Origin: Comamonadaceae bacterium
GTDB lineage: Bacteria > Pseudomonadota > Gammaproteobacteria > Burkholderiales > Burkholderiaceae_C
DNA length: 64,000 bases
NCBI GenBank assembly: GCA_013297985.1
Contig: JAAFIY010000002.1
Location: 1-64,000, forward strand
Direction of reading: 5' to 3'
Positions 1 through 64,000 of this stretch are shown piece by piece; position 1 is the first letter of the stretch, and every line of letters starts with the position of its first letter. The notes beneath the pieces were generated by a model that saw nothing but the letters and a program-made list of their open reading frames with translations, ran no database searches and had not been told where the DNA came from. The position numbers and the translations under genes are program-made.

Positions 1-552
1 TGCGGGCCCAAGGCCCAAAGTGGCCACACGCCCAGTGCCGGCCAGGATGCGCGGGGTGGTTGCTCCTAAATTTATAGCTGCATAGGCCGATGAATTGGGC
101 GCATCGGGCCAATTGGCTTGAATCAGCCGGTTGAGCCAGCCGTCGGGCGTGCTTTTGCGACCAGGGGTGCCCGTCTCAAAATAATCTTGGGCGTCAAAGT
201 GCGAACGGGTGGGGTCGGGCGAACCCGCCGCATGCACAAAGGCCAAGGTGCCGCTATCCCAGTGGGGCTTGAGCAGCGCGAGCGATGGGTGCAGCGCAAA
301 CAGCCGCGTCAGCGCGATGGCACCGCCGTCTGCGCCGGGCGGCGGCACCGCCAGAGTGGGTCTGGCGCGGGCATAGGCCGCCTCGCCGTGCGGAATGACG
401 ACATGCAAGCCGTCTACCGCGCCGCGCAGCATCACCACCACCAAGCGGCGCTGGGTGGTGGCTGGGGTTTGGGCGCGCACCACCGTCCAGCCGCCCAGGC
501 TGAAAGCGGCGGTGGCGGCGCTGGCGTGGGTCAGCCAGGTTCTGCGTTTCAT
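1..552 (-). CDS. DUF1501 family Tat-exported protein (3' end beyond window)
   Basis: The visible 184 residues start MKRRTWLTHASAATAAFSLG, a twin-arginine-like export signal ending near residue 28 (VRAQ). They continue with the DUF1501 opening RRLVVVMLRGAVDGLHVVIP and the downstream block RSHFDAQDYFETGTPG. DUF1501 proteins are exported, sulfatase-like proteins of unknown reaction that are nearly always encoded next to a DUF1800 gene, as here (51 bp downstream of one, same strand), so the two are probably cotranscribed and act together in the periplasm. The C-terminal half lies outside the window. Residues about 151-165 are encoded by a copy of the dispersed palindromic repeat, read in frame; this part is probably an insertion relative to relatives. 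The family call is confident, the function is unknown. Confidence 0.85.
   Translation of the reverse strand, partial: MKRRTWLTHASAATAAFSLGGWTVVRAQTPATTQRRLVVVMLRGAVDGLHVVIPHGEAAYARARPTLAVPPPGADGGAIALTRLFALHPSLALLKPHWDSGTLAFVHAAGSPDPTRSHFDAQDYFETGTPGRKSTPDGWLNRLIQANWPDAPNSSAYAAINLGATTPRILAGTGRVATLGLGPA
58..110 (-). repeat. Dispersed double-palindrome repeat, copy inside DUF1501 gene
   Basis: Read on the minus strand it has the family layout: a GGCC flank, GCGCCC, then GCAGCT exactly nine codons from the GCG, then ATAAATTTAGGAGCAACC. It is in the sense orientation of the host gene and encodes APNSSAYAAINLGAT. The GCGCCC hairpin seen in intergenic copies is degenerate here, and no stop codon is present. 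Confidence 0.8.
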
Positions 553-603
553 TTGGAAGCCTTTACTTGTCAAAACCAATAGCGGTTAAGGGGTGCAGAC
601 GGC

Positions 604-2181
604 TTAGCGCCGCATGAAATCGGGGCTGGCCCACAACACGGTGGCCTGCATGGCGGCCCGCTCGGCCATCACATGGCTGCGCGTGGTGTCGCCGATGGCG
701 GGGCCTAAGGTAGCCAGCACTTGGGCGGCATCAGGCCGATCGGCCACCAGCACGGGGCGGCCTTGGGCCAGCTGGGTGGCGAACTGAATGCGCTGGGTGA
801 TGGCTTCCGCGCTCACCCACGCGGCGGCGGTGTTCTTGTAGCCGTCAGGTGTTTGCGCGCCATACAGCGGCATGCCTTGTTGATTGAGCGCCGCCGCCAC
901 TGGCCCAGCGGGCCGGGGCATGGCGCCCACCGATCGCAGGCTGGACAGCACAAAGTGATAAGGCGTTTTGAACTTGGCCTGTCGATAGGCCGCGTCTGCC
1001 ATTTCGGGCGACAGCAGCAGCGCACGGGTTACCGCACGCAAATCGCCCCCAGTGGCCGCAAAACGTTCAGCCAAACCCTGCACCAGGGCAGTGGGCGGGT
1101 CATCAGCCACGAAGGCTTGCGCGAGCTTGTAGGCGATGTGCCTTGCTGTGGCGGGATGGGCGGCCAACACGTCCAGCGCCCATTCGCCCTCGGCCACGCC
1201 CTGCACTTGGCCGGGGCCGCTCACGCGCTGGCCCAGCCAAAGCTTTTCAGTGGTGTCGTGGCGGCGCGCGTCAAAGGTGAACAAATGGCCCGGCTCCATG
1301 GCCTGCGCGGCGCGGCGGTTGATGGTCCAGCCCGTCAGCATGCGGGCTAAAGCCGTGACATCGGCCTGGGTGTAGCCGCCGTCCACCCCCAAGGTGTGCA
1401 GCTCCATCAGCTCGCGGGCGTAGTTTTCATTCAAGCCGCTGGGCGGCGGCATGCCCGCAAAGTTAGGGCCCGCGTTGTCGCGAAAACCGGGTGCCACCGA
1501 TTGAGTTTGGTCCAAGTACACCAGCATGGCCGGGTGTTTGGCGGTGGCACCCAACAGGTCGCGAAAGCGCCCCAGCACGTGCGGGCGGATGGCTTCGCGC
1601 TCATACGCGCCCACCAGCACGCGGGTGAAGTTTTTGCCCACAAACACGTTGAAGTGGTTGAACCAAAAATCCACCAAGACTTCTTCTAACTGGCGCGGCG
1701 ACGCCAGCGCGCGCCAGATGCGGCCCGATATGGCGTCGGTCACCGTGGGGCCAATCAGCGCGCGGCGCTCTTCTTCGGCCTGCGCTTTGCCTTGCGGCGT
1801 GTCGGGCGCGCGGCGCTCGGCCGTGATGCCGTCGCGAAAACGGCGCAACAACTGCGCGTGGCTTTCTTGTGGTGTGACCATCTCGGCCAATGCATCGGCC
1901 AGCGGGGCAGGCAGGGCCAGGGTTTGCGGCTGTAGTTGCTGATCTACCCAGCGTTCGTAGCCCGTGGCGGCCACGGTTTGCAAGTCGCCGGGGCGCGGCC
2001 CCAATGCAGCGCGGTTGAGCAGATGCGCCGCCAAAGCAGTGCCAGACATAGATGTCTGCGGTGCGGCAGCCCACACCCAGGCGCTCGGTACCGTACCCGC
2101 AGCCGATGCGGCGCCAGCGCTGGCGATCCACTTCAGCATCGAGCGGCGATGGATCGGCGAAGAGGTTTCGGGTTGGCGCAT
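604..2181 (-). CDS. DUF1800 family protein, Tat signal
   Basis: A 525-residue exported protein. The N-terminus has a twin-arginine signal (IHRRSMLKWIASAG) with cleavage likely near residue 37. Family marks are HLLNRAALGPRPGDL near the start, the central NENYARELMELHTLGVDGGY block, and ARMLTGWTI. DUF1800 proteins are secreted, of unknown biochemical role, and are paired with DUF1501 proteins; the DUF1501 gene follows directly. The start at 2181 was chosen because AGGAG lies seven bases upstream; an in-frame ATG at 2220 has no comparable site. Length is within the usual 450-600 range. Confidence 0.88.
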   Translation of the reverse strand: MRQPETSSPIHRRSMLKWIASAGAASAAGTVPSAWVWAAAPQTSMSGTALAAHLLNRAALGPRPGDLQTVAATGYERWVDQQLQPQTLALPAPLADALAEMVTPQESHAQLLRRFRDGITAERRAPDTPQGKAQAEEERRALIGPTVTDAISGRIWRALASPRQLEEVLVDFWFNHFNVFVGKNFTRVLVGAYEREAIRPHVLGRFRDLLGATAKHPAMLVYLDQTQSVAPGFRDNAGPNFAGMPPPSGLNENYARELMELHTLGVDGGYTQADVTALARMLTGWTINRRAAQAMEPGHLFTFDARRHDTTEKLWLGQRVSGPGQVQGVAEGEWALDVLAAHPATARHIAYKLAQAFVADDPPTALVQGLAERFAATGGDLRAVTRALLLSPEMADAAYRQAKFKTPYHFVLSSLRSVGAMPRPAGPVAAALNQQGMPLYGAQTPDGYKNTAAAWVSAEAITQRIQFATQLAQGRPVLVADRPDAAQVLATLGPAIGDTTRSHVMAERAAMQATVLWASPDFMRR

Positions 2182-2328
2182 GTGTGGGCTCCTAGATGGG
2201 CGACGCAGTCGCTGACCCACATTTCAACCCAAACCCATCTTGCTGCACAGCCTGCTGAGGCAGGTTTACCCAGCTTTGCAAAAGTGCAAAAAAAGGCCGC
2301 TGCCTCTGGCCCCGCCCAAAACGAAAAA

Positions 2329-2353
2329 GCCCAAGCGCCTTAAGCGCTTGGGC
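2329..2353 (-). terminator. Rho-independent terminator, minus strand
   Basis: A perfect 10-bp stem (GCCCAAGCGC / GCGCTTGGGC) with a 5-base loop is followed on the minus strand by TTTTT. It lies just outside the proposed left end of the satellite element. Before integration it would have stood directly downstream of tRNA-Ser, which is transcribed in the same direction, so it may be the original tRNA terminator. Confidence 0.8.
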
Positions 2354-2361
2354 CAGTGTGC

Positions 2362-2374
2362 TGGCGGGGGGGCG
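2362..2374. other. Candidate distal attachment site of the satellite
   Basis: TGGCGGGGGGGCG compares with TGGCGGAGGGGGCG at the 3' end of tRNA-Ser (14160-14173): the same ends, one base shorter and without the A. It sits between the minus-strand terminator and the first satellite gene. The match is short and GC-rich and could be chance. Confidence 0.35.
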
Positions 2375-2473
2375 TCTTGCATACCAACACTGCAAGCTGT
2401 TGATTTAATTGCAGATTGACCGCCACCACTCACGCATTACCCGTTCTCTTACCCTCAGACGATTCCAGTCACT

Positions 2474-2743
2474 CTACTTCAACCCCTTGGGCGGGCGCTT
2501 CATGCGCCGCAGCATGAGGTTGTCACTTCGCACTCGGTACACAGCCAGCACCGCGCCGCCTTGGCGCAGCACCACGTAGCCCAGCCCGCCCCGTGCGGCA
2601 TAGCCGCTGCTGTCATCGGGGGTGCCGTGCCTGGGTGCGCCGCTGTCCGGTGGCCCCGACCATGCCGCTTTGCCCCGGCGCACCAGATCGGCCTGGGTGG
2701 CTGCATCGGGGTGTTGGTAGGTGTGGGCCTGTTCAATGGGCAT
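2474..2743 (-). CDS. Small hypothetical protein of the satellite
   Basis: An 89-residue protein starting MPIEQAHTYQHPDAATQ and ending in a basic tail (MLRRMKRPPKGLK). The central part (GYVVLRQGGAVLAVYRV) looks like a short beta-rich fold. The start at 2743 overlaps the end of the upstream gene by 11 bp, which suggests translational coupling; a longer reading from 2767 would overlap more. No family recognised. Small genes of this kind are common in phage satellites. Confidence 0.6.
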   Translation of the reverse strand: MPIEQAHTYQHPDAATQADLVRRGKAAWSGPPDSGAPRHGTPDDSSGYAARGGLGYVVLRQGGAVLAVYRVRSDNLMLRRMKRPPKGLK

Positions 2744-2984
2744 CGGCGGCCCCCTGGGCGCGTTCAAGGGCGTCTATGTCGTCCTGCATTAGGGGCACGT
2801 GCCAGTGAGCGACAGCCAGAAGCGCCGCCACAGCGGCGTCGTCCAGCACACCTTCATATCGGTTTAGGACACCTTCGATCAGCCCTTGCACCGTGCCAAC
2901 AGTTCCGGCTTCGTCTTCGGTTGCGACGTCGCACAGCACGTCAAGGCTTTTGACGGTGAGGCGGGGCAGTGGGGCAGTTTGCAT
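2733..2984 (-). CDS. Small hypothetical protein of the satellite
   Basis: An 83-residue acidic protein (MQTAPLPRLTVKSLDVLCDV...). AAGGAG lies seven bases before the ATG, which supports the start. It is predicted mostly helical and has no membrane segment. It is the first gene of a two-gene minus-strand unit at the left end of the satellite, divergent from the cargo gene at 3301. No function can be assigned. Confidence 0.65.
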   Translation of the reverse strand: MQTAPLPRLTVKSLDVLCDVATEDEAGTVGTVQGLIEGVLNRYEGVLDDAAVAALLAVAHWHVPLMQDDIDALERAQGAADAH

Positions 2985-3300
2985 ATTGGGCTCCTTGGGT
3001 TAGTGGAGCCTGAATTCACTCACAAACATAGTTTAATAGTCAAGTTGGGCCACGCTGCGCTGGAGAGGGGCTGAGCCCGCTGGGCCGCTGACAGACCCCC
3101 GATGCACAGGCACCCGCCCTACCCCCGGGGGAGGTGGGACCAAAGCTGCGCGACCCCGCCCCCCGGTGTGGAGATGTGGCTTTCACGCCAGGGTCGATTT
3201 TTGGACATCCCGGCAATTTGGCCCTTGGTTGCGCAAGGGGGTTGACCAGATGAGCGACCCGCACTAGCGTGGCTCTTAAACGAATTGATACGGGGTTGCC
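2985..3300. other. Divergent intergenic region in the satellite
   Basis: 316 bp between the minus-strand unit and the plus-strand cargo genes. An AT-rich patch at about 3010-3045 contrasts with the GC-rich remainder and is the likeliest place for divergent promoters. I see no tRNA and no credible open frame; the short frames here are low-quality, GC-driven readings. Confidence 0.4.
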
Positions 3301-4164
3301 ATGCGTGCGCTTGTCTTGTCCTCGCTGCTTCGGTTCCGGCTGCCCTTCAAGCCTCCGGCCGTGCAAATGCGGAACGGCCAACCTGGGCACACCCACTTGG
3401 TTATCAACACCCAGCGCGGCGTATACATACCTTGCGGGGCCACCGTCGCTGCTACGGCGGCTCTCTTGCTGGCCTCGGCTGGTGTTGTTACCGTGGCAAC
3501 CAGCGCAATTGCACAGCCAGTGGGCGACGCACCTACCCCTTTCATTGTGCGCGTAGTAAACGACAGTTTACGTGGAGTCCTACCCGCCAACTTCTGCGCC
3601 ATGAATCCGCGAACACCTAACGAACGAGACTATCTAGCGCGTGCTGAGTTAATGGTTGGCCAAGAGAACCGCCTACTATTGTTTGCGGTCAATTGCAACG
3701 AACTTCGGCTATTCATCACAGGGGATATTGACAATTTTAGCCAAGCTCTGACGATAACTTGGAACAGGGGCCGACGAGGCGATATACCCATAACCATACC
3801 AAGATCACAGTACCTAAAGGTGCTGGCACCGCAGATACAGGAGCTTACCAAATCAATTGATCGGCTCGTGCCAACGGTGGAGCTTCGTGCTCGGAAGCTT
3901 GGGGAGGCGGTCACGGTGGCTGGCGCAGAAATACAACCCATTGGCCGAGACCAAAATGCGGTCTACTATGCAATGAAAACTTCCCTACGCCTCCCGGGCA
4001 ACCAACTCCGTTACGTAGAGAACATGCACGCACTGACTTTGATTGGAGGATGGCCAATTACGTTGGCTGCTTTGAATATTAGCGGTGTGCAAGGGCGCCA
4101 TAGACTACTATTGGCCCAACAGGAAATGTTAGATAGCTTAATTGAAGGTAATTTAGCTCGTTAG
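3301..4164 (+). CDS. Hypothetical exported protein, satellite cargo
   Basis: Up to 287 residues. A hydrophobic stretch at about residues 48-70 (VAATAALLLASAGVVTVATS) followed by AIAQPVG looks like a signal peptide or anchor, so the real start may be later than the one given (an in-frame ATG is at 3367); neither start has a clear ribosome-binding site. The exported part is unrecognised, with alternating strands and basic helices, and ends LIEGNLAR. Codon use and GC are lower than in the adjoining satellite genes. The next gene follows after 13 bp, so the two probably form one cargo operon with an envelope role. Confidence 0.6.
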   Translation: MRALVLSSLLRFRLPFKPPAVQMRNGQPGHTHLVINTQRGVYIPCGATVAATAALLLASAGVVTVATSAIAQPVGDAPTPFIVRVVNDSLRGVLPANFCAMNPRTPNERDYLARAELMVGQENRLLLFAVNCNELRLFITGDIDNFSQALTITWNRGRRGDIPITIPRSQYLKVLAPQIQELTKSIDRLVPTVELRARKLGEAVTVAGAEIQPIGRDQNAVYYAMKTSLRLPGNQLRYVENMHALTLIGGWPITLAALNISGVQGRHRLLLAQQEMLDSLIEGNLAR

Positions 4165-4177
4165 GGTACTAAAAATA

Positions 4178-5920
4178 ATGAGTAGGTCTGAGCGTTTGTT
4201 CACTGACGAAGATGAAAAACATTGGTCAATAGTCGCTGCTGAGGTTGAGGGCTCGACCAAGCGACCGGGCTTGTGGGCGAAGTGCTATGCGGACACGGGT
4301 GGGAATGAGGCAGCGGCAAAAGTTGCCTACATGAAGCTCCGAGTTGAGCAATTGCAGTCTGACGCTGAGCAAGCCGCCCTTGCAGAATTAAAGCGCTCGG
4401 AGCAAGCCGCCATTGCCGAACGAAACATTGCACAGCTAACAGATGAAAAGAGGGCTGCCCTCGCCGCCAAATATCGACGTCAGATATCCGAGCTTCAGTA
4501 TGTAGATGAAAAGGCAGTTCTCACTTTCATCAATTCGATTCCCTTGGAAGATAGAGCTTTCGTTCTGTCATTTAAAAATGATGTGGGCGCATCACTTTTA
4601 CATGTTGCCTCGAAGGAGGGGTGGGCAACTGCGGTGGAGTTGCTTTGTGAAGGTGGCGCCGATCCATCAGCTATCGGTCCAAACGGATTACTCGCTCCTC
4701 AAATTGCGGTCAAAAATGGACACCTTGAACTTGCCAAGCACTTGAAACGAGTCATGGAAGCGCAAGGTTCAAGTGCCGCAGTGTCGGCACCCGGAGTCTT
4801 TTCCCGCCCGACCCCGGCAGTGCGAGCGGCAGCGCTGACGGAAGATCGTCCGTCGCGGCCATCAGACAGCGCCCCTCCTAGGCCGCCGACTCATTCCGCA
4901 ATTGAACCGACGCTCCAGCCTGTTGGGGCTTGGCGGCGCTTTTTTGCGCGTTTCATCGATATTTGGGTCATCGCAGTTGGCCTTGGCTTTAGCACGGGTG
5001 CCTTGATAGCTCATCTCTCACCGGGCTGGCTGCAATTGCCTTGGGTTTGGGTGGTCGGCGGCTTCTTTCTCACGGGGCCAGTTCTGATTGTTGAGGCCAT
5101 CATCTTTTCGGTGTTCGGTACAACGCTGGGTAAGGCGTTGGCTGATATTCGGGTGCGTGATGCACAGGGGCGTCGGCCAACTGGCCAGCAGTACTTCCAA
5201 CGGCAGTGGGGCGTGTTTTGGTCTGGCTTGGGGGCTGGTCTGCCACTGATTCAACTTTTTGCGATGGGCTCTCAATGTCAACGGATTCGCACAGGTCGGT
5301 CGGCCAGCTATGACGAAGGCCGCTTTGTAGTCATCGGCGAAAAAATGGATGCTTTTCGTACCATCGCGGTCACTGTTTTCGTGGTGGGGTACTTCGGGGC
5401 GCTAGGCCTCATGGTCTCCCATGCTCAGACCCTCGGCTCCACGGTGGTTCAAGGCACCCAACGGGGCTTTCACAGCGACGAGCCATGGGTTAACCCGCTC
5501 ACCGGATTTAGCGCGAACATCCCCCCGCATTGGGCCGTGTTCCCTTACGCAACTGACACGCACACCATCTTTGTCTTTAGAGCGTCTGGCCAACCGGAAG
5601 GCGTTGGTCCTCAAGTCATTTTGCGACTCAGGTCGGCCGCCTTGGGCGCCGCTCTAGACGCTTTGGCTGCTGAAGAACAAGCTCGTTGGTCCGGCATCCA
5701 GTTGCGGACCGAGTCTTTGAAGTCATTCACATTGAGTGGGCGCTCAGCAATTTCTTATCGCGGACTGCAGTCGAACCCCGAGGGAGTGTTCGAGAAGGCT
5801 ATTGTGCTTAGCGACAGTCGGCTGTGGACGGTGGACTCCATGTGGCCGAGCGACGCGACCCCGTTGCAATTCAGGGAGCTTCAGCAAGCCCGCGATGCGG
5901 TGCTGGGCTCCTTGAATTGA
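4178..5920 (+). CDS. Multidomain membrane protein: ankyrin repeats plus RDD domain
   Basis: 580 residues with four parts. Residues 1-50 (KRPGLWAKCYADTGGNEAAA, then YMKLRVEQL) form a small helical module that I recall at the N-terminus of RDD and DUF805 proteins. Residues about 55-120 are a charged coiled coil. Residues about 130-190 hold one to two ankyrin repeats (GASLLHVASKEGWATAVELL and NGHLELAKHLKRV). A linker rich in Pro and Ser leads to an RDD membrane domain at about 248-385 (RFFARFIDIWVIAVGL; FGTTLGKALADIRVRD), one further membrane helix at about 392-412, and an exported C-terminal domain of about 165 residues. RDD proteins are membrane proteins of mostly unknown transport or sensing function. 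It is likely cotranslated with the exported protein upstream. Confidence 0.75.
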   Translation: MSRSERLFTDEDEKHWSIVAAEVEGSTKRPGLWAKCYADTGGNEAAAKVAYMKLRVEQLQSDAEQAALAELKRSEQAAIAERNIAQLTDEKRAALAAKYRRQISELQYVDEKAVLTFINSIPLEDRAFVLSFKNDVGASLLHVASKEGWATAVELLCEGGADPSAIGPNGLLAPQIAVKNGHLELAKHLKRVMEAQGSSAAVSAPGVFSRPTPAVRAAALTEDRPSRPSDSAPPRPPTHSAIEPTLQPVGAWRRFFARFIDIWVIAVGLGFSTGALIAHLSPGWLQLPWVWVVGGFFLTGPVLIVEAIIFSVFGTTLGKALADIRVRDAQGRRPTGQQYFQRQWGVFWSGLGAGLPLIQLFAMGSQCQRIRTGRSASYDEGRFVVIGEKMDAFRTIAVTVFVVGYFGALGLMVSHAQTLGSTVVQGTQRGFHSDEPWVNPLTGFSANIPPHWAVFPYATDTHTIFVFRASGQPEGVGPQVILRLRSAALGAALDALAAEEQARWSGIQLRTESLKSFTLSGRSAISYRGLQSNPEGVFEKAIVLSDSRLWTVDSMWPSDATPLQFRELQQARDAVLGSLN

Positions 5921-5957
5921 AGCATCAGCGGGGTGTTGCCGTGTCGATGCATCAACC

Positions 5958-6692
5958 CTACGGCATCAACTCCTCCTCATCGCGCCGCCCCCGCTTGCCC
6001 ACGCCCCGTGCCAACAGTCGTTCGGTCCGGGCAAGGTCACGTCGGATGCTGTCGGCATTGCCTTCTTGGCCCGCCATTTCCAGCCACTCGCAGACCCGGC
6101 GCATTTCTTCAATCAGCATCTGCAAGGCCGCCAGCACGGCGTTGGGGTTGTCGCCTCGGTCGTTGACTTCGTGGGCGGCGTCCAGCTTGCGCAGCAGGGC
6201 GGCTAGGAACTCGGCGCGTCCGTCTGCGAAGGTTTGCACCCGTTGCGGTTTGATGCCGCTTTGGGTGAGCGCGTCGGCGACGCCTGCCACGCCCCGGATG
6301 TATCGGTACCCAACGATGCAGGCCATCACCCCACAGGCCCGCCTGGGGTGGCTGGATGGGGCGGCGAATTGCGAATCGATCTCGGTTCCGGTCAGGAACT
6401 CCGCAGCTAGGTGCAGTGCGCGGGTGACATCCCTAGGCAGGTGGTACGTGGCGTCAGCCCCCCATAGGCCTTCGGTGCCGGGCTCCACAAATCCGGCGTG
6501 CCGGGCATCACAGTAGCCAGCAATGACCTCGCTAGGCGGGGTGCTGAGTTTGTTGTCAACCGTTTGCGTCTTGCGTTTGTACAGGCTTGCGCGGCCTTGC
6601 ACGGGGGCGTTCACCAGATCGCGCAGGCGGTCGTACAGGGGGTGTGGGCTGTTGTAGTCGTCGAGGTATTTCATGGTGTGGGCGTAACTCAT
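5958..6692 (-). CDS. Hypothetical satellite protein
   Basis: 244 residues, mainly helical and soluble, beginning MSYAHTMKYLDDYNSPHPLY and ending in a basic-acidic tail (GKRGRRDEEELMP). No recognised motif. Its start is preceded by TAGGAA and, further up, by a 9-bp-stem hairpin and the large inverted repeat, so it is the first gene downstream of the putative origin. It may have a replication or copy-number role, but this is inference from position only. Confidence 0.65.
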   Translation of the reverse strand: MSYAHTMKYLDDYNSPHPLYDRLRDLVNAPVQGRASLYKRKTQTVDNKLSTPPSEVIAGYCDARHAGFVEPGTEGLWGADATYHLPRDVTRALHLAAEFLTGTEIDSQFAAPSSHPRRACGVMACIVGYRYIRGVAGVADALTQSGIKPQRVQTFADGRAEFLAALLRKLDAAHEVNDRGDNPNAVLAALQMLIEEMRRVCEWLEMAGQEGNADSIRRDLARTERLLARGVGKRGRRDEEELMP

Positions 6693-6736
6693 GGCATGGG
6701 TTCCTAGGTTGTGGTCGGGTGGCCTTTCGGTGGATT

Positions 6737-6759
6737 TGTCACACCGGGGCGGTGTGACA
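6737..6759. promoter_or_regulatory. Perfect 9-bp inverted repeat upstream of the 244-residue gene
   Basis: TGTCACACC and its exact complement GGTGTGACA are separated by five bases, 45 bp upstream of the start at 6692. No T-run follows on either strand, so it is more like a protein-binding site or transcript hairpin than a terminator. Confidence 0.5.
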
Positions 6760-6846
6760 GCGGTTTGAAGGGGCGGTGTTAGCTTTTGGGTGGCATGTCG
6801 GGCGCTCCTTGTGAAATCGTTAGGTTTGGGTGGTTTTGGGCCAAGA

Positions 6847-7116
6847 GTGGGTCAAGCAAAGGGGGGGTGCAAAAAATGCTTGGCCCGGCTGGAACCCGCG
6901 CCAGTGCTCGCTTGGTCCGGGTGGGTCAAGTGGGCTGGGCAGTTTTCGGTTTCGGCATTTGGTGGGTGTTTGGGTGGGCGGGGGGCCTGTCACAGAAACT
7001 ATTTCTCCAACTTCAAAAAATGCTTGACCCACTTGACCCACCCGGACCAAGCCAATATCCATGCGGGTTTCAGCGGGCCAAGCATTTCTGGGGGACCCCC
7101 CCGATGCCTGACCCAC
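6847..7116. repeat. Large interrupted inverted repeat, candidate replication origin
   Basis: The arms at 6847-6939 and 7021-7116 are near-complementary along ~93 bp around an ~80-bp centre. The inner 25 bp (6910-6934 and 7028-7052) are perfectly complementary. A second block (AAATGCTTGGCCCG in the left arm) also recurs inverted. The word TGACCCA or its complement occurs at least five times. It lies directly downstream of the primase-helicase gene. P4-type satellites have iteron-bearing origin sequences recognised by their primase-helicase, so an origin or cis-replication region is the leading explanation. No gene is present in the 444 bp around it. Confidence 0.6.
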
Positions 7117-7136
7117 CCGGCCCGATTGAATCGGAG

Positions 7137-9608
7137 CTATTCACTTAACAAAACCTTGGTTTTTTCGGTGAAGGTGCTGCGGAGAACGGGCAGTGGAGGC
7201 AGCACATCAATCCACTCGCGGGCGGTGCCGTTGCGCTGTCGCCTCTTGGCGATGCCCTCGGGTCCGGCCCACTCGTTCAACCTGCGAGACACTGCCGCAT
7301 AGGGGAGCGCATGCCACCCCCGTACCGTTGCCGACTGGTCATAGGACAAGCGCAGCCCGGCGCGGTCGATTTCCGTCTCACTGTCGCCAAGGGTCACCCG
7401 TCGCTCGACCCCCCCCGAGTGCCAGCGCACAGCGCCTTCGCTCAGGCAGTTGGTCCACCAAGCCACCACGGGGTCACGCAGCGCCGTGAGTTCGATCTGT
7501 TTGCGCAGCGGTTCGCCCTTGGGGATCGCCCTTGGGTTGAAGCCGGTCAGGTCTAGGTTTTGCAGGTAGTGCAGCAGCACCCCGGCCCGCGCGTCGGTGT
7601 TTGCGATGGCGTGGTAAGCCTCCCAGGCCTTGAGCTTGGCAAGGTCCACTTCGCCGCTATCCAGATTGGCCCGCAGTGAGCCGCCCATGTCGATCACTAC
7701 AGCCCGGCGCTCGTCGGGCGTCGCCTGCCAAGCGTGCTCATGGTTTGTGAGAATGACGAAAGCGCAGCGGTTGATGCCTTGCACCGGGTCAAATTTCTTT
7801 TGCTCGTACATCATGGCCCGCGCCGTGATGCGGTTCTTGAAGGCGTCGGCCTGCTTGGGGTCGCGGGTGGCTACGGCTTCATTCAGCACCGCCAGGGCCT
7901 TGTAGATCAGGTGCCAAGTGAACCGCCCCGCGACCAGTTCGGAGCTGTCGGTCACCATGGCGTGACGACCAAATATCTTCAGCAGGGGAACAAACAGGCT
8001 ATCTTTGCCGACGCCCTTCCCGCCCCGGAAGATCAGCACCGTGTCAGGCACGTCGCCGGGGTTTTGAATCTTCCAAGCGATCCAACACAAGACATAGAGC
8101 CGCTGCTTCGGGTCGGGCACCAGCGCCGCCAATACGTCCAGCCACCACGTGACATCACCGGGGGCGGGGGCAACTGCCCAGCCTGTCCATAGCTGTAACT
8201 TGTTAAGTGGCACCACTTTGCCGGGGGTAAACACGGTGCCTTCGTAGCGCCTCGTGTCCGGGTGGCTGAGCCAGTAAGACACCAATGACCGTGGCTTTTG
8301 GTTGGGGCCTTGCGCAGGGGCGAACTGGTGAGCGTGCCGCATTCGCAGTGCGTGAAGCTCGATCAGTTCCACAACCTTCATGCCTGTCTCATCGTCCGTG
8401 GCTTCATGGTCAACGATTGCGGTCACCCGCCCGGCAAGAATGGAGTAACGTATGAAAAACTGGGTTGTTTGGTCCACGCTGTCGATCCCACCGCTGGCAG
8501 CGTCCAACGTGCCCAACTGGACAGCCGGGTTCTTGATGCGCCCACGGTGTCTGCAGACCCCGCACGGCCCGCCTGGGCCGTAGGCATCGGCCCACTTGTC
8601 ACAACCCGCTGGGCCACCTGTCAGGCTGGCCAGCTTGGCGTCCGTTTTGGCGGGGTCATAGTCAGCGTGGCCGCTGCTGATCTGGTGCGCGAACTGCACA
8701 CCCTCCACGGACAGCGCCGCCGTGCGCAGCGCCAGCACCCACACCGGGTACGCCACCCCTGCGCCGTTGTCTTTGGCAGCCAGGGCAAGCGCCCCGCATT
8801 CCTTAGCGGCCTTGACGTAGCTAAACGGCTTGTGGTCGGCTTCCAGCACATCGGCATTGATGCTCTGGGCCGCACTCGCTACTGCTGCGGGTGCCGTGAC
8901 TGGCTCAGGCACGTAGCCAACCCCCTCGCTCAACTCCGCGAGCGTGTAGCGCTCTTTGCGCCACAGCACCGCCTTGACTTCGCGCTTAGTTTTCTGGTGC
9001 AGCGAACCGGGGGCACGCATGATCCGCGCCGCGTCGGTAGTTACTTGGGCATCGATCTTCAGCCCGACCTTGGCGCACAAAGCCCGCAGCGCTTGCGCCC
9101 GCTGGAGCCAAGCTTCAGGCACCACCCATGCATCCAAAATCCAGTAGGCATGTAGACCACCGCTGCCCGTCGGCACTACCACGTTGGGGACTGGAAGGCC
9201 GTCGCTGACCGCCTGCTTCAATGCCCCGGCTGTTGCCTTCGGCCCCTCGTATCCACCCTTGGCCACGGTGCCTTCGATGTCGATAACGATGACCCGCAAG
9301 CCCACCACGTTGTCAGCGCTGCGGCCTTTGAAGTCGGTTACTTTGGCGGCGTCAAACGCGGCCAGGGTGTAGTACGCGGGGCATCGCCCCGTTACTTTGT
9401 CGGGTGCCCACTGGCTGAATGGCGCACCGCGTCGGTTCCACATGTGGCGCACCGCGCCGCCCTCAGCGCCGGGCAAAAACACGGCCCCTTGTATGCCGGT
9501 GGGATGTCCGACCGCCACCATGTCGAAGAACTCAGCCACCGCCAGGACGGTTGCACGCGGCTGCGCTTGCGCCGCCGCCGCATCAATTTGCTTCGGGTCA
9601 GGTACCAT
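7137..9608 (-). CDS. Satellite primase-helicase (AEP-like primase + SF3/DUF5906 helicase)
   Basis: 823 residues. The N-terminal part resembles a bifunctional primase domain: VIVIDIEGT at about 104-112 supplies acidic metal-binding residues, then GSGGLHAYWILD and TTDAARIMRAPGSLHQKT. A cysteine cluster at about 335-357 (GCDK ... CGVCRH) may bind zinc. The C-terminal helicase has Walker A RGGKGVGKDS at about 525-535, a Walker B-like LAVLNEAV, and WQATPDERRAVVID. It probably initiates and unwinds satellite DNA, like P4 alpha. The putative origin lies just downstream, and the stand-alone helicase paralogue upstream suggests one replication operon. Confidence 0.85.
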   Translation of the reverse strand: MVPDPKQIDAAAAQAQPRATVLAVAEFFDMVAVGHPTGIQGAVFLPGAEGGAVRHMWNRRGAPFSQWAPDKVTGRCPAYYTLAAFDAAKVTDFKGRSADNVVGLRVIVIDIEGTVAKGGYEGPKATAGALKQAVSDGLPVPNVVVPTGSGGLHAYWILDAWVVPEAWLQRAQALRALCAKVGLKIDAQVTTDAARIMRAPGSLHQKTKREVKAVLWRKERYTLAELSEGVGYVPEPVTAPAAVASAAQSINADVLEADHKPFSYVKAAKECGALALAAKDNGAGVAYPVWVLALRTAALSVEGVQFAHQISSGHADYDPAKTDAKLASLTGGPAGCDKWADAYGPGGPCGVCRHRGRIKNPAVQLGTLDAASGGIDSVDQTTQFFIRYSILAGRVTAIVDHEATDDETGMKVVELIELHALRMRHAHQFAPAQGPNQKPRSLVSYWLSHPDTRRYEGTVFTPGKVVPLNKLQLWTGWAVAPAPGDVTWWLDVLAALVPDPKQRLYVLCWIAWKIQNPGDVPDTVLIFRGGKGVGKDSLFVPLLKIFGRHAMVTDSSELVAGRFTWHLIYKALAVLNEAVATRDPKQADAFKNRITARAMMYEQKKFDPVQGINRCAFVILTNHEHAWQATPDERRAVVIDMGGSLRANLDSGEVDLAKLKAWEAYHAIANTDARAGVLLHYLQNLDLTGFNPRAIPKGEPLRKQIELTALRDPVVAWWTNCLSEGAVRWHSGGVERRVTLGDSETEIDRAGLRLSYDQSATVRGWHALPYAAVSRRLNEWAGPEGIAKRRQRNGTAREWIDVLPPLPVLRSTFTEKTKVLLSE

Positions 9609-9664
9609 TAGCTTTCCAATCGATTTGCCCGCCTTCGTGCGGGCATTTTTTTGTTTGGTGCGGC

Positions 9665-9916
9665 TCAGGCCGCTTCACGCTCGGTGCGCAGCCGGTGGTT
9701 AGTGACGGCGCTGGCAGCGGCCTTTTTCAGCACCGCCAGACGCTCGTTCAGCGAAAGCGCCGCAGCCGCCAGACGGGCAACGTCGCTCGGTGTTTTGACC
9801 CCCTGGGAGGTCATTGCGCCGTCTAGCAGTAGCAACATGCGCCGCAACTGGTCGGCGCTGTGCAGTTCGGCTTCTTCAGCCTGGGCAAGCTCGGTTTTGA
9901 GGTCTTCGCCGGTCAT
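9665..9916 (-). CDS. Small helical protein between the two helicase genes
   Basis: 83 residues (MTGEDLKTELAQAEEAELHS...), rich in Ala, Leu and charged residues, probably a helical bundle or coiled coil. The ATG at 9916 overlaps the stop of the upstream helicase gene in an ATGA arrangement, strong evidence for this start and for translational coupling; the longer upstream frame overlaps the helicase gene and is rejected. No family recognised. Position suggests a replication accessory role. Confidence 0.65.
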   Translation of the reverse strand: MTGEDLKTELAQAEEAELHSADQLRRMLLLLDGAMTSQGVKTPSDVARLAAAALSLNERLAVLKKAAASAVTNHRLRTEREAA

Positions 9917-10779
9917 GCGCTGCGCTCCCGCTTTTCCTCGGGCGTGGCATGCCTGCTTGTGATATCGCCCGGCCCGGCCCACTCTTTGAGCTTCTTGAGG
10001 GCATCGCCCTTGGGGATGGCACGCGGGTTGAAGCCGCGCACATCCACCCGCTGGAGGTAGTGCAGCAACGCCCCTGCGCCCGTGTTTACCCATGCGTGGT
10101 ACTTGCTCCAGAACTCCAAATTGCCGCGCAGCCCTTCGCCCACATCAATGACCACGGCGCGGCGTTCATCGGTGGTGGCTTGCCACACATGCCCGCCGTT
10201 GGTCAGCATCACGTAGGCGATCAGGTTTCTACCCGGTATGGGTTCCAAGCCTTTGGACTCGTAGTGCATCAGCTTGGCTGTGACCCGTGCCTTGATGGTG
10301 GCGGCCTGCCTGGGGTCGCCAGTGAACACCGCTTCATCCATCACGACGAACAGCATGTGCATCAAGTGGCCGGTGAAACGGCCCGCCACAAGCTCGGGGT
10401 TGTCGGCCAACATGGCATGCCGCCCGAAGATGGCCATCAGGGGGTCAAACAGGCTGTTTTTGCCGGTGCCCTTTGCGCCCCGGAATATCAAGATGGTGTC
10501 GGGCACGCCGCCTGGGTTTTGAATCTTCCAAGCTAGCCAATTCAGCACGTACGCCCGGTACGCGGGATCGGGCACCAGCGCCGCCAATACCTCAAGCCAA
10601 GGCTGCACATCGCCCGCCACGGGTTCCACGCCAAAGCCCTGGTACTGGTTCAGCATGTCCGGCCCTAGCGCGTTGCTGGGGTCCAAGGCCATGCCCTCGG
10701 CTTGTCGCCGGTTGGGGTGGTTCAGCCAGGCTGCGGCCAGCGGGCGCGGTTTGTCGCCGGTTGGGGTGGTGTTGCTCAT
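9913..10779 (-). CDS. Stand-alone SF3/DUF5906 helicase, paralogue of the neighbouring primase-helicase
   Basis: 288 residues containing only the helicase half: AWKIQNPGGVPDTILIFRG, Walker A RGAKGTGKNS at about 98-108, MLFVVMDEAVFTGDPRQA, and WQATTDERRAVVIDVGEGLR. By eye about half the aligned residues match the C-terminal part of the 823-residue protein encoded 300 bp downstream, including the shared run RVDVRGFNPRAIPKG versus NLDLTGFNPRAIPKG. It lacks a primase domain. It is coupled by ATGA overlaps to both the AlpA-like gene upstream and the small gene downstream. It may assist, replace or modulate the main helicase. Confidence 0.8.
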   Translation of the reverse strand: MSNTTPTGDKPRPLAAAWLNHPNRRQAEGMALDPSNALGPDMLNQYQGFGVEPVAGDVQPWLEVLAALVPDPAYRAYVLNWLAWKIQNPGGVPDTILIFRGAKGTGKNSLFDPLMAIFGRHAMLADNPELVAGRFTGHLMHMLFVVMDEAVFTGDPRQAATIKARVTAKLMHYESKGLEPIPGRNLIAYVMLTNGGHVWQATTDERRAVVIDVGEGLRGNLEFWSKYHAWVNTGAGALLHYLQRVDVRGFNPRAIPKGDALKKLKEWAGPGDITSRHATPEEKRERSA

Positions 10780-11018
10780 GCTGCGACCCCTTCAACAGCT
10801 TCAGCGTGACGAGCAATCCACCGCGCCGGGTCGGATGCCCACGCATCGACGTCCGACGCCGACCAGCGGGTGAACTTCGGCCCTAGCCGCAGCACCGGCT
10901 GCGGAAACTGCCCGCGCTGCATCAGGTTGTAAATCTGACTGCGCGACACGCGGCAGCGTGCCGTTACGTCGGGCTGGCTGTAGAGCCGTGGCCCCAGGGT
11001 TTGACTCGTTTGGTCCAT
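10776..11018 (-). CDS. AlpA-like helix-turn-helix regulator / excisionase
   Basis: 80 residues with a MerR/AlpA-type winged helix: LYSQPDVTARCRVSRSQIYN, then GQFPQPVLRLGPKFTRWSAS and DVDAWASDP. Such proteins in P4-like elements activate integrase or replication genes and can act as excisionases. CAGGAG precedes the ATG. The stop overlaps the start of the helicase gene (ATGA), so it heads the replication operon and probably controls it. Confidence 0.85.
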   Translation of the reverse strand: MDQTSQTLGPRLYSQPDVTARCRVSRSQIYNLMQRGQFPQPVLRLGPKFTRWSASDVDAWASDPARWIARHAEAVEGVAA

Positions 11019-11092
11019 GTGCGCACTCCTGTGAAAACAAGGTGGCGCACGATAAAGATTCGGCCTAGTGGCGTATGAATAGCGCTGTTAAT

Positions 11093-11512
11093 TCAGCCGG
11101 TTGGCGGATCGTCAGGGTTGACCATTAGGGGCACGGTGTGCGTGAGTGACCCGCGCAGCAACTGCCCGAGCATCGGGGCAACTGGCACACTGATAACGCT
11201 CACAGGCCCACGCAGCGCAGCGCTTGCCCGCGTGCGCACGTTGCGTTCGTTGACCAAAAACTCTGCCGCAGCGTGCGCCGCCGCAGATCGGATCGACACG
11301 CCATAGGCGCGAACGAGGTACACCGCCAGTTGCACCGCCTGCTGTGTGGGCGATTGGGGCGCGGGCTTACGTCCCGGGCGCTTGCCAAATGCCGCCCGCT
11401 CAAACTCATTGCGTGGCCTGGGGGGCACATCCCCCTTGCAAGCACGGTCCCAGGCTTCCTCCAGCGATTGGGCAGCTTTGGGGGGCCTACCCCGCCCCCG
11501 TGCCCCGCTCAC
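11093..11512 (-). CDS. Hypothetical satellite protein, basic N-terminus
   Basis: 139 residues, probably starting at a GTG. The N-terminus (MSGARGRGRPPKAAQSLEEA) carries an AT-hook-like GRGRPPK motif, and further basic segments follow (GKRPGRKPAPQ), suggesting nucleic-acid binding. The middle is helical (AVQLAVYLVRAYGVSIRSAA). No family recognised. It sits between the toxin-antitoxin pair and the AlpA gene on the same strand. Confidence 0.55.
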   Translation of the reverse strand: MSGARGRGRPPKAAQSLEEAWDRACKGDVPPRPRNEFERAAFGKRPGRKPAPQSPTQQAVQLAVYLVRAYGVSIRSAAAHAAAEFLVNERNVRTRASAALRGPVSVISVPVAPMLGQLLRGSLTHTVPLMVNPDDPPTG

Positions 11513-11543
11513 CTCGGCGGGCTGACTCTCAAGGCCAGCGCTA

Positions 11544-11981
11544 TCACTTGCTGCCTCCCAGTCTCTCCAACGCTTTCTCGATCAACCGACCGAGCGCTTC
11601 GGCCATCGATGTGGGCATGTTGTCGTCGGAATGAGGTTTCGCGGCCACTGCCCGAAGAACGGCAATCATCAAGACGGTGGGGACAGTAAAGAGGGGTATG
11701 AGAATCGCTAACGCCACATGCCAAAGGTAAGCTACGTGGGCATTTCGCAGCAGTTCGTACGCAGCGTACAGCCCAGCCACGTAAAGCACGGCAGCGATCA
11801 CCAACGCGCCGTAGCCAGCCACGCGCCGAATGTTGTGGCTTTGCCGACCATCAAGGTCTATTTGGCGCTCTTCCTTGCCCGAGTTTGGGTCCGCAGGTAG
11901 TTTGTCCCGCCCCCGATCTGGCAGGGGCGGCACCTCTTGCGCAGCACCCACTAACGCGCCCGAACCTTCAGGAGGTTGCAT
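11544..11981 (-). CDS. Small membrane protein, candidate toxin of a Panacea pair
   Basis: 145 residues. After a soluble charged N-terminus (about 55 residues) come two hydrophobic helices, about 57-76 (ALVIAAVLYVAGLYAAYELL) and 86-108 (YLWHVALAILIPLFTVPTVL), then a soluble C-terminal helix. The start overlaps the end of the upstream Panacea-domain gene by 14 bp. Panacea-domain antitoxins are known to pair with varied toxins, including small membrane-damaging ones, so this is a candidate toxin. The alternative is an unrelated membrane protein of the satellite. Confidence 0.6.
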   Translation of the reverse strand: MQPPEGSGALVGAAQEVPPLPDRGRDKLPADPNSGKEERQIDLDGRQSHNIRRVAGYGALVIAAVLYVAGLYAAYELLRNAHVAYLWHVALAILIPLFTVPTVLMIAVLRAVAAKPHSDDNMPTSMAEALGRLIEKALERLGGSK

Positions 11982-12477
11982 GCTCAGCGACTTTGCCCTG
12001 CGTTAGTTGCGCAACATAGTAAGCGCGGACTTGCTGGTCGGGCAGCACTGCAACCTTCGAGTGCCGGGCAGCCTCCCACGGCCCCCCAGCTTCGTGGGTG
12101 ATCGTAGACAACTGCCGGGCGCTCAGTGACGAATAGCGCTCCCAAACGCGATCAAGCAAGCCCCAAAACTGGGAGTCGCTCTGGACCGGCATAAGCGCTT
12201 TCCGCTCGCCGCTCAGCGGCTCAATCTGCAGCAGGTAAGCGTCTATCTCGCTGGACCCAAAGCCCTTTAGGTCGTGATAGAGGGAGTCAAAGACCGGCCC
12301 GTACTGCCACGCCTGCGGGCGCTCGGAGACCACACTTTCAGTGAAGAAAACGAGGCTCCAAGCGTGCATGAAGAAAACCAGCTTCTGAACTTTCAAATGC
12401 GTCAGGCGTACGCCTTCCTGCCGAGCCTTAAACAGCATGGCATTCGCAACAAGCCGGGGTGTGTACTGAGCAGTCAT
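11968..12477 (-). CDS. Panacea-domain (DUF4065/SocA-like) protein, candidate antitoxin
   Basis: 169 residues with the family signature near the N-terminus: ANAMLFKARQEGVRLTHLKV, QKLVFFMHAWSLVF, then PQAWQYGPVFDSLYHDLKGF. Later, RQLSTITHEAGGPWEAAR matches the family's usual ITH...PW pattern. DUF4065 proteins include phage GepA and the antitoxin/adaptor SocA; a 2022 study defined the fold as a versatile antitoxin domain named Panacea. The overlapping downstream gene encodes a small two-helix membrane protein, giving the expected antitoxin-toxin order. Confidence 0.8.
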   Translation of the reverse strand: MTAQYTPRLVANAMLFKARQEGVRLTHLKVQKLVFFMHAWSLVFFTESVVSERPQAWQYGPVFDSLYHDLKGFGSSEIDAYLLQIEPLSGERKALMPVQSDSQFWGLLDRVWERYSSLSARQLSTITHEAGGPWEAARHSKVAVLPDQQVRAYYVAQLTQGKVAEHATS

Positions 12478-12687
12478 GGGGCATCAATATTGACGGCAGT
12501 CGACCCATTTTTCAATTGCAGGGTCACAACATCATGTGAATTTTTTTCCGTTTTTACCAGCACTTTTTTGCCTTTTAGGGCGCGAGGCGTCGTCTTGTCA
12601 CGCTACATATTTTATAGCATGCACATCGAGAGGGTTTGTTCTTACTTGCAGTACCTTGCCACGAACCTGTGGCAAGCTAAAAAGCGC

Positions 12688-13905
12688 TCACGCTGCCAGC
12701 CTCACAAACGGCAGCACAGTGCCCCGCTGCATGCCTTCGAGCAGGTTGCCCCATTCCTGCATCATCCGCGCCCGCTGGGTGAGGTACTGCGCGTGGTTGT
12801 AGGCCGCTGATACCGCGTTGCGCTCTTGGTGGGCTAGCTGGGCTTCGATGTGGGCGTGCTCAAACCCATGTTCGTGCAGCACCGTGGAGGCGATGCCACG
12901 GAAGCCGTGCCCGGTCATCGTGCCTTTGTAGCCCATGCGCTCTAGGGCTTTGAGGATGGTGTTGTTGCTCATCGGCCCACGCGGGTTGCGCTCGCCTGGG
13001 AACAGGTGTTCGCGGTGTCCGGTGACTTCCCGCAGCACTGCCAGCACTTCGACTGCCTGGGTTGACAGGGGCACCACATGGGGGGTTCGCATCTTCATCC
13101 GCTCGGCTGGAATGTCCCAGCGCCGCGCCTCAAGGTCGAACTCGGTCCACTTGGCACCGATCAACTCGCCGGTGCGAACGAAGGTGAGCGCCATCAGCTT
13201 TATGGCCAGCCGGGTCGCGGGCGTGCCTTGGTAGCCTTCAATTTTGCGCAGCAGGGTGGGCAGTTCGCGCACATCTACCCGGGCATAGTTCAACTTCTTG
13301 CGCTCGGGCAGGATGTCGCCCGGCTTGATGTCGGTGGCTGGGTTGCGTGTGGCTCCGCCTAACCCGTGTGCGATGGCGTAGCGAAACACCTGCCCCGCCA
13401 TTTGCAGGCACCGCGCAGCAATGTCCACAGCGCCCCGCGCCTCGATGGTCTTGAGCATCTTCACGAGGTCGGGCGCTTGCACCTCGGCAACGGGGCGGGC
13501 ACCGATGGCGGGGAACACATCAGCTTGCAGCCGCGCAATGACGTAGCCCGCGTGCCTGGGGTTCTTGCCCGTCCTCCAGTGGGCATGCCACTGCCGCGCC
13601 ACGGCTTCAAAGGTGTGGGTGCGGGCTTGTTCTCGCTGGGCTAGCTGGGCGCGTTTGACCTCGATGGGGTCGGCCCCCTTGGCGATCACTTTGCGCAGTT
13701 CGTCGCGCTTGTCGCGGGCATCGGTCAGGCTCACAGCCGGGTAGCTGCCAAGCGATGCGGTCCTTTCGCGCCCCTCATGGCGGTAGCGCAGTTGCCACAG
13801 CTTGGACCCTGTTGGCTGGACAACCAACTGCAAGCCCTTTTCGTCGGTGAGTTTGTACGGCTTGTCGCTGGCTTTGGCCTTGCGAATAGCGGTGTCGGTC
13901 AGCAT
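12688..13905 (-). CDS. P4-type tyrosine recombinase (integrase)
   Basis: 405 residues. The N-terminal arm-binding domain (LTDTAIRKAKASDKPYKLTD; DEKGLQLVVQPTGSKLWQL) is typical of P4/CP4-57 integrases. The catalytic domain shows the first Arg in FVRTGELIGAKW, the HxxR box in TGHGFRGIASTVLHEHG, and a late H...Y segment (LAHQERNAVSAAYNHAQYL). Length is standard. The gene begins 254 bp from tRNA-Ser, the usual position for a tRNA-integrating element. It would catalyse integration at, and excision from, the tRNA 3' end. Confidence 0.93.
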   Translation of the reverse strand: MLTDTAIRKAKASDKPYKLTDEKGLQLVVQPTGSKLWQLRYRHEGRERTASLGSYPAVSLTDARDKRDELRKVIAKGADPIEVKRAQLAQREQARTHTFEAVARQWHAHWRTGKNPRHAGYVIARLQADVFPAIGARPVAEVQAPDLVKMLKTIEARGAVDIAARCLQMAGQVFRYAIAHGLGGATRNPATDIKPGDILPERKKLNYARVDVRELPTLLRKIEGYQGTPATRLAIKLMALTFVRTGELIGAKWTEFDLEARRWDIPAERMKMRTPHVVPLSTQAVEVLAVLREVTGHREHLFPGERNPRGPMSNNTILKALERMGYKGTMTGHGFRGIASTVLHEHGFEHAHIEAQLAHQERNAVSAAYNHAQYLTQRARMMQEWGNLLEGMQRGTVLPFVRLAA

Positions 13906-14159
13906 TTTTTACCCCTTTCCGGCGTAACTGGGTTACGCAGAAACCTTACAGTTTGGAAACCAACTGTGGGTAACGGAGGGGCTGGCGTGTGGGTAACGCC
14001 CAAATTGCCCTCAAATTTACCCTCAGCAAGCGTCGGCTTCATGCGGACCTATGCGGACCGATGAAGACGCCTAATGCAGTCGTCTGTAAAGAAAGAGGGA
14101 GGGACAGAGCGCCTTTTGGCGCTTGTCAGACCCGGGGATGCCCCTTTTTCGAGGCTTAT
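13906..14159. other. Attachment region between integrase and tRNA-Ser
   Basis: Non-coding. It contains the inverted repeat GCGTAACTGGGTTACGC (13922-13938), two copies of GTGGGTAACG nearby, two copies of TGCGGACC near 14045, and TTACCCTCAG at 14017-14026, which recurs at 2449-2458 near the other end. Repeats of this kind fit integrase or excisionase arm sites. AGCGCCTTTTGGCGCT at 14108 is a short hairpin. Confidence 0.5.
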
Positions 14160-14249
14160 TGGCGGAGGGGGCGGGATTCGAACCCGCGGTGGGGATTAAC
14201 CCACACACGCTTTCCAGGCGTGCGACTTAAACCGCTCATCCACCCCTCC
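14160..14249 (-). tRNA. tRNA-Ser (anticodon GGA)
   Basis: On the minus strand the gene begins GGAGGGGTGGATGAGCGG and ends with CCCCTCC pairing to the 5' GGAGGGG, discriminator G and an encoded CCA. The anticodon loop reads CCTGGAAAG with anticodon GGA. A long variable arm (GTGGGTTAATCCCCAC region) marks a class II serine tRNA. T-loop GGTTCGAATCC is present. The satellite is integrated at its 3' end and regenerates it. Confidence 0.95.
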
Positions 14250-14298
14250 GCGAAGGCGGCGATTGTAGCCGTCGGCAGCAGCGGTTTTGGCTCGCGGC

Positions 14299-14673
14299 CT
14301 AGGCGGCGGTGCGCGGGGGCAGGGCGTGGGCCTGCAAGTCGCTTAAGTCCACGTGGTCTAGGGCCCGCACGTGGGTGCATTCCAGCACCACGGGTGGGGC
14401 CACGCCAGCGTTGAAGGCTTCTTTCCAGCGCAGCACGCACAGGCACCAACGGTCGCCGGGCCTCAGGCCTGCAAAGCGCCATTCAGGCCGGGGGGTGACT
14501 AAGTCGTTGCCGCGTTTGACGGAAAACGCCAGGAAGTCCGCAGTGACCTTGGCGCACACCACGTGGGTGCCGGGGTCGGTGGCGTCGTGGCTGCAGCAGC
14601 CGTCGCGGTGGTAGCCGGTTAGCGGGTCATAGGAACAGGGCAGCAAGGGCTGGCCCAACACATTCAATTGCAT
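14299..14673 (-). CDS. DUF2237 family protein
   Basis: 124 residues covering the whole family: MQLNVLGQPLLPCSYDPLTG, RDGCCSHDATDPGTHVVCA, SVKRGNDLVTPRPEWRF, GDRWCLCVLRWKEAFNAG and APPVVLECTHVRALD. Five conserved cysteines (in RDGCC, VVCA and CLC) suggest metal or redox chemistry, but no reaction is known. Soluble, cytoplasmic. It stands just upstream of tRNA-Ser on the same strand. Confidence 0.9.
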   Translation of the reverse strand: MQLNVLGQPLLPCSYDPLTGYHRDGCCSHDATDPGTHVVCAKVTADFLAFSVKRGNDLVTPRPEWRFAGLRPGDRWCLCVLRWKEAFNAGVAPPVVLECTHVRALDHVDLSDLQAHALPPRTAA

Positions 14674-14705
14674 GGATCAAAAAGCTCAATTGCCCAGCGC
14701 GGGGC

Positions 14706-15638
14706 TTATCGGTTGGTGGGGGTGGCGCCGCCGACTTGCACCATCTTCATGGCTGAGGTGATGAGGGCCGAGACTTCCGTCATGTTGCTGGGCACGATCA
14801 GGGTGGTGTTGGCGTCGGCGGCCACGCGGCCGTATGAATCAACCGCTTTTTCAGCCACCCGCAGTTGCACCGCTTCAATGCCGCCGGGCTGGCGAATGGC
14901 CGCTGCAATGCGCGAAATGGCGTCTGCCGTGGCTTCTGCCACCGAGGTGATGGCCGCAGCCTCGCCCTGCGCGTTGTTGATCTGGGCCTGCTTTTCGCCT
15001 TCAGACTTGGCAATGAAGGCTTGGCGCTGGCCCTCAGCCAAGTTGATTTGTTCTTGGCGCTTGCCTTCAGACGCAGCGATCAAACCGCGCTTTTCGCGCT
15101 CAGCGGTAATTTGCTGCTGCATGGCGTGCAGGATGTCTTTGGGCGGCGTCAGGTCTTTGATCTCGTAGCGCAGCACCTTCACGCCCCAGTTCAGGGCGGC
15201 TTCATCAATGGCGGTGACGATGCTGTGGTTGATGGTGTCGCGCTCTTCAAAAGTTTTGTCCAACTCCAGCTTGCCGATCACGCTGCGCAACGAGGTTTGC
15301 GCAAGCTGTGTGACGGCCATGATGTAGTTGCTCGACCCATAGCTGGCGCGCATTGGGTCAGTCACTTGAAAGTACAAAATGCCGTCAACCTGCAACTGGG
15401 TGTTGTCGCGGGTGATGCAGACCTGGCTGGGCACATCCAGCGGGATCTCTTTCAAGCTGTGGCGGTAAGCCACGCGGTCGACAAACGGCACCAGAAAGTT
15501 CAAGCCCGGGCCCAGCGTGGCTTGGTACTTGCCCAGCCGCTCGACCACCCAGGCGCTTTGCTGCGGCACCACCTTGATAGAGCGCACGATGAAGATCAGC
15601 GCCACCACAAACACAATCACGGCCAGTGCGACGTCCAT
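14706..15638 (-). CDS. SPFH/stomatin-like membrane protein (QmcA type)
   Basis: 310 residues. One N-terminal membrane helix (ALAVIVFVVALIFIV, residues 4-18) is followed by the SPFH domain (VVPQQSAWVVERLGKYQATL; PGLNFLVPFVDRVAYRHSLK; ITRDNTQLQVDGILYFQV) and a long coiled coil (EREKRGLIAASEGKRQEQIN ...). The last part (NTTLIVPSNMTEVSALI) is typical of QmcA/paraslipin. Such proteins form oligomers in the inner membrane and are commonly encoded with NfeD-type partners, as here. Confidence 0.92.
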   Translation of the reverse strand: MDVALAVIVFVVALIFIVRSIKVVPQQSAWVVERLGKYQATLGPGLNFLVPFVDRVAYRHSLKEIPLDVPSQVCITRDNTQLQVDGILYFQVTDPMRASYGSSNYIMAVTQLAQTSLRSVIGKLELDKTFEERDTINHSIVTAIDEAALNWGVKVLRYEIKDLTPPKDILHAMQQQITAEREKRGLIAASEGKRQEQINLAEGQRQAFIAKSEGEKQAQINNAQGEAAAITSVAEATADAISRIAAAIRQPGGIEAVQLRVAEKAVDSYGRVAADANTTLIVPSNMTEVSALITSAMKMVQVGGATPTNR

Positions 15639-15672
15639 TTGGCTGCTCCCTTAAAGATAGGTCAAGAAAAAC

Positions 15673-15723
15673 GGGCCTTGCGCCCTAAATTAGGGCGTAT
15701 CTAGCTATACTCTTTGTAGCACC
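15673..15723 (+). repeat. Dispersed double-palindrome repeat, supplying a gene end
   Basis: The intact first hairpin GCGCCCTAAATTAGGGCG is followed by CTAGCTATACTCTTTGTAGC. The GCG-to-GCT spacing is the family's 27 bp. The NfeD gene on the opposite strand ends inside it: its last codons and TAG stop come from the repeat. Confidence 0.85.
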
Positions 15724-16142
15724 AGGCGGTTGCCATCCAGCGCCTTCACCCGGTGTACCCCGGGCTCTGGCGCGGTGCCGGGTTCGGGCCGGGCGCTCCA
15801 TTGGGCGCCGCGGTATTTAACGCGGGCCGATCCATCGGGCTCCCAGCGCTCTACATAGACGGTTTCGCCCACGTCCAGCACTACGTTCACGTCGGCCATG
15901 TGCGCACCGCCCTTGGCTTGCACCGCTTTGCGCCGCACGCTGTACCAGGCAAACACGGCCAGGCCACCCACGGCCGCAGCACTGATGAGCTGCCCCACCA
16001 GCGGCAGGCCCAGGTGCGCCGCCACGGCGCCGGCGGCCATGCCCAGCCCCACCATCAACAGGTAGAAGCTGCCCACGAGCAGCTCAGCGCCAATCGTCAG
16101 GGCGGCCAAGATCCACCACACAAGGGCAGGAGACAAATCCAT
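15705..16142 (-). CDS. NfeD family membrane protein
   Basis: 145 residues from the ATG at 16142. Three hydrophobic helices (LVWWILAALTIGAELLVGSF; LLMVGLGMAAGAVAAHLGLP; LISAAAVGGLAVFAWYSV) precede an OB-fold-like soluble domain (GETVYVERWEPDGSARVKYR and GAQWSARPE). Short NfeD proteins partner with SPFH proteins; the stomatin-like gene lies 66 bp downstream on the same strand. The longer frame to 16286 adds an N-terminus without family character. The C-terminal residues VLQRV and the stop are encoded by the repeat copy, so the tail may differ from relatives. Confidence 0.87.
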   Translation of the reverse strand: MDLSPALVWWILAALTIGAELLVGSFYLLMVGLGMAAGAVAAHLGLPLVGQLISAAAVGGLAVFAWYSVRRKAVQAKGGAHMADVNVVLDVGETVYVERWEPDGSARVKYRGAQWSARPEPGTAPEPGVHRVKALDGNRLVLQRV

Positions 16143-16328
16143 CTGTGCACGCTCCGTTGAGTTGGGCCGCCACTGGGTGTGGCTGCCGCGCAAGCCCCAG
16201 CTGTAGGGGCAACGCGACATCACTGCAATTGATTGTGAGACAAAAGCCGCCTGCCGCGCCAATTTCGTCAAGTCGAACCCATACACTCTGCCGCTCTTTT
16301 TGTGCCCAGCCTTGTGGAGCGTGTGTCC

Positions 16329-18590
16329 ATGAAATTTCGCTTTCCGATCGTCATCATTGACGAGGACTTCCGCTCTGAAAACACCTCTGGCCTGGGCATT
16401 CGCGCGCTGGCGCAGGCCATTGAGGCTGAAGGGTTTGAAGTGCTGGGCGCCACCAGCTATGGCGACTTAAGCCAGTTTGCCCAGCAGCAGTCGCGCGCCA
16501 GCACCTTTATTTTGTCCATTGATGACGAAGAGTTCACCCCGGGGCCCGATCTAGACCCCGCCGTGCTCAATTTGCGCAGCTTCATTGACGAAGTGCGCCG
16601 CAAAAACGCCGACGTGCCCATCTACATCTACGGCGAAACCAAAACCAGCCGCCATTTGCCCAATGACATCCTGCGCGAGCTGCACGGCTTTATTCACATG
16701 TTTGAAGACACGCCCGAGTTTGTGGCGCGCCACATCATTCGAGAAGCCAAAAGCTACCTAGAGGGCATTCAGCCGCCCTTTTTTAAAGCGCTGCTGGACT
16801 ACGCCGAAGACGGCAGCTATTCATGGCATTGCCCAGGCCACTCGGGCGGCGTGGCGTTTTTGAAGAGCCCCGTGGGTCAGATGTTTCACCAGTTTTTTGG
16901 TGAAAACATGCTGCGCGCCGATGTGTGCAACGCGGTGGAGGAACTTGGCCAACTGCTCGACCACACCGGCCCGGTGGCCGACAGCGAACGCAACGCCGCG
17001 CGCATCTTTAACGCCGACCACTGCTTTTTTGTCACCAACGGCACCAGCACCAGCAACAAGATGGTCTGGCACCACACCGTGGCGCCGGGCGACGTGGTGG
17101 TGGTGGACCGCAACTGCCACAAAAGCGTGCTGCACAGCATCATCATGACGGGGGCCATCCCCGTGTTCTTGAAGCCCACGCGCAACCACTTCGGCATCAT
17201 TGGGCCCATTCCCAAAAGCGAATTTGAGCCCGCTGCCATCCAAGCCAAGATTCGCGCCAATCCGCTCTTGGCGCATGTGGATGCGGCCAAGGTCAAGCCG
17301 CGCGTGCTGACGCTCACCCAAAGCACCTATGACGGCGTGCTCTACAACACCGAAACCATCAAAAACATGGTGGATGGCTATGTGGACAACCTGCACTTTG
17401 ACGAAGCCTGGTTGCCGCACGCTGCGTTTCATCCCTTCTATGGCACCTACCACGCGATGGGCAAAAAGCGCGAACGCCCACGCACCACCATGACCTATGC
17501 CACCCAATCCATCCACAAGCTGTTGGCGGGCATCAGCCAAGCCAGCCATGTGCTGGTGCAAGACGCGCAAGAGGTCAAGCTAGACCGGCATCTGTTCAAT
17601 GAAGCATTCCTGATGCACACCAGCACCAGCCCGCAGTACAGCATCATTGCTAGCTGCGACGTGGCTGCGGCCATGATGGAGCCGCCGGGCGGCACGGCGC
17701 TGGTGGAAGAAAGCATCACCGAGGCGCTGGACTTTCGCCGCGCCATGCGCAAGGTGGACGAGGAATACGGCCAAGACTGGTGGTTCAAGGTCTGGGGCCC
17801 GGCGGTGTTGGCCGACGAAGGTGTGGGGCGCGCAGATGACTGGATCATCAAGGCCGACACCAAGAGCAGCAAATGGCACGGCTTTGGCAAGCTGGCCCCG
17901 GGCTTCAACATGCTCGACCCGATCAAGGCCACCATCGTCACCCCCGGCCTGGACCTGGAAGGGCGCTTTGACAAAACCGGCATTCCGGCGGCAGTAGTCA
18001 ACAAATTCTTGGTGGAACACGGCGTGGTGGTGGAAAAAACCGGCCTGTACAGCTTTTTCATCATGTTCACCATCGGCATCACCAAGGGCCGCTGGAACAC
18101 CCTGCTGACCGCGCTGCAGCAGTTCAAAGACGACTACGCCAAGAACCAACCGATGTGGCGCGTGATGCCCGAATTTGTGGCTAAGCACCGCCAGTACGAA
18201 CGCCTGGGCTTGGCTGACTTGTGCCAGCGTGTGCATGAGCTCTACGCCAAATACGACATTGCGCGGCTGACCACCGACATGTATTTAAGCGATCTGCAGC
18301 CCGCCATGAAACCCGCCGACGCCTACGCCCACATTGCGCGGCGCGAGACCGAGCGGGTGCTGATTGATGAACTGGAAGGCCGCGTCACCACCAGCTTGGT
18401 CACGCCTTACCCGCCAGGCATTCCGCTGCTGATCCCGGGCGAGGTGTTCAACCGCAAGATCGTGGACTACCTGAAATTCTCGCGCGAATTCAACGGCCTC
18501 TTGCCTGGATTTGAGACCGACATCCACGGCCTGGTAGAAGAAGAACGGGACGGCAAAAAGATGTACTTTGCCGATTGCGTCAAGCGATAG
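16329..18590 (+). CDS. Arg/Lys/Orn decarboxylase (PLP-dependent, large form)
   Basis: 753 residues. The N-terminal receiver-like wing domain (MKFRFPIVIIDEDFRSENTS) is followed by the PLP-binding core with the lysine in TQSIHKLLAG at about 397, HCPGHSGGVAFLKSP, and ATIVTPGLDLEGRF. It decarboxylates a basic amino acid to a polyamine precursor (agmatine, cadaverine or putrescine); the substrate cannot be told from sequence alone. The ATG at 16329 was preferred to the one at 16302 because TGGAG lies upstream and relatives begin MKFRFP. The next gene encodes an amine oxidase, a possible link in polyamine turnover. Confidence 0.92.
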   Translation: MKFRFPIVIIDEDFRSENTSGLGIRALAQAIEAEGFEVLGATSYGDLSQFAQQQSRASTFILSIDDEEFTPGPDLDPAVLNLRSFIDEVRRKNADVPIYIYGETKTSRHLPNDILRELHGFIHMFEDTPEFVARHIIREAKSYLEGIQPPFFKALLDYAEDGSYSWHCPGHSGGVAFLKSPVGQMFHQFFGENMLRADVCNAVEELGQLLDHTGPVADSERNAARIFNADHCFFVTNGTSTSNKMVWHHTVAPGDVVVVDRNCHKSVLHSIIMTGAIPVFLKPTRNHFGIIGPIPKSEFEPAAIQAKIRANPLLAHVDAAKVKPRVLTLTQSTYDGVLYNTETIKNMVDGYVDNLHFDEAWLPHAAFHPFYGTYHAMGKKRERPRTTMTYATQSIHKLLAGISQASHVLVQDAQEVKLDRHLFNEAFLMHTSTSPQYSIIASCDVAAAMMEPPGGTALVEESITEALDFRRAMRKVDEEYGQDWWFKVWGPAVLADEGVGRADDWIIKADTKSSKWHGFGKLAPGFNMLDPIKATIVTPGLDLEGRFDKTGIPAAVVNKFLVEHGVVVEKTGLYSFFIMFTIGITKGRWNTLLTALQQFKDDYAKNQPMWRVMPEFVAKHRQYERLGLADLCQRVHELYAKYDIARLTTDMYLSDLQPAMKPADAYAHIARRETERVLIDELEGRVTTSLVTPYPPGIPLLIPGEVFNRKIVDYLKFSREFNGLLPGFETDIHGLVEEERDGKKMYFADCVKR

Positions 18591-18759
18591 GTGCGCGCGC
18601 CGTCTCGCACCTGAGTCAAGGCGGTCGTGCTCCACAAGCGACCCGCGTCACAAAAAGTCTTTGCCATGCTTGAGCGCCCCTGTTTTTTTGGGATTTAATG
18701 AAATCTCGGTGCCGGAATAGTCCGCGCGCCGTTTCATTGCCAAGGGGCGGGGCAATTCC

Positions 18760-20382
18760 ATGGATGTTTCACGACGTTTTTTGATGTTGGCGCTGGGCTC
18801 CGGCGCGGCGGGCTTGGGTGGCTTGACGGCGTCCACGGGTTCGGTGGCTCAGGTGAGCACGGCTACGCGCCAGCGGGTGATCGTGATCGGTGCGGGCATC
18901 GCGGGCCTGGCTGCAGCACGCAAGCTCGTGGCGGCCGGTCATTCGGTGGTGGTGCTCGAAGGCCGCAACCGCATTGGCGGCCGAGTGTGGACCGAGAACA
19001 TCGAAGGCGTGCCGATGGACATTGGCGCCGGATGGATTCACGGCCCCAATGGCGGTAACCCGATTACCCCGCTGGCCGCCCAGGCGGGGGCACGCACCTA
19101 TGAGACCAACGACTCGTCTGTGCGGGTGATGGACGCCAGCGGCACCGATGTCACCACCCGCCAGTTTGACGAAGGCTCAGCGAAAAACCGCAGGCTGCTG
19201 GCCGCAGTGGCTACCGCGATGGCGGCCGGTGGGCCCGACAAAAGCCTGGCTCAAGCCCTGACAGAGGCCGACCCCACCGCGCTGACCGACCCGTTCAATC
19301 TGTACCCGCTCAACACCACCACTGAATTCGACTCCGGTGGTTGGCTGGAAGCCTTTAGCGCCCGCAGCTACAACAACGACGAAAAGTTTCCGGGCAAGGA
19401 TGTGCTGTTTCCCGGCGGCTACAAAGTCATTCCCGAACTCTTGGCGCAGGGCCTTGATGTCCGGCTCAACACCACGGTGACCAACATCAGCCACACCGCC
19501 AACGGCGTCACGGTCACAGCCAACAACGGCAGCTTCACCGGCGACTGGTGCGTGAACACCTTGCCCTTGGGCGTGTTGAAGGCGGGCACGGTCACTGTCA
19601 GCCCCGCGCTGGCGGCCGACAAGCAGGCCAGCATTGGCCGACTCGGCTTTGGCCAGATCAACAAGCTGTTCATGGTGTTTGACAACGCCTTTTGGCCCAC
19701 CGACCTGCAGTACTTCGGCTGGCATTCGCCGCTGCGTGGGCGCTATTCGTACTTCTTGAGCTACCGCACCTTCAGCAACATCAATTGCTTGGTCACTTTT
19801 GGTTTTGGGCAGCAGGGCCAAGCGCTTGAGCAGCTCAATGACGCGCAGTTGATCGCCGACGTCACCCCCGCCCTGCGCACGGTGTTTGGCGCCAACGCCG
19901 TGGCGCCGCGCCGCGTGCTGCTTACCCGCTGGAACGGCGACGCGTTTGCGCGCGGCGCTTATTCGTTTCAAGCCGTGGGCTGCACCGCAGAAGACCACGT
20001 CACTTTGGCGCAGCCCGCGGGTCGCTTGCTGTTTGCGGGTGAGCACACCCATGAAAAATACCGCGCCACGGTGCACGGTGCTTTCATCACCGGTGAACGC
20101 GAGGCTGATCGCGTGGTGGCCGCCAACGGCCGCAGTGCGGCCATGGAGCCATTTGATCGGGTGATGAACTGGGCCGAATCTGCCGTTGATTTGCTGCGCC
20201 CGCGCGGCATGCAAACGCAAACGGTCGGGCAGTACCGCTACCGCGCTTACCCCAACGGTTTTGTGGTTGGGCTGGACACCGTTAGCGGCAGCTTGGTGTA
20301 CTTGGCGCCGGGAGCGACCGCTCTGGCCACGCTCGGCCCCGTGGCCAGCTTTGTGCCGCAGGCTACCGCAGCGGGCTTCTGA
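18760..20382 (+). CDS. Tat-exported flavin monoamine/polyamine oxidase
   Basis: 540 residues. The N-terminus [20 protein letters not shown] is a twin-arginine-type signal. The FAD dinucleotide motif is [17 protein letters not shown] (about 40-56), followed by [13 protein letters not shown] and the C-terminal FAD motif [20 protein letters not shown]. The class oxidises primary or secondary amines to aldehydes with H2O2 release. About 70 residues after the FAD motif form an unusual extension ([20 protein letters not shown] ...) that may be a small beta domain. A periplasmic amine oxidase next to an amino-acid decarboxylase suggests amine handling, though 169 bp separate the genes. Confidence 0.87.
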
Positions 20383-20410
20383 GGCGGCGGTGAGGGCTCA
20401 GGCGGCAGCT

Positions 20411-20489
20411 TCGATGCCGCTAGTCCTGTTCATGCGGCGTCATCCTCGATGCCGCTAGTCCTGTTTAAGCGGCGTCATCTTCGATGCCA
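20411..20489. repeat. 35-bp tandem repeat over the fabI 3' end
   Basis: Two adjacent 35-bp units (20411-20445, 20446-20480) differ at only three or four positions, and a third partial unit begins at 20481 inside fabI. The unit includes the last codons of fabI (GIEDDAA and stop). The extra copies therefore lie downstream of the gene and look like slippage duplications of its 3' end. Confidence 0.85.
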
Positions 20490-21256
20490 CCGGTGACGTG
20501 GCTAAAGCCGCCGTCCACATAAGTGATCTCGGCCGTCACTCCGGCGGCCAAGTCGCTCAGCAAGAAAGCGGCGACGTTACCCACGTCGTCAATCGTCACA
20601 TTGCGCCGAATGGGTGACTGGGCCGCCACCACGCCCAAGATCTTCCCGAAGCCTTTGATGCCGCTGGCGGCCAAGGTTTTGATGGGCCCGGCGCTGATTC
20701 CGTTGACCCGCACGCCTTTGGGGCCCAGTGAGCCGGCTAGGTAGCGCACGCTGGCTTCCAAGCTGGCCTTGGCCAAGCCCATGGTGTTGTAGTTGGGCAC
20801 GGTGCGGATGGCGCCCAAATACGTCAGTGTCAGCAGCGCGCTGTGTGGGTTCAGGTGGGGCAGGGCCGCCTTGGCCATGGCCGGAAAGCTGTAAGCACTG
20901 ATGTCGTGCGCAATGCGAAAGTTCTCACGGCTCAAGCCGTCTAAAAAATCACCCGCAATGGCTTCTCGCGGGGCGTAGCCTATGGCGTGCACAAAGCCAT
21001 CAAAGCTTGGCCAATGGGTGCTGAGGTCTTTGAACAGGGCGGCGATTTGCTCGTCACTGCCCACATCGCAGTCAAACACCAAGTTGCTGCCAAATTCAGC
21101 TGCGAACTCGGTGATGCGTTCTTTGAAGCGTTCGCCTTGGTAGCTAAAGGCCAACTCGGCCCCTTGGGCGTGGCAGGCCCGTGCCACGCCGTACGCAATC
21201 GATCGGTTGGAAAGTACGCCGGTGATCAACAGGCGTTTGCCGCTCAAAAAACCCAT
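20465..21256 (-). CDS. fabI: Enoyl-[acyl-carrier-protein] reductase (NADH)
   Basis: 263 residues. N-terminal nucleotide-binding segment [31 protein letters not shown], and the FabI-type active site [20 protein letters not shown], with the catalytic Tyr and Lys spaced as in the family. It reduces trans-2-enoyl-ACP in the last step of each fatty-acid elongation round, in the cytoplasm. Length is standard. It is convergent with the amine oxidase gene, and its 3' end is repeated in tandem just beyond the stop. Confidence 0.95.
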
Positions 21257-21385
21257 GGTGTGTTGGTGGTATTGATGCGGCCACTTCGAGCGCAGCCGAC
21301 GGGATGAAAACGCCGTGGTTCACAGGCCCGCAAGGGCTTTACCGAAAGTGGGCAGAACCGGTTTGAATCGGGGCAGAATTCTCGC

Positions 21386-23311
21386 ATGCACTGTTTGACC
21401 GCCCTGCGCCTGTTGTGTCGCTCTCTGCGTGGGGGCCTTGGGCATGCGGCGAGGGTGATCGCGCTAGTGGCTCTGCTGCCAAGCTGGGCCCACGCCGGGC
21501 ATGCCTATGCGCAGTTTGGCGACATCAAATACCCCCCTGACTTTGCCCATTGGAGCTATGTGAACCCGGCCGCACCCAAGGGCGGCGAAATCCGCTTGGT
21601 GCCACCCACCCGTTTGTCCAACTTCGACAAGTACAACCCCTACACCTTAAAAGGCAGCACCGCGCCGGGCATCACCAGCTTGATGTTCGAGAGCCTGCTG
21701 GTGGGCAACCACGATGAGCCCACCACCTCCTACGGCCTGCTCGCTGCCAGCGTGGTGGTGGCGCCTGACGGCCTAAGCGCAACCTTTGAGTTGCGGCCGC
21801 AAGCCCGCTTTCACCACGGCAAACCGGTGTTGGCCGCCGATGTGGTGCACAGCTTTACTCAAATCACCAGCAAGCAAGCCGCGCCGCAAATTCGCACCTA
21901 TTTCGCCGAAGTGGCAGCCGCCGTGGCGGTGGGCGAGCGCACGGTGCGCTTTGACTTCAAGCGCAAGAACGCCGAACTGCCGCTGATCGTGGGTGGCATG
22001 CCCGTGTTCAGCCGCGACTGGGGCGTGGTGGACGGCAAGCGAAAAGCCTTTGATGAAGTCGTCACCGACATGCCGATTGGCTCAGGCCCCTACCGCATCG
22101 GCCGGGTGAATTTTGGGCGCGACATCACCTATGAGCGCGACGCCAATTACTGGGCCAAAGACTTGAACGTGCGCCGTGGCCTGTTCAACTTTGACCGCAT
22201 CACCTACAAGATCTACAAAGACAACACGGCGCAGCTTGAAGGCTTCAAGGCCGGTGAGTTTGACTACATCCAAGCCTTCATTGCCCGCGAATGGGCGCGT
22301 GCCTACAGCGGGCGCCGATTCGATCGCGGTGAGCTGGTGCGGGCCGAGTTGCCGCACGGCAATGCCGGTGACTTTCAGGGCTTTTTGTTTAACACCCGCA
22401 ACCCGAAGTTCAGCGACCCGCGCGTGCGCCAGGCCATTGCGCTGGCCATGGACTACGAATGGCTCAACCGCCAGTTGTTCTACAACGCCTATGCCCGGGT
22501 GCGCGGCTACTTTCATGGCTCTGACTTTGAAGCCAAAGGCAAGCCATCGGCCGAAGAACTACCCCTGTTAGAGCCCCTGCGCGCCAAGCTGCCGCCCGCG
22601 GTGTTTGATGCCGACGTGCCGCTGCCGCCGGTGGCCCATTTGGATGCCGCGCAAGGCCCCACTTTGCGCGACAACTTGCGCCAAGCGCGCGACCTGCTGC
22701 GCGATGCAGGCTGGACGATTCAAAGCGGCGAGCTTCGCAACGCCCGGGGCGAGCGTTTCACCCTGGAGTTTTTAGACAGCGGTGGCAGCATGGGCCGCGT
22801 GGTCAGCCCCTATGCCAAGAATCTGGAAAAGCTCGGCATTCGCGTCAACCAGCGGGTGATTGACTTTGCGGTGCTGCAAAAGCGCATGGACACGTTTGAC
22901 TTTGAAATCACCTCCAGCCGCATCCCGGGCAACGAAGCGCCGGGCGCTGAGTTGCTTGACCGTTTTGGTTCTGAGGCTGCCAAAACCGAGGGCTCCAGCA
23001 ACGTGATCGGTGTGCGTGATACGGCGGTGGATGCCCTCTTGCAGCACGTACTGGCCGCGCAAACCCGGCCGCAATTGGCCACTGCACTCAAAGCGCTAGA
23101 TCGTGTTCTGCGCCATGGCCACTACTTTGTGCCGCACTGGCTAAGCGATGTGCACCGGGTGGCTTGGGCCGCGCCGCAACTGGTCAAACCGCAGGCCACG
23201 CCGCGCTACTACCAGCCCGAGGCTTGGGTGGTGTCAGCTTGGTGGGCCAGCGAGGCCAATCGGGCGCAGACCGCTGCGCGCGCCCAGCGCGCGACCGAGG
23301 CGGCCAAATGA
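21386..23311 (+). CDS. yejA: YejA-like periplasmic peptide-binding protein
   Basis: 641 residues with a signal peptide (LGHAARVIALVALLPSWAHA) and the SBP family 5 fold: KYPPDFAHWSYVNPAAPKGG, then SLMFESLLVGNHDEPTTSYG, RPQARFHHGKPVLAADVV, GSGPYRIGRVNFGRDITYER and QAIALAMDYEWLNRQLFY. It is the binding component of the YejABEF importer, which takes up oligopeptides and, in enterobacteria, microcin C. The genes yejB, yejE and yejF follow in order. A full copy of the dispersed repeat fills most of the 92 bp before yejB. Confidence 0.92.
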   Translation: MHCLTALRLLCRSLRGGLGHAARVIALVALLPSWAHAGHAYAQFGDIKYPPDFAHWSYVNPAAPKGGEIRLVPPTRLSNFDKYNPYTLKGSTAPGITSLMFESLLVGNHDEPTTSYGLLAASVVVAPDGLSATFELRPQARFHHGKPVLAADVVHSFTQITSKQAAPQIRTYFAEVAAAVAVGERTVRFDFKRKNAELPLIVGGMPVFSRDWGVVDGKRKAFDEVVTDMPIGSGPYRIGRVNFGRDITYERDANYWAKDLNVRRGLFNFDRITYKIYKDNTAQLEGFKAGEFDYIQAFIAREWARAYSGRRFDRGELVRAELPHGNAGDFQGFLFNTRNPKFSDPRVRQAIALAMDYEWLNRQLFYNAYARVRGYFHGSDFEAKGKPSAEELPLLEPLRAKLPPAVFDADVPLPPVAHLDAAQGPTLRDNLRQARDLLRDAGWTIQSGELRNARGERFTLEFLDSGGSMGRVVSPYAKNLEKLGIRVNQRVIDFAVLQKRMDTFDFEITSSRIPGNEAPGAELLDRFGSEAAKTEGSSNVIGVRDTAVDALLQHVLAAQTRPQLATALKALDRVLRHGHYFVPHWLSDVHRVAWAAPQLVKPQATPRYYQPEAWVVSAWWASEANRAQTAARAQRATEAAK

Positions 23312-23333
23312 TCCGCACCTGCTTGCAACACTC

Positions 23334-23386
23334 GGTTGCTACCTTTTTGATAGCTGCTTGCGCCCTATTTCAGGGCGCTTCAGGCC
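23334..23386 (-). repeat. Dispersed double-palindrome repeat between yejA and yejB
   Basis: Read on the minus strand: GCGCCCTGAAATAGGGCGC, then AAGCAGCTATC, then GTAGCAACC. Both hairpins are intact. Spacing from GCG to GCT is 27 bp. In the phase used by the coding copies it would carry a TGA stop, so this is a non-coding form. It may fold in the yej transcript. Confidence 0.88.
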
Positions 23387-23403
23387 GATAAACTGCAAAG
23401 GCC

Positions 23404-24435
23404 ATGTTCAGCTACATCCTCAAACGCCTGCTGTTGATGATCCCCACTCTGTTTGGGGTGATGCTGATTACCTTTGCCGTGATTCAGTTTGTGCCCGGCG
23501 GGCCGGTGGAGCAAATGGTGTCGCAATTGCAGGGCCGCGACACGGGCGGCGAGGGCGCAGCAGCCGCCAGCGTGTACCGCGGCCGCCAAGGCGTTGATGC
23601 CAAGCGCATCGAAGAAATCCGTCAGCTCTACGGCTTTGACAAGCCGGTGCACGAGCGCTTTTTTGACATGGTGGTGGGCTTTGCCCAATTTGACTTGGGC
23701 CGCAGCTTTTTCCATCCCAAAGATGTGTGGTCGCTCATCAAAGAAAAACTGCCGGTGTCTATCAGCTTGGGGCTGTGGACGTTTTTTCTCACCTACTTGA
23801 TCAGCGTGCCGCTGGGCATTGCCAAGGCGGTGCGCGCGGGCACGCGCTTTGACACCTTCACCACCCTGATCGTGTTGGTGGGCTATGCCATTCCAGGCTT
23901 TGTGCTGGGGGTGGCGCTGCTGGTGATTTTTGGCGGGCAGTTGCAATGGTTTCCGCTGCGCGGGCTCACGTCTGCCAACTGGCACGACCTGAGCTGGCCG
24001 GGGCGCATCTTGGACTATCTGTGGCACATCGCACTGCCCGTCACCGCCAGCGTAGTGGGCGCCTTTGCAGTGACGACCATGCTCACCAAAAACTCGGTGC
24101 TCGAAGAAATCCGCAAGCAATATGTGATTACCGCCCGCGCCAAGGGCTTGAGTGAGCGCCGGGTGATGTGGCGGCACGTGTTTCGCAACGGGCTGATCCC
24201 CATCGTCACTGCTTTTCCGGCAGCGTTTGTGGGCGCTTTTTTTGCGGGCTCGTTGTTGATCGAAACCCTCTTTTCGCTGGACGGCCTGGGCTTGCTCAGC
24301 TACGAAAGCGTCATCCGCCGCGACTACCCCGTGGTGCTGGGCAGCTTGTATTTGTTCACCCTCATTGGCTTGGTCACCAAGCTCATCAGCGACCTGTGCT
24401 ACGTGTGGGTAGACCCCCGCGTGAAGTTTGATTAG
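23404..24435 (+). CDS. yejB: ABC transporter permease YejB
   Basis: 343 residues, six predicted membrane helices. Starts MFSYILKRLLLMIPTLFGVM, the standard DppB-type N-terminus, and carries the EAA loop TARAKGLSERRVMWRHVFRN. A periplasmic insert (QGRDTGGEGAAAASVYRGRQ) is characteristic of YejB. It forms the membrane channel with YejE. The next gene begins 9 bp after the stop. Confidence 0.94.
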   Translation: MFSYILKRLLLMIPTLFGVMLITFAVIQFVPGGPVEQMVSQLQGRDTGGEGAAAASVYRGRQGVDAKRIEEIRQLYGFDKPVHERFFDMVVGFAQFDLGRSFFHPKDVWSLIKEKLPVSISLGLWTFFLTYLISVPLGIAKAVRAGTRFDTFTTLIVLVGYAIPGFVLGVALLVIFGGQLQWFPLRGLTSANWHDLSWPGRILDYLWHIALPVTASVVGAFAVTTMLTKNSVLEEIRKQYVITARAKGLSERRVMWRHVFRNGLIPIVTAFPAAFVGAFFAGSLLIETLFSLDGLGLLSYESVIRRDYPVVLGSLYLFTLIGLVTKLISDLCYVWVDPRVKFD

Positions 24436-24444
24436 GCGCGCCGC

Positions 24445-25527
24445 ATGAGCACCGTTGCGTTGCCCGCCCAGAGCACTGAGCTCACCACCGCTGCGGGCGC
24501 TGTACCCGCCAGCCCCGCGCGCCGCGCATGGCGGCGCTTTGCCCGCAACCGCTTGGGCTTTTACAGCCTGATTGTGTTTGTGGCGCTGACGCTGGTGAGC
24601 CTGATGGCCGAAGTCGTCAGCAATGACAAACCCCTCTTGGCCAAGTACGACGGCCAATGGTTTGTGCCGATGCTGAACAACCCGCCAGAGACCGCCTTTG
24701 GCGGTGACTTTGAAACCCCCACTGACCACTTGGACCCTTTCATCCAAGCGCAATTTGCTAAGCCGGGCAACTGGGCGCTGTACCCCATCAACCCCTACCA
24801 CCACAGCACCATCAACTACTTTGCCAAGGTGCCCAACCCTGCGCCGCCGTCGGCCGACAACTGGATGGGCACCGACGACCGGGGCCGGGATGTGCTGGCG
24901 CGCTTGATCTACGGCTTTCGGGTGTCGGTGCTGTTTGCCTTGGCACTCACCGTGGTGGCGGTGGTGCTGGGCGTGGTGACGGGCGCTATCCAGGGCTACT
25001 TTGCGGGCAAGACCGATTTGGCCTTTCAGCGCTTTATTGAAGTGTGGAGCGCCATGCCTGAGCTGTATTTGCTCATCATCTTCTCAGCCGTGTTTAGCCC
25101 CAGCGTGGGTCTGCTGCTGGTGCTGCTGAGCTTGTTTGGCTGGATGGGCTTGAGCGACTACGTGCGTGCCGAGTTTTTACGCAATCGGCAGCTGGACTAT
25201 GTGCGTGCCGCCCGCGCGCTGGGCCTGAGCCACTGGCAAATTATCAGCCGCCATGTGTTGCCCAACAGCCTGACGCCGGTGGTCACCTTTTTGCCTTTTC
25301 GCATGAGCGCGGCGGTGTTGGCTTTGACCTCGCTGGACTTCTTGGGGCTGGGTGTGCCGCCCGGTACGCCCTCGTTGGGTGAACTGCTGGCTCAGGGCAA
25401 AAACAACCTGGATGCGTGGTGGATTTCGCTGTCCACGTTTTGCGTGCTGGTGGGCACGCTGCTGCTGCTCACCTTCATGGGTGACGCGCTGCGCGACGCG
25501 CTTGACCCGCGCAAGGCTGACCTATGA
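24445..25527 (+). CDS. yejE: ABC transporter permease YejE
   Basis: 360 residues. The N-terminal segment RRAWRRFARNRLGFYSLIVF leads to the first helix, a large periplasmic loop with NWMGTDDRGRDVLARLIYGF follows, and the EAA loop RAARALGLSHWQIISRHVLP precedes the last helices. It pairs with YejB in the membrane. Its stop overlaps the yejF start (ATGA), indicating coupled translation. Confidence 0.94.
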   Translation: MSTVALPAQSTELTTAAGAVPASPARRAWRRFARNRLGFYSLIVFVALTLVSLMAEVVSNDKPLLAKYDGQWFVPMLNNPPETAFGGDFETPTDHLDPFIQAQFAKPGNWALYPINPYHHSTINYFAKVPNPAPPSADNWMGTDDRGRDVLARLIYGFRVSVLFALALTVVAVVLGVVTGAIQGYFAGKTDLAFQRFIEVWSAMPELYLLIIFSAVFSPSVGLLLVLLSLFGWMGLSDYVRAEFLRNRQLDYVRAARALGLSHWQIISRHVLPNSLTPVVTFLPFRMSAAVLALTSLDFLGLGVPPGTPSLGELLAQGKNNLDAWWISLSTFCVLVGTLLLLTFMGDALRDALDPRKADL

Positions 25528-27146
25528 GCGCTGCCCTCTTGGAGTTGCGCGGTCTGCGGGTGAGCTTTGGCGGCCACCCGGTGGTGCACGGGCTGGACTT
25601 GTCGCTGGCCCCGGGTGAAAAACTGGCGCTGGTGGGCGAATCAGGCTCAGGCAAAAGCGTCACGGCCTTGAGCCTGCTGGGCCTGGCTCAGGGCGCTCGG
25701 GTGGAAGGCCAGGCGCTGTGGCGCACGCACGATCAACCCGAACGCGATTTGCTTCGCTTAAGCCCGCCCGCCCTGCGCGCCGTGCGTGGCGCTGAGATCG
25801 CCATGATTTTTCAAGAGCCCATGACGGCCTTGAACCCGCTGTACACCGTCGGCGATCAGATTGCCGAGGTGTTTCAAGAAAAACAGGGTCTATCGCTCGC
25901 CAATGGGCTGAAGCTAGCTATCGAAATGCTAGCGAAGGTGGGCATTGATGAGCCCGCGCGCCGCGCCAAGGCCTATCCGCATCAGTTAAGCGGCGGCCAG
26001 CGCCAGCGCGCCATGATTGCCATGGCGCTGGCCTGCAAACCCAAACTGCTGCTGGCCGATGAGCCCACCACCGCGCTCGACGCGTCGCTGCGCATACAAA
26101 TCCTGCAACTGCTAGACGATTTGCGGGCCGAGCTCAACATGGCCGTGCTGCTGATTACGCACGACCTGCACCTGGTGCGCCGCTTCGCGCACCGGCTGGC
26201 GGTGATGGAGCGCGGCCATTTGGTGGAGCAGGGCCCGGTGGCCGATGTGTTTGCCAACCCCCAGCACGCCTACACCCAGCGCTTGCTGGCCAGCCAACCC
26301 CAGCGCGATGCCGCGCTAGACGCCTTGCCAGCCGCGCCTGCGGAACCTCTCATGCATGGCCGCGCCGTGGCGGTGCACTACGCGGTGCCGCGCCCTGGTA
26401 TGGCCGGTTGGTTCAAGTCCGGCCGCTTCACCGCTGTCAACGGCGTCGACTGCACCTTAAGTGCCGGGCGCACCCTTGCCGTAGTGGGCGAATCAGGCTC
26501 GGGCAAAAGCACGCTGGCCTTGGCCGCTCTGGGCCTGTTGCCTTTTGACGGCGATTTGGCTTTGGCCGGTGGCCATTGGAAAGCGCCACGTGCTGAGCAG
26601 TTGGCCCTGCGTCGGCGGGTGCAGGTGGTGTTTCAAGACCCGTTTTCGTCGCTGTCGCCGCGCCTGACGGTGGCCGAGCTGGTGGGCGAAGGCTTAGCGG
26701 TGCACCAGCCCCAGATGGCACTGCCCAAGCGCACCCAGCGAGTGCGCGACGCGCTGGCTGAAGTGGGGCTGACCGAAAGCGAATTCCCGCGTCTGCTGGA
26801 CCGATATCCACATGAGTTCTCAGGCGGCCAACGCCAGCGTCTGGCCATCGCCCGCGCCCTCATCGTGCAACCTCAGATGCTGGTGCTGGACGAGCCCACC
26901 AGCGCGCTAGACGTCACCATCCAGCAACAGGTGCTGCAGCTTTTGGTGCGCCTGCAACTTCAGCGCGGCTTGGCCTATTTGCTCATCACCCACGACGTGG
27001 CGGTGGTGGCCGCCATGGCGCACCATGTGATCGTGATGCGGCATGGCCAAGTGGTGGAAACCGGGCCGGTGAATCAAGTGCTGAACGCACCGGCCAACGA
27101 CTACACCCGGGAGCTGTTGGCGGCCTCGGGTTTGGCCGCCGCTTGA
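25524..27146 (+). CDS. yejF: ABC transporter duplicated ATPase YejF
   Basis: 540 residues with two nucleotide-binding domains. Walker A is GESGSGKS in both (about 38 and 322), signatures are [15 protein letters not shown] and [15 protein letters not shown], and Walker B is [11 protein letters not shown] and [11 protein letters not shown]. It powers the YejABE importer. Residues about 124-138 ([15 protein letters not shown]) coincide with a divergent copy of the dispersed repeat in frame, between the Q-loop region and the first signature. Confidence 0.94.
25886..25936 (+). repeat. Divergent dispersed-repeat copy inside yejF
   Basis: TCGCTC, then exactly nine codons to GCT, then ATCGAAATGCTAGCG. 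It keeps the family spacing and reading phase but is the most diverged coding copy, and a natural helix here (KLAIEMLAK) could explain part of the likeness. Confidence 0.5.
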
Positions 27147-27217
27147 CCTGGCGGATTTAGTTCGCGGCATAGTGTGTTTAAGCACTGAATGCATTACAAT
27201 CAGCGGTTAACAAAAAC

Positions 27218-27246
27218 AACGGGCGGCACCACCGCCCGTTTTTTGT
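27218..27246 (+). terminator. Strong hairpin with T-run between yejF and rimP
   Basis: A 9-bp perfect stem (AACGGGCGG / CCGCCCGTT) with a 5-base loop, followed by TTTT. It ends the yej operon. A TACAAT -10-like box lies upstream (27195-27200), so the hairpin could instead act as an attenuator inside the rimP leader. Confidence 0.85.
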
Positions 27247-27399
27247 TGCCTGCTTGGGATTTGGGTGACCCGCAGGCTTGATCAATTGTCTCTAAGCGCC
27301 GTTTGGCGCGTCGGATTGGGTCAAGTCTGTTTGTTTGGAACACCACGGCGTGCGCCGGTTGCCTGTGGGCAGCAAATCACCGCAGAAGGCGCGCCTCCA

Positions 27400-27993
27400 T
27401 TGAATTTGCAGCAACTTGTCGAGCAGACCGTGAAAGGTCTGGGCTATGACCTGGTGGACATTGACCGTTCCGCCGGCGGCTTGCTGCGCATCACCATGGA
27501 TCACCCCTGGCAGCCGGGCCAGGCGGCGGCGTTTATCACGGTAGAAGACTGCGAAAAAGTCACCCGGCAGCTTCAGTACGTGCTGGAAGTCGAGACCGTG
27601 GACTACCGTCGGCTTGAAGTGTCCAGCCCCGGCATTGACCGCCCCTTGCGCCATGCGGCTGACTTTGAGCGTTTCACAGGCGAGCTGATCGACATCACCC
27701 TGCGCGAGCCGATCGGCGCGGCCGGGGCCGATGGGCTGGCCAGCGCGGGGCGCAAGAAGTTTCGCGGCACGCTGCAGGTGGCCAGCGACGAGGCCCGCGC
27801 GTCCGGTGACGAATGGCAAATTGAGTTGGCCCCAGATGAGCCCAAGGCGCCCAAGCCCGGCAAAGCCAAGCTCAAGGCTGCAGCAGCGCCGCCCGCGGCA
27901 CTGAGTTTTAAGTTGGGTGACTTGCGCGACGCGCGTTTGGCACCTGTGGTGAATTTCAAAGGGCGGGCTGAATCAGCACCGCCCGCCGCATGA
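27400..27993 (+). CDS. rimP: Ribosome maturation factor RimP
   Basis: 197 residues from a proposed TTG at 27400 (LNLQQLVEQTVKGLGYDLVD); relatives start at this point, AGAAGG lies upstream, and the longer frame from 27265 adds residues unlike RimP. Family marks are YDLVDIDRSAGGLLRITMDH, EDCEKVTRQLQYVLE and LEVSSPGIDRPLRHAADFER. It assists 30S subunit assembly. The C-terminus carries an Ala/Pro/Lys-rich insert (PKAPKPGKAKLKAAAAPPAA) before the last strand, an addition common in this order. nusA follows after 15 bp. Confidence 0.9.
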   Translation: MNLQQLVEQTVKGLGYDLVDIDRSAGGLLRITMDHPWQPGQAAAFITVEDCEKVTRQLQYVLEVETVDYRRLEVSSPGIDRPLRHAADFERFTGELIDITLREPIGAAGADGLASAGRKKFRGTLQVASDEARASGDEWQIELAPDEPKAPKPGKAKLKAAAAPPAALSFKLGDLRDARLAPVVNFKGRAESAPPAA

Positions 27994-28008
27994 GGAAGGC
28001 TTTTCGAC

Positions 28009-29580
28009 ATGGCTGCCAGCAAATCCAAGAAAACTGCAGTGCCCGACGCACCCGAGATGCCGCGCATGAACCGCGAAATGCTCATGCTGGTAGACGCAAT
28101 TGCGCGTGAGAAAAACGTCGAGCGCGACATCGTCTTTGGCGCCGTAGAACTGGCCTTGGCCCAGGCCACCAAAAAGCTCTACACCGGCGAAGTGGATCTG
28201 CGCGTGTCGGTTGACCGCGAATCAGGCGAATACGAAACCTTCCGCCGCTGGCATGTGGTGCCCGACACGGCGGGCCTGCAACTGCCTGACCAAGAAATCC
28301 TGCACTTTGAGGCGCTGGAGCAAATCCCCGACATCGAGGTAGACGACTACATCGAAGAGCCGGTGGCCTCGGTGCCCATTGGCCGCATTGGCGCCATGGC
28401 GGCCAAGCAGGTCATCTTGCAAAAAATTCGCGACGCTGAGCGCGAAATGCTGCTGAATGACTTTTTGGCCCGTGGCGAAAAGATCTTTGTGGGCAGCGTC
28501 AAGCGCCTGGACAAGGGCGATTTGATTTGTGAGTCAGGCCGTATCGAAGGCCGCCTCAAGCGCACCGACCTCATTCCCAAAGAAAACCTGCGGGTGGGCG
28601 ACCGAGTGCGGGCCATCATCACCACCGTAGACGCCACCATGCGCGGCGCGCCCATGCTGCTGTCGCGCGCGGCGCCTGAGTTCATGGTGGAGCTGTTCCG
28701 CAACGAAGTGCCCGAGATTGAGCAGGGCCTGCTTGAGATCAAATCCTGCGCCCGTGACCCAGGCAGCCGCGCCAAGATTGCGGTGGTGTCGCATGACCGC
28801 CGCGTGGACCCCATCGGCACCTGCGTGGGCGTGCGTGGCAGCCGTGTCAACGCGGTGACCAACGAACTGGCCGGCGAGCGCGTGGACATCGTCTTGTGGA
28901 GCGAAGACCCCGCCCAGTTTGTGATCGGTGCGCTGGCGCCAGCCAATGTGCAGTCGATCGTGGTGGACGAAGAAAAACACGCCATGGACGTGGTGGTAGA
29001 TGAAGAAAACTTGGCCATCGCCATTGGACGCGGCGGGCAAAACGTGCGCCTGGCCGCTGAGCTGACCGGCTGGAAAATCAACATCATGGACGCGGCCGAG
29101 TCGGCACAGAAAACCGCCAGCGAAACCGAAACGGTGCGCGGGCTGTTCATGCAAAAGCTCGACGTCGACCAAGAAGTGGCCGACATCCTGATTGCCGAAG
29201 GCTTTACCAGCCTGGAAGAGGTGGCCTATGTGCCGCTGCACGAGATGCTGGAAATTGAATCGTTTGACGAAGACACCGTGGGCGAGCTGCGCGCACGCGC
29301 CAAAGACGCGCTGCTCACCATGGAAATTGCGCGCGAAGAAAGCGTTGAAGACGTCTCACAAGACCTGCGCGATCTGGACGGCCTGACGGTCGAGCTCATC
29401 GGCAAGCTCGCCGACGCGGGCGTGCACACCCGCGATGAGTTGGCCGACTTGGCGGTCGATGAACTCACCGACATCACCGGCCAAAGCGCTGAAGACGCCC
29501 GCGCCCTCATCTTGAAGGCACGCGAGCATTGGTTCGCCAACGAAGCGGCTGCCACAGATGGCAGCGGCACCCCCACCTGA
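28009..29580 (+). CDS. nusA: Transcription termination/antitermination protein NusA
   Basis: 523 residues. The start given yields a short N-terminal extension before [20 protein letters not shown]. Domains: RNA polymerase-binding N-terminus, S1 (about 150-220), KH1 ([20 protein letters not shown]), KH2 ([20 protein letters not shown]), and two C-terminal helix-hairpin repeats ([40 protein letters not shown]). It binds RNA polymerase and governs pausing, termination and antitermination. infB starts 31 bp downstream. Confidence 0.96.
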
Positions 29581-29611
29581 ACCCCGGCACTCGAACAAGG
29601 TTGCTCCGCAC

Positions 29612-32600
29612 ATGACCAGTACGACCGTTGCCGAACTCGCCAACGAACTCAAAAAACCCAGCGATTTGCTGCTGGACCAGCTGCGCTCGGCAGGGGTGGC
29701 CAAAGCCATGCCCACCGACGTGGTCAGTGATGCTGACAAGCAGCAACTGTTGAACTACCTGAAGGCCTCGCACGGCACAGCGTCGGCCGACCGCAAAAAG
29801 ATCACCTTGGTGAAGAAATCCACCACCGAGATCAAACAAGCGGACGCGTCGGGCAAAGCCCGCACCATTCAGGTGGAGGTGCGCAAAAAGCGCACCTTCG
29901 TCAAACGCGATGAGGTCGACGGCAACCCTGACGCAGCCAGCGGCGCCGACGGATTGGCCGGTACAGACTCCGAAGTCGATGAGAAAAATACGCCTCTAGG
30001 GCAGGATATATCTGCCGAAGATGCTACAAAAAATGTAGCTTCTGCTCCGATGGCCGAATCAGAGGCGGAACCCGTGGTGGAACAGGCTCCGGTGGTTGCA
30101 CCTGAGCCCCTTGTGCCCGCAGCGCCGGCCCCGCAACCGATGGCCGCGCCATCGCCTGCTGCACCCATGAGCGAGCTAGCCCGCCGCCAGCAAGCTGACA
30201 TGGAAGCCAAGCAGCGTGATCGCGAAGCCGCCGCTGCCCGTGCGCAAGCCGCAGCCGAAGCCAAGGTGTCCCGGCCCACCGCGCCAGCAGGTGCGGCCGA
30301 TGCCGCATTGGCGCCCAGCGCGGATGCAGTTGCCCCGAGTGCTGCCGCTCAAGCCACTGCCCAAGCAGCCGTGCCCGCCGCGCAAGGCGCGCCAGCCGTT
30401 GCCGCCGCACCTGCGGCCGCTCCTGCAGCGCGCGCCCCTGTGCCGCCCGCTGGGGCTGCGCCCGCCGCACCTACTTTGGCGCCCGGCGTCACCGTGGTGC
30501 GCAAGGCGGATGTCGCTGCCAAAGCCGCTCAAGACGAGGCCGCTCGGGTGGCCGATGCCGACTTGCGCCGAAAAAAGGCCGAAGCCGAAGCCGCCGCCAT
30601 CCGGTCGATGATGTCGCAGCCCAAGCGCGTGCTGGTGGCTAAAAAGCCTGAAGAGCCCAAGCCCGCTCAAGCCGATCCAAAAGCCGCAGGCGCCCTCAAA
30701 GGCACCTTGCACAAACCCGCTGCTGCCCCTGGGGCCAAGCCACCAGCGGGCGCAGCCGCACCGGCAGGTGTGCCGGGTGCGTCCAAGGAAGTCAAATCAG
30801 CCAAGCTGTCGTCTAGCTGGGCGGGTGACCCGGCCAAGAAAAAATCCATTCCCACCCGCGGCGACACCTCGGGCGGTGTGGGCCGAGGCGGCTGGCGCTC
30901 TGGCCCGCGCGGTGGCCGCAAGGGCGACCGCAATGACCGTTCTGATGCAGCCGAAGCCGCACCGGTGGAAGCTCGGACGATTGAAGTGCACGTGCCAGAG
31001 ACCATCACCGTGGCCGAGTTGGCGCACAAGATGGCCATCAAGGGTTCGGAGGTGGTCAAGGTGCTGATGAAGATGGGCCAAATGGTCACCATCAACCAAA
31101 GCCTGGACCAAGACACCGCCATGATCTTGGTAGCCGAAATGGGCCACACCGCCGTGGTGGCTGCGCTGGACGACCCGGAAGCCTTCACTGACGAAGAGAC
31201 ATCCGCCCACGACGCGTTGGCGGTGGCACGCGCGCCCGTAGTCACGGTGATGGGCCACGTTGACCACGGCAAGACCTCGCTGCTGGACTACATCCGTCGC
31301 ACCAAGGTGGCGTCGGGCGAAGCGGGTGGCATCACGCAGCACATTGGCGCGTACCACGTCGAAACGCCGCGCGGCATGGTCACCTTTCTTGACACCCCTG
31401 GCCACGAAGCCTTTACCGCCATGCGGGCCCGCGGTGCGCAAGCCACTGACGTGGTGATCTTGGTGGTGGCGGCCGACGACGGCGTGATGCCGCAAACCAA
31501 AGAAGCCATCAAGCACGCCAAAGCGGCCAAAGTGCCCATCGTGGTGGCCATGAACAAGATCGACAAGCCCGAGAGCAACGTCGAACGCTTGAAGAGCGAG
31601 CTGGTCGCCGAAGAGGTGGTGCCAGAAGACTTCGGTGGTGATTCGCCCTTTGTGGCGGTGTCGGCGAAAACCGGGCAGGGCATCGATGCGCTGCTAGAGC
31701 AAGTGCTGCTGCAAGCTGAGGTGCTGGAACTCACCGCCCCGGTCGACGCAGCCGCCAAGGGCCTGGTGATTGAAGCCAAGCTGGACAAGGGCCGCGGCCC
31801 CGTGGCCACCGTGCTGGTGCAAACCGGCACCTTGAAAGTGGGCGATGTGGTGCTGGCCGGCCAAACCTACGGCCGTGTGCGCGCCATGCTGGATGAAACC
31901 GGCAAGCCCACCAAGGCGGCTGGCCCGTCCATTCCGGTGGAAATCCAAGGCCTGTCTGACGTGCCCAATGCGGGTGATGAATTCATGGTGCTCACCGATG
32001 AGCGTCGCGCCCGTGAAATCGCCACCTACCGCGCTGGCAAGTACCGCACCACCAAGCTGGCCAAGCAGCAAGCTGCCAAGTTGGAAAACATGTTTGCCGA
32101 CATGGGCGCGGGCGAAGTCAAAACGCTGCCCATCATCATCAAGGCCGATGTACAGGGGTCGCAAGAAGCGCTGTCGGCCTCGCTGCTCAAGTTGTCTACC
32201 AACGAAGTGAAAGTGCAGTTGGTGTACGCAGCGGTGGGCGGCATCAGTGAATCTGACATCAACTTGGCCATTGCGTCCAAGGCCGTTATCGTGGGCTTTA
32301 ACACCCGCGCCGATGCGGGTGCGCGCAAGCTGGCAGAGAACAACGATGTCGAGATTCGCTACTACAACATCATTTACGACGCGGTTGATGAACTCAAAGC
32401 CGCCATGTCGGGCATGCTCACGCCCGACAAGAAAGAAGAAGTCATCGGCATGGCCGAGATTCGCACGGTGTTTGTGGCGTCCAAGATCGGTACGGTGGCC
32501 GGTTGTATGGTTACTTCGGGCTTGGTCAACCGTGCCGCTAACTTCCGCTTGCTGCGCGATAACGTGGTCATCTACACCGGCGAGCTCGAAAGCTTGAAGC

Positions 32601-32731
32601 GTGTGAAAGACGATGTGCGCGAAGTCAAAGAAGGCTTTGAGTGCGGTATCAAGCTCAAGAACTACAACGACATCCAGGTGGGCGACCAACTGGAGTTCTT
32701 TGAAGTCAAGGAAGTGGCGCGTACGCTGTAA
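29612..32731 (+). CDS. infB: Translation initiation factor IF-2
   Basis: 1039 residues from the ATG at 29612 ([20 protein letters not shown]), where relatives begin. A long Ala/Pro-rich, low-complexity N-terminal region reaches about residue 450. The G domain has [16 protein letters not shown] at about 543, DTPGHEAF at about 593 and NKIDKPESN at about 648; domains II-IV follow. It brings initiator tRNA to the 30S subunit and drives subunit joining. Residues about 127-144 ([18 protein letters not shown]) are encoded by an in-frame copy of the dispersed repeat, lying in the flexible region where insertions are tolerated. Confidence 0.96.
29990..30043 (+). repeat. Dispersed-repeat copy inside infB
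   Basis: ACGCCTCTAGGG begins the degenerate first arm and GATGCTACAAAAAATGTAGC is the second hairpin (GCTACA / TGTAGC). Sense orientation, same phase as the other coding copies (A T K N V A S). It has three more codons between the landmarks than the others. Confidence 0.75.
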
Positions 32732-32769
32732 GCGGCCCTTGCAAGTCCCTGCGCGTAACCAGCCAAGCC

Positions 32770-33147
32770 ATGCCCCGCAAAGCGTCCTCAGGCCCCAACC
32801 GCGGCTTTCGTGTGGCCGACCAGATCCAGCGCGATCTGTCGGAGCTGATCGCCCGCGAATTGAAAGACCCGCGGGTGGGTTTGGTCACGCTCAATTCGGT
32901 GGAAGTTACGCCCGACTATGCGCACGCCAAGGTGTTTTTCAGCCTGCTCACCGGTGATCCCGACGAGACGACTGAAGGCCTGAACGCCGCAGCGGGCTAC
33001 TTGCGCAATGGCCTATTCAAGCGCCTGCACATCCACACCGTGCCCACGCTGCACTTTGTGTTTGACCGCACCACAGAGCGTGCGGCTGACATGAACGCGC
33101 TCATTGCGCGTGCGGTGGCTTCTCGCTCAAAAGAAAACGAGATCTAG
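32770..33147 (+). CDS. rbfA: Ribosome-binding factor A
   Basis: 125 residues: [51 protein letters not shown] and a C-terminal [20 protein letters not shown], then [15 protein letters not shown]. It binds the 30S subunit and matures the 16S rRNA 5' end. It lies between infB and truB in the conserved order; truB starts 2 bp after its stop. Confidence 0.95.
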
Positions 33148-33149
33148 CC

Positions 33150-34157
33150 ATGACCACGCCGCCTCGCACCAGGGTGCCACGGCGCCCTGTGCATGGGGTG
33201 TTGTGGTTGAACAAGCCAATTGGCCTTAGCAGCAACGACGCGCTGCAAAAAGCCAAATGGCTGCTGCGCGCTGAAAAAGCGGGCCACACCGGCACGCTGG
33301 ATCCGCTGGCCACCGGCGTTTTGCCACTCACCTTTGGCTGCGCCACCAAGTTCAGCCAAGTGGCCTTGGATGCGCCCAAGCAATACCGCGCCCGGGCCCG
33401 CTTGGGCCAAACCACCACCACGGGCGACGCCGAAGGCAGCGTGCTGGCCGAGGTGGCCGTGACGCAAACGCCCGCCCAATTGCAGCGATTGCTTGACACG
33501 GTGCTGCCACGCTTTCGCGGCACTATTTCGCAAACGCCGCCCATGCACAGTGCGCTCAAGCGCGACGGCCGTGCGTTGTACGAATACGCCCGCGCAGGTC
33601 AAGTGGTGGAGCGAGAAGCGCGCGAAGTCACCATCCATGAGCTGTATGGCCAAGCCAATACCGGTCTAGCGCCCGAAATACCTGCCTATGCAGCTATGGA
33701 TTTAATAGCAACCGTCAGCAAAGGCACCTACATCCGTACCTTGGCCGAAGACATTGGCGCTGCCATGGGCCTAGGCGCCCATCTGGTGGCACTGGAGCGC
33801 ACCGCAACGCTCGGCCACGCGCTGGCCGATTGCGTCACCCTGGCTGAGCTTGAGGCCATGGACGACGCCCAGCGCGTGGCCCTGTTGCAGCCACCCACGT
33901 GTCTGTTGCAAGGCTGGCCTACGGTGCAGCTGGATGCGCCCGAGGCGGCTCGCTTCATCACCGGCTTGCGTCGGCGCGGCACCTGGCCGCTGACGCCGCA
34001 TTGCATCGTGACCGGCCCCACGGGTGAACTGCTGGGCAGCGGCCACGTGGCCCGGGGCGACCGCACCGATACCGAGTTGATTGCGCAGCGCCTGCTGTCG
34101 CCCATTGAAGTGCAGCAGTGCGCGGCGCAATTCGCCCCCGCGCTGGCTGCTGCCTGA
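33150..34157 (+). CDS. truB: tRNA pseudouridine(55) synthase TruB
   Basis: 335 residues. Catalytic motif GHTGTLDPLATGVLPLTFGC with the nucleophilic Asp near residue 50; AGQVVEREAREVTIHELY; VSKGTYIRTLAEDIG. It converts U55 to pseudouridine in tRNA T-loops. Between ELYGQAN and VSKGTYIRT the residues TGLAPEIPAYAAMDLIAT are encoded by a dispersed-repeat copy, in a beta-hairpin loop just before the conserved SKGTYIRT strand; relatives have a shorter, different sequence there. Confidence 0.95.
   Translation: MTTPPRTRVPRRPVHGVLWLNKPIGLSSNDALQKAKWLLRAEKAGHTGTLDPLATGVLPLTFGCATKFSQVALDAPKQYRARARLGQTTTTGDAEGSVLAEVAVTQTPAQLQRLLDTVLPRFRGTISQTPPMHSALKRDGRALYEYARAGQVVEREAREVTIHELYGQANTGLAPEIPAYAAMDLIATVSKGTYIRTLAEDIGAAMGLGAHLVALERTATLGHALADCVTLAELEAMDDAQRVALLQPPTCLLQGWPTVQLDAPEAARFITGLRRRGTWPLTPHCIVTGPTGELLGSGHVARGDRTDTELIAQRLLSPIEVQQCAAQFAPALAAA
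33663..33713 (+). repeat. Dispersed-repeat copy inside truB
   Basis: GGTCTAGCGCCC, nine codons from GCG to GCT, then ATGGATTTAATAGCAACC. The second hairpin (GCTAT / ATAGC) is intact and the first has decayed. Sense orientation and shared reading phase, encoding APEIPAYAAMDLIAT. Confidence 0.85.
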
Positions 34158-34188
34158 ATCCGTTTTTTTGATTGAACCCGCACCCACC

Positions 34189-36024
34189 ATGACCGCACCG
34201 CAGATTCGCAACATCGCCATCATTGCCCACGTCGACCATGGCAAAACCACCATGGTGGATCAACTGCTGCGCCAGTCGGGCACCTTTGCCGAGCACGAAA
34301 AAATCGTCGACACGGTGATGGACAACAACGCGATTGAAAAAGAGCGCGGCATCACCATCCTGGCTAAAAACTGCGCGGTGACCTGGCTGGGCACGCACAT
34401 CAACATCGTGGACACACCTGGCCACGCTGACTTTGGTGGCGAGGTCGAACGCGCTTTGAGCATGGTCGACGGCGTGGTGCTGCTGATCGACGCGCAAGAA
34501 GGCCCCATGCCGCAAACCCGCTTTGTCACCAAGAAAGCACTGGCGCTGGGCCTCAAGCCGATTTTGGTGGTGAACAAAGTCGACAAGCCCGGCTCACGCC
34601 CCCAGCATGTGGTCAACGCCGCGTTTGATTTGTTTGACAAGCTGGGTGCGACTGACGAGCAGTTGGACTTTCCGGTGGTGTACGCATCGGGCATCAACGG
34701 CTGGAGTTCGTTGGAAGAAGGCCCGGCAGGCGAACAGTGGGGCCCTGACATGTCGGCCCTGTTCAACACCATTTTGAAGCATGTGCCCTCACAAAACGGC
34801 GACCCCAGCGCACCCTTGCAGCTGCAAATCTCCGCGCTGGATTTCTCCACCTTTGTGGGCCGCATCGGTGTGGGCCGCATCAGCCAGGGCACCATCAAAC
34901 CCATGATGGACGTGGTGATGATGGACGGGCCTGAGGGCAAGCCCATCAAAGGCCGCATCAACCAAGTGCTGACCTTCCAAGGCCTAGAGCGCGTGCAGGC
35001 CACGGAGGCGGGCCCGGGCGAAATCGTGCTTATCAACGGCATTGCCGACATCGGCATCGGCATGACGATCACCGATCCGCTCAAGCCCGCGCCGCTGCCC
35101 ATGCTGAAGGTGGATGAGCCCACGCTGACGATGAACTTCTGCGTGAATACCAGCCCCTTGGCAGGCCGTGAGGGCAAGTTTGTCACCAGCCGCCAGATCT
35201 GGGACCGCCTGCAGCGCGAGCTGCAACACAACGTGGCTCTGCGGGTGAAAGAAACCGGCGAAGAAGGCGTGTTTGAAGTGATGGGCCGGGGCGAACTGCA
35301 CCTGACCATCTTGCTTGAGAACATGCGCCGCGAAGGCTATGAGCTCGCCGTGTCCAAGCCGCGCGTGGTGTTTCGCATGGTCAATGGCGAAAAGCACGAG
35401 CCCATCGAATTGGTCACCGCCGACATTGAAGACCAGCACCAAGGCGCGGTGATGCAGGCCCTGGGTGAACGCAAGGCCGAACTCGTCAACATGGAACCCG
35501 ATGGCCGCGGCCGGGTGCGGCTGGAATACCGCATTCCAGCGCGCGGCCTGATTGGCTTTACCAACGAGTTCTTGAACCTCACCCGCGGCAGCGGCCTGAT
35601 CAGCAACATTTTTGATAGTTATGAGCCGCACAAGGGTGACATCGGCGGGCGCAAAAACGGCGTGCTCATCAGCATGGACGATGGCGAAATCTTCACCTAT
35701 GCGCTGGGCAAACTGGACGACCGTGGCCGCATGTTTGTGCGCGCCAATGACCCGGTGTACGAAGGCATGATCGTGGGCATCCACAACCGCGATAACGACT
35801 TGGTGGTGAATGCCACGCGCACCAAGCAGCTCACCAACTTCCGTGTCAGCGGCAAGGAAGACGCCATCAAGGTGACGCCGCCCATCGAATGCACGCTCGA
35901 GTACGGCGTGGAATTCATTGAAGACGACGAGCTGGTGGAAATCACCCCCAAAAGCATCCGTCTGCGCAAGCGCCACCTGAAGGAGCACGAACGCAAGCGC
36001 GCCAGCCGCGAAGTCACCGCATGA
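34189..36024 (+). CDS. typA: GTP-binding ribosome-associated protein TypA/BipA
   Basis: 611 residues from the ATG at 34189 (MTAPQIRNIAIIAHVDHGKT), the family start; the frame extends further upstream only by overlapping truB. G-domain motifs are AHVDHGKTTMVDQLL, ERGITILAKN, DTPGHADFGGEV and NKVDKPGSR. The C-terminal family blocks GRGELHLTILLENMRREGYE and RIPARGLIGFTNEFL are present. It is an EF-G-like GTPase in 50S biogenesis and stress adaptation. Its stop overlaps the next start. Confidence 0.95.
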   Translation: MTAPQIRNIAIIAHVDHGKTTMVDQLLRQSGTFAEHEKIVDTVMDNNAIEKERGITILAKNCAVTWLGTHINIVDTPGHADFGGEVERALSMVDGVVLLIDAQEGPMPQTRFVTKKALALGLKPILVVNKVDKPGSRPQHVVNAAFDLFDKLGATDEQLDFPVVYASGINGWSSLEEGPAGEQWGPDMSALFNTILKHVPSQNGDPSAPLQLQISALDFSTFVGRIGVGRISQGTIKPMMDVVMMDGPEGKPIKGRINQVLTFQGLERVQATEAGPGEIVLINGIADIGIGMTITDPLKPAPLPMLKVDEPTLTMNFCVNTSPLAGREGKFVTSRQIWDRLQRELQHNVALRVKETGEEGVFEVMGRGELHLTILLENMRREGYELAVSKPRVVFRMVNGEKHEPIELVTADIEDQHQGAVMQALGERKAELVNMEPDGRGRVRLEYRIPARGLIGFTNEFLNLTRGSGLISNIFDSYEPHKGDIGGRKNGVLISMDDGEIFTYALGKLDDRGRMFVRANDPVYEGMIVGIHNRDNDLVVNATRTKQLTNFRVSGKEDAIKVTPPIECTLEYGVEFIEDDELVEITPKSIRLRKRHLKEHERKRASREVTA

Positions 36025-36953
36025 GCCTGCGTTTGAGTGATTTGCGCCTGAGCCACGGCCAAGCCATCGTGGCCATGGTGGCCTGCACCTTGATGTGGAG
36101 CAGCGCAGGCGTCGTCAGCCGCCAGTTGCAGGCCACCGAAGGGTTTGAGATGACCTTTTGGCGCAGCCTGTTTTGTGCGCTGTCGCTCTTGGTGATCTTG
36201 CCGCTGGTGCAAGGCCCCGGCGCATGGCGCACTTGGCCTTGGCGCCATGGCGCTTTTTGGTTGAGCGGCGTGTGCTGGTCGGTGATGTTCACCGCCTTCA
36301 TGATGGCGCTCACCATGACCAGCGTGGCTGCGGTGCTGCTGACCATGTCGGTCGGCCCTTTGATGACAGCGCTCTTGGCCTGGGTGGTCATTCGCCAACC
36401 CTTGCCACTGCGCACCTGGGGCGCCATCGTGGCCGCAGGCGTGGGCATTGGCTGGATTTTTGGGGCGCAATTGGCGGGCCAGGGCCAGGGCGCCATGCCG
36501 GCCGGCGCCAATCCGCTCTTGGGCTTGATGGTGGGCCTGCTGGTGCCGCTGGCCGGCGCGGTGATGTGGACCATTGCCCAGCGCGCCCAAGCGCGGGGTG
36601 TGCAAATGGATTTGGTGCCCTCAGTCATGCTGGGCGCGGTGATGTCGGCGCTGGCCACCTTGCCCCTGGCCTGGCCACTGACGGCGCCGTCTGGTAATGT
36701 GGCTTGGCTTGGGCTTTTGGGCTTGGTGCAGCTGGCCATTCCCTGCAGCTTGGCCGTGGTGGCCGCCCGCACCTTGAAGGCGCCCGAGGTGTCGCTGCTG
36801 GCGCTGCTTGAAGTGCTGTTTGGCATTCTGTGGGCCTGGGCCTTCGCCGGTGAAACACCCGGCCAGGCCGTCATTTGGGGTGGCAGCTTGGTGCTGGGCG
36901 CCCTGGTGGCCAATGAACTCTTGGGCCGCAGCCAAACGGCCCCATCAACCTAA
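36021..36953 (+). CDS. EamA/DMT family transporter
   Basis: 310 residues with about ten hydrophobic helices in two EamA repeats, e.g. AIVAMVACTLMWSSAGVVSR at the start and LLALLEVLFGILWAWAFAGE near the end; the latter is the conserved last-repeat motif. Inner-membrane drug/metabolite exporter of unknown substrate. It overlaps typA by four bases (ATGA) and is followed after 5 bp by the enoyl-CoA hydratase-like gene, so the three may be cotranscribed. Confidence 0.88.
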   Translation: MSLRLSDLRLSHGQAIVAMVACTLMWSSAGVVSRQLQATEGFEMTFWRSLFCALSLLVILPLVQGPGAWRTWPWRHGAFWLSGVCWSVMFTAFMMALTMTSVAAVLLTMSVGPLMTALLAWVVIRQPLPLRTWGAIVAAGVGIGWIFGAQLAGQGQGAMPAGANPLLGLMVGLLVPLAGAVMWTIAQRAQARGVQMDLVPSVMLGAVMSALATLPLAWPLTAPSGNVAWLGLLGLVQLAIPCSLAVVAARTLKAPEVSLLALLEVLFGILWAWAFAGETPGQAVIWGGSLVLGALVANELLGRSQTAPST

Positions 36954-36958
36954 GCGCA

Positions 36959-38116
36959 TTGACGACGATGAGCGACATCCTGTGCAGCACCCAAGGCCGC
37001 ATTGGCCTCATCACCCTCAACCGCCCCAAGGCGATGAATGCGCTCGGCCTGGGCATGGTGCGGGCCATGGCGCAGGCTCTGTCTGAATGGGCCACGCACC
37101 CTGACATTGATGCGGTGCTGGTGCAAGGCGCACCACGCGTATCGGCCGATGGCCGCAGTAGCACCCACTTTTGCGCGGGTGGCGACATTCGCTTTTTTCA
37201 CGCCGCCGCGCTGGCGGGTGATCCGGCGCTAGAAGACTTCTTTACCGAGGAATACGCCCTTAACCACCAAATCCACCACTTCCCCAAGCCCTACATCAGC
37301 TTGCTGCAAGGCGTGTGCATGGGTGGTGGCATGGGCATTGCTGGGCACGGCGCGGCCAACGCGGTGCGGGTGGTGTCGCCCAGCAGCAAGCTGGCCATGC
37401 CCGAGACGCACATCGGCCTGTTCCCCGATGTGGGCGGCGGATGGTTCTTGGCCCGCTGCCCTGGGCACTTGGGTGAGTGGTTGGCGCTGACCGGTGACAG
37501 CCTGGACGCAGAAGGCGCCATGGCCATCGGCTGGGCTGATGCGCAGTGGGCTGCAGACGACGCCAGCGCCTTGGTCGCTGCGTTGGCCGCGCCGCCCGCC
37601 GGGCACTCAGCGGCCACCCGCAATGGCGTCTTGGCCTTGCTGGCCCATTTGGGCTTGGCCACCCAGCCCTCAGATGCCGCACGCACCCAACTGGCCGCCC
37701 AGCGCGCCCACGCCGATCAGTTTTTTGGCCACCCCACGGCGCTGCAGATCGTGCACGCGCTTGAAGCCGCCACCGACCACGCCTGGGCCCAAACGGCGGC
37801 CCACACCCTGCGCCACCGCAGCCCGCTGATGTGTGAGGTGACGCTGGCCCAAGTGCGCCGCGCCCGCCAGATGGATTTGGCCGGCGCCTTGCGGCTAGAA
37901 CGCGATCTGGTGCGCCACTGCTTTTTCACCCGGCACCTCAGCCGCAGCGGCTTGAGCAGCGAAACGGTGGAAGGCATCCGAGCCCTGGCGGTGGACAAAG
38001 ACCAAAGCCCGCGCTGGAACCCGGCCCGGCTGGAAGACGTTAACGCCGACATGGTCAGCGGCTTCTTTCAAAGCCCGTGGCCTGCAGCGGCACATCCCCT
38101 GGCTCATCTGCGCTAA
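36959..38116 (+). CDS. Enoyl-CoA hydratase / 3-hydroxyisobutyryl-CoA hydrolase-like protein
   Basis: 385 residues of the crotonase fold: GRIGLITLNRPKAMNALGLG, the oxyanion-hole segment FCAGGDIRFFHAAA, and GVCMGGGMGIAGHGA, with PETHIGLFPDVGGGWFLARC and the HIBYL-CoA hydrolase-type C-terminus (FFTRHLSRSGLSSETVEGIR, DKDQSPRWNPARLEDV). The length and C-terminus favour 3-hydroxyisobutyryl-CoA hydrolase (valine breakdown) over a simple hydratase. The start could also be the second Met at 36968. Confidence 0.87.
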   Translation: MTTMSDILCSTQGRIGLITLNRPKAMNALGLGMVRAMAQALSEWATHPDIDAVLVQGAPRVSADGRSSTHFCAGGDIRFFHAAALAGDPALEDFFTEEYALNHQIHHFPKPYISLLQGVCMGGGMGIAGHGAANAVRVVSPSSKLAMPETHIGLFPDVGGGWFLARCPGHLGEWLALTGDSLDAEGAMAIGWADAQWAADDASALVAALAAPPAGHSAATRNGVLALLAHLGLATQPSDAARTQLAAQRAHADQFFGHPTALQIVHALEAATDHAWAQTAAHTLRHRSPLMCEVTLAQVRRARQMDLAGALRLERDLVRHCFFTRHLSRSGLSSETVEGIRALAVDKDQSPRWNPARLEDVNADMVSGFFQSPWPAAAHPLAHLR

Positions 38117-38133
38117 GGGTTTTAGACTCAATC

Positions 38134-38185
38134 GGGCTGTACCGCCCTATTTATGGGCCTAAGCAGCTATTAATTAAATAGCAAA
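38134..38185 (+). repeat. Dispersed double-palindrome repeat between convergent genes
   Basis: CGCCCTATTTATGGGC, then AAGCAGCTATTAATTAAATAGC, both hairpins present, 27-bp landmark spacing. It lies between the hydrolase gene and smpB, which converge, and may serve both as a transcript-end hairpin. Stop codons occur in the phase used by coding copies. Confidence 0.85.
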
Positions 38186-38203
38186 GCAAGCGGATCGGCG
38201 TGC

Positions 38204-38680
38204 TCAGCGGTGGCGTGACTTCATGGCGCGTTCTACCTCGCGCTTGCCTTCGCGGTCTTTGATCACGTCGCGCTTGTCGTGGTCGGCCTTGCCCTTGGCC
38301 AGGGCAATTTCGCACTTTACGTTGGGGCCCTTCCAGTGCAGATTCAGGGCCACCAGGGTGTAGCCTTTTTGCTCGACCTTGCCCACCAGGCGGCGGATTT
38401 CATCTTTGTGCATCAGCAGCTTTTTGCTGCGAATGGCGTCAGGGCGCACATGGGTGCTGGCGGTGCCCAGCGGGTTGATTTGGCAGCCCAGCAAAAAAAG
38501 CTCACCGTTGCGAATGATCACGTAGCCGTCAGTCAGTTGGACGCGGCCCGTGCGCACGGCTTTGACTTCCCAGCCTTCCAGCACCATGCCGGCTTGGTAG
38601 CGTTCTTCAAAGAAATAGTTGAACGCGGCCTTTTTGTTTTCGGCGATGCGTCCAGTGGCGGGGGCGGTGGCTTGCTTCAT
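38204..38680 (-). CDS. smpB: SsrA-binding protein SmpB
   Basis: 158 residues from the ATG at 38680 ([20 protein letters not shown]), which matches relatives; the longer frame to 38800 overlaps the divergent gene. Family marks are [35 protein letters not shown] and the basic tail [20 protein letters not shown]. It binds tmRNA for trans-translation rescue of stalled ribosomes. It is divergent from ratA with 62 bp between starts. Confidence 0.95.
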
Positions 38681-38742
38681 ATTTGGGGCGTGCTGGTCCC
38701 AAACATGGGGGCGGGGGCCGGTAACATCCAGCCGCAAATTGT

Positions 38743-39189
38743 ATGAAGCTGGTCGAAAAGTCCGTTTTGATCTGGTACAGCGCAGATGCGATGTTCGCAT
38801 TGGTCACCGCAGTGCCCGATTACCCGCAGTTTCTGCCATGGTGCGACCACGCCCAGGTGCTGCACACCCACGCCGACGGCATGACGGCACAGATCAGCTT
38901 GAACATCGGCGGCATTCGTCAGCGGTTTACCACCCGCAACACCCACACCCCGGGCCGCAAAGTGCACCTGCAGTTGCTCGAAGGCCCGTTTTCGCAGCTA
39001 GACGGCCTGTGGACCTTCACTCCGGTGGGTGACCCAGCCAGCGCCGAGCCCGCCTGCCGCGTGCACCTAAGCCTGCGCTACGGCTTTGACAACCCCGCCC
39101 TGGCCGCCGTGGTGGGCCCGGTGTTTGACCGGGTGGCAGGCAGCTTGGTGGATGCGTTTGTGCAGCGCGCCGAAGCGGTCTATGGCTGA
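38743..39189 (+). CDS. ratA: RatA-type START/coenzyme Q-binding family protein
   Basis: 148 residues: [38 protein letters not shown] and the C-terminal [20 protein letters not shown]. This is the polyketide cyclase/START-like family that includes E. coli RatA and coenzyme Q-binding Coq10. E. coli RatA was reported to block ribosome subunit joining; a ubiquinone-related role is also argued for the family. The divergent smpB and the overlapping rnfH gene reproduce the conserved neighbourhood. Confidence 0.9.
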
Positions 39190-39568
39190 AGCCGCCGATT
39201 CATCCGATGCGCCCCGGGGCGATCTTGCCCCGGTGCTGGTGGTGTGGTCGCAAGGCCCGCGTCAATGGCTGCAACACGCGGTGCCCTGGCACCCTGGTTT
39301 GGCTGTCGGGCAAGCGATTGCGGCTTGCCCATGGCCCTCAGAGCAAGCGCAGGCCTTGCGCGATGACCTCAGCCACGGGCGTCTGCGGGCAGCGGTGTGG
39401 AACCGCCTGGCGCGGCCCGATCAAGTGCTGAACCCTGGCGACCGGGTGGAACTGCTGCGCGGTTTGCGCGTAGACCCTAAAGTGGCGCGGCGCGAGCGCT
39501 TTAGTGCCCAAGGCACCCGAGCCGCGGGCTTGTTTGGCCGCACCCAGCGTCCGCCTGGGGCACGTTAG
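39182..39568 (+). CDS. rnfH: RnfH family ubiquitin-like protein
   Basis: 128 residues from the ATG at 39182, which overlaps the ratA end by 8 bp. The beta-grasp fold is visible in VLVVWSQGPRQWLQHAVPWH, GLAVGQAIAACP, AVWNRLARPDQVLNPGDRVE and LLRGLRVDPKVARRERF; the last is the family signature. Function unknown; almost always encoded with ratA. The C-terminal tail (TRAAGLFGRTQRPPGAR) is basic and variable. Confidence 0.9.
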   Translation: MAEAADSSDAPRGDLAPVLVVWSQGPRQWLQHAVPWHPGLAVGQAIAACPWPSEQAQALRDDLSHGRLRAAVWNRLARPDQVLNPGDRVELLRGLRVDPKVARRERFSAQGTRAAGLFGRTQRPPGAR

Positions 39569-39609
39569 TCAAGGCAGCGGACTCGCAGCCGCAGAGGGAG
39601 AGCGCGCCC

Positions 39610-40119
39610 TTAGCGCCTGCAGTTGTCTGCAATCAGCGCATTGGCGCGCTGGGCCTCTTGTGCGCGCTGGGCGTCGTTCAAGATTTCGCGCTCGCCGCTG
39701 GCGGTGGTGCGGGCCAGTCGCACGCCGGAATCAATTTCGCGCTTGGCCTGCATGGCGCGTTCGCAGTTTTCAGCTCGCACCTTGGCAGCGGCTTGTTCTT
39801 CTTGGCGCTTTTTGTCCGCTTCAGCGGCTTCGGCGGCTTGCTTCTTTTTGTCTAGCTCCGTCTCGGGTGGTTTGGCGCCGCCCACCGGGCGGGTGGCGGT
39901 GTTGCTGCCGGGGGCAGGCGCCGCTGCAGAGGCCGCTGCGGTGCCGGTGGGCGCACCGGGGCGACGCAAGATGTTGCGGTCGGGAATTTCAGGCGGCGGC
40001 GGGCGGTCGCTGATGACGCGACGGCCGTTTTGGTCTAGCCATTGGTACTGTGCCGTGGCCACAGGCGCCCAGGCCGACAAGAGTGCCGCCAAGGGCAGGA
40101 TGACAAGCAGCTTGTTCAT
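39610..40119 (-). CDS. DUF4124 domain-containing exported protein
   Basis: 169 residues with a signal peptide (MNKLLVILPLAALLSAWAPV ATAQ) and the short DUF4124 motif YQWLDQNGRRVISDRPPPPE. A central Ala/Pro/Gly linker leads to a charged coiled coil (LDKKKQAAEAAEADKKRQEE). Probably periplasmic; function unknown. It is divergent from guaB, with 68 bp between starts. Confidence 0.87.
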   Translation of the reverse strand: MNKLLVILPLAALLSAWAPVATAQYQWLDQNGRRVISDRPPPPEIPDRNILRRPGAPTGTAAASAAAPAPGSNTATRPVGGAKPPETELDKKKQAAEAAEADKKRQEEQAAAKVRAENCERAMQAKREIDSGVRLARTTASGEREILNDAQRAQEAQRANALIADNCRR

Positions 40120-40187
40120 GTGGGCAGTGTAGTGGGGGCGGGCGGGCTTGTGGGCCTCGGTAAAATCCGCGCTTTGGAGTTTTGCCC

Positions 40188-41660
40188 ATGCGCCTACTTG
40201 GCAAAGCGCTCACGTTTGACGACGTGCTGCTCGTGCCCGCGTTTTCACAAGTCTTACCCAAAGACACATCGCTGGCGTCGCTTTTTTCCCGCAACATCAC
40301 TTTGAAGCTGCCGCTGGTGTCCGCCGCCATGGACACAGTGACCGAGTCTCGCTTGGCCATTGCCATCGCCCAAGAAGGCGGTATTGGCGTGATTCACAAG
40401 AACATGAGCGTGGCCGAGCAGGCGGCGCAAGTGGCCAAGGTCAAGCGCTACGAAAGCGGCGTGCTGCGCGACCCGGTGGTCATCACCCCCGAGCACACGG
40501 TGCGCCAAGTGCTGGCCTTGAGCGAGCAGCTCGGCGTGTCGGGCTTTCCGGTGTGTGACGGCGGCAAGGTGGTGGGCATCGTCACCGGGCGCGATTTGCG
40601 CTTTGAAGACCGCATGGACATCGCCGTGCGCACCATCATGACGCCGCGGGAGCGCTTGATTACCGTGCCTGACGGCACCACGCCCGAGCAAGCCCGCGCG
40701 CTGCTCAACAAACACAAGCTCGAGCGCTTGTTGGTCGTCAATGAAGCCTATGAGCTCAAAGGGCTCATCACCGTCAAAGACATCCACAAGCAACTGAACT
40801 TTCCCAACGCTGCGCGTGACGCCGCAGGCCGCTTGCGCGTGGCCGCCGCCGTGGGCGTGGGCGAGGGCACCGAAGAGCGCGTGGCCGCGCTGGCCAAGGC
40901 GGGCGTGGACGCGGTGGTGGTGGACACCGCCCATGGCCACAGCAAAGGCGTGATCGAGCGGGTGCGCTGGGTGAAGCAAAACTATCCGCACCTCGATGTG
41001 GTGGGCGGCAACATTGCTACTGGCGCGGCCGCACTGGCGCTGGCTGAAGCGGGGGCTGATGCGGTGAAGGTGGGCATTGGCCCGGGCAGCATTTGCACCA
41101 CCCGCATCGTGGCGGGCGTGGGCGTGCCGCAAATCACCGCCATTGACAACGTGGCCACCGCCTTGCGCGGCAGCGGCATTCCGCTGATCGCCGACGGCGG
41201 CGTGCGTTACAGCGGCGATCTGGCCAAGGCCCTGGCCGCAGGCGCCAACACCGTCATGATGGGCGGCGTGTTCGCGGGCACCGAAGAGGCGCCCGGTGAA
41301 ATCGTGCTGTACCAAGGCCGCAGCTACAAAAGCTATCGCGGCATGGGCAGCGTGGGGGCCATGCAGCAAGGCAGCGCCGACCGGTATTTTCAAGAAACCA
41401 CCCAAGGCGCCAACCCCAACGCCGACAAGCTGGTGCCCGAAGGCATCGAGGGCCGCGTGCCCTACAAGGGCTCGGTGCTGGGCATCATCTTTCAGATGGC
41501 GGGTGGCTTGCGCGCGTCCATGGGCTACTGCGGCTGTGCCACCGTGGGCGAACTGCGCGAGCGGGCCGAGTTTGTGGAAATCACCTCAGCGGGCATTCGC
41601 GAAAGCCATGTGCATGATGTGCAGATCACCAAAGAGGCACCCAACTACCGGGCCGACTAA
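40188..41660 (+). CDS. guaB: Inosine-5'-monophosphate dehydrogenase
   Basis: 490 residues from the ATG at 40188 ([20 protein letters not shown]), with GGAG nine bases upstream. Two CBS domains occupy about 95-200, the catalytic Cys is in [15 protein letters not shown] at about 302, and the flap shows [20 protein letters not shown]. It oxidises IMP to XMP, the committed step of guanine nucleotide synthesis. A TAAAAT -10-like box lies just upstream. It is followed by a LysM protein and then guaA, which performs the next step. Confidence 0.96.
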
Positions 41661-41750
41661 AACCCCTTGCCGGGGGCGCACAGCCCGTCACACAGCCGCC
41701 CCAAGCTGGGTGGTACAACGCTAAGCCCAATCACCACACCGGAGCCACAC

Positions 41751-42248
41751 ATGGGACTGATTCAATTCTTCAAAGATGCGGGCGAAAAACTCTTTGGCGG
41801 CAAGCCCGAGGTGGCGGCCGCCATCGCCGAGCCCAGCAACGAAGAAAAACTGGCCAAGGCCAATGTGGTGGCCGGTGACGCCATCAAGACTTACATCAAA
41901 AGCCAAGGCCTGCCCACCGACGATTTGACGGTGACCTTTGACGGCCGAGACCAAGTGGTCACCGTGGCGGGCCTAGTGGCCACCCAAGAGCTGCGAGAAA
42001 AAATCGTGCTGTGCTGCGGCAACGTGCAAAACGTGGCGGGCGTAAACGACCAACTGCAGTGCGCCGCGCCCAAAGACCCGTGTGAATATCACCTGGTGGC
42101 CAAAGGCGACACCCTCAGCGCCATTGCCAAAAAGTTCTACGGCAACGCCAACCTGTACCCGCAGATCTTTGAAGCCAACAAGCCCATGTTGAGCCACCCC
42201 GACAAAATCTACCCCGGCCAGTTGCTGCGCATTCCGCCCAAGGCCTGA
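41751..42248 (+). CDS. kbp: BON-LysM protein (Kbp/YgaU family)
   Basis: 165 residues. An N-terminal amphipathic segment (MGLIQFFKDAGEKLFGGK) precedes a BON domain (KSQGLPTDDLTVTFDGRDQV ... GNVQNVAGVNDQL) and a C-terminal LysM domain (EYHLVAKGDTLSAIAKKFYG ... IYPGQLLRIP). E. coli Kbp of this architecture is a cytoplasmic potassium sensor. Its placement between guaB and guaA suggests cotranscription, although a terminator follows it. Confidence 0.9.
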   Translation: MGLIQFFKDAGEKLFGGKPEVAAAIAEPSNEEKLAKANVVAGDAIKTYIKSQGLPTDDLTVTFDGRDQVVTVAGLVATQELREKIVLCCGNVQNVAGVNDQLQCAAPKDPCEYHLVAKGDTLSAIAKKFYGNANLYPQIFEANKPMLSHPDKIYPGQLLRIPPKA

Positions 42249-42271
42249 TCGCCGTTTGGCTTGGTTCAAAC

Positions 42272-42298
42272 GCCCGCGCCGGATGCGCGGGCTTTTTT
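42272..42298 (+). terminator. Rho-independent terminator between kbp and guaA
   Basis: An 8-bp perfect GC stem (GCCCGCGC / GCGCGGGC) with a 5-base loop is followed by TTTTTT. It lies 20 bp before the guaA start, so partial termination may set the guaA level. Confidence 0.88.
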
Positions 42299-42317
42299 CT
42301 TTTTGGTGCACCCCGAC

Positions 42318-43961
42318 ATGACGCACGACACCGTATTGATTCTGGACTTTGGCTCGCAAGTCACCCAGCTCATTGCTCGCCGCATTCGCGAAGCGCATGT
42401 GTATTGCGAGGTGCACCCCTGCGATGTGTCAGACGATTGGCTGCGCCAATACGCCGCCAGCGGCAAAGTGCGCGGGGTGATCTTGTCGGGCAGCCACGCC
42501 AGCTTGTGGGAAGACGAAAGCCTGCGTGCACCCAAAGCGGTGTTTGAGTTGGGCGTGCCGGTGTTGGGCATCTGCTTTGGCATGTACGCCATTGCCGAGG
42601 CGCTGGGCGGCACGGTGGAAGGTGGACACAAGCGCGAATTTGGCTATGCCGAGGTGCGTGCGCGTGGTCATACCAAGCTGTTTGACGGCATCCAAGACTA
42701 CGCCACAGCCGAAGGCCACGGCATGCTGCATGTGTGGATGAGCCACGGTGACAACGTCACCCAGATGCCACCGGGCTTCAAGCTCATGGCCAGCACCGAC
42801 AGCTGCCCGATTGCGGGCATGGCCGATGAACAGCGGCGCATCTACGGCGTGCAGTTTCACCCCGAGGTGACGCACACCACACAGGGCCGCGCCATCCTCA
42901 ATCGCTTTGTGCTGGACATCTGCGGCGCAAAGCCCGATTGGGTGATGAAAGACCACATCGAAGAAGCCGTGGCCGCCATCCGCGCCCAGGTGGGGGATGA
43001 AGAAGTCGTCTTGGGGCTGTCAGGCGGGGTGGATTCATCGGTGGCCGCAGCCCTCATCCACCGCGCCATTGGCGATCAATTGACCTGCGTGTTTGTCGAC
43101 CACGGCCTGCTGCGGCTGAACGAAGGCGACGCGGTCATGGACATGTTTGTGGGCCAGCTGCACGCCAAAGTGATTCGGGTGGATGCGTCTGATCGCTTTC
43201 TGGGCGCGCTGGCAGGCGTGGCCGAGCCAGAAGCTAAACGCAAAATCATCGGCCGTGAATTTGTAGAGGTTTTTAAGGCCCAAGCGCAGCAATTGACTGC
43301 CCAAGCAGCTACAAATTCTGTAGCAACCGCGTCGCAACGCCGTGGCGCCACATTCTTGGCCCAAGGCACGATCTACCCTGACGTGATCGAGAGCGGCGGC
43401 GCCAAAAGCAAGAAAGCTGTCACCATCAAAAGCCACCACAACGTAGGCGGTCTGCCCGAGCAGCTAGGCCTAAAGCTGTTGGAGCCCCTGCGCGACTTGT
43501 TCAAAGACGAAGTGCGCGAACTGGGCGTGGCCTTAGGCCTGCCACCCCACATGGTGTACCGCCACCCCTTTCCCGGCCCCGGGCTGGGCGTGCGCATCTT
43601 GGGCGAAGTCAAACGCGAATACGCCGACCTATTGCGCCAAGCCGACGCCATCTTTATTGAAGAACTGCGCCGCCACACCGACCCCGCCACCGGCAAAACC
43701 TGGTACGACCTAACAAGTCAAGCCTTCGCCGTCTTCTTGCCTGTGAAAAGCGTCGGCGTGATGGGCGACGGCCGCACCTACGACTATGTGGTGGCCCTGC
43801 GCGCGGTGCAAACCAGCGACTTCATGACGGCCGACTGGGCCGAGCTGCCGTATGCGCTGCTAAAGAAAGTGTCGAGCCGCATCATCAATGAGGTGCGGGG
43901 GATTAACCGGGTGACCTACGACGTGAGCAGCAAGCCGCCGGCGACGATTGAGTGGGAGTGA
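42318..43961 (+). CDS. guaA: GMP synthase (glutamine-hydrolysing)
   Basis: 547 residues from the ATG at 42318. The class-I glutaminase has [16 protein letters not shown] with the catalytic Cys near 85; the ATP pyrophosphatase has [17 protein letters not shown] near 234; the dimerisation domain ends KPPATIEWE. It converts XMP to GMP. Compared with remembered E. coli GuaA, about 20 residues are inserted between EVFK and [10 protein letters not shown]; these are encoded by a dispersed-repeat copy ([15 protein letters not shown]) plus flanks. The last 19 bp of the gene recur twice downstream, marking the 3' end as an attachment site for islands. Confidence 0.96.
43276..43328 (+). repeat. Dispersed-repeat copy inside guaA
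   Basis: GGCCCAAGCGCAG, nine codons from GCG to GCT, then ACAAATTCTGTAGCAACC with the perfect second hairpin GCTACA / TGTAGC. Sense orientation, shared phase. It encodes residues about 323-337, absent from remembered GuaA sequences. Confidence 0.88.
43943..43961 (+). other. Attachment-like site 1: guaA 3' end
   Basis: GACGATTGAGTGGGAGTGA, ending in the guaA stop codon. It matches 51928-51946 at 18 of 19 positions. Shifted by one base and extended two, it matches 54035-54054 at 18 of 20. The guaA 3' end is a known integration site of genomic islands in varied bacteria. Confidence 0.7.
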
Positions 43962-44029
43962 CGGAGAGTTCTGGTTGCTTGCGATTGGTGTGCGCTTTGC
44001 ATACGAGACGGTGACTATGCGACACCGTG

Positions 44030-44848
44030 CTAGGCTGCAGACCGAATAGCATCAATCGCCTTGTTAATTGAAGACGAGCCTAAGCGTGTAAACACTGAAT
44101 TGAGGAAAGAAAGCCGATTATTGGCATCCGCAGTGTGTTTATAGAAATCGTCGTTGTCGTCAAAGTATCCCCAATCGTTTCGTATGTTTCCCGACGCTTT
44201 TGTATTGGGCAATGCTTGAATAAAAGACGAAGAATTTGCATTCCATTGCGAGTTGCCAGCGAGGTGGATGCCGAATCCGACAGAGCGACCTTCATTCGCA
44301 AGCTTCTTACGAGCAGCATTTGCTAGAGGCATATCAACAACATAAGAGTCCAGCGCGATCCATTTTCTTTCCAAGAAAACTTCTGCAACCGCATGGTCAA
44401 CGAATGCTGTGCCCGGTGAGAATAGGCCGCGAAGTACCTGTGAAGACAAGGCAACATATCGAATGCGCGTAGGGATATCAACTGATCGGAGTAATGCGCA
44501 AAAAAGCATCGCTTTTGTGTTGCAGTATCCCAGCTGTCTATCAAGTACCTCGCTAGCTTTCATATCGTAGAAAGCAGGTGCAATACCGAATTGAATGTTA
44601 TCGCGTACCCAGTTGTGAATCTTGGCTGCTCTATCTAGATCATTTCCAGCGCCATCAACCAAAGTTTGCGCCAGTCCCACTACGGCGTTATGGTTGCTAT
44701 CAATTAAACGTGTGGGTTGGGTATGCTTTTTCGTCGGTAAATCCGCGAAGTTTTCGCTTGCCAAAATAGTTGAACTGAATGTCATGGTCAATACCCCACC
44801 GGCTATCTGGCTTAAGACATCGCGGCGCAGCAAATCCTTTTCCTTCAT
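44030..44848 (-). CDS. Transglutaminase-like exported protein, complete copy
   Basis: 272 residues from the ATG at 44848, preferred because GGAAG lies before it and the N-terminus then reads MKEKDLLRRDVLSQIAGGVL, a twin-arginine-like signal; in-frame ATGs also exist at 44860 and 44890. The transglutaminase/protease-like core shows the Cys in RQLGYCNTKAMLFCALLRSV, the His in TAFVDHAVAEVFLERKW and the Asp in IALDSYVVD. Such domains cut or link peptides. It is the last gene of the TspO-like/SOUL/transglutaminase operon and the only copy with its own C-terminus (SSSINKAIDAIRSAA). Confidence 0.82.
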   Translation of the reverse strand: MKEKDLLRRDVLSQIAGGVLTMTFSSTILASENFADLPTKKHTQPTRLIDSNHNAVVGLAQTLVDGAGNDLDRAAKIHNWVRDNIQFGIAPAFYDMKASEVLDRQLGYCNTKAMLFCALLRSVDIPTRIRYVALSSQVLRGLFSPGTAFVDHAVAEVFLERKWIALDSYVVDMPLANAARKKLANEGRSVGFGIHLAGNSQWNANSSSFIQALPNTKASGNIRNDWGYFDDNDDFYKHTADANNRLSFLNSVFTRLGSSSINKAIDAIRSAA

Positions 44849-44871
44849 CTCGGCTTCCATGGATGTGTAGC

Positions 44872-45477
44872 TTATTGCATTTCTAACCATATCTCGTTGC
44901 GTCGCATAAACCGAGGTGTCAGAGGTCGGTTGTAGCGGGCAAGTACGGGTTCACCCTTTGTAGACAAACTATTGGATTTCAAAGTGCTGCGTAACTTAGA
45001 CAAATACCACTCGTCGTTTGCAGCCGACCAAGCGCCCGAATAGCGAATGACAGCCCATTGTCTAGCTGGTATTTGACGCAGTTGAATGCGTGAGTCCAAC
45101 GGCTCGGGTGCGCTTTCCAAATTTACTGTTCTGGGCAGGACAAATTGAATCTGTGTGCCACCCTCTACATTTACATGAGTCACGGGAGCAGTCATTTCCA
45201 TTTTCATTGGGACTCTAGACTGAGTGACCGGCGCTGTCATTTCGAACTGACGCTCGCCTTTGTTTTTTCCGAAGATATAACCAGCCAGTATGGGAAATGC
45301 AAGGTTACCCGCATCCTCGGGCTTTGAATCAATAACAACCTGAGCCACAACGTAGGGGTTGTACTGCCGTACCTCAACCTGATCTATGGTTTGAACGACT
45401 CGATAGCCAGGCTCTTCAGCAGCTTGACTCATCCATGGAAAAACTAAAAGGAGAATTTTGGATAAAAAGCGCAGCAT
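44872..45477 (-). CDS. SOUL heme-binding family protein, copy A
   Basis: 201 residues with a signal peptide (MLRFLSKILLLVFPWMSQAA) and the SOUL/HBP fold: GYRVVQTIDQVEVRQYNPYV, VAQVVID, KNKGERQFEMTAPVTQSRVP, MKMEMTAPVTHVNVEGGTQ and PARQWAVIRYSG. SOUL proteins bind heme or porphyrins; here in the periplasm. GGAGC lies before the ATG. The preceding gene encodes a TspO-like protein, also a porphyrin-binding family, so a joint heme/porphyrin role is likely. Confidence 0.88.
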   Translation of the reverse strand: MLRFLSKILLLVFPWMSQAAEEPGYRVVQTIDQVEVRQYNPYVVAQVVIDSKPEDAGNLAFPILAGYIFGKNKGERQFEMTAPVTQSRVPMKMEMTAPVTHVNVEGGTQIQFVLPRTVNLESAPEPLDSRIQLRQIPARQWAVIRYSGAWSAANDEWYLSKLRSTLKSNSLSTKGEPVLARYNRPLTPRFMRRNEIWLEMQ

Positions 45478-45529
45478 ATGTGCTCCGTAAAGTTGACGAA
45501 ATGTAGTGGGTATTCCCGAGAAGGAAGAC

Positions 45530-46309
45530 TTATCGGGTTGCTGTCATTGATTTAGATCGCTTGCGTACATAAAAAGTAGTTATCACGATTGCAACAATCA
45601 CACACCCAGCACCTGCGGCAACCAATGGTTGATTGGTGGAAATCAAATTGTCAACAATGATGGCAACTTGAGCCCAAAGCAGCGTTAGTACGTAGGCCAT
45701 AGAAGCCTTGGTTTTGTAAATCATGGTGAGTGCGATCAAGGATGCACAGGCGAGTGTGAAAAATGCGAGAGCGACGTTTTGCAATCCGAAAATAGAGATG
45801 CCATATTCAGGCAAGATGTTTGTGAAGTTAAGCACAGTAGCCGCAGTTAACCATCCAGCATAAATGCCAAGTAGTGGTCGAACAACGCGTCGCTCGCCTT
45901 TTGTCGGAGAGCTGTTTTGAAGGGAGATAAGAAGTGCAGCTGAAATTAGCGTAAACATGATCACAATGAGTGGAATGGTTAGATATGCTGGACCCCAGCG
46001 TGCAAACACGATCCAAGCAACGCAAGATGCGAAACATCCCGCTGTGTACCAGCCGATTTTCTTGTAGATTGGGTTCGAGTGTTGTGAAGGTAATGCCTGT
46101 AACACACCATACACGACTGAGAGCGAGTAAATCAAAAACCAAATTGCGAACGCATAGATGGCAGGAGTTGCAAAATCCTGTTGTGCCGAAATCGGACCAT
46201 CAGCGGACAGAACCTCAAAATCCGATGCGCCAAAGACCAAGTTAGCGGTTATGAACTGTGCTATCGCTAGAATCAAGTTAAGCGTGATGCGAAAAAAATC
46301 AGAATTCAT
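45530..46309 (-). CDS. TspO/MBR-related membrane protein, copy A
   Basis: 259 residues, about seven hydrophobic helices. Recognised by the pattern AQFITANLVFGASDFEVLSA, FATPAIYAFAIWFLIYSLSV, then GIYAGWLTAATVLNFTNILP, as in the longer tryptophan-rich sensory (TspO-like) proteins. Family members bind porphyrins and sense or move them. First gene of the operon, 52 bp before the SOUL gene. AT-rich compared with the chromosome core, a sign of transfer. Confidence 0.8.
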   Translation of the reverse strand: MNSDFFRITLNLILAIAQFITANLVFGASDFEVLSADGPISAQQDFATPAIYAFAIWFLIYSLSVVYGVLQALPSQHSNPIYKKIGWYTAGCFASCVAWIVFARWGPAYLTIPLIVIMFTLISAALLISLQNSSPTKGERRVVRPLLGIYAGWLTAATVLNFTNILPEYGISIFGLQNVALAFFTLACASLIALTMIYKTKASMAYVLTLLWAQVAIIVDNLISTNQPLVAAGAGCVIVAIVITTFYVRKRSKSMTATR

Positions 46310-46356
46310 GAACAGGCCTTTTCTAGGTGGAGGTAAATTTCTTTCTTTTAATAACT

Positions 46357-46372
46357 TATATCATATGATATA
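46357..46372. promoter_or_regulatory. 16-bp perfect palindrome, candidate TetR operator, copy A
   Basis: TATATCATATGATATA lies 48 bp upstream of the TspO-like gene in an AT-rich stretch that also contains -10-like boxes. Before the IS insertion it would have lain between this operon and the divergent tetR gene, the usual operator position. Confidence 0.6.
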
Positions 46373-46435
46373 TTTTATTATCCTTCCGGCCGTAGTGGTT
46401 ATTTCGAGCTATTGATCGGAGTTAGGGAAGGTCTG

Positions 46436-47619
46436 AAAAATCGCTCATCCAGCGGTGCTCACTGACAAGCGTGGCCACTTTGGTCGGTTTTGATCTGATT
46501 TCACTCATCAAAGGCCTGGGTGAGGGTGTTTGGGTGCGCCCTTGCCGCGTTTGCAGGCCGCAGTGGTCGCTTGCAGACACACTTGTCCATCCAGTACCTC
46601 AAGCCGTTTGCGCGCCATCCACAGATTGGCCAGAGCAAACAAGGTGTGCAGTTGAGCGGTGTTCTTTTGGAGTCCGCGATAGCGCACCTTGACATGACCA
46701 AACTGGCGCTTGAGGACACGAAACGGATGCTCGACCTTGGCGCGCATGCGAGCCGTCAGGCGTTCACGCTGATCAATCAGGGCGTCAATGGGGTCGGCCT
46801 TGTCCAGCGCACGGCGCAGCCCCGGGCGCATGGCGGTGATCCAGGGGATGTGGCGCGTGGCCTCAGCCCGCTTGGCCACGCCCTGGTAGCCCGCATCGCC
46901 CAGCGCGACTTCTTCTTCGCCATGCAACAGCGCATGGGCCTGGGTAACGTCGTTAACGTTGGCAGGCGTGCCAATGACGGTGTGCACCAGGCCCGACTGC
47001 GCATCCACGCCGATGTGGGCCTTCATCCCGAAGTACCACTGATTGCCCTTCTTGGCTTGGTGCATCTCAGGGTCACGCTCGCCACTGGCGTTCTTGGTCG
47101 AACTCGGGGCCGCAATCAGTGTGGCGTCCACCACTGTGCCCGCCTTGAGCAGCAGGCCCTTTTGGCTGAGCACGCCGTTGACCAAGGCCAGCATCTGCAC
47201 AGCCAAGTCGTGGCGCTCCAGCAGGTGGCGAAACCTCAGGATGGTGCTCTCATCGGGCAGCCGGGTGCTCCAGTTGTCCAGGCCCGCAAACTCCCGAAAC
47301 AGCGGCACGTCGTGCAGTGCCTCTTCCATCGCCGGATCGCTCAGCGTGAACCACTGCTGCATGAAGTGAATGCGCAGCATGGTGTCAATGCCAAAGGGCG
47401 GGCGGCCCCGCACACTGACCGGTGCATAGGGGGCCACAAGGGCCACCAAGCGATCCCAGGGCACCACGCGGTTCATCTCGTCCAAGAACTCGCGTTTGCG
47501 GGTGCGCTTGTTCGACAGGTTCAGGCCCAGATCGGTTTGCTTCATGGTTCGAATTGTCTGGCCTCGGTCAGCTACGGGCTACGCCCAGGGGGTCTGAGGT
47601 GGACTTTTGCAGACTTTCC
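46436..47619 (-). mobile_element. IS5-family insertion sequence, copy A (1184 bp)
   Basis: Terminal inverted repeats GGAAGGTCTGAAAAA and GGAAAGTCTGCAAAA match at 13 of 15 positions. It encodes one transposase of the IS5 type. The left flank is TTAG (46432-46435); the right flank is CTAA belonging to the second duplication unit, so this copy has no target duplication of its own. Confidence 0.93.
46508..47545 (-). CDS. IS5-family transposase, copy A
   Basis: 345 residues: MKQTDLGLNLSNKRTRKREF, a DDE domain with the Asp in GTVVDATLIAAPSSTKN, the second in LGDAGYQGVAKRAEA, and the Glu in RAKVEHPFRVLKRQFG (the YREK-like element). Intact and probably active. It is transcribed toward the TspO-like operon, so readthrough could raise expression of that operon. 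Confidence 0.95.
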   Translation of the reverse strand: MKQTDLGLNLSNKRTRKREFLDEMNRVVPWDRLVALVAPYAPVSVRGRPPFGIDTMLRIHFMQQWFTLSDPAMEEALHDVPLFREFAGLDNWSTRLPDESTILRFRHLLERHDLAVQMLALVNGVLSQKGLLLKAGTVVDATLIAAPSSTKNASGERDPEMHQAKKGNQWYFGMKAHIGVDAQSGLVHTVIGTPANVNDVTQAHALLHGEEEVALGDAGYQGVAKRAEATRHIPWITAMRPGLRRALDKADPIDALIDQRERLTARMRAKVEHPFRVLKRQFGHVKVRYRGLQKNTAQLHTLFALANLWMARKRLEVLDGQVCLQATTAACKRGKGAPKHPHPGL

Positions 47620-48388
47620 CTAAGCGTGTAAACACTGAATTGAGGAAAGAAAGCCGATTATTGGCATCCGCAGTGTGTTTATAGAAATCGTCGTTGTCGT
47701 CAAAGTATCCCCAATCGTTTCGTATGTTTCCCGACGCTTTTGTATTGGGCAATGCTTGAATAAAAGACGAAGAATTTGCATTCCATTGCGAGTTGCCAGC
47801 GAGGTGGATGCCGAATCCGACAGAGCGACCTTCATTCGCAAGCTTCTTACGAGCAGCATTTGCTAGAGGCATATCAACAACATAAGAGTCCAGCGCGATC
47901 CATTTTCTTTCCAAGAAAACTTCTGCAACCGCATGGTCAACGAATGCTGTGCCCGGTGAGAATAGGCCGCGAAGTACCTGTGAAGACAAGGCAACATATC
48001 GAATGCGCGTAGGGATATCAACTGATCGGAGTAATGCGCAAAAAAGCATCGCTTTTGTGTTGCAGTATCCCAGCTGTCTATCAAGTACCTCGCTAGCTTT
48101 CATATCGTAGAAAGCAGGTGCAATACCGAATTGAATGTTATCGCGTACCCAGTTGTGAATCTTGGCTGCTCTATCTAGATCATTTCCAGCGCCATCAACC
48201 AAAGTTTGCGCCAGTCCCACTACGGCGTTATGGTTGCTATCAATTAAACGTGTGGGTTGGGTATGCTTTTTCGTCGGTAAATCCGCGAAGTTTTCGCTTG
48301 CCAAAATAGTTGAACTGAATGTCATGGTCAATACCCCACCGGCTATCTGGCTTAAGACATCGCGGCGCAGCAAATCCTTTTCCTTCAT
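47579..48388 (-). CDS. Transglutaminase-like protein, copy B with IS-replaced C-terminus
   Basis: Identical to copy A up to FLNSVFTRLG, after which the last 15 residues are replaced by KVCKSPPQTPWA read from the end of the IS element. The catalytic Cys, His and Asp are all retained, so activity is possible. The truncation follows directly from the duplication breakpoint at the CTAA. The start is chosen as in copy A. Confidence 0.8.
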   Translation of the reverse strand: MKEKDLLRRDVLSQIAGGVLTMTFSSTILASENFADLPTKKHTQPTRLIDSNHNAVVGLAQTLVDGAGNDLDRAAKIHNWVRDNIQFGIAPAFYDMKASEVLDRQLGYCNTKAMLFCALLRSVDIPTRIRYVALSSQVLRGLFSPGTAFVDHAVAEVFLERKWIALDSYVVDMPLANAARKKLANEGRSVGFGIHLAGNSQWNANSSSFIQALPNTKASGNIRNDWGYFDDNDDFYKHTADANNRLSFLNSVFTRLGKVCKSPPQTPWA

Positions 48389-48411
48389 CTCGGCTTCCAT
48401 GGATGTGTAGC

Positions 48412-49017
48412 TTATTGCATTTCTAACCATATCTCGTTGCGTCGCATAAACCGAGGTGTCAGAGGTCGGTTGTAGCGGGCAAGTACGGGTTCACCCTTTG
48501 TAGACAAACTATTGGATTTCAAAGTGCTGCGTAACTTAGACAAATACCACTCGTCGTTTGCAGCCGACCAAGCGCCCGAATAGCGAATGACAGCCCATTG
48601 TCTAGCTGGTATTTGACGCAGTTGAATGCGTGAGTCCAACGGCTCGGGTGCGCTTTCCAAATTTACTGTTCTGGGCAGGACAAATTGAATCTGTGTGCCA
48701 CCCTCTACATTTACATGAGTCACGGGAGCAGTCATTTCCATTTTCATTGGGACTCTAGACTGAGTGACCGGCGCTGTCATTTCGAACTGACGCTCGCCTT
48801 TGTTTTTTCCGAAGATATAACCAGCCAGTATGGGAAATGCAAGGTTACCCGCATCCTCGGGCTTTGAATCAATAACAACCTGAGCCACAACGTAGGGGTT
48901 GTACTGCCGTACCTCAACCTGATCTATGGTTTGAACGACTCGATAGCCAGGCTCTTCAGCAGCTTGACTCATCCATGGAAAAACTAAAAGGAGAATTTTG
49001 GATAAAAAGCGCAGCAT
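48412..49017 (-). CDS. SOUL heme-binding family protein, copy B
   Basis: Identical 201-residue protein to copy A, with the same signal peptide and SOUL motifs. The second copy doubles gene dosage. It stands downstream of the second TspO-like copy and runs into the truncated transglutaminase gene. Confidence 0.88.
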   Translation of the reverse strand: MLRFLSKILLLVFPWMSQAAEEPGYRVVQTIDQVEVRQYNPYVVAQVVIDSKPEDAGNLAFPILAGYIFGKNKGERQFEMTAPVTQSRVPMKMEMTAPVTHVNVEGGTQIQFVLPRTVNLESAPEPLDSRIQLRQIPARQWAVIRYSGAWSAANDEWYLSKLRSTLKSNSLSTKGEPVLARYNRPLTPRFMRRNEIWLEMQ

Positions 49018-49069
49018 ATGTGCTCCGTAAAGTTGACGAAATGTAGTGGGTATTCCCGAGAAGGAAGAC

Positions 49070-49849
49070 TTATCGGGTTGCTGTCATTGATTTAGATCGC
49101 TTGCGTACATAAAAAGTAGTTATCACGATTGCAACAATCACACACCCAGCACCTGCGGCAACCAATGGTTGATTGGTGGAAATCAAATTGTCAACAATGA
49201 TGGCAACTTGAGCCCAAAGCAGCGTTAGTACGTAGGCCATAGAAGCCTTGGTTTTGTAAATCATGGTGAGTGCGATCAAGGATGCACAGGCGAGTGTGAA
49301 AAATGCGAGAGCGACGTTTTGCAATCCGAAAATAGAGATGCCATATTCAGGCAAGATGTTTGTGAAGTTAAGCACAGTAGCCGCAGTTAACCATCCAGCA
49401 TAAATGCCAAGTAGTGGTCGAACAACGCGTCGCTCGCCTTTTGTCGGAGAGCTGTTTTGAAGGGAGATAAGAAGTGCAGCTGAAATTAGCGTAAACATGA
49501 TCACAATGAGTGGAATGGTTAGATATGCTGGACCCCAGCGTGCAAACACGATCCAAGCAACGCAAGATGCGAAACATCCCGCTGTGTACCAGCCGATTTT
49601 CTTGTAGATTGGGTTCGAGTGTTGTGAAGGTAATGCCTGTAACACACCATACACGACTGAGAGCGAGTAAATCAAAAACCAAATTGCGAACGCATAGATG
49701 GCAGGAGTTGCAAAATCCTGTTGTGCCGAAATCGGACCATCAGCGGACAGAACCTCAAAATCCGATGCGCCAAAGACCAAGTTAGCGGTTATGAACTGTG
49801 CTATCGCTAGAATCAAGTTAAGCGTGATGCGAAAAAAATCAGAATTCAT
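49070..49849 (-). CDS. TspO/MBR-related membrane protein, copy B
   Basis: Identical 259-residue protein to copy A. Its promoter region, including the palindrome at 49897-49912, is also duplicated, so it can be transcribed independently of copy A. IS copy B lies upstream and reads toward it. Confidence 0.8.
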   Translation of the reverse strand: MNSDFFRITLNLILAIAQFITANLVFGASDFEVLSADGPISAQQDFATPAIYAFAIWFLIYSLSVVYGVLQALPSQHSNPIYKKIGWYTAGCFASCVAWIVFARWGPAYLTIPLIVIMFTLISAALLISLQNSSPTKGERRVVRPLLGIYAGWLTAATVLNFTNILPEYGISIFGLQNVALAFFTLACASLIALTMIYKTKASMAYVLTLLWAQVAIIVDNLISTNQPLVAAGAGCVIVAIVITTFYVRKRSKSMTATR

Positions 49850-49896
49850 GAACAGGCCTTTTCTAGGTGGAGGTAAATTTCTTTCTTTTAATAACT

Positions 49897-49912
49897 TATA
49901 TCATATGATATA
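49897..49912. promoter_or_regulatory. 16-bp palindrome, candidate TetR operator, copy B
   Basis: Same TATATCATATGATATA sequence and distance to the TspO-like start as in copy A. It is now separated from tetR by one IS element. Confidence 0.6.
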
Positions 49913-49975
49913 TTTTATTATCCTTCCGGCCGTAGTGGTTATTTCGAGCTATTGATCGGAGTTAGGGAAGGTCTG

Positions 49976-51159
49976 AAAAATCGCTCATCCAGCGGTGCTC
50001 ACTGACAAGCGTGGCCACTTTGGTCGGTTTTGATCTGATTTCACTCATCAAAGGCCTGGGTGAGGGTGTTTGGGTGCGCCCTTGCCGCGTTTGCAGGCCG
50101 CAGTGGTCGCTTGCAGACACACTTGTCCATCCAGTACCTCAAGCCGTTTGCGCGCCATCCACAGATTGGCCAGAGCAAACAAGGTGTGCAGTTGAGCGGT
50201 GTTCTTTTGGAGTCCGCGATAGCGCACCTTGACATGACCAAACTGGCGCTTGAGGACACGAAACGGATGCTCGACCTTGGCGCGCATGCGAGCCGTCAGG
50301 CGTTCACGCTGATCAATCAGGGCGTCAATGGGGTCGGCCTTGTCCAGCGCACGGCGCAGCCCCGGGCGCATGGCGGTGATCCAGGGGATGTGGCGCGTGG
50401 CCTCAGCCCGCTTGGCCACGCCCTGGTAGCCCGCATCGCCCAGCGCGACTTCTTCTTCGCCATGCAACAGCGCATGGGCCTGGGTAACGTCGTTAACGTT
50501 GGCAGGCGTGCCAATGACGGTGTGCACCAGGCCCGACTGCGCATCCACGCCGATGTGGGCCTTCATCCCGAAGTACCACTGATTGCCCTTCTTGGCTTGG
50601 TGCATCTCAGGGTCACGCTCGCCACTGGCGTTCTTGGTCGAACTCGGGGCCGCAATCAGTGTGGCGTCCACCACTGTGCCCGCCTTGAGCAGCAGGCCCT
50701 TTTGGCTGAGCACGCCGTTGACCAAGGCCAGCATCTGCACAGCCAAGTCGTGGCGCTCCAGCAGGTGGCGAAACCTCAGGATGGTGCTCTCATCGGGCAG
50801 CCGGGTGCTCCAGTTGTCCAGGCCCGCAAACTCCCGAAACAGCGGCACGTCGTGCAGTGCCTCTTCCATCGCCGGATCGCTCAGCGTGAACCACTGCTGC
50901 ATGAAGTGAATGCGCAGCATGGTGTCAATGCCAAAGGGCGGGCGGCCCCGCACACTGACCGGTGCATAGGGGGCCACAAGGGCCACCAAGCGATCCCAGG
51001 GCACCACGCGGTTCATCTCGTCCAAGAACTCGCGTTTGCGGGTGCGCTTGTTCGACAGGTTCAGGCCCAGATCGGTTTGCTTCATGGTTCGAATTGTCTG
51101 GCCTCGGTCAGCTACGGGCTACGCCCAGGGGGTCTGAGGTGGACTTTTGCAGACTTTCC
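49976..51159 (-). mobile_element. IS5-family insertion sequence, copy B (1184 bp)
   Basis: Identical to copy A. TTAG is present on both sides (49972-49975 and 51160-51163), the 4-bp target duplication expected for IS5-family elements. It ends seven bases before the tetR start codon. Confidence 0.93.
50048..51085 (-). CDS. IS5-family transposase, copy B
   Basis: Identical 345-residue DDE transposase to copy A with all catalytic motifs. Orientation is toward the second TspO-like operon copy and away from tetR. Confidence 0.95.
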   Translation of the reverse strand: MKQTDLGLNLSNKRTRKREFLDEMNRVVPWDRLVALVAPYAPVSVRGRPPFGIDTMLRIHFMQQWFTLSDPAMEEALHDVPLFREFAGLDNWSTRLPDESTILRFRHLLERHDLAVQMLALVNGVLSQKGLLLKAGTVVDATLIAAPSSTKNASGERDPEMHQAKKGNQWYFGMKAHIGVDAQSGLVHTVIGTPANVNDVTQAHALLHGEEEVALGDAGYQGVAKRAEATRHIPWITAMRPGLRRALDKADPIDALIDQRERLTARMRAKVEHPFRVLKRQFGHVKVRYRGLQKNTAQLHTLFALANLWMARKRLEVLDGQVCLQATTAACKRGKGAPKHPHPGL

Positions 51160-51166
51160 TTAGAAG

Positions 51167-51781
51167 ATGAGGCAAAAAGGCAGTCGTAACAACGCGTATG
51201 AGGAGAGACGCACTGAGCTGCTGGAGCGCCTACTAGCGCGTCTGGCACGCCGAGACTCGGGATATATAAGCATGCGAGAGCTGGCCTCTGCTGCGGGCGT
51301 GACAGTGCCTACGCTGACGCACTATTTCGGTGGACGCGATCAACTCGTACAGAAGGTTCTTGAAGAGCAAGAAGTTGCTGGGCGTCCTTACCGTGCTATT
51401 GCTTCAAGTTCTTCAGAACCGTTCCCCCGTTCAATTCGCTCTTTTTTAGAGTATTTGAGGGAAGGGCATTTTCACGGTGTGGGTTTAATTCATGCCGCTG
51501 GTTTAGCTGAAGGGCTAGGTAACGATACCTTAGGGCCCAGCTATCTAGCAAACATCCTAGAACCCGTGCTCCAAGTAGCAGAAGCTAGACTAGGCGAGCA
51601 TGTTGCAAAAAAGGAAATGAGAGCCTGCGATCTTCGCTCTGCGGCTTTAGCTTTGATTGCGCCATTGCTTTTGCTCTTGCTGCACCAGAAAGAGTTAGGT
51701 GGGCATTGCGTTCGCATTGCCAATATAGATGCCTTTATTGAATCGCACTGTGAGGCCTTTGTACTGGGCTACAGAGCTTAA
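51167..51781 (+). CDS. TetR/AcrR family transcriptional regulator
   Basis: 204 residues. N-terminal helix-turn-helix YISMRELASAAGVTVPTLTH, then YFGGRDQLVQKVLEEQEVAG; the C-terminal ligand domain is divergent and ends IESHCEAFVLGYRA. It was probably the divergently transcribed repressor of the TspO-like/SOUL/transglutaminase operon: removing the IS and the duplication leaves about 130 bp between the two starts with a 16-bp palindrome between them. The IS now sits seven bases before the ATG and has cut off the native promoter and ribosome-binding region, so expression is likely lowered or altered. Confidence 0.85.
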   Translation: MRQKGSRNNAYEERRTELLERLLARLARRDSGYISMRELASAAGVTVPTLTHYFGGRDQLVQKVLEEQEVAGRPYRAIASSSSEPFPRSIRSFLEYLREGHFHGVGLIHAAGLAEGLGNDTLGPSYLANILEPVLQVAEARLGEHVAKKEMRACDLRSAALALIAPLLLLLLHQKELGGHCVRIANIDAFIESHCEAFVLGYRA

Positions 51782-51927
51782 CTCTTCCTTACTGGCATCG
51801 CCAGTACCTGACTGACATCAAATTTTCTGACGGTAAAGCTGACGGTATGGATGATCTTGGACGATGTAGTGCAATCGTCCGGCTAAGAGCAACGCGATGC
51901 AATTACGTTCAAATTTTCTCGCGGGTT

Positions 51928-51946
51928 GACAATTGAGTGGGAGTGA
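51928..51946 (+). other. Attachment-like site 2: copy of guaA 3' end
   Basis: GACAATTGAGTGGGAGTGA differs from the guaA end by one base. It stands outside any gene, 147 bp after tetR, and closes the AT-rich segment. Best explained as the far attachment site of an island inserted at guaA. Confidence 0.7.
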
Positions 51947-52001
51947 TCCACCGCATTGCCAAGCCGGCAGATGGCCGCCTTCGGCTCGGCAGCCACAGAG
52001 G

Positions 52002-52946
52002 CTATGCTGAGATCGAGAAAACGGCCTTGCCCAAAGTGCCAGCGGCTTTCACTTCCGCATAGGTGGATTTGAACTCTGACCACTGGGCTGTCTTGCCGAT
52101 GACGAGATCCATCCAATCGCGGGCGTAATCGGCCACTGTGGTCAGCTTTTCTTGCGTGGGTTTCATCACCAAGATTTTGCGTTTGCGCGCTGAAAAGATG
52201 TTGTGGATGGCGCCAGCGGCCATTGATTTCGGGTCAGGCAGGGTGTTGACATAGGTGGCGCTTGGCTTCATCAAAGCCATCGCCTGCGCAAAGGGAAGTT
52301 TGTCCGATAGGTCAATGACTACGTCGAAGCGCTGGGCCAGCTGTTGAAGCGGGGTGGTGGAGTAATCCACCACAAAGTCGCTTTTGAGTTTCTTTGCCAG
52401 GCCTATCCCGCGCCTGCTCACCACGGCTGTGACGATAGCCCCCCGGCGTTTGGCAATTTGCATCAGAAGGGTGCCGATCCCCCCACCGGCGCCGTTGATC
52501 AGAATTTCGCTGCCTTCGTGAACTGAGGCCAAATCGTCCAGGATTTGTAAGGCCGATGTGCCGGAAATGGGCAAGGCTGCAGCCTCCACAAACGACAGGT
52601 TCGGCGGCTTGATCTGAATTTGCTCCACCTTGGCCACCACTTGCTCGGCCAAGGCACCGCCTTTAAACGCCTCCAGCATCCCGAAAACGGCGTCGCCTAC
52701 CTGAAAGCGTGTGACCGAGCTGCCCAGTTGCGAGACCACGCCCGAGAACTCGATGCCGATCCCGCGCGGAAACTTCGACCCGGTCATGAGCTTCATCTGA
52801 CCCTCCAGAATCTTCCAGTCCAGCGGGTTGATGGCCGTGGCCTTGACATCGACCAACACTTGCCCTGCAGCAGGCGTGGGCGTGGGCCGATCCACCATTT
52901 CGAGGTCGTTGAAGCTGCCGTAGCGGTTGTAGATGATCTGTTTCAT
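52002..52946 (-). CDS. NADPH:quinone reductase-like medium-chain oxidoreductase
   Basis: 314 residues from the ATG at 52946 (MKQIIYNRYGSFNDLEMVDR). MDR fold with VDVKATAINPLDWKILEGQM, GIEFSGVVSQLGSSVTRFQV, and the nucleotide-binding motif INGAGGGIGTLLMQIAKRRG. The zinc ligands of alcohol dehydrogenases are absent, so it is of the zinc-free quinone oxidoreductase type. Substrate unknown. It is divergent from a LysR gene with 109 bp between starts, probably its regulator. Confidence 0.88.
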   Translation of the reverse strand: MKQIIYNRYGSFNDLEMVDRPTPTPAAGQVLVDVKATAINPLDWKILEGQMKLMTGSKFPRGIGIEFSGVVSQLGSSVTRFQVGDAVFGMLEAFKGGALAEQVVAKVEQIQIKPPNLSFVEAAALPISGTSALQILDDLASVHEGSEILINGAGGGIGTLLMQIAKRRGAIVTAVVSRRGIGLAKKLKSDFVVDYSTTPLQQLAQRFDVVIDLSDKLPFAQAMALMKPSATYVNTLPDPKSMAAGAIHNIFSARKRKILVMKPTQEKLTTVADYARDWMDLVIGKTAQWSEFKSTYAEVKAAGTLGKAVFSISA

Positions 52947-53055
52947 GGGTGCGCTTTCGCTTCTGGCCAATGGGTGAAAGCTGTCAATGTAGGTCGTTCT
53001 AAAACAAACATCTATATCGACAATCTAGACGCATTGTTCTGATAATGGAACGATC

Positions 53056-53943
53056 ATGAACCTCATCGCACTGGCTGACTTCAACCTGGTGGCGACCCAT
53101 GGGGGCTACGCGGTCGCCAGTCGGACCGCCCAGCGACCCAAGGCGACGCTGTCGCGCCACGTGGTTGAGCTAGAGCAAAGCCTGGGTGTGCGCCTAATCG
53201 AGCGGGTGGGGCGATCTTTCCGACTGACTGAGGAGGGGCGTGCCTTGCACGCGCGCACCAAAGACCTACTGGGAGAGATCGAAGAAGTAGCTGGCGACAT
53301 TTCGTCTGCGCGCGGGCAACCTCGGGGCAAATTGCGCGTGAGCGTGCCCGTTACTTTCGGGCACGTGGCGATGGGACGCGTGGCCACCGAGTTTGTTGCC
53401 CGCTATCCAGACATTGAGCTGGAGGTGACGATTGACGACCGGCTGGTGGATCTGATTGAAGAAGGCTACGACGCGGTGATTCGCGTCAACCCAAGCCCCA
53501 GCAGCGATCTGGTGGGGCGATGCTTTTATCGCGATCAACTGGTGATCGTCGCGCCCCCCACGCTTGCCCGACCGGCGGCCAGCCAAGAACCGCTGGCCGA
53601 TGCGGCAACACCAGCCGTGGTGGGCCTGCGTGCCAACCCGCTTGACACATGGACAGCGGTCGATGGCGGTTCGCGCTTCAGCTTTTTGAGACGAGCCGCT
53701 CTTCGCTTACCCGTGCCGCTGATGGTCCGCGACGCGGTCTTGGCAGGTGCTGGCGCGGCAATCTTGGGGCGAGACTTGGTGAGATCCGATATTGCGGGGA
53801 AGCGGCTGGCTTGCTGGGGCGAAGTGCCTGGCAGCGCTATTGAACTGTGGGTCTTGCACACATCGCGCCGGCTCATCAGCTCCAGAGTCGCTTGCTTCTC
53901 GCAGTTTCTTTGCGAACAGCGCAATGTCATGCGCCGAGAATGA
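53056..53943 (+). CDS. LysR family transcriptional regulator
   Basis: 295 residues with winged HTH (MNLIALADFNLVATHGGYAV, KATLSRHVVELEQSLGVRLI, ERVGRSFRLTEEG) and a LysR substrate-binding domain (GKLRVSVPVTFGHVAMGRVA, FVARYPDIELEVTIDDRLVD). The HTH carries an unusual RTAQRPKATLSR sequence instead of the common Q-P-A-vS form. Together with the divergent oxidoreductase it makes up the second segment between guaA-end copies. Confidence 0.9.
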   Translation: MNLIALADFNLVATHGGYAVASRTAQRPKATLSRHVVELEQSLGVRLIERVGRSFRLTEEGRALHARTKDLLGEIEEVAGDISSARGQPRGKLRVSVPVTFGHVAMGRVATEFVARYPDIELEVTIDDRLVDLIEEGYDAVIRVNPSPSSDLVGRCFYRDQLVIVAPPTLARPAASQEPLADAATPAVVGLRANPLDTWTAVDGGSRFSFLRRAALRLPVPLMVRDAVLAGAGAAILGRDLVRSDIAGKRLACWGEVPGSAIELWVLHTSRRLISSRVACFSQFLCEQRNVMRRE

Positions 53944-54034
53944 TGGCAACAGCGGCTAGGGGCCCGGATGATGTGCGCCACGTGCCCCGCCTCCAGCACC
54001 ACAGTCCGTTGAAGGCTGCTGGTTGTGCGGGTTC

Positions 54035-54054
54035 ACGATTGAGTGAGAGTAACG
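54035..54054 (+). other. Attachment-like site 3: degenerate copy of guaA 3' end
   Basis: ACGATTGAGTGAGAGTAACG matches the guaA end and two following bases at 18 of 20 positions. It lies in the 277-bp gap after the LysR gene and closes the second segment. Confidence 0.55.
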
Positions 54055-54220
54055 TGGCACCTCTCGCTCCTCCACTCGCGCGGTGCTCCGTGAGATCGGA
54101 GCGGCCTGATTGAATGGCGTCCACCAAGCTCATTGGTGAGTGTTCGTAAACAACGAAACTCACCTATACGCGCGCACCCGATTTTGGCTGTGATGCCAAA
54201 CTGCATCGCACCCAACAAAA

Positions 54221-56407
54221 TTAAGTCAGTTTGAAGGGAAGGCCCCGCAAACGCTGACTGGTGATTGAATAAACGGCGTTGGAAATTGCTGGCGCCACCG
54301 GCGGCAAACCGACCTCTCCAATACCACCCGGGGCATTGTCGCTAGGCATGACTTTTACATGGATGCGTGGCGTTTCGTTGACCCGCAATACCGGATAGTC
54401 GTGAAAATTGCTCTGCTGAAATTCGCCGTTGACCACAGAGAGCTTTTCTTTCAACGCAGCAGATACGCCCCACACCGCGCTGCCTTCGATCTGGCGCGCC
54501 ACGTTGCCAGGTTGCAAGACAATGCCGCAATCCACGGCGCTCCAAATATCATGCACCACAATGTCGCTGGCGTTGACGGACACATCCACGATCATTGCGC
54601 AGTGTGTATTCCAAATATCAGAGTATGCCAGTCCAAGTGCGCGGTTGCGCTTTGCTTTGCCGCCGTCCCACTTGGCCATTGCAGCCACCTCGCGCAGCAC
54701 GGCTTGTGCCCGTGGTTGCTTTGTAAGAAGGCCCAAACGGTATTCAAGGGGGTCTTTATTGGCCTGGCGGGCAAGCTCATCTATCATGGATTCAATGGCG
54801 AACTTGGTATAGCCGCCACCTACCGCTCGCCAAAACCCCACATCGACTCCGCGTTGCTCTCGCAGATACTGGGCGAGTCGATGATCGACGCCATAGTTAA
54901 TTTCAAAACCTTCGCAAACTGGCTCATCTTTTCCGCCAGCGCCCGTCAGCGCGTCTGGGGCGAAGCGGCCAAAGATCGATTCCCCGACCATTTTGTGTTT
55001 GACGGCCACAAGGTTGCCTTGCGCATCCACACCGGCGGAAATGTGTTGCGCCATCATGGGGCGCAGTTTGTCGCCCATCACGTCGTCTTCGCGCGACCAA
55101 ACCGCCTGCACCGGTGTGCCGGGCATGGCTTTCGCAAGGAGCACCGCATCGAGCACGAAATCAACCTCGATCCGGCGGCCGAAAGCGCCGCCCATCAGTG
55201 GGGTGTGGACCGTGATGTCGTCTGCCTTGAAGCCGCCAAGCGGCGAGCTGGACGCGCCGATCACGGTGGTGGGTGCCTGCGACGGAGCCCATACCTCAAG
55301 CCTGCCGTTGCGCACCCAGGCGGTGGCGTTCATCGGCTCAAGGCATACATGCGACACGTGCTCGCAGGTGTAGGTGGCTTCGATGCGCTTGGCCGCTGAC
55401 TTCAGCGTCTGCTCGGTGTCGCCGTGCGACCCCATAACGACGCCGGCGTCCGTTGTGTCTTGTGCCCGGCCAACAAATTCAGCAAGGGCCTTATCGGTGG
55501 AGTAGCTGCGGGCTTTTGAAGTCTGAGTCCAAACCACCTTCAGTGCGCGCTTGGCCTGAAACGCGGTCCACGTGTTGTCGGCGACTACGGCAACACCGTA
55601 GGGCAAACGTATGACGTTTCGCACACCCTTCATTGCCCTTGCGGCGGCGTCGTCAAATGACACGGGCGTTTCCCCATGCACCGGCGCACGTAGAACCGAG
55701 GCGTAGAGCATGCCGGGCAGGCGTTGATCGATGCCAAACTTGGCTTGCCCAGTGACCTTGGCAAAGCCATCAACCCGCGCCACGTCTTTGCCAATCAAGC
55801 GAAAGTTCGCGGGTTGCTTGAGCTGGGATCGCTCAACAACGGGGATCGTTGACGGCGCGGTGGCGAAGGTCGCAATTTCACCGTAGCTCAGCCTGCGCCC
55901 GGTTGCAGCGTGGAGGCAGGCGTGCGCGACAGTGCTCACCTCTTGGGTGGGTACACGCCACTTTGCGGCTGCATTGGCAATTAACACTGCGCGGGCTTGC
56001 GCGCCAGCCATTCGCATGGGCTCCCAATACCCTTGCACAGTACGCGATGCACCGGTGATCATGGCGCCGCCAAACAAGGGATTGCCTAAACTTCTCGCAT
56101 TACCGCCCGCCTGCACGACTGCTTGCACCACTTTGCACTGCGCCCAATCTAAGTCCATCTCTTCCGCAATGATGAGGGGCACCGCAGTCATGACCCCTTG
56201 GCCAAATTCCGAGACAGGCGATACCAATGTCACGCCTCCGTCTGATGCAATAGTCATCCATAAACTAGGCGAGAAGTTTTTGGTCGCCGGTTGGGGTGTC
56301 GCATCGCTCGTTGCGCAGCCCGCAAAGGTCACTGATATAGAAAAAGCGCCAACGCCCACTAAAAAGCTGCGGCGCGATTCGCTTTGTGGTAAGTGATTTG
56401 TTTTCAT
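54221..56407 (-). CDS. Molybdopterin-binding subunit of a xanthine dehydrogenase-family oxidoreductase (IorB-like)
   Basis: 728 residues. The N-terminus has a Tat motif (ESRRSFLVGVGAFSISVTFA) ending in a lipobox-like FAGC. The molybdenum-binding core shows SPVSEFGQGVMTAVPLIIAE, MGGAFGRRIEVDFVLDAVLL, and the catalytic Glu in GGIGEVGLPPVAPAI. The architecture is that of isoquinoline 1-oxidoreductase beta subunits, periplasmic enzymes that hydroxylate aldehydes or N-heterocycles. The [2Fe-2S] subunit gene lies 8 bp upstream. No cytochrome c subunit gene or XdhC-type maturation factor is seen nearby. Confidence 0.88.
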   Translation of the reverse strand: MKTNHLPQSESRRSFLVGVGAFSISVTFAGCATSDATPQPATKNFSPSLWMTIASDGGVTLVSPVSEFGQGVMTAVPLIIAEEMDLDWAQCKVVQAVVQAGGNARSLGNPLFGGAMITGASRTVQGYWEPMRMAGAQARAVLIANAAAKWRVPTQEVSTVAHACLHAATGRRLSYGEIATFATAPSTIPVVERSQLKQPANFRLIGKDVARVDGFAKVTGQAKFGIDQRLPGMLYASVLRAPVHGETPVSFDDAAARAMKGVRNVIRLPYGVAVVADNTWTAFQAKRALKVVWTQTSKARSYSTDKALAEFVGRAQDTTDAGVVMGSHGDTEQTLKSAAKRIEATYTCEHVSHVCLEPMNATAWVRNGRLEVWAPSQAPTTVIGASSSPLGGFKADDITVHTPLMGGAFGRRIEVDFVLDAVLLAKAMPGTPVQAVWSREDDVMGDKLRPMMAQHISAGVDAQGNLVAVKHKMVGESIFGRFAPDALTGAGGKDEPVCEGFEINYGVDHRLAQYLREQRGVDVGFWRAVGGGYTKFAIESMIDELARQANKDPLEYRLGLLTKQPRAQAVLREVAAMAKWDGGKAKRNRALGLAYSDIWNTHCAMIVDVSVNASDIVVHDIWSAVDCGIVLQPGNVARQIEGSAVWGVSAALKEKLSVVNGEFQQSNFHDYPVLRVNETPRIHVKVMPSDNAPGGIGEVGLPPVAPAISNAVYSITSQRLRGLPFKLT

Positions 56408-56415
56408 TTGATGCC

Positions 56416-56871
56416 TTACGCTGCTTTCGCCACACGCTCAATAGCCGCAATGATTTGGTTGTATGTGCCACAGCGGCAAATGTTGCCCGCCATGTGCTCA
56501 ACGATTTGAGCGCGCGAAGGCGTCTTGTTTTTCTCGAGGAGCGCCGCTGCCTGCATGATCTGCCCGCTTTGGCAATAGCCGCACTGTGGTGCCTGCTCAA
56601 TGATCCAGGCTTTTTGTAGAGGATGATCTCCCTTAGGCGATAGCCCTTCAATCGTGGTAACCTTTTTGCCTACCAGCATTGAGGTCGGCGTTACACAAGC
56701 CCTGACAGGTTGTCCGTCCACGTGTACCGTGCATGCACCGCATTGCGCCAAACCGCAGCCAAATTTAGTGCCCGTCATATTGAGCACGTCGCGCAATACC
56801 CAAAGAAGCGGCGTGGATGGCTCGGTATCAACCGAAACAGTTTTGCCATTGATCGACAGCGGTATCGCCAT
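56416..56871 (-). CDS. [2Fe-2S] subunit of the molybdenum hydroxylase (IorA-like)
   Basis: 151 residues from the ATG at 56871. The first cluster is bound by [20 protein letters not shown] and RAC; the second by [17 protein letters not shown] and [15 protein letters not shown]. It passes electrons from the molybdenum site. It has no signal of its own and is probably exported with the Tat-bearing large subunit. First gene of the two-gene unit, divergent from an araC-type gene. Confidence 0.93.
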
Positions 56872-57026
56872 AGTTGACTCCTGATAGAACAAATAAAATG
56901 ATAAACATGAGCGTGTGGGTGCGCCTGCCAGTTCCTTCGCGACGCATGCCAATACCTCCAAAGTTGACGGCGCTGGGCCGGGGCGCAGGCGCGCCCTGCT
57001 AGTCTTTTGGGCTACAGGAGGAGTGC

Positions 57027-57914
57027 ATGTACCTATCGCGTCTTAAAGAACTGTGCGACTACCACTACGTAGAACAACGCAGTGAAGCGCAGCCCCTGCC
57101 TGGGCTGTCGGTTTTTTGCCGGGTGGCCCCCAGCGCGATGGAGGGCTGGATGTACGAACCGGTGCTGTGCCTGGTCGTGCAAGGCAGCAAGGTGGCTTCG
57201 ACCGGCGTTCAGACGGTAGATCTCCAGCCCGGCGACGCGCTGATCGTGAGTCACGACTTGCCCGTGGTTTCACAGATCACCACGGCCTCTGCGCAGCAGC
57301 CCTACCTTGCGGTGATCCTTGCGTTCGATCTGCAACTGCTTCACAGCCTCACCGACGACGTCGGTCAGTTGCCGCTGTCCAACGTCGGCGCGCGGTCCAT
57401 GTGCAAAGGCCCGGCTGAAGCAGCCTGGCTTGAGCCTTTGGTCAGGTACTTCGAGTTGATGGGTAGCCAGTCAGATGCGAAGGTGCTCGGCCCTTCGACC
57501 TTGAGAGAAATTCACTACCGGCTACTGCTGTCTCCGATGGGAGCGATGTTGCGCAACCTCTTGGTGGCAGATGGACATGCGAGTCGGGTTGCCAAGGCGA
57601 TCCGCCAGCTGAGGTCCCAATATCGCCTGCCGTTGAAGGTCCCAGATCTGGCCAGAACGGCCGGAATGAGCGCCTCGTCGTTCCACGAACACTTCAAGGC
57701 CATCACCGGAACGACGCCACTCCAGTACCAAAAAGACCTGCGATTGATTGAAGCCCAAGCCTTGCTGAAAACGCTAAGCCACACCGTGTCGGAGGCTGCC
57801 TATGTGGTGGGCTACGAAAGCCCAAGCCACTTCAGTCGCGACTTCAGCCGAAAGTTTGGCGTGCCCCCCAGTCGCGGGGCAAGCTCGTCGGATGCCGACC
57901 GCGCAGCGCGTTGA
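57027..57914 (+). CDS. AraC family regulator with AraC-N (cupin) domain
   Basis: 295 residues. The N-terminal AraC_N domain ([40 protein letters not shown]) is followed by two HTH motifs ([20 protein letters not shown] and [20 protein letters not shown]). AGGAGGAG directly before the ATG supports the start. It is divergent from the molybdenum hydroxylase genes across 155 bp and probably controls them in response to an aldehyde or aromatic substrate. Confidence 0.9.
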
Positions 57915-58283
57915 ATTGGGCGTTGCGTCGGCCTTCAACGGCAGCCTTGGGCGTGGCGCGTCGCAACCCCAACCCACCGAATCCTCCCGGGACCGCCCGG
58001 CACCAATGTGCGACGCCGCTGTGTGCCGCTGGGCGATCAGCATGCACGCTGGAGCTCGGAGCCCGAGCCACTCGATTCCAAACTAAAACTTTGGTTTTTC
58101 ATAGGCATTAGGCGCATTGCGTTGGGCTGCTCCGGGCCCTAAAGTTCACTCATCGGGTTTGAGTTGATCTAAGAGGTATTTGAACTTTTCACGGTGAGCC
58201 GACCAAGTTTAGTTATTGAATTGATCAGATAACCAGATGAAATTCTTAGCCTCTGCGCCGCCCCAAAACACTTAGGAACTGCC
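57915..58283. other. Intergenic region after araC-type gene
   Basis: 369 bp without a credible gene. The first half is GC-rich and looks like decayed coding DNA. A weak hairpin CCAAACTAAAACTTTGG followed by TTTTT at about 58078-58098 may end the araC-type transcript. The last 120 bp are AT-richer and probably hold the promoter of the next gene. Confidence 0.4.
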
Positions 58284-58835
58284 ATGGACAAAACCGCTGC
58301 CGCAATGATCGAAAACATGTTGGCCAAGACGGGTCATTCATTAGATGAGTGGAAAAAAATCATCTCCAAAGCAAAACTAGTCAAGCATGGTGAGATCGTC
58401 AAGTTTCTAAAAGAAACCCATCAAATCACGCACGGCTATGCCTCTGAAATCGCCCTCAAAGCATTGGCGTCAGACGCCGACTCTGCCGCCGACACGGCCC
58501 CGTTGGTGGAAGCTCAGTACAAAGGCAAAGAGCATTTTAAGCCCTTGTATGAGCGTCTGATTGCTGAAGTCACCGGTTTTGGGGGCGAGTTTGAGATTGC
58601 CCCCAAAAAGACCTATGTGGCGCTGCGCCGCAAAAAGCAGTTTGTAATTCTGAATCCAGCCACCAAAACCCGGTTTGAAATTGGCTTTAATTTGAAGGGC
58701 GTTGAGCCCAAAGGCAAACTCGAAGCGGAGAAGCCCGACGGGATTTGTTCGCACAAAATCAGTTTGTCGGACATCGGCGGAATCGATGCCGAGGTTGTCA
58801 GCTGGATCCGCATGGCTTTTGACAAAGCTGCTTGA
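58284..58835 (+). CDS. DUF4287 / DUF5655 domain protein
   Basis: 183 residues. DUF4287 at about 1-65 (GHSLDEWKKIISKAKLVKHG, EIVKFLKETHQITHGYASEI) and DUF5655 at about 80-180 (KPLYERLIAEVTGFGGEFEI, APKKTYVALRRKKQFVILNP). The pair is widespread in soil and water bacteria; function unknown, and the DUF5655 part may bind DNA or nucleotides. TAGGAA precedes the ATG. It stands alone, convergent with a LysR gene. Confidence 0.85.
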   Translation: MDKTAAAMIENMLAKTGHSLDEWKKIISKAKLVKHGEIVKFLKETHQITHGYASEIALKALASDADSAADTAPLVEAQYKGKEHFKPLYERLIAEVTGFGGEFEIAPKKTYVALRRKKQFVILNPATKTRFEIGFNLKGVEPKGKLEAEKPDGICSHKISLSDIGGIDAEVVSWIRMAFDKAA

Positions 58836-59014
58836 CCTGCGTGGCTTCGACTCAGCACCCATGGGGCGGTGGCTTAGTCATTGGGTGGCCGAGGTAGGTT
58901 GATTGGGCGACTTCGTCCACCTCAACTGAGTAGGTGGTGCGGAAAAGCCAATCCGCCGCGCTGCCAGCTCTCAATTCGGTGCGATCCAGCTGGCCTGATG
59001 TTTACCCGGGCTAG

Positions 59015-59965
59015 CTAAGCCCCGACCCATTCAAAAGGTGCCAAAAGCTTTTCAGGCGAGGTGTGTAAATCCCTCTCGCCTTCAAGCTCAGCGAGAATAT
59101 AGTCTACCATGGCTCGGGTGCGCAACGGCAAATTTCTTCGGCTCGGGTAATATAAATAGGAAATCAGATCCATGCTAATTGATGAGGTGAGCACCGGAAC
59201 CAGGCGACCTAGTCGAATTTCCGGCATCACCAAAGGCAAAGGCAGGCAAACCAATCCAACGCCGTGTTGCCCAGCAGTCAGCAACGCGGAGAAATCATTC
59301 AGACAGAGATTGCCGTTAAGCTCTGCATTCAGTTTTTGGTCCAAATTGTTTAGAAACCACGGCATAGGCTGCTGGCTGCCGATGCGTGAAAACCGCAGGC
59401 AGTTGTGCTGGCGTAGATCTTCAAGCGCGGAGGGTGCACCTCGCAGACGAAGGTATTCTGGGCTTGCGCACACCACAAATGGCAGGGGTGCGATCGGGCT
59501 CGCGACCAGGGAACTGTCTTTCATGTACCCCACGCGAATACCGATGTCGTAGGCCTGCGCCACCATACTGCTAACGGCATCGTCCAGGTGAAGTTCAACT
59601 TGCACCCGTGGATGCATGCCATGAAATCGCTCCACGATTGGCAGTACGTAGCCAGTGGCCAAGGGGGCAGCGCAGGTCACCCGCACCAAGCCTGAGAGCG
59701 ACTTGTGACTGTTCTCAATCACCGCCTGCGCGGCTTCGAGCTCGCGCAGCGGGCCCAGGCACTGCTTGTAGAACTGGTGGCCTTCAGCAGTCAGGCTGAG
59801 CTTGCGGGTTGTGCGCTGAAACAGCCGCACCCCTAGTTGGCGCTCGAGCGTCGCCACGTTTTTGCTCACGGCTACAGCACTCACGCCCTGCAACTTGGCC
59901 GCTGCCGCGAAGCTGCCGCAGCCAGCCACGGCCGCAAAACTGCTGATGCCTTTGAGACTTTTCAT
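59015..59965 (-). CDS. LysR family transcriptional regulator
   Basis: 316 residues from the ATG at 59965 (MKSLKGISSFAAVAGCGSFA). HTH AAAAKLQGVSAVAVSKNVAT, then LERQLGVRLFQRTTRKLSLT; C-terminal domain LVRVTCAAPLATGYVLPIVE, then GYMKDSSLVASPIAPLPFVV. Divergent from the small membrane protein gene at 60087, its probable target. Confidence 0.92.
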   Translation of the reverse strand: MKSLKGISSFAAVAGCGSFAAAAKLQGVSAVAVSKNVATLERQLGVRLFQRTTRKLSLTAEGHQFYKQCLGPLRELEAAQAVIENSHKSLSGLVRVTCAAPLATGYVLPIVERFHGMHPRVQVELHLDDAVSSMVAQAYDIGIRVGYMKDSSLVASPIAPLPFVVCASPEYLRLRGAPSALEDLRQHNCLRFSRIGSQQPMPWFLNNLDQKLNAELNGNLCLNDFSALLTAGQHGVGLVCLPLPLVMPEIRLGRLVPVLTSSISMDLISYLYYPSRRNLPLRTRAMVDYILAELEGERDLHTSPEKLLAPFEWVGA

Positions 59966-60086
59966 GTGGGTGCGCCGGGCAATTGCTAACCAAAGGTTAA
60001 GCATGATCTTACCCATCGGGCGGCTGGGCAAGTGGACTGCGTCGGCCTAGCATGGGTCTTGGTCGAACACAACGCAGGTCCAACCC

Positions 60087-60578
60087 ATGAACACACTCTT
60101 GGCCAATATTTTCTTTAGTTTGCTCGTTTTTGGCGCGGCGTATCACTGGCTATTAAAACCAATGTTGCCACGGCTGAACCCGCATACGGTGTTGATTCCA
60201 GTCTTGCTGCTGCACAGCATGCGCCACCTAGGCCTGATGTTCCTCACCACCGGCGTGGCATCCACCCAAATGCCGCCGCAATTCGCCGTTCCTGCCGCCG
60301 CAGGAGATTTCTTGGCAGCAGTGCTGGCGTTTGCAAGTGCAATGGCCATTCAGTACAAAAAAAGATTCGCAATGGCGTTGGTTTGGCTATTTACTTGGGT
60401 TGGCATCGCTGATTTTGCCATGGCGGTTGTGCTTTCGCGTTTGTATGACGCAGCTAATTACATGGGTGGGTCATATTGGATTCCGGCGTTCTGGGTGCCC
60501 ATGCTCATCGTGGGGCACGTCGCGATAATTAGGGTGCTGCGTGATATGAAGTCGAAAGGGATGACTTTCGCGCAATAG
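60087..60578 (+). CDS. Hypothetical membrane protein
   Basis: 163 residues, four or five predicted helices (LLANIFFSLLVFGAAYHWLL; VLIPVLLLHSMRHLGLMFLT; FALVWLFTWVGIADFAMAVV-like segment; AFWVPMLIVGHVAIIRVL). No family recognised with confidence; the pattern LLHSMRHLGLMFLTTGV recalls small uncharacterised proteins next to LysR genes. Divergent from LysR across 121 bp. Confidence 0.72.
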   Translation: MNTLLANIFFSLLVFGAAYHWLLKPMLPRLNPHTVLIPVLLLHSMRHLGLMFLTTGVASTQMPPQFAVPAAAGDFLAAVLAFASAMAIQYKKRFAMALVWLFTWVGIADFAMAVVLSRLYDAANYMGGSYWIPAFWVPMLIVGHVAIIRVLRDMKSKGMTFAQ

Positions 60579-60681
60579 GTTGCAGGTAACGGCGGTACCG
60601 GCGCCCAGGGCTACCTCGGTTTCCAATAGCGCAGTTCGATGGGTCGATGTCTGCGACAATTAGTTGAATGGATATTAGATA

Positions 60682-61674
60682 ATGATAATACGTCTGCTTG
60701 TTCGAATCGGTGTTGGCCTAATTTTGGTGGCCGCGGTCTTGGGGTGTGCGGGCCCATTGCCTGCTGGAGGCACCCAGCCGATTTACGACAGTTACGTGGC
60801 GCAGTTCAATCTTGAACAGCGTCCCCAGACCACAATGATCACCCGGCCCGACGGCCACCGTATACACGCCCGACAATTTGGGCTTGAGCACCAGGGTCGA
60901 TCGCCCACCCTGGTGATGATGCACGGCTTTCCAGATAACCAACATTTATACGATGCGCTGATACCAGAGCTGGCTGATCGATTTCATGTGGTGACCTTTG
61001 ATTTTCTAGGTTCGGGCCAGTCCGAAAAACCAGCAGCCCATGTCTATGACGTGTCGAGCCAACGCACTGATTTAGAGTCGGTAGTTAAGGCGCTGGGCTT
61101 GAATAGGATCGTGCCCGTGGTTCATGATCTTTCTGGTCAGGCGGGAATCGACTGGGCGCTAGACAATGAATCGCAAACTGTGGCATTGGTATTGCTGAAT
61201 ACGTATTACTCGCCCATGGTCAGTCTTGTAGCCCCGGAGGCCATCCAATTTTATTCCACACCCGGCGTATTGCGAGACATCATGGTGTGGGGTTCAATGA
61301 AATCTGGTGGAAACTTTCAGAACGGGGTGGCGAGTCAGCTGGCCAAGTTCTTTAGCAATGATGTAGCACGAGATAAATATCTTCCCATCGTCACCCACGG
61401 GGCAAGTGACATTCGTCCGGCCTTCTTTAGCTCGACTGCGCTTCTGTGGCCTGAGTTGGAGGCTAGGCGCGTCAGCGGACCGCGCTTGCAGCAATTCAAA
61501 AAGCCAGTGCATATCGTGTTCGGGGCAGATGATCCGTATCTGAATACTGGCGTAGCGGCTGAATTTACAGACCTGTTTCCCGCTGGCGCGTTACACCTGA
61601 TTTCGGGTGCGGGCCACTATGTTCAGTTGGATGCCCCACAGCGGGTCGGGCGCATCCTTCGCGAGTCTCTGTGA
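60682..61674 (+). CDS. Alpha/beta hydrolase lipoprotein with Asp nucleophile
   Basis: 330 residues. The N-terminus MIIRLLVRIGVGLILVAAVL ends in a lipobox with Cys at 22. The fold shows the oxyanion motif MMHGFPDNQHLYDALIPELA, VTFDFLGSGQSEKP, the nucleophile elbow VVHDLSGQAGIDWA, the acid in FGADDPYLNTG, and His in SGAGHYVQLDAP. An Asp in place of Ser at the elbow is typical of epoxide hydrolases and haloalkane dehalogenases (usual form HDWGG; here HDLSG). Probably membrane-anchored in the periplasm. Substrate unknown. Confidence 0.85.
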   Translation: MIIRLLVRIGVGLILVAAVLGCAGPLPAGGTQPIYDSYVAQFNLEQRPQTTMITRPDGHRIHARQFGLEHQGRSPTLVMMHGFPDNQHLYDALIPELADRFHVVTFDFLGSGQSEKPAAHVYDVSSQRTDLESVVKALGLNRIVPVVHDLSGQAGIDWALDNESQTVALVLLNTYYSPMVSLVAPEAIQFYSTPGVLRDIMVWGSMKSGGNFQNGVASQLAKFFSNDVARDKYLPIVTHGASDIRPAFFSSTALLWPELEARRVSGPRLQQFKKPVHIVFGADDPYLNTGVAAEFTDLFPAGALHLISGAGHYVQLDAPQRVGRILRESL

Positions 61675-61932
61675 GGGCGCTCTGTGGAGGCGGGTAGGCC
61701 ACCCGTGCGGGTCTTGAGCGACGCCGGGCGTTGATAGGGCCGGTGGTTGGGCCAGTGGTCGGTTCGGTCGCGTCCGTACGTGGCGAGCCAATCGCAGCCC
61801 CATCCAAACAAGGCAGTTTTGGACAAGCCCGCACCGGCTCGCCTCGGAAGAATTCATCCCATCGCAATGACTGCATCACACAGTGTGAAACGGGTTGCGT
61901 AGTGCTTGATTTCTTCTTTAGGAGCCCTTGTC

Positions 61933-62817
61933 ATGAACGCATCTCAAACCGTTGAACAACGCCGCCGCTTTTTGACTGGCGCCACCGCCGTCGCAGGTGC
62001 CGCCTTTGCCGCCGTGGGTGGCGCCGCCGCCGCCACCCAGGGCGCGGGCTCTGGCCGCAGTGCAGGCCGCTTTGCGGGCAAGGTGGTGTTGATCACCGGC
62101 GCCACCAGCGGTATTGGCCGCAGCGCCGCCGAGAAGTTTGCGGCCGAAGGGGCCAAGGTGATGTTTTGCGGCCGCCGCGAAGTGCTGGGCCGCGAAGTAG
62201 AGGCCGGTATCCGCCGCGCCGGGGGTGACGCCCGCTTCATGCGCGCTGACGTGACAGTACCCGCGCAGGTGGAGGCGTTGGTCAACGCTTGCGTGGCGCA
62301 ATACGGCCGCATTGACATTGCCTTTAACAACGCGGGCAATGATCTGCCCGCCAAGTCGATTGCCGAGACCAGTTTTGAAGACTACGACAGCCTGATGAAC
62401 ACCCACGCCCGGGGCGTGTTTGCGGCGATGAAGTACGAGCTGCCTGTGATGTTGCGCCAGGGCGGCGGCCAAATCGTCAACACCGCCAGCGTGGGTGCGC
62501 ACAACGCCTATGCGGGGGTGTCGGTCTACACGGCAGCCAAGGCGGCGGTGATGCACCTCACCAAGACGGCGGCGGTGGAATACGGCGACAAGAACATCCG
62601 CACCATGAGCATTTCGCCCGGCTGGGTGGACACCCCCATGATGGACCGCGCCACCAAAGCTTGGGGCATCACCAAAGAGCAAGCAGTGGCGGGGCAACCG
62701 TCCAAGCGCGCGGCCAAGCCTGAAGAAATCGCCGATGCGGTGATGTTTTTGGTCAGCGCCAATGCGGCCTACATCTCGGGTACCGATCTGCTCATCACCG
62801 GCGGCTGGCAGGGCTGA
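61933..62817 (+). CDS. Short-chain dehydrogenase/reductase with Tat-like signal
   Basis: 294 residues from the ATG at 61933, preceded by TAGGAG. The N-terminus MNASQTVEQRRRFLTGATAV, followed by an Ala/Gly-rich stretch to about residue 45, looks like a twin-arginine signal. The SDR core has VLITGATSGIGRSAAEKFAA, FNNAGNDLPAKS, Ser in VNTASVGAHNAYAG, and the catalytic YTAAK. The last part ISGTDLLITGGWQG is standard. Exported SDRs are uncommon, as cofactor is normally cytoplasmic; Tat export of a folded, NAD(P)-loaded enzyme could account for it. Confidence 0.87.
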   Translation: MNASQTVEQRRRFLTGATAVAGAAFAAVGGAAAATQGAGSGRSAGRFAGKVVLITGATSGIGRSAAEKFAAEGAKVMFCGRREVLGREVEAGIRRAGGDARFMRADVTVPAQVEALVNACVAQYGRIDIAFNNAGNDLPAKSIAETSFEDYDSLMNTHARGVFAAMKYELPVMLRQGGGQIVNTASVGAHNAYAGVSVYTAAKAAVMHLTKTAAVEYGDKNIRTMSISPGWVDTPMMDRATKAWGITKEQAVAGQPSKRAAKPEEIADAVMFLVSANAAYISGTDLLITGGWQG

Positions 62818-62875
62818 GCCCGGCGGGCGTGGCTAGGGTGGCTGGCCACCTCTGCACCAAAGAACAAATCAGCCC

Positions 62876-62924
62876 ATTGCGCCCTTAAACAGGGCGTAAG
62901 CAGCTATAAAAAGCGTAGCAAATG
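62876..62924 (+). repeat. Dispersed double-palindrome repeat after the SDR gene
   Basis: GCGCCCTTAAACAGGGCG, then TAAGCAGCTATAAAAAGCGT and AGCAAA. Both hairpins present, 27-bp spacing from GCG to GCT, and a TAA in the phase used by coding copies. Probably folds at the 3' end of the SDR transcript. Confidence 0.87.
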
Positions 62925-63056
62925 GCCAGTGGCTGCCCGCGTGGCCTGGGTGCCCACGCCGGGCGCGGCTTGGGCTGGTGGTAAGGTGCTTGCGTAACCC
63001 AACTTAGGTGGCCAATCGCAGCCCCAAAGCTGGGTGCTCAACCCTTCGGAGGCCGC

Positions 63057-64000
63057 ATGCCCTTGCTCGCTCGTCCACAAGCCCGATCCAGTCGCGGCCT
63101 GCAACGCATCCGCCGCTTGGGCCTGCTGCTCTGCCTAGTCACACTGCTGGCCCCCGCCATCGCCACCGCCCAAGACTGGCCCACCAAATCCGTCACGCTG
63201 GTGGTGCCGTTTCCGCCCGGCGGCTCCAACGATGTGGGCGCGCGGCTGGTGGGTGAAAGCGTGCGCAAGCGCATCGGCCACAACGTGTTGGTCGACAACA
63301 AACCAGGGGCCAACGGCGCCTTGGGGGTTGAGGCGGTGCTGCGCGCCCCCAAAGACCAACACACGCTGCTGGTGGCCTCAGATTCGGTGTCGCTGCTGCC
63401 GCTGTTTCGCCAGTCCAATTGGGATCTGACGAAGACCTTCACCCCGGTGGCGGTGTTGTCGTTTCAGCCCATCGTGGTGGTGACCGGCGCGCAAACCGGT
63501 ATCAAAAGTCTGAAAGACGTGGCTGCAGCGGCCAAGGCCAAGCCCGATTCGGTGCCGTACGCCACATCAGGCCAGGGCTCGCTGCAGCATTTGGTGGGTG
63601 AACTGTTCTCGCAGAATATGGGCATTGACTTGCTGCACGTGCCCTACAAGGGCGGCGGCCAGGCCGTCAACGACGTGCTGGCGGGCCAGGTGCGGCTCGC
63701 AGCGTTGGGCGCTGCGGCCGTGTTGCCGCACATCAAATCAGGCAAGTTGGTGGCGTTGGCGGTAAGCACCAAACAACGTTCACCCATGCTGCCCGATGTG
63801 CCCACGCTGGCTGAAAGCGGCGCGGGCGACATTGACGTGCCGCAGTGGTCAGCCGTGTTCGCGCTAGACGGCACACCGCCCGCCGCATTGGCCCGCATGC
63901 GGCGCAGCTTTGCCGACAGCCTGGGCGAGCCTGAAGTCAAGCAACAACTGCTGAACGCCGCCATGGAAACCGTCAACACCACGCCCGAGGCCTTTCAGCA
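63057..64000 (+). CDS. Bug/TctC family tripartite-type solute-binding protein (3' end beyond window)
   Basis: The visible 314 residues have a signal peptide (LGLLLCLVTLLAPAIATAQD) and the Bug family opening WPTKSVTLVVPFPPGGSNDV, then LVDNKPGANGALGVEAVLRA, PYATSGQGSLQHLVGELFS, LLHVPYKGGGQAVNDVLAGQ and LPDVPTLAESG. Such periplasmic proteins bind carboxylates or other small ligands and are hugely expanded in Burkholderiales. CGGAGG precedes the ATG. No transporter genes are visible before it, so it may be an orphan. Confidence 0.93.
   Translation, partial: MPLLARPQARSSRGLQRIRRLGLLLCLVTLLAPAIATAQDWPTKSVTLVVPFPPGGSNDVGARLVGESVRKRIGHNVLVDNKPGANGALGVEAVLRAPKDQHTLLVASDSVSLLPLFRQSNWDLTKTFTPVAVLSFQPIVVVTGAQTGIKSLKDVAAAAKAKPDSVPYATSGQGSLQHLVGELFSQNMGIDLLHVPYKGGGQAVNDVLAGQVRLAALGAAAVLPHIKSGKLVALAVSTKQRSPMLPDVPTLAESGAGDIDVPQWSAVFALDGTPPAALARMRRSFADSLGEPEVKQQLLNAAMETVNTTPEAFQ

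Follow-up and report, generated by a model that had tools for sequence, protein, structure and literature searches.

The window, by which we mean the whole 64,000-nucleotide stretch of DNA that was analysed, contains two 3,540-bp units in direct succession, and our preferred reading, to which we give about an even chance of being correct, is that they form a hemi-flanked tandem duplication made by an insertion sequence (IS) of the IS5 family, most likely by replicative transposition to a CTAA target on the sister chromosome. Each unit consists, in order, of CTAA, three leftward genes, TTAG and a 1,194-bp IS. A comparison of 44079-47619 with 47619-51159 gives 3541 identical bases at a period of 3540 with zero mismatches, and this perfect identity fits a recent event. 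The unit coordinates, the TTAG and CTAA letters and the 3540-bp identity given by an earlier, sequence-only reading of the region are correct to the base. The features of the repeat and its right-hand neighbour are as follows.

44080..47619, unstranded: unit 1, made up of CTAA, the three-gene operon, TTAG and the IS, identical to unit 2 over 3540 bp
47620..51159, unstranded: unit 2, with bounds set by the junctions
44080..44083, unstranded: CTAA at the left edge, a native, uninterrupted target within the 3' end of the transglutaminase-like gene
44030..44890, minus strand: complete transglutaminase-like protein, 286 aa (PF01841, 2.2e-18)
44872..45477, minus strand, second copy at 48412-49017: SOUL heme-binding protein, 201 aa (PF04832, 1.4e-41)
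45530..46309, minus strand, second copy at 49070-49849: membrane protein, 259 aa
46357..46372, unstranded, also in unit 2: perfect 16-bp palindrome TATATCATATGATATA in the operon promoter region, a candidate operator
46422..46425, unstranded, again at 49962-49965: TTAG to the left of the IS
46426..47619, minus strand: IS copy 1, internal, with TTAG on its left and CTAA on its right; it lacks a target duplication and joins two loci
46508..47545, minus strand, unit-2 copy at 50048-51085: intact transposase gene, 345 aa (PF01609, 1.5e-33)
47620..47623, unstranded: CTAA abutting the IS end, the novel junction
49966..51159, minus strand: IS copy 2, flanking, with TTAG on both sides, the original insertion site
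51160..51163, unstranded: TTAG to the right of IS copy 2, the target-site duplication from the original insertion
51167..51781, plus strand: divergent TetR-family regulator gene (PF00440, 1.2e-07), outside the repeat and to its right

The two ends of the transglutaminase-like gene copies allow the junctions to be polarized. The match to homologues from other genomes extends over the whole C-terminus of the unit-1 protein but not over that of unit 2 (47579-48430, 283 aa), in which the C-terminal tail has been swapped for IS-encoded residues. The left border at 44080 is therefore ancestral and the IS-CTAA join derived. Because this join coincides exactly with the terminal IS base and also with a YTAR tetranucleotide, it is more than chance and is credible; YTAR start positions make up 0.5% of the window and 1% of the operon. 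The 1 bp of identity (a C) at the join is put down to chance. Illegitimate recombination was considered as an origin and is disfavoured, given homology of 1 bp only and the exact IS end.

The element itself belongs to the IS5 family. Its terminal inverted repeats, GGAAGGTCTGAAAAA and GGAAAGTCTGCAAAA, are alike at 13 of 15 positions, and it encodes a DDE transposase that matches the IS5-family model NF033581 (transpos_IS5_4) over its full length with 325 bits against a cut-off of 140, in addition to PF01609 and PF05598. The TTAG/TTAG pair around copy 2 is a 4-bp duplication of the YTAR form. Thus, the family assignment made from the letters alone is borne out, and so is the proposal that YTAR is the target: among 44 related elements with both ends locatable by pattern (a rough end-pattern classification), 29 have a perfect 4-bp duplication, which in 26 is YTAR (CTAG, CTAA, TTAG or TTAA). 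Nine further rows among the relatives, representing at least eight distinct elements, have two unlike YTAR flanks, as is expected for elements that joined two loci or recombined, and IS copy 1 belongs to this class. Apart from the two transposase copies, the draft genome has no PF01609 gene, and neither a further copy of the IS nor a trace of an IS at 44080 was found in it.

To compare possible routes, the expected products were built by script, as a string simulation, from a single-copy parent and set against the observed 13-kb stretch. Base for base, the window sequence results when the IS transposes replicatively to CTAA between sisters. It is also obtained when one sister alone acquires a second IS at CTAA that then recombines with the old IS of the other sister, and when an excised [operon-IS] circle re-enters through RecA. 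In contrast, crossing-over with the IS fixed on both sides gives a product with three ISs, whereas the window has two, and a hybrid element moved by cut-and-paste was rejected since its product keeps one IS only. The junction logic excludes these last two routes as direct origins, but it does not discriminate replicative transposition from insertion plus recombination. The sequence-only reading had taken the junctions as diagnostic of an IS end attacking the sister chromosome, and this cannot be upheld when insertion plus recombination and circle re-integration give an identical sequence; the sister-attack mechanism itself is plausible, and its computed product matches. Its dismissal of unequal crossing-over was right for ISs already fixed at both borders, for which a third IS would be expected at 44080, but does not extend to an IS freshly inserted on one sister.

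In our preferred reading, the IS first entered a TTAG site that lies between the operon and tetR, a step shown by the TTAG target duplication. The transposase would then have joined the right IS end to the native CTAA that lies 2.3 kb away within the transglutaminase-like gene. The joined end is seen directly, and the pathway to it was most likely a replicative transposition whose target lay on the sister chromosome, behind the replication fork. The two-chromosome intermediate would resolve into one chromosome carrying operon-IS-operon-IS, the form seen here, and another from which the operon is deleted. Subsequent RecA recombination between the units could add or remove further copies. This replicative sister route is favoured by the exact IS terminus on a YTAR target with no other scar, by the native left boundary and by the lack of a third IS at 44080. 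Against it, two other routes yield the same sequence, the hemi-flanked cases known from Escherichia coli are dominated by IS1 and have a median amplicon of 142 kb versus 3.5 kb here, and the assembler may have produced the second copy by unrolling a loop.

The two routes with the same product deserve closer attention. An IS inserted into 44080 on one sister, duplicating CTAA, could have recombined with the old IS of the unoccupied sister; this requires only an ordinary simple insertion and RecA, and neighbouring insertions do occur, as in another genome of the bacterial family (G025/L067), where two identical IS5-family copies lie 3.06 kb apart with their own duplications, TTAA and TTAG. However, it calls for two events and a crossover inside 1.2 kb, and the IS that it places at 44080 has left no trace in the draft genome; we consider it unlikely. 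An [operon-IS] circle, formed by intramolecular replicative transposition to CTAA, could either have re-entered an undeleted chromosome through RecA or still lie free beside a single-copy chromosome. Re-entry reproduces the observed sequence exactly, and a free circle together with a single-copy chromosome would account for the 127-mers of the contig completely and leave no surplus. The circle carries no recognized replication origin, though, and would be lost unless re-integrated, and searches with the IS and the operon match contig C106 only; we regard this route as decidedly unlikely. Canonical unequal crossing-over between two ISs flanking the operon on the same chromosome is the commonest textbook route to IS-bounded duplications, but it leaves three ISs, one of them flanked by CTAA on both sides at 44080, where the window has two ISs and a native CTAA. 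It would require a later exchange with an IS-free left flank and is, in our view, very improbable.

The source genome is a draft of 193 contigs and 3.76 Mb that is 90% complete and has no detectable 16S rRNA. In the 953 kb of it that were sampled, adjacent contigs overlap at their ends by exactly 125-126 nt, there are two exact tandem repeats with a period of 127 (L157 10308 and L187 10375), and the longest perfect repeat besides the 3540-bp unit is 155 bp. Taken together, these end overlaps, period-127 repeats and the lack of any other long perfect repeat point to an assembly of short reads by a de Bruijn method at a k of about 127. Such an assembly is unable to span a 3.5-kb perfect repeat and can only unroll a loop. 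The window differs from a single-copy chromosome by 125 k-mers of length 127 and no more. A tandem copy, a circle or another strain bearing the IS at 44080 would each account for all of these equally well. On account of the assembly type, the copy count is unreliable: the sequence is as described, the presence of two copies is an inference of the assembler, and the cellular copy count is unproven.

A chimera of strains is a further explanation. If one strain carried the IS at TTAG and another at CTAA, an assembler could have threaded both through the common operon and IS; the mixture supplies all 127-mers of the contig, and the source assembly was drafted from short reads. Such a mixture should also contain an L-CTAA-IS junction and an empty TTAG site. 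Both are absent from the bin, which lowers the probability of this explanation without removing it, since pieces of a minor strain may escape binning; we judge it improbable. A pure assembly artefact, with an IS-CTAA join that occurs in no cell, would have counterparts in the artefact-like exact period-127 repeats elsewhere in the draft (L157 and L187). Those repeats match the k-mer size, however, and the 3540-bp period does not. Since an artefact has no reason to choose the last IS base and a YTAR site, which is where the join falls, this explanation is hardly tenable.

Hemi-flanked IS-associated amplification has been described in E. coli and Acinetobacter by Yelin & Kishony 2026 (PMC13423834). 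It made up 54 of 106 de novo IS-associated amplifications in laboratory E. coli, mostly with IS1 and with a median amplicon of 142 kb, and one E. coli case was validated by ultra-long reads (PMC13423834). A model of inter-sister replicative transposition was already proposed there (Extended Data Fig. 1), and according to the authors, alternative topologies are inseparable by short reads (PMC13423834). Members of the IS5 family reportedly move by a replicative as well as a conservative mechanism, and IS903 gives rise to adjacent deletions (PMC11708052).

The arrangement in the window has the architecture described in PMC13423834. An internal IS joins distant loci between the amplicon copies (copy 1, with TTAG on its left and, on its right, the CTAA with which a unit starts), and an IS lies at one outer border, the right, with its TTAG duplication, whereas the other border is native and consists of the ancestral gene end. 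The canonical flanked form has an IS on both outer borders, and there is none at 44080. The differences lie in the element (IS5-family instead of IS1-dominated), in the host (a natural draft genome with betaproteobacterial relatives instead of laboratory E. coli), in the size of the unit (3.5 kb against the 142-kb median) and in the source of the evidence, which here is a draft assembly. The adjacent deletions and cointegrates of IS5 and IS903 (PMC11708052) concern elements of this IS family, and identical chemistry would yield the reciprocal deletion product; unlike the IS903 adjacent deletions, it is the duplication partner that is seen here. Novelty is confined to the case itself: a natural draft genome, a very short unit and an element of the IS5 family. 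Systematic catalogues of hemi-flanked duplications come from laboratory-evolved E. coli and Acinetobacter; should reads confirm it, the present case would broaden the mechanism to a different setting and a different type of element.

Both copies of the unit retain their own promoter region, and on the preferred reading all three genes would consequently be doubled. A literature search for papers on an operon with such gene content found none. The membrane protein of 259 aa has no Pfam match even at E 10, and its relatives, at 25-30% identity, occur in 3 other genomes of 399 searched, so that it is rare in the family. The G+C content is 45.7% in the operon and 61-62% both in guaA and in the left part of the window, and the low-GC segment is enclosed by a pair of attachment-like repeats.

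43947..43961, plus strand: ATTGAGTGGGAGTGA, att-like left copy, at the guaA 3' end
51932..51946, plus strand: ATTGAGTGGGAGTGA, att-like right copy, the second of the pair

This is a 15-bp exact direct repeat, for which shuffles expect 0 occurrences, and it contains GAGTGGGA, the core of the published attachment site of guaA islands (PMC9376610). A direct repeat with the attachment core is thus found at both ends, as in islands integrated at guaA, but no integrase (PF00589) was matched within 43947-51946, the nearest on the contig being at 12784-13275. From the flanking repeats and the base composition, we infer that the duplicated operon is probably the cargo of an integrase-less island at the guaA site. 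The likeness to the GIsul2-type islands of the guaA 3' end (PMC9376610) lies in the direct repeat with GAGTGGGA, one copy of which stands at the end of guaA and the other where the low-GC insert ends on its far side. Unlike GIsul2, the segment here has no integrase gene and none of the GIsul2 cargo; it carries SOUL, transglutaminase-like, membrane protein and TetR genes instead.

We also looked for relatives of the locus and for further arrays. The single-copy state, which the sequence-only reading had proposed to seek in relatives, was not found, and the source genome is the sole member of its genus among the genomes compared. A membrane-protein scan of the genome contigs gave no relatives, and at those loci of transglutaminase relatives (at most 46% identity outside the source genome) that were inspected, the operon is not shared. 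A second hemi-flanked array did not emerge when 80 IS loci, and three more loci with IS copies close together, were each compared with themselves. G025 was rejected as a candidate because it represents two independent insertions, each with its own target duplication, and the L069 repeat because it involves a different IS.

The position of the IS relative to tetR suggests a further consequence. When the IS flanks are joined, the empty site is rebuilt as ...GATCGGAG-TTAG-AAGATG..., and the IS parts the tetR ATG from a likely Shine-Dalgarno sequence, GGAG, of that joined site. Should the operon be repressed by TetR, its expression would have risen with the insertion, ahead of the duplication. On a fuller reading, which we put forward tentatively and think doubtful, one IS would have raised the output of the island operon twice, with tetR losing its Shine-Dalgarno sequence (and probably its promoter too), the palindromic operator being derepressed and replicative doubling following, as a selected natural case. 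If true, derepression and a gain in dosage would be combined for a heme-binding/transglutaminase-like operon.

The duplicated operon lies within a low-GC segment (window 43947-51946) bounded by two copies of the direct repeat ATTGAGTGGGAGTGA, and the repeats and base composition together suggest that this segment is a guaA-site island carrying the operon as its cargo. No integrase gene was found inside the segment. Elsewhere on the same contig, the minus strand encodes a tyrosine integrase of 405 aa whose gene adjoins a tRNA-Ser gene, and this pair, at 12688-14249, is probably a second island boundary.

14160-14249, tRNA-Ser gene, neighbour of the integrase gene
43947-43961, ATTGAGTGGGAGTGA, left copy, end of guaA
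45530-46309, membrane protein of the operon, 259 aa, without a Pfam match
51932-51946, ATTGAGTGGGAGTGA, right copy, 8 kb downstream of the guaA end

Distant relatives of this membrane protein were found in only three other genomes among the 399 searched across the family and order. The operon promoter region holds a perfect 16-bp palindrome, TATATCATATGATATA (46357-46372), a candidate TetR operator, and the IS has parted the tetR start codon from its own GGAG Shine-Dalgarno sequence (46357-46425 and 51160-51170).

Two further contigs of the draft genome carry exact tandem repeats of period 127.

L157, 10308-10562
L187, 10375-10628

These are probably k-mer-sized assembly artefacts; L157 also holds a related sequence lacking the extra unit.

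In another genome of the family (G025, L067:2647-6902), two identical IS5-family copies in the same orientation, 3,057 bp apart and each with a separate target duplication (TTAA and TTAG), flank glycosyltransferase-like and membrane-protein genes, a substrate ready for canonical duplication by unequal crossing-over. A Rubrivivax metagenome-assembled genome (L124) has several IS5-family transposase genes in one orientation within 12 kb, two of them 92% identical with a spacing of 2,031 bp.
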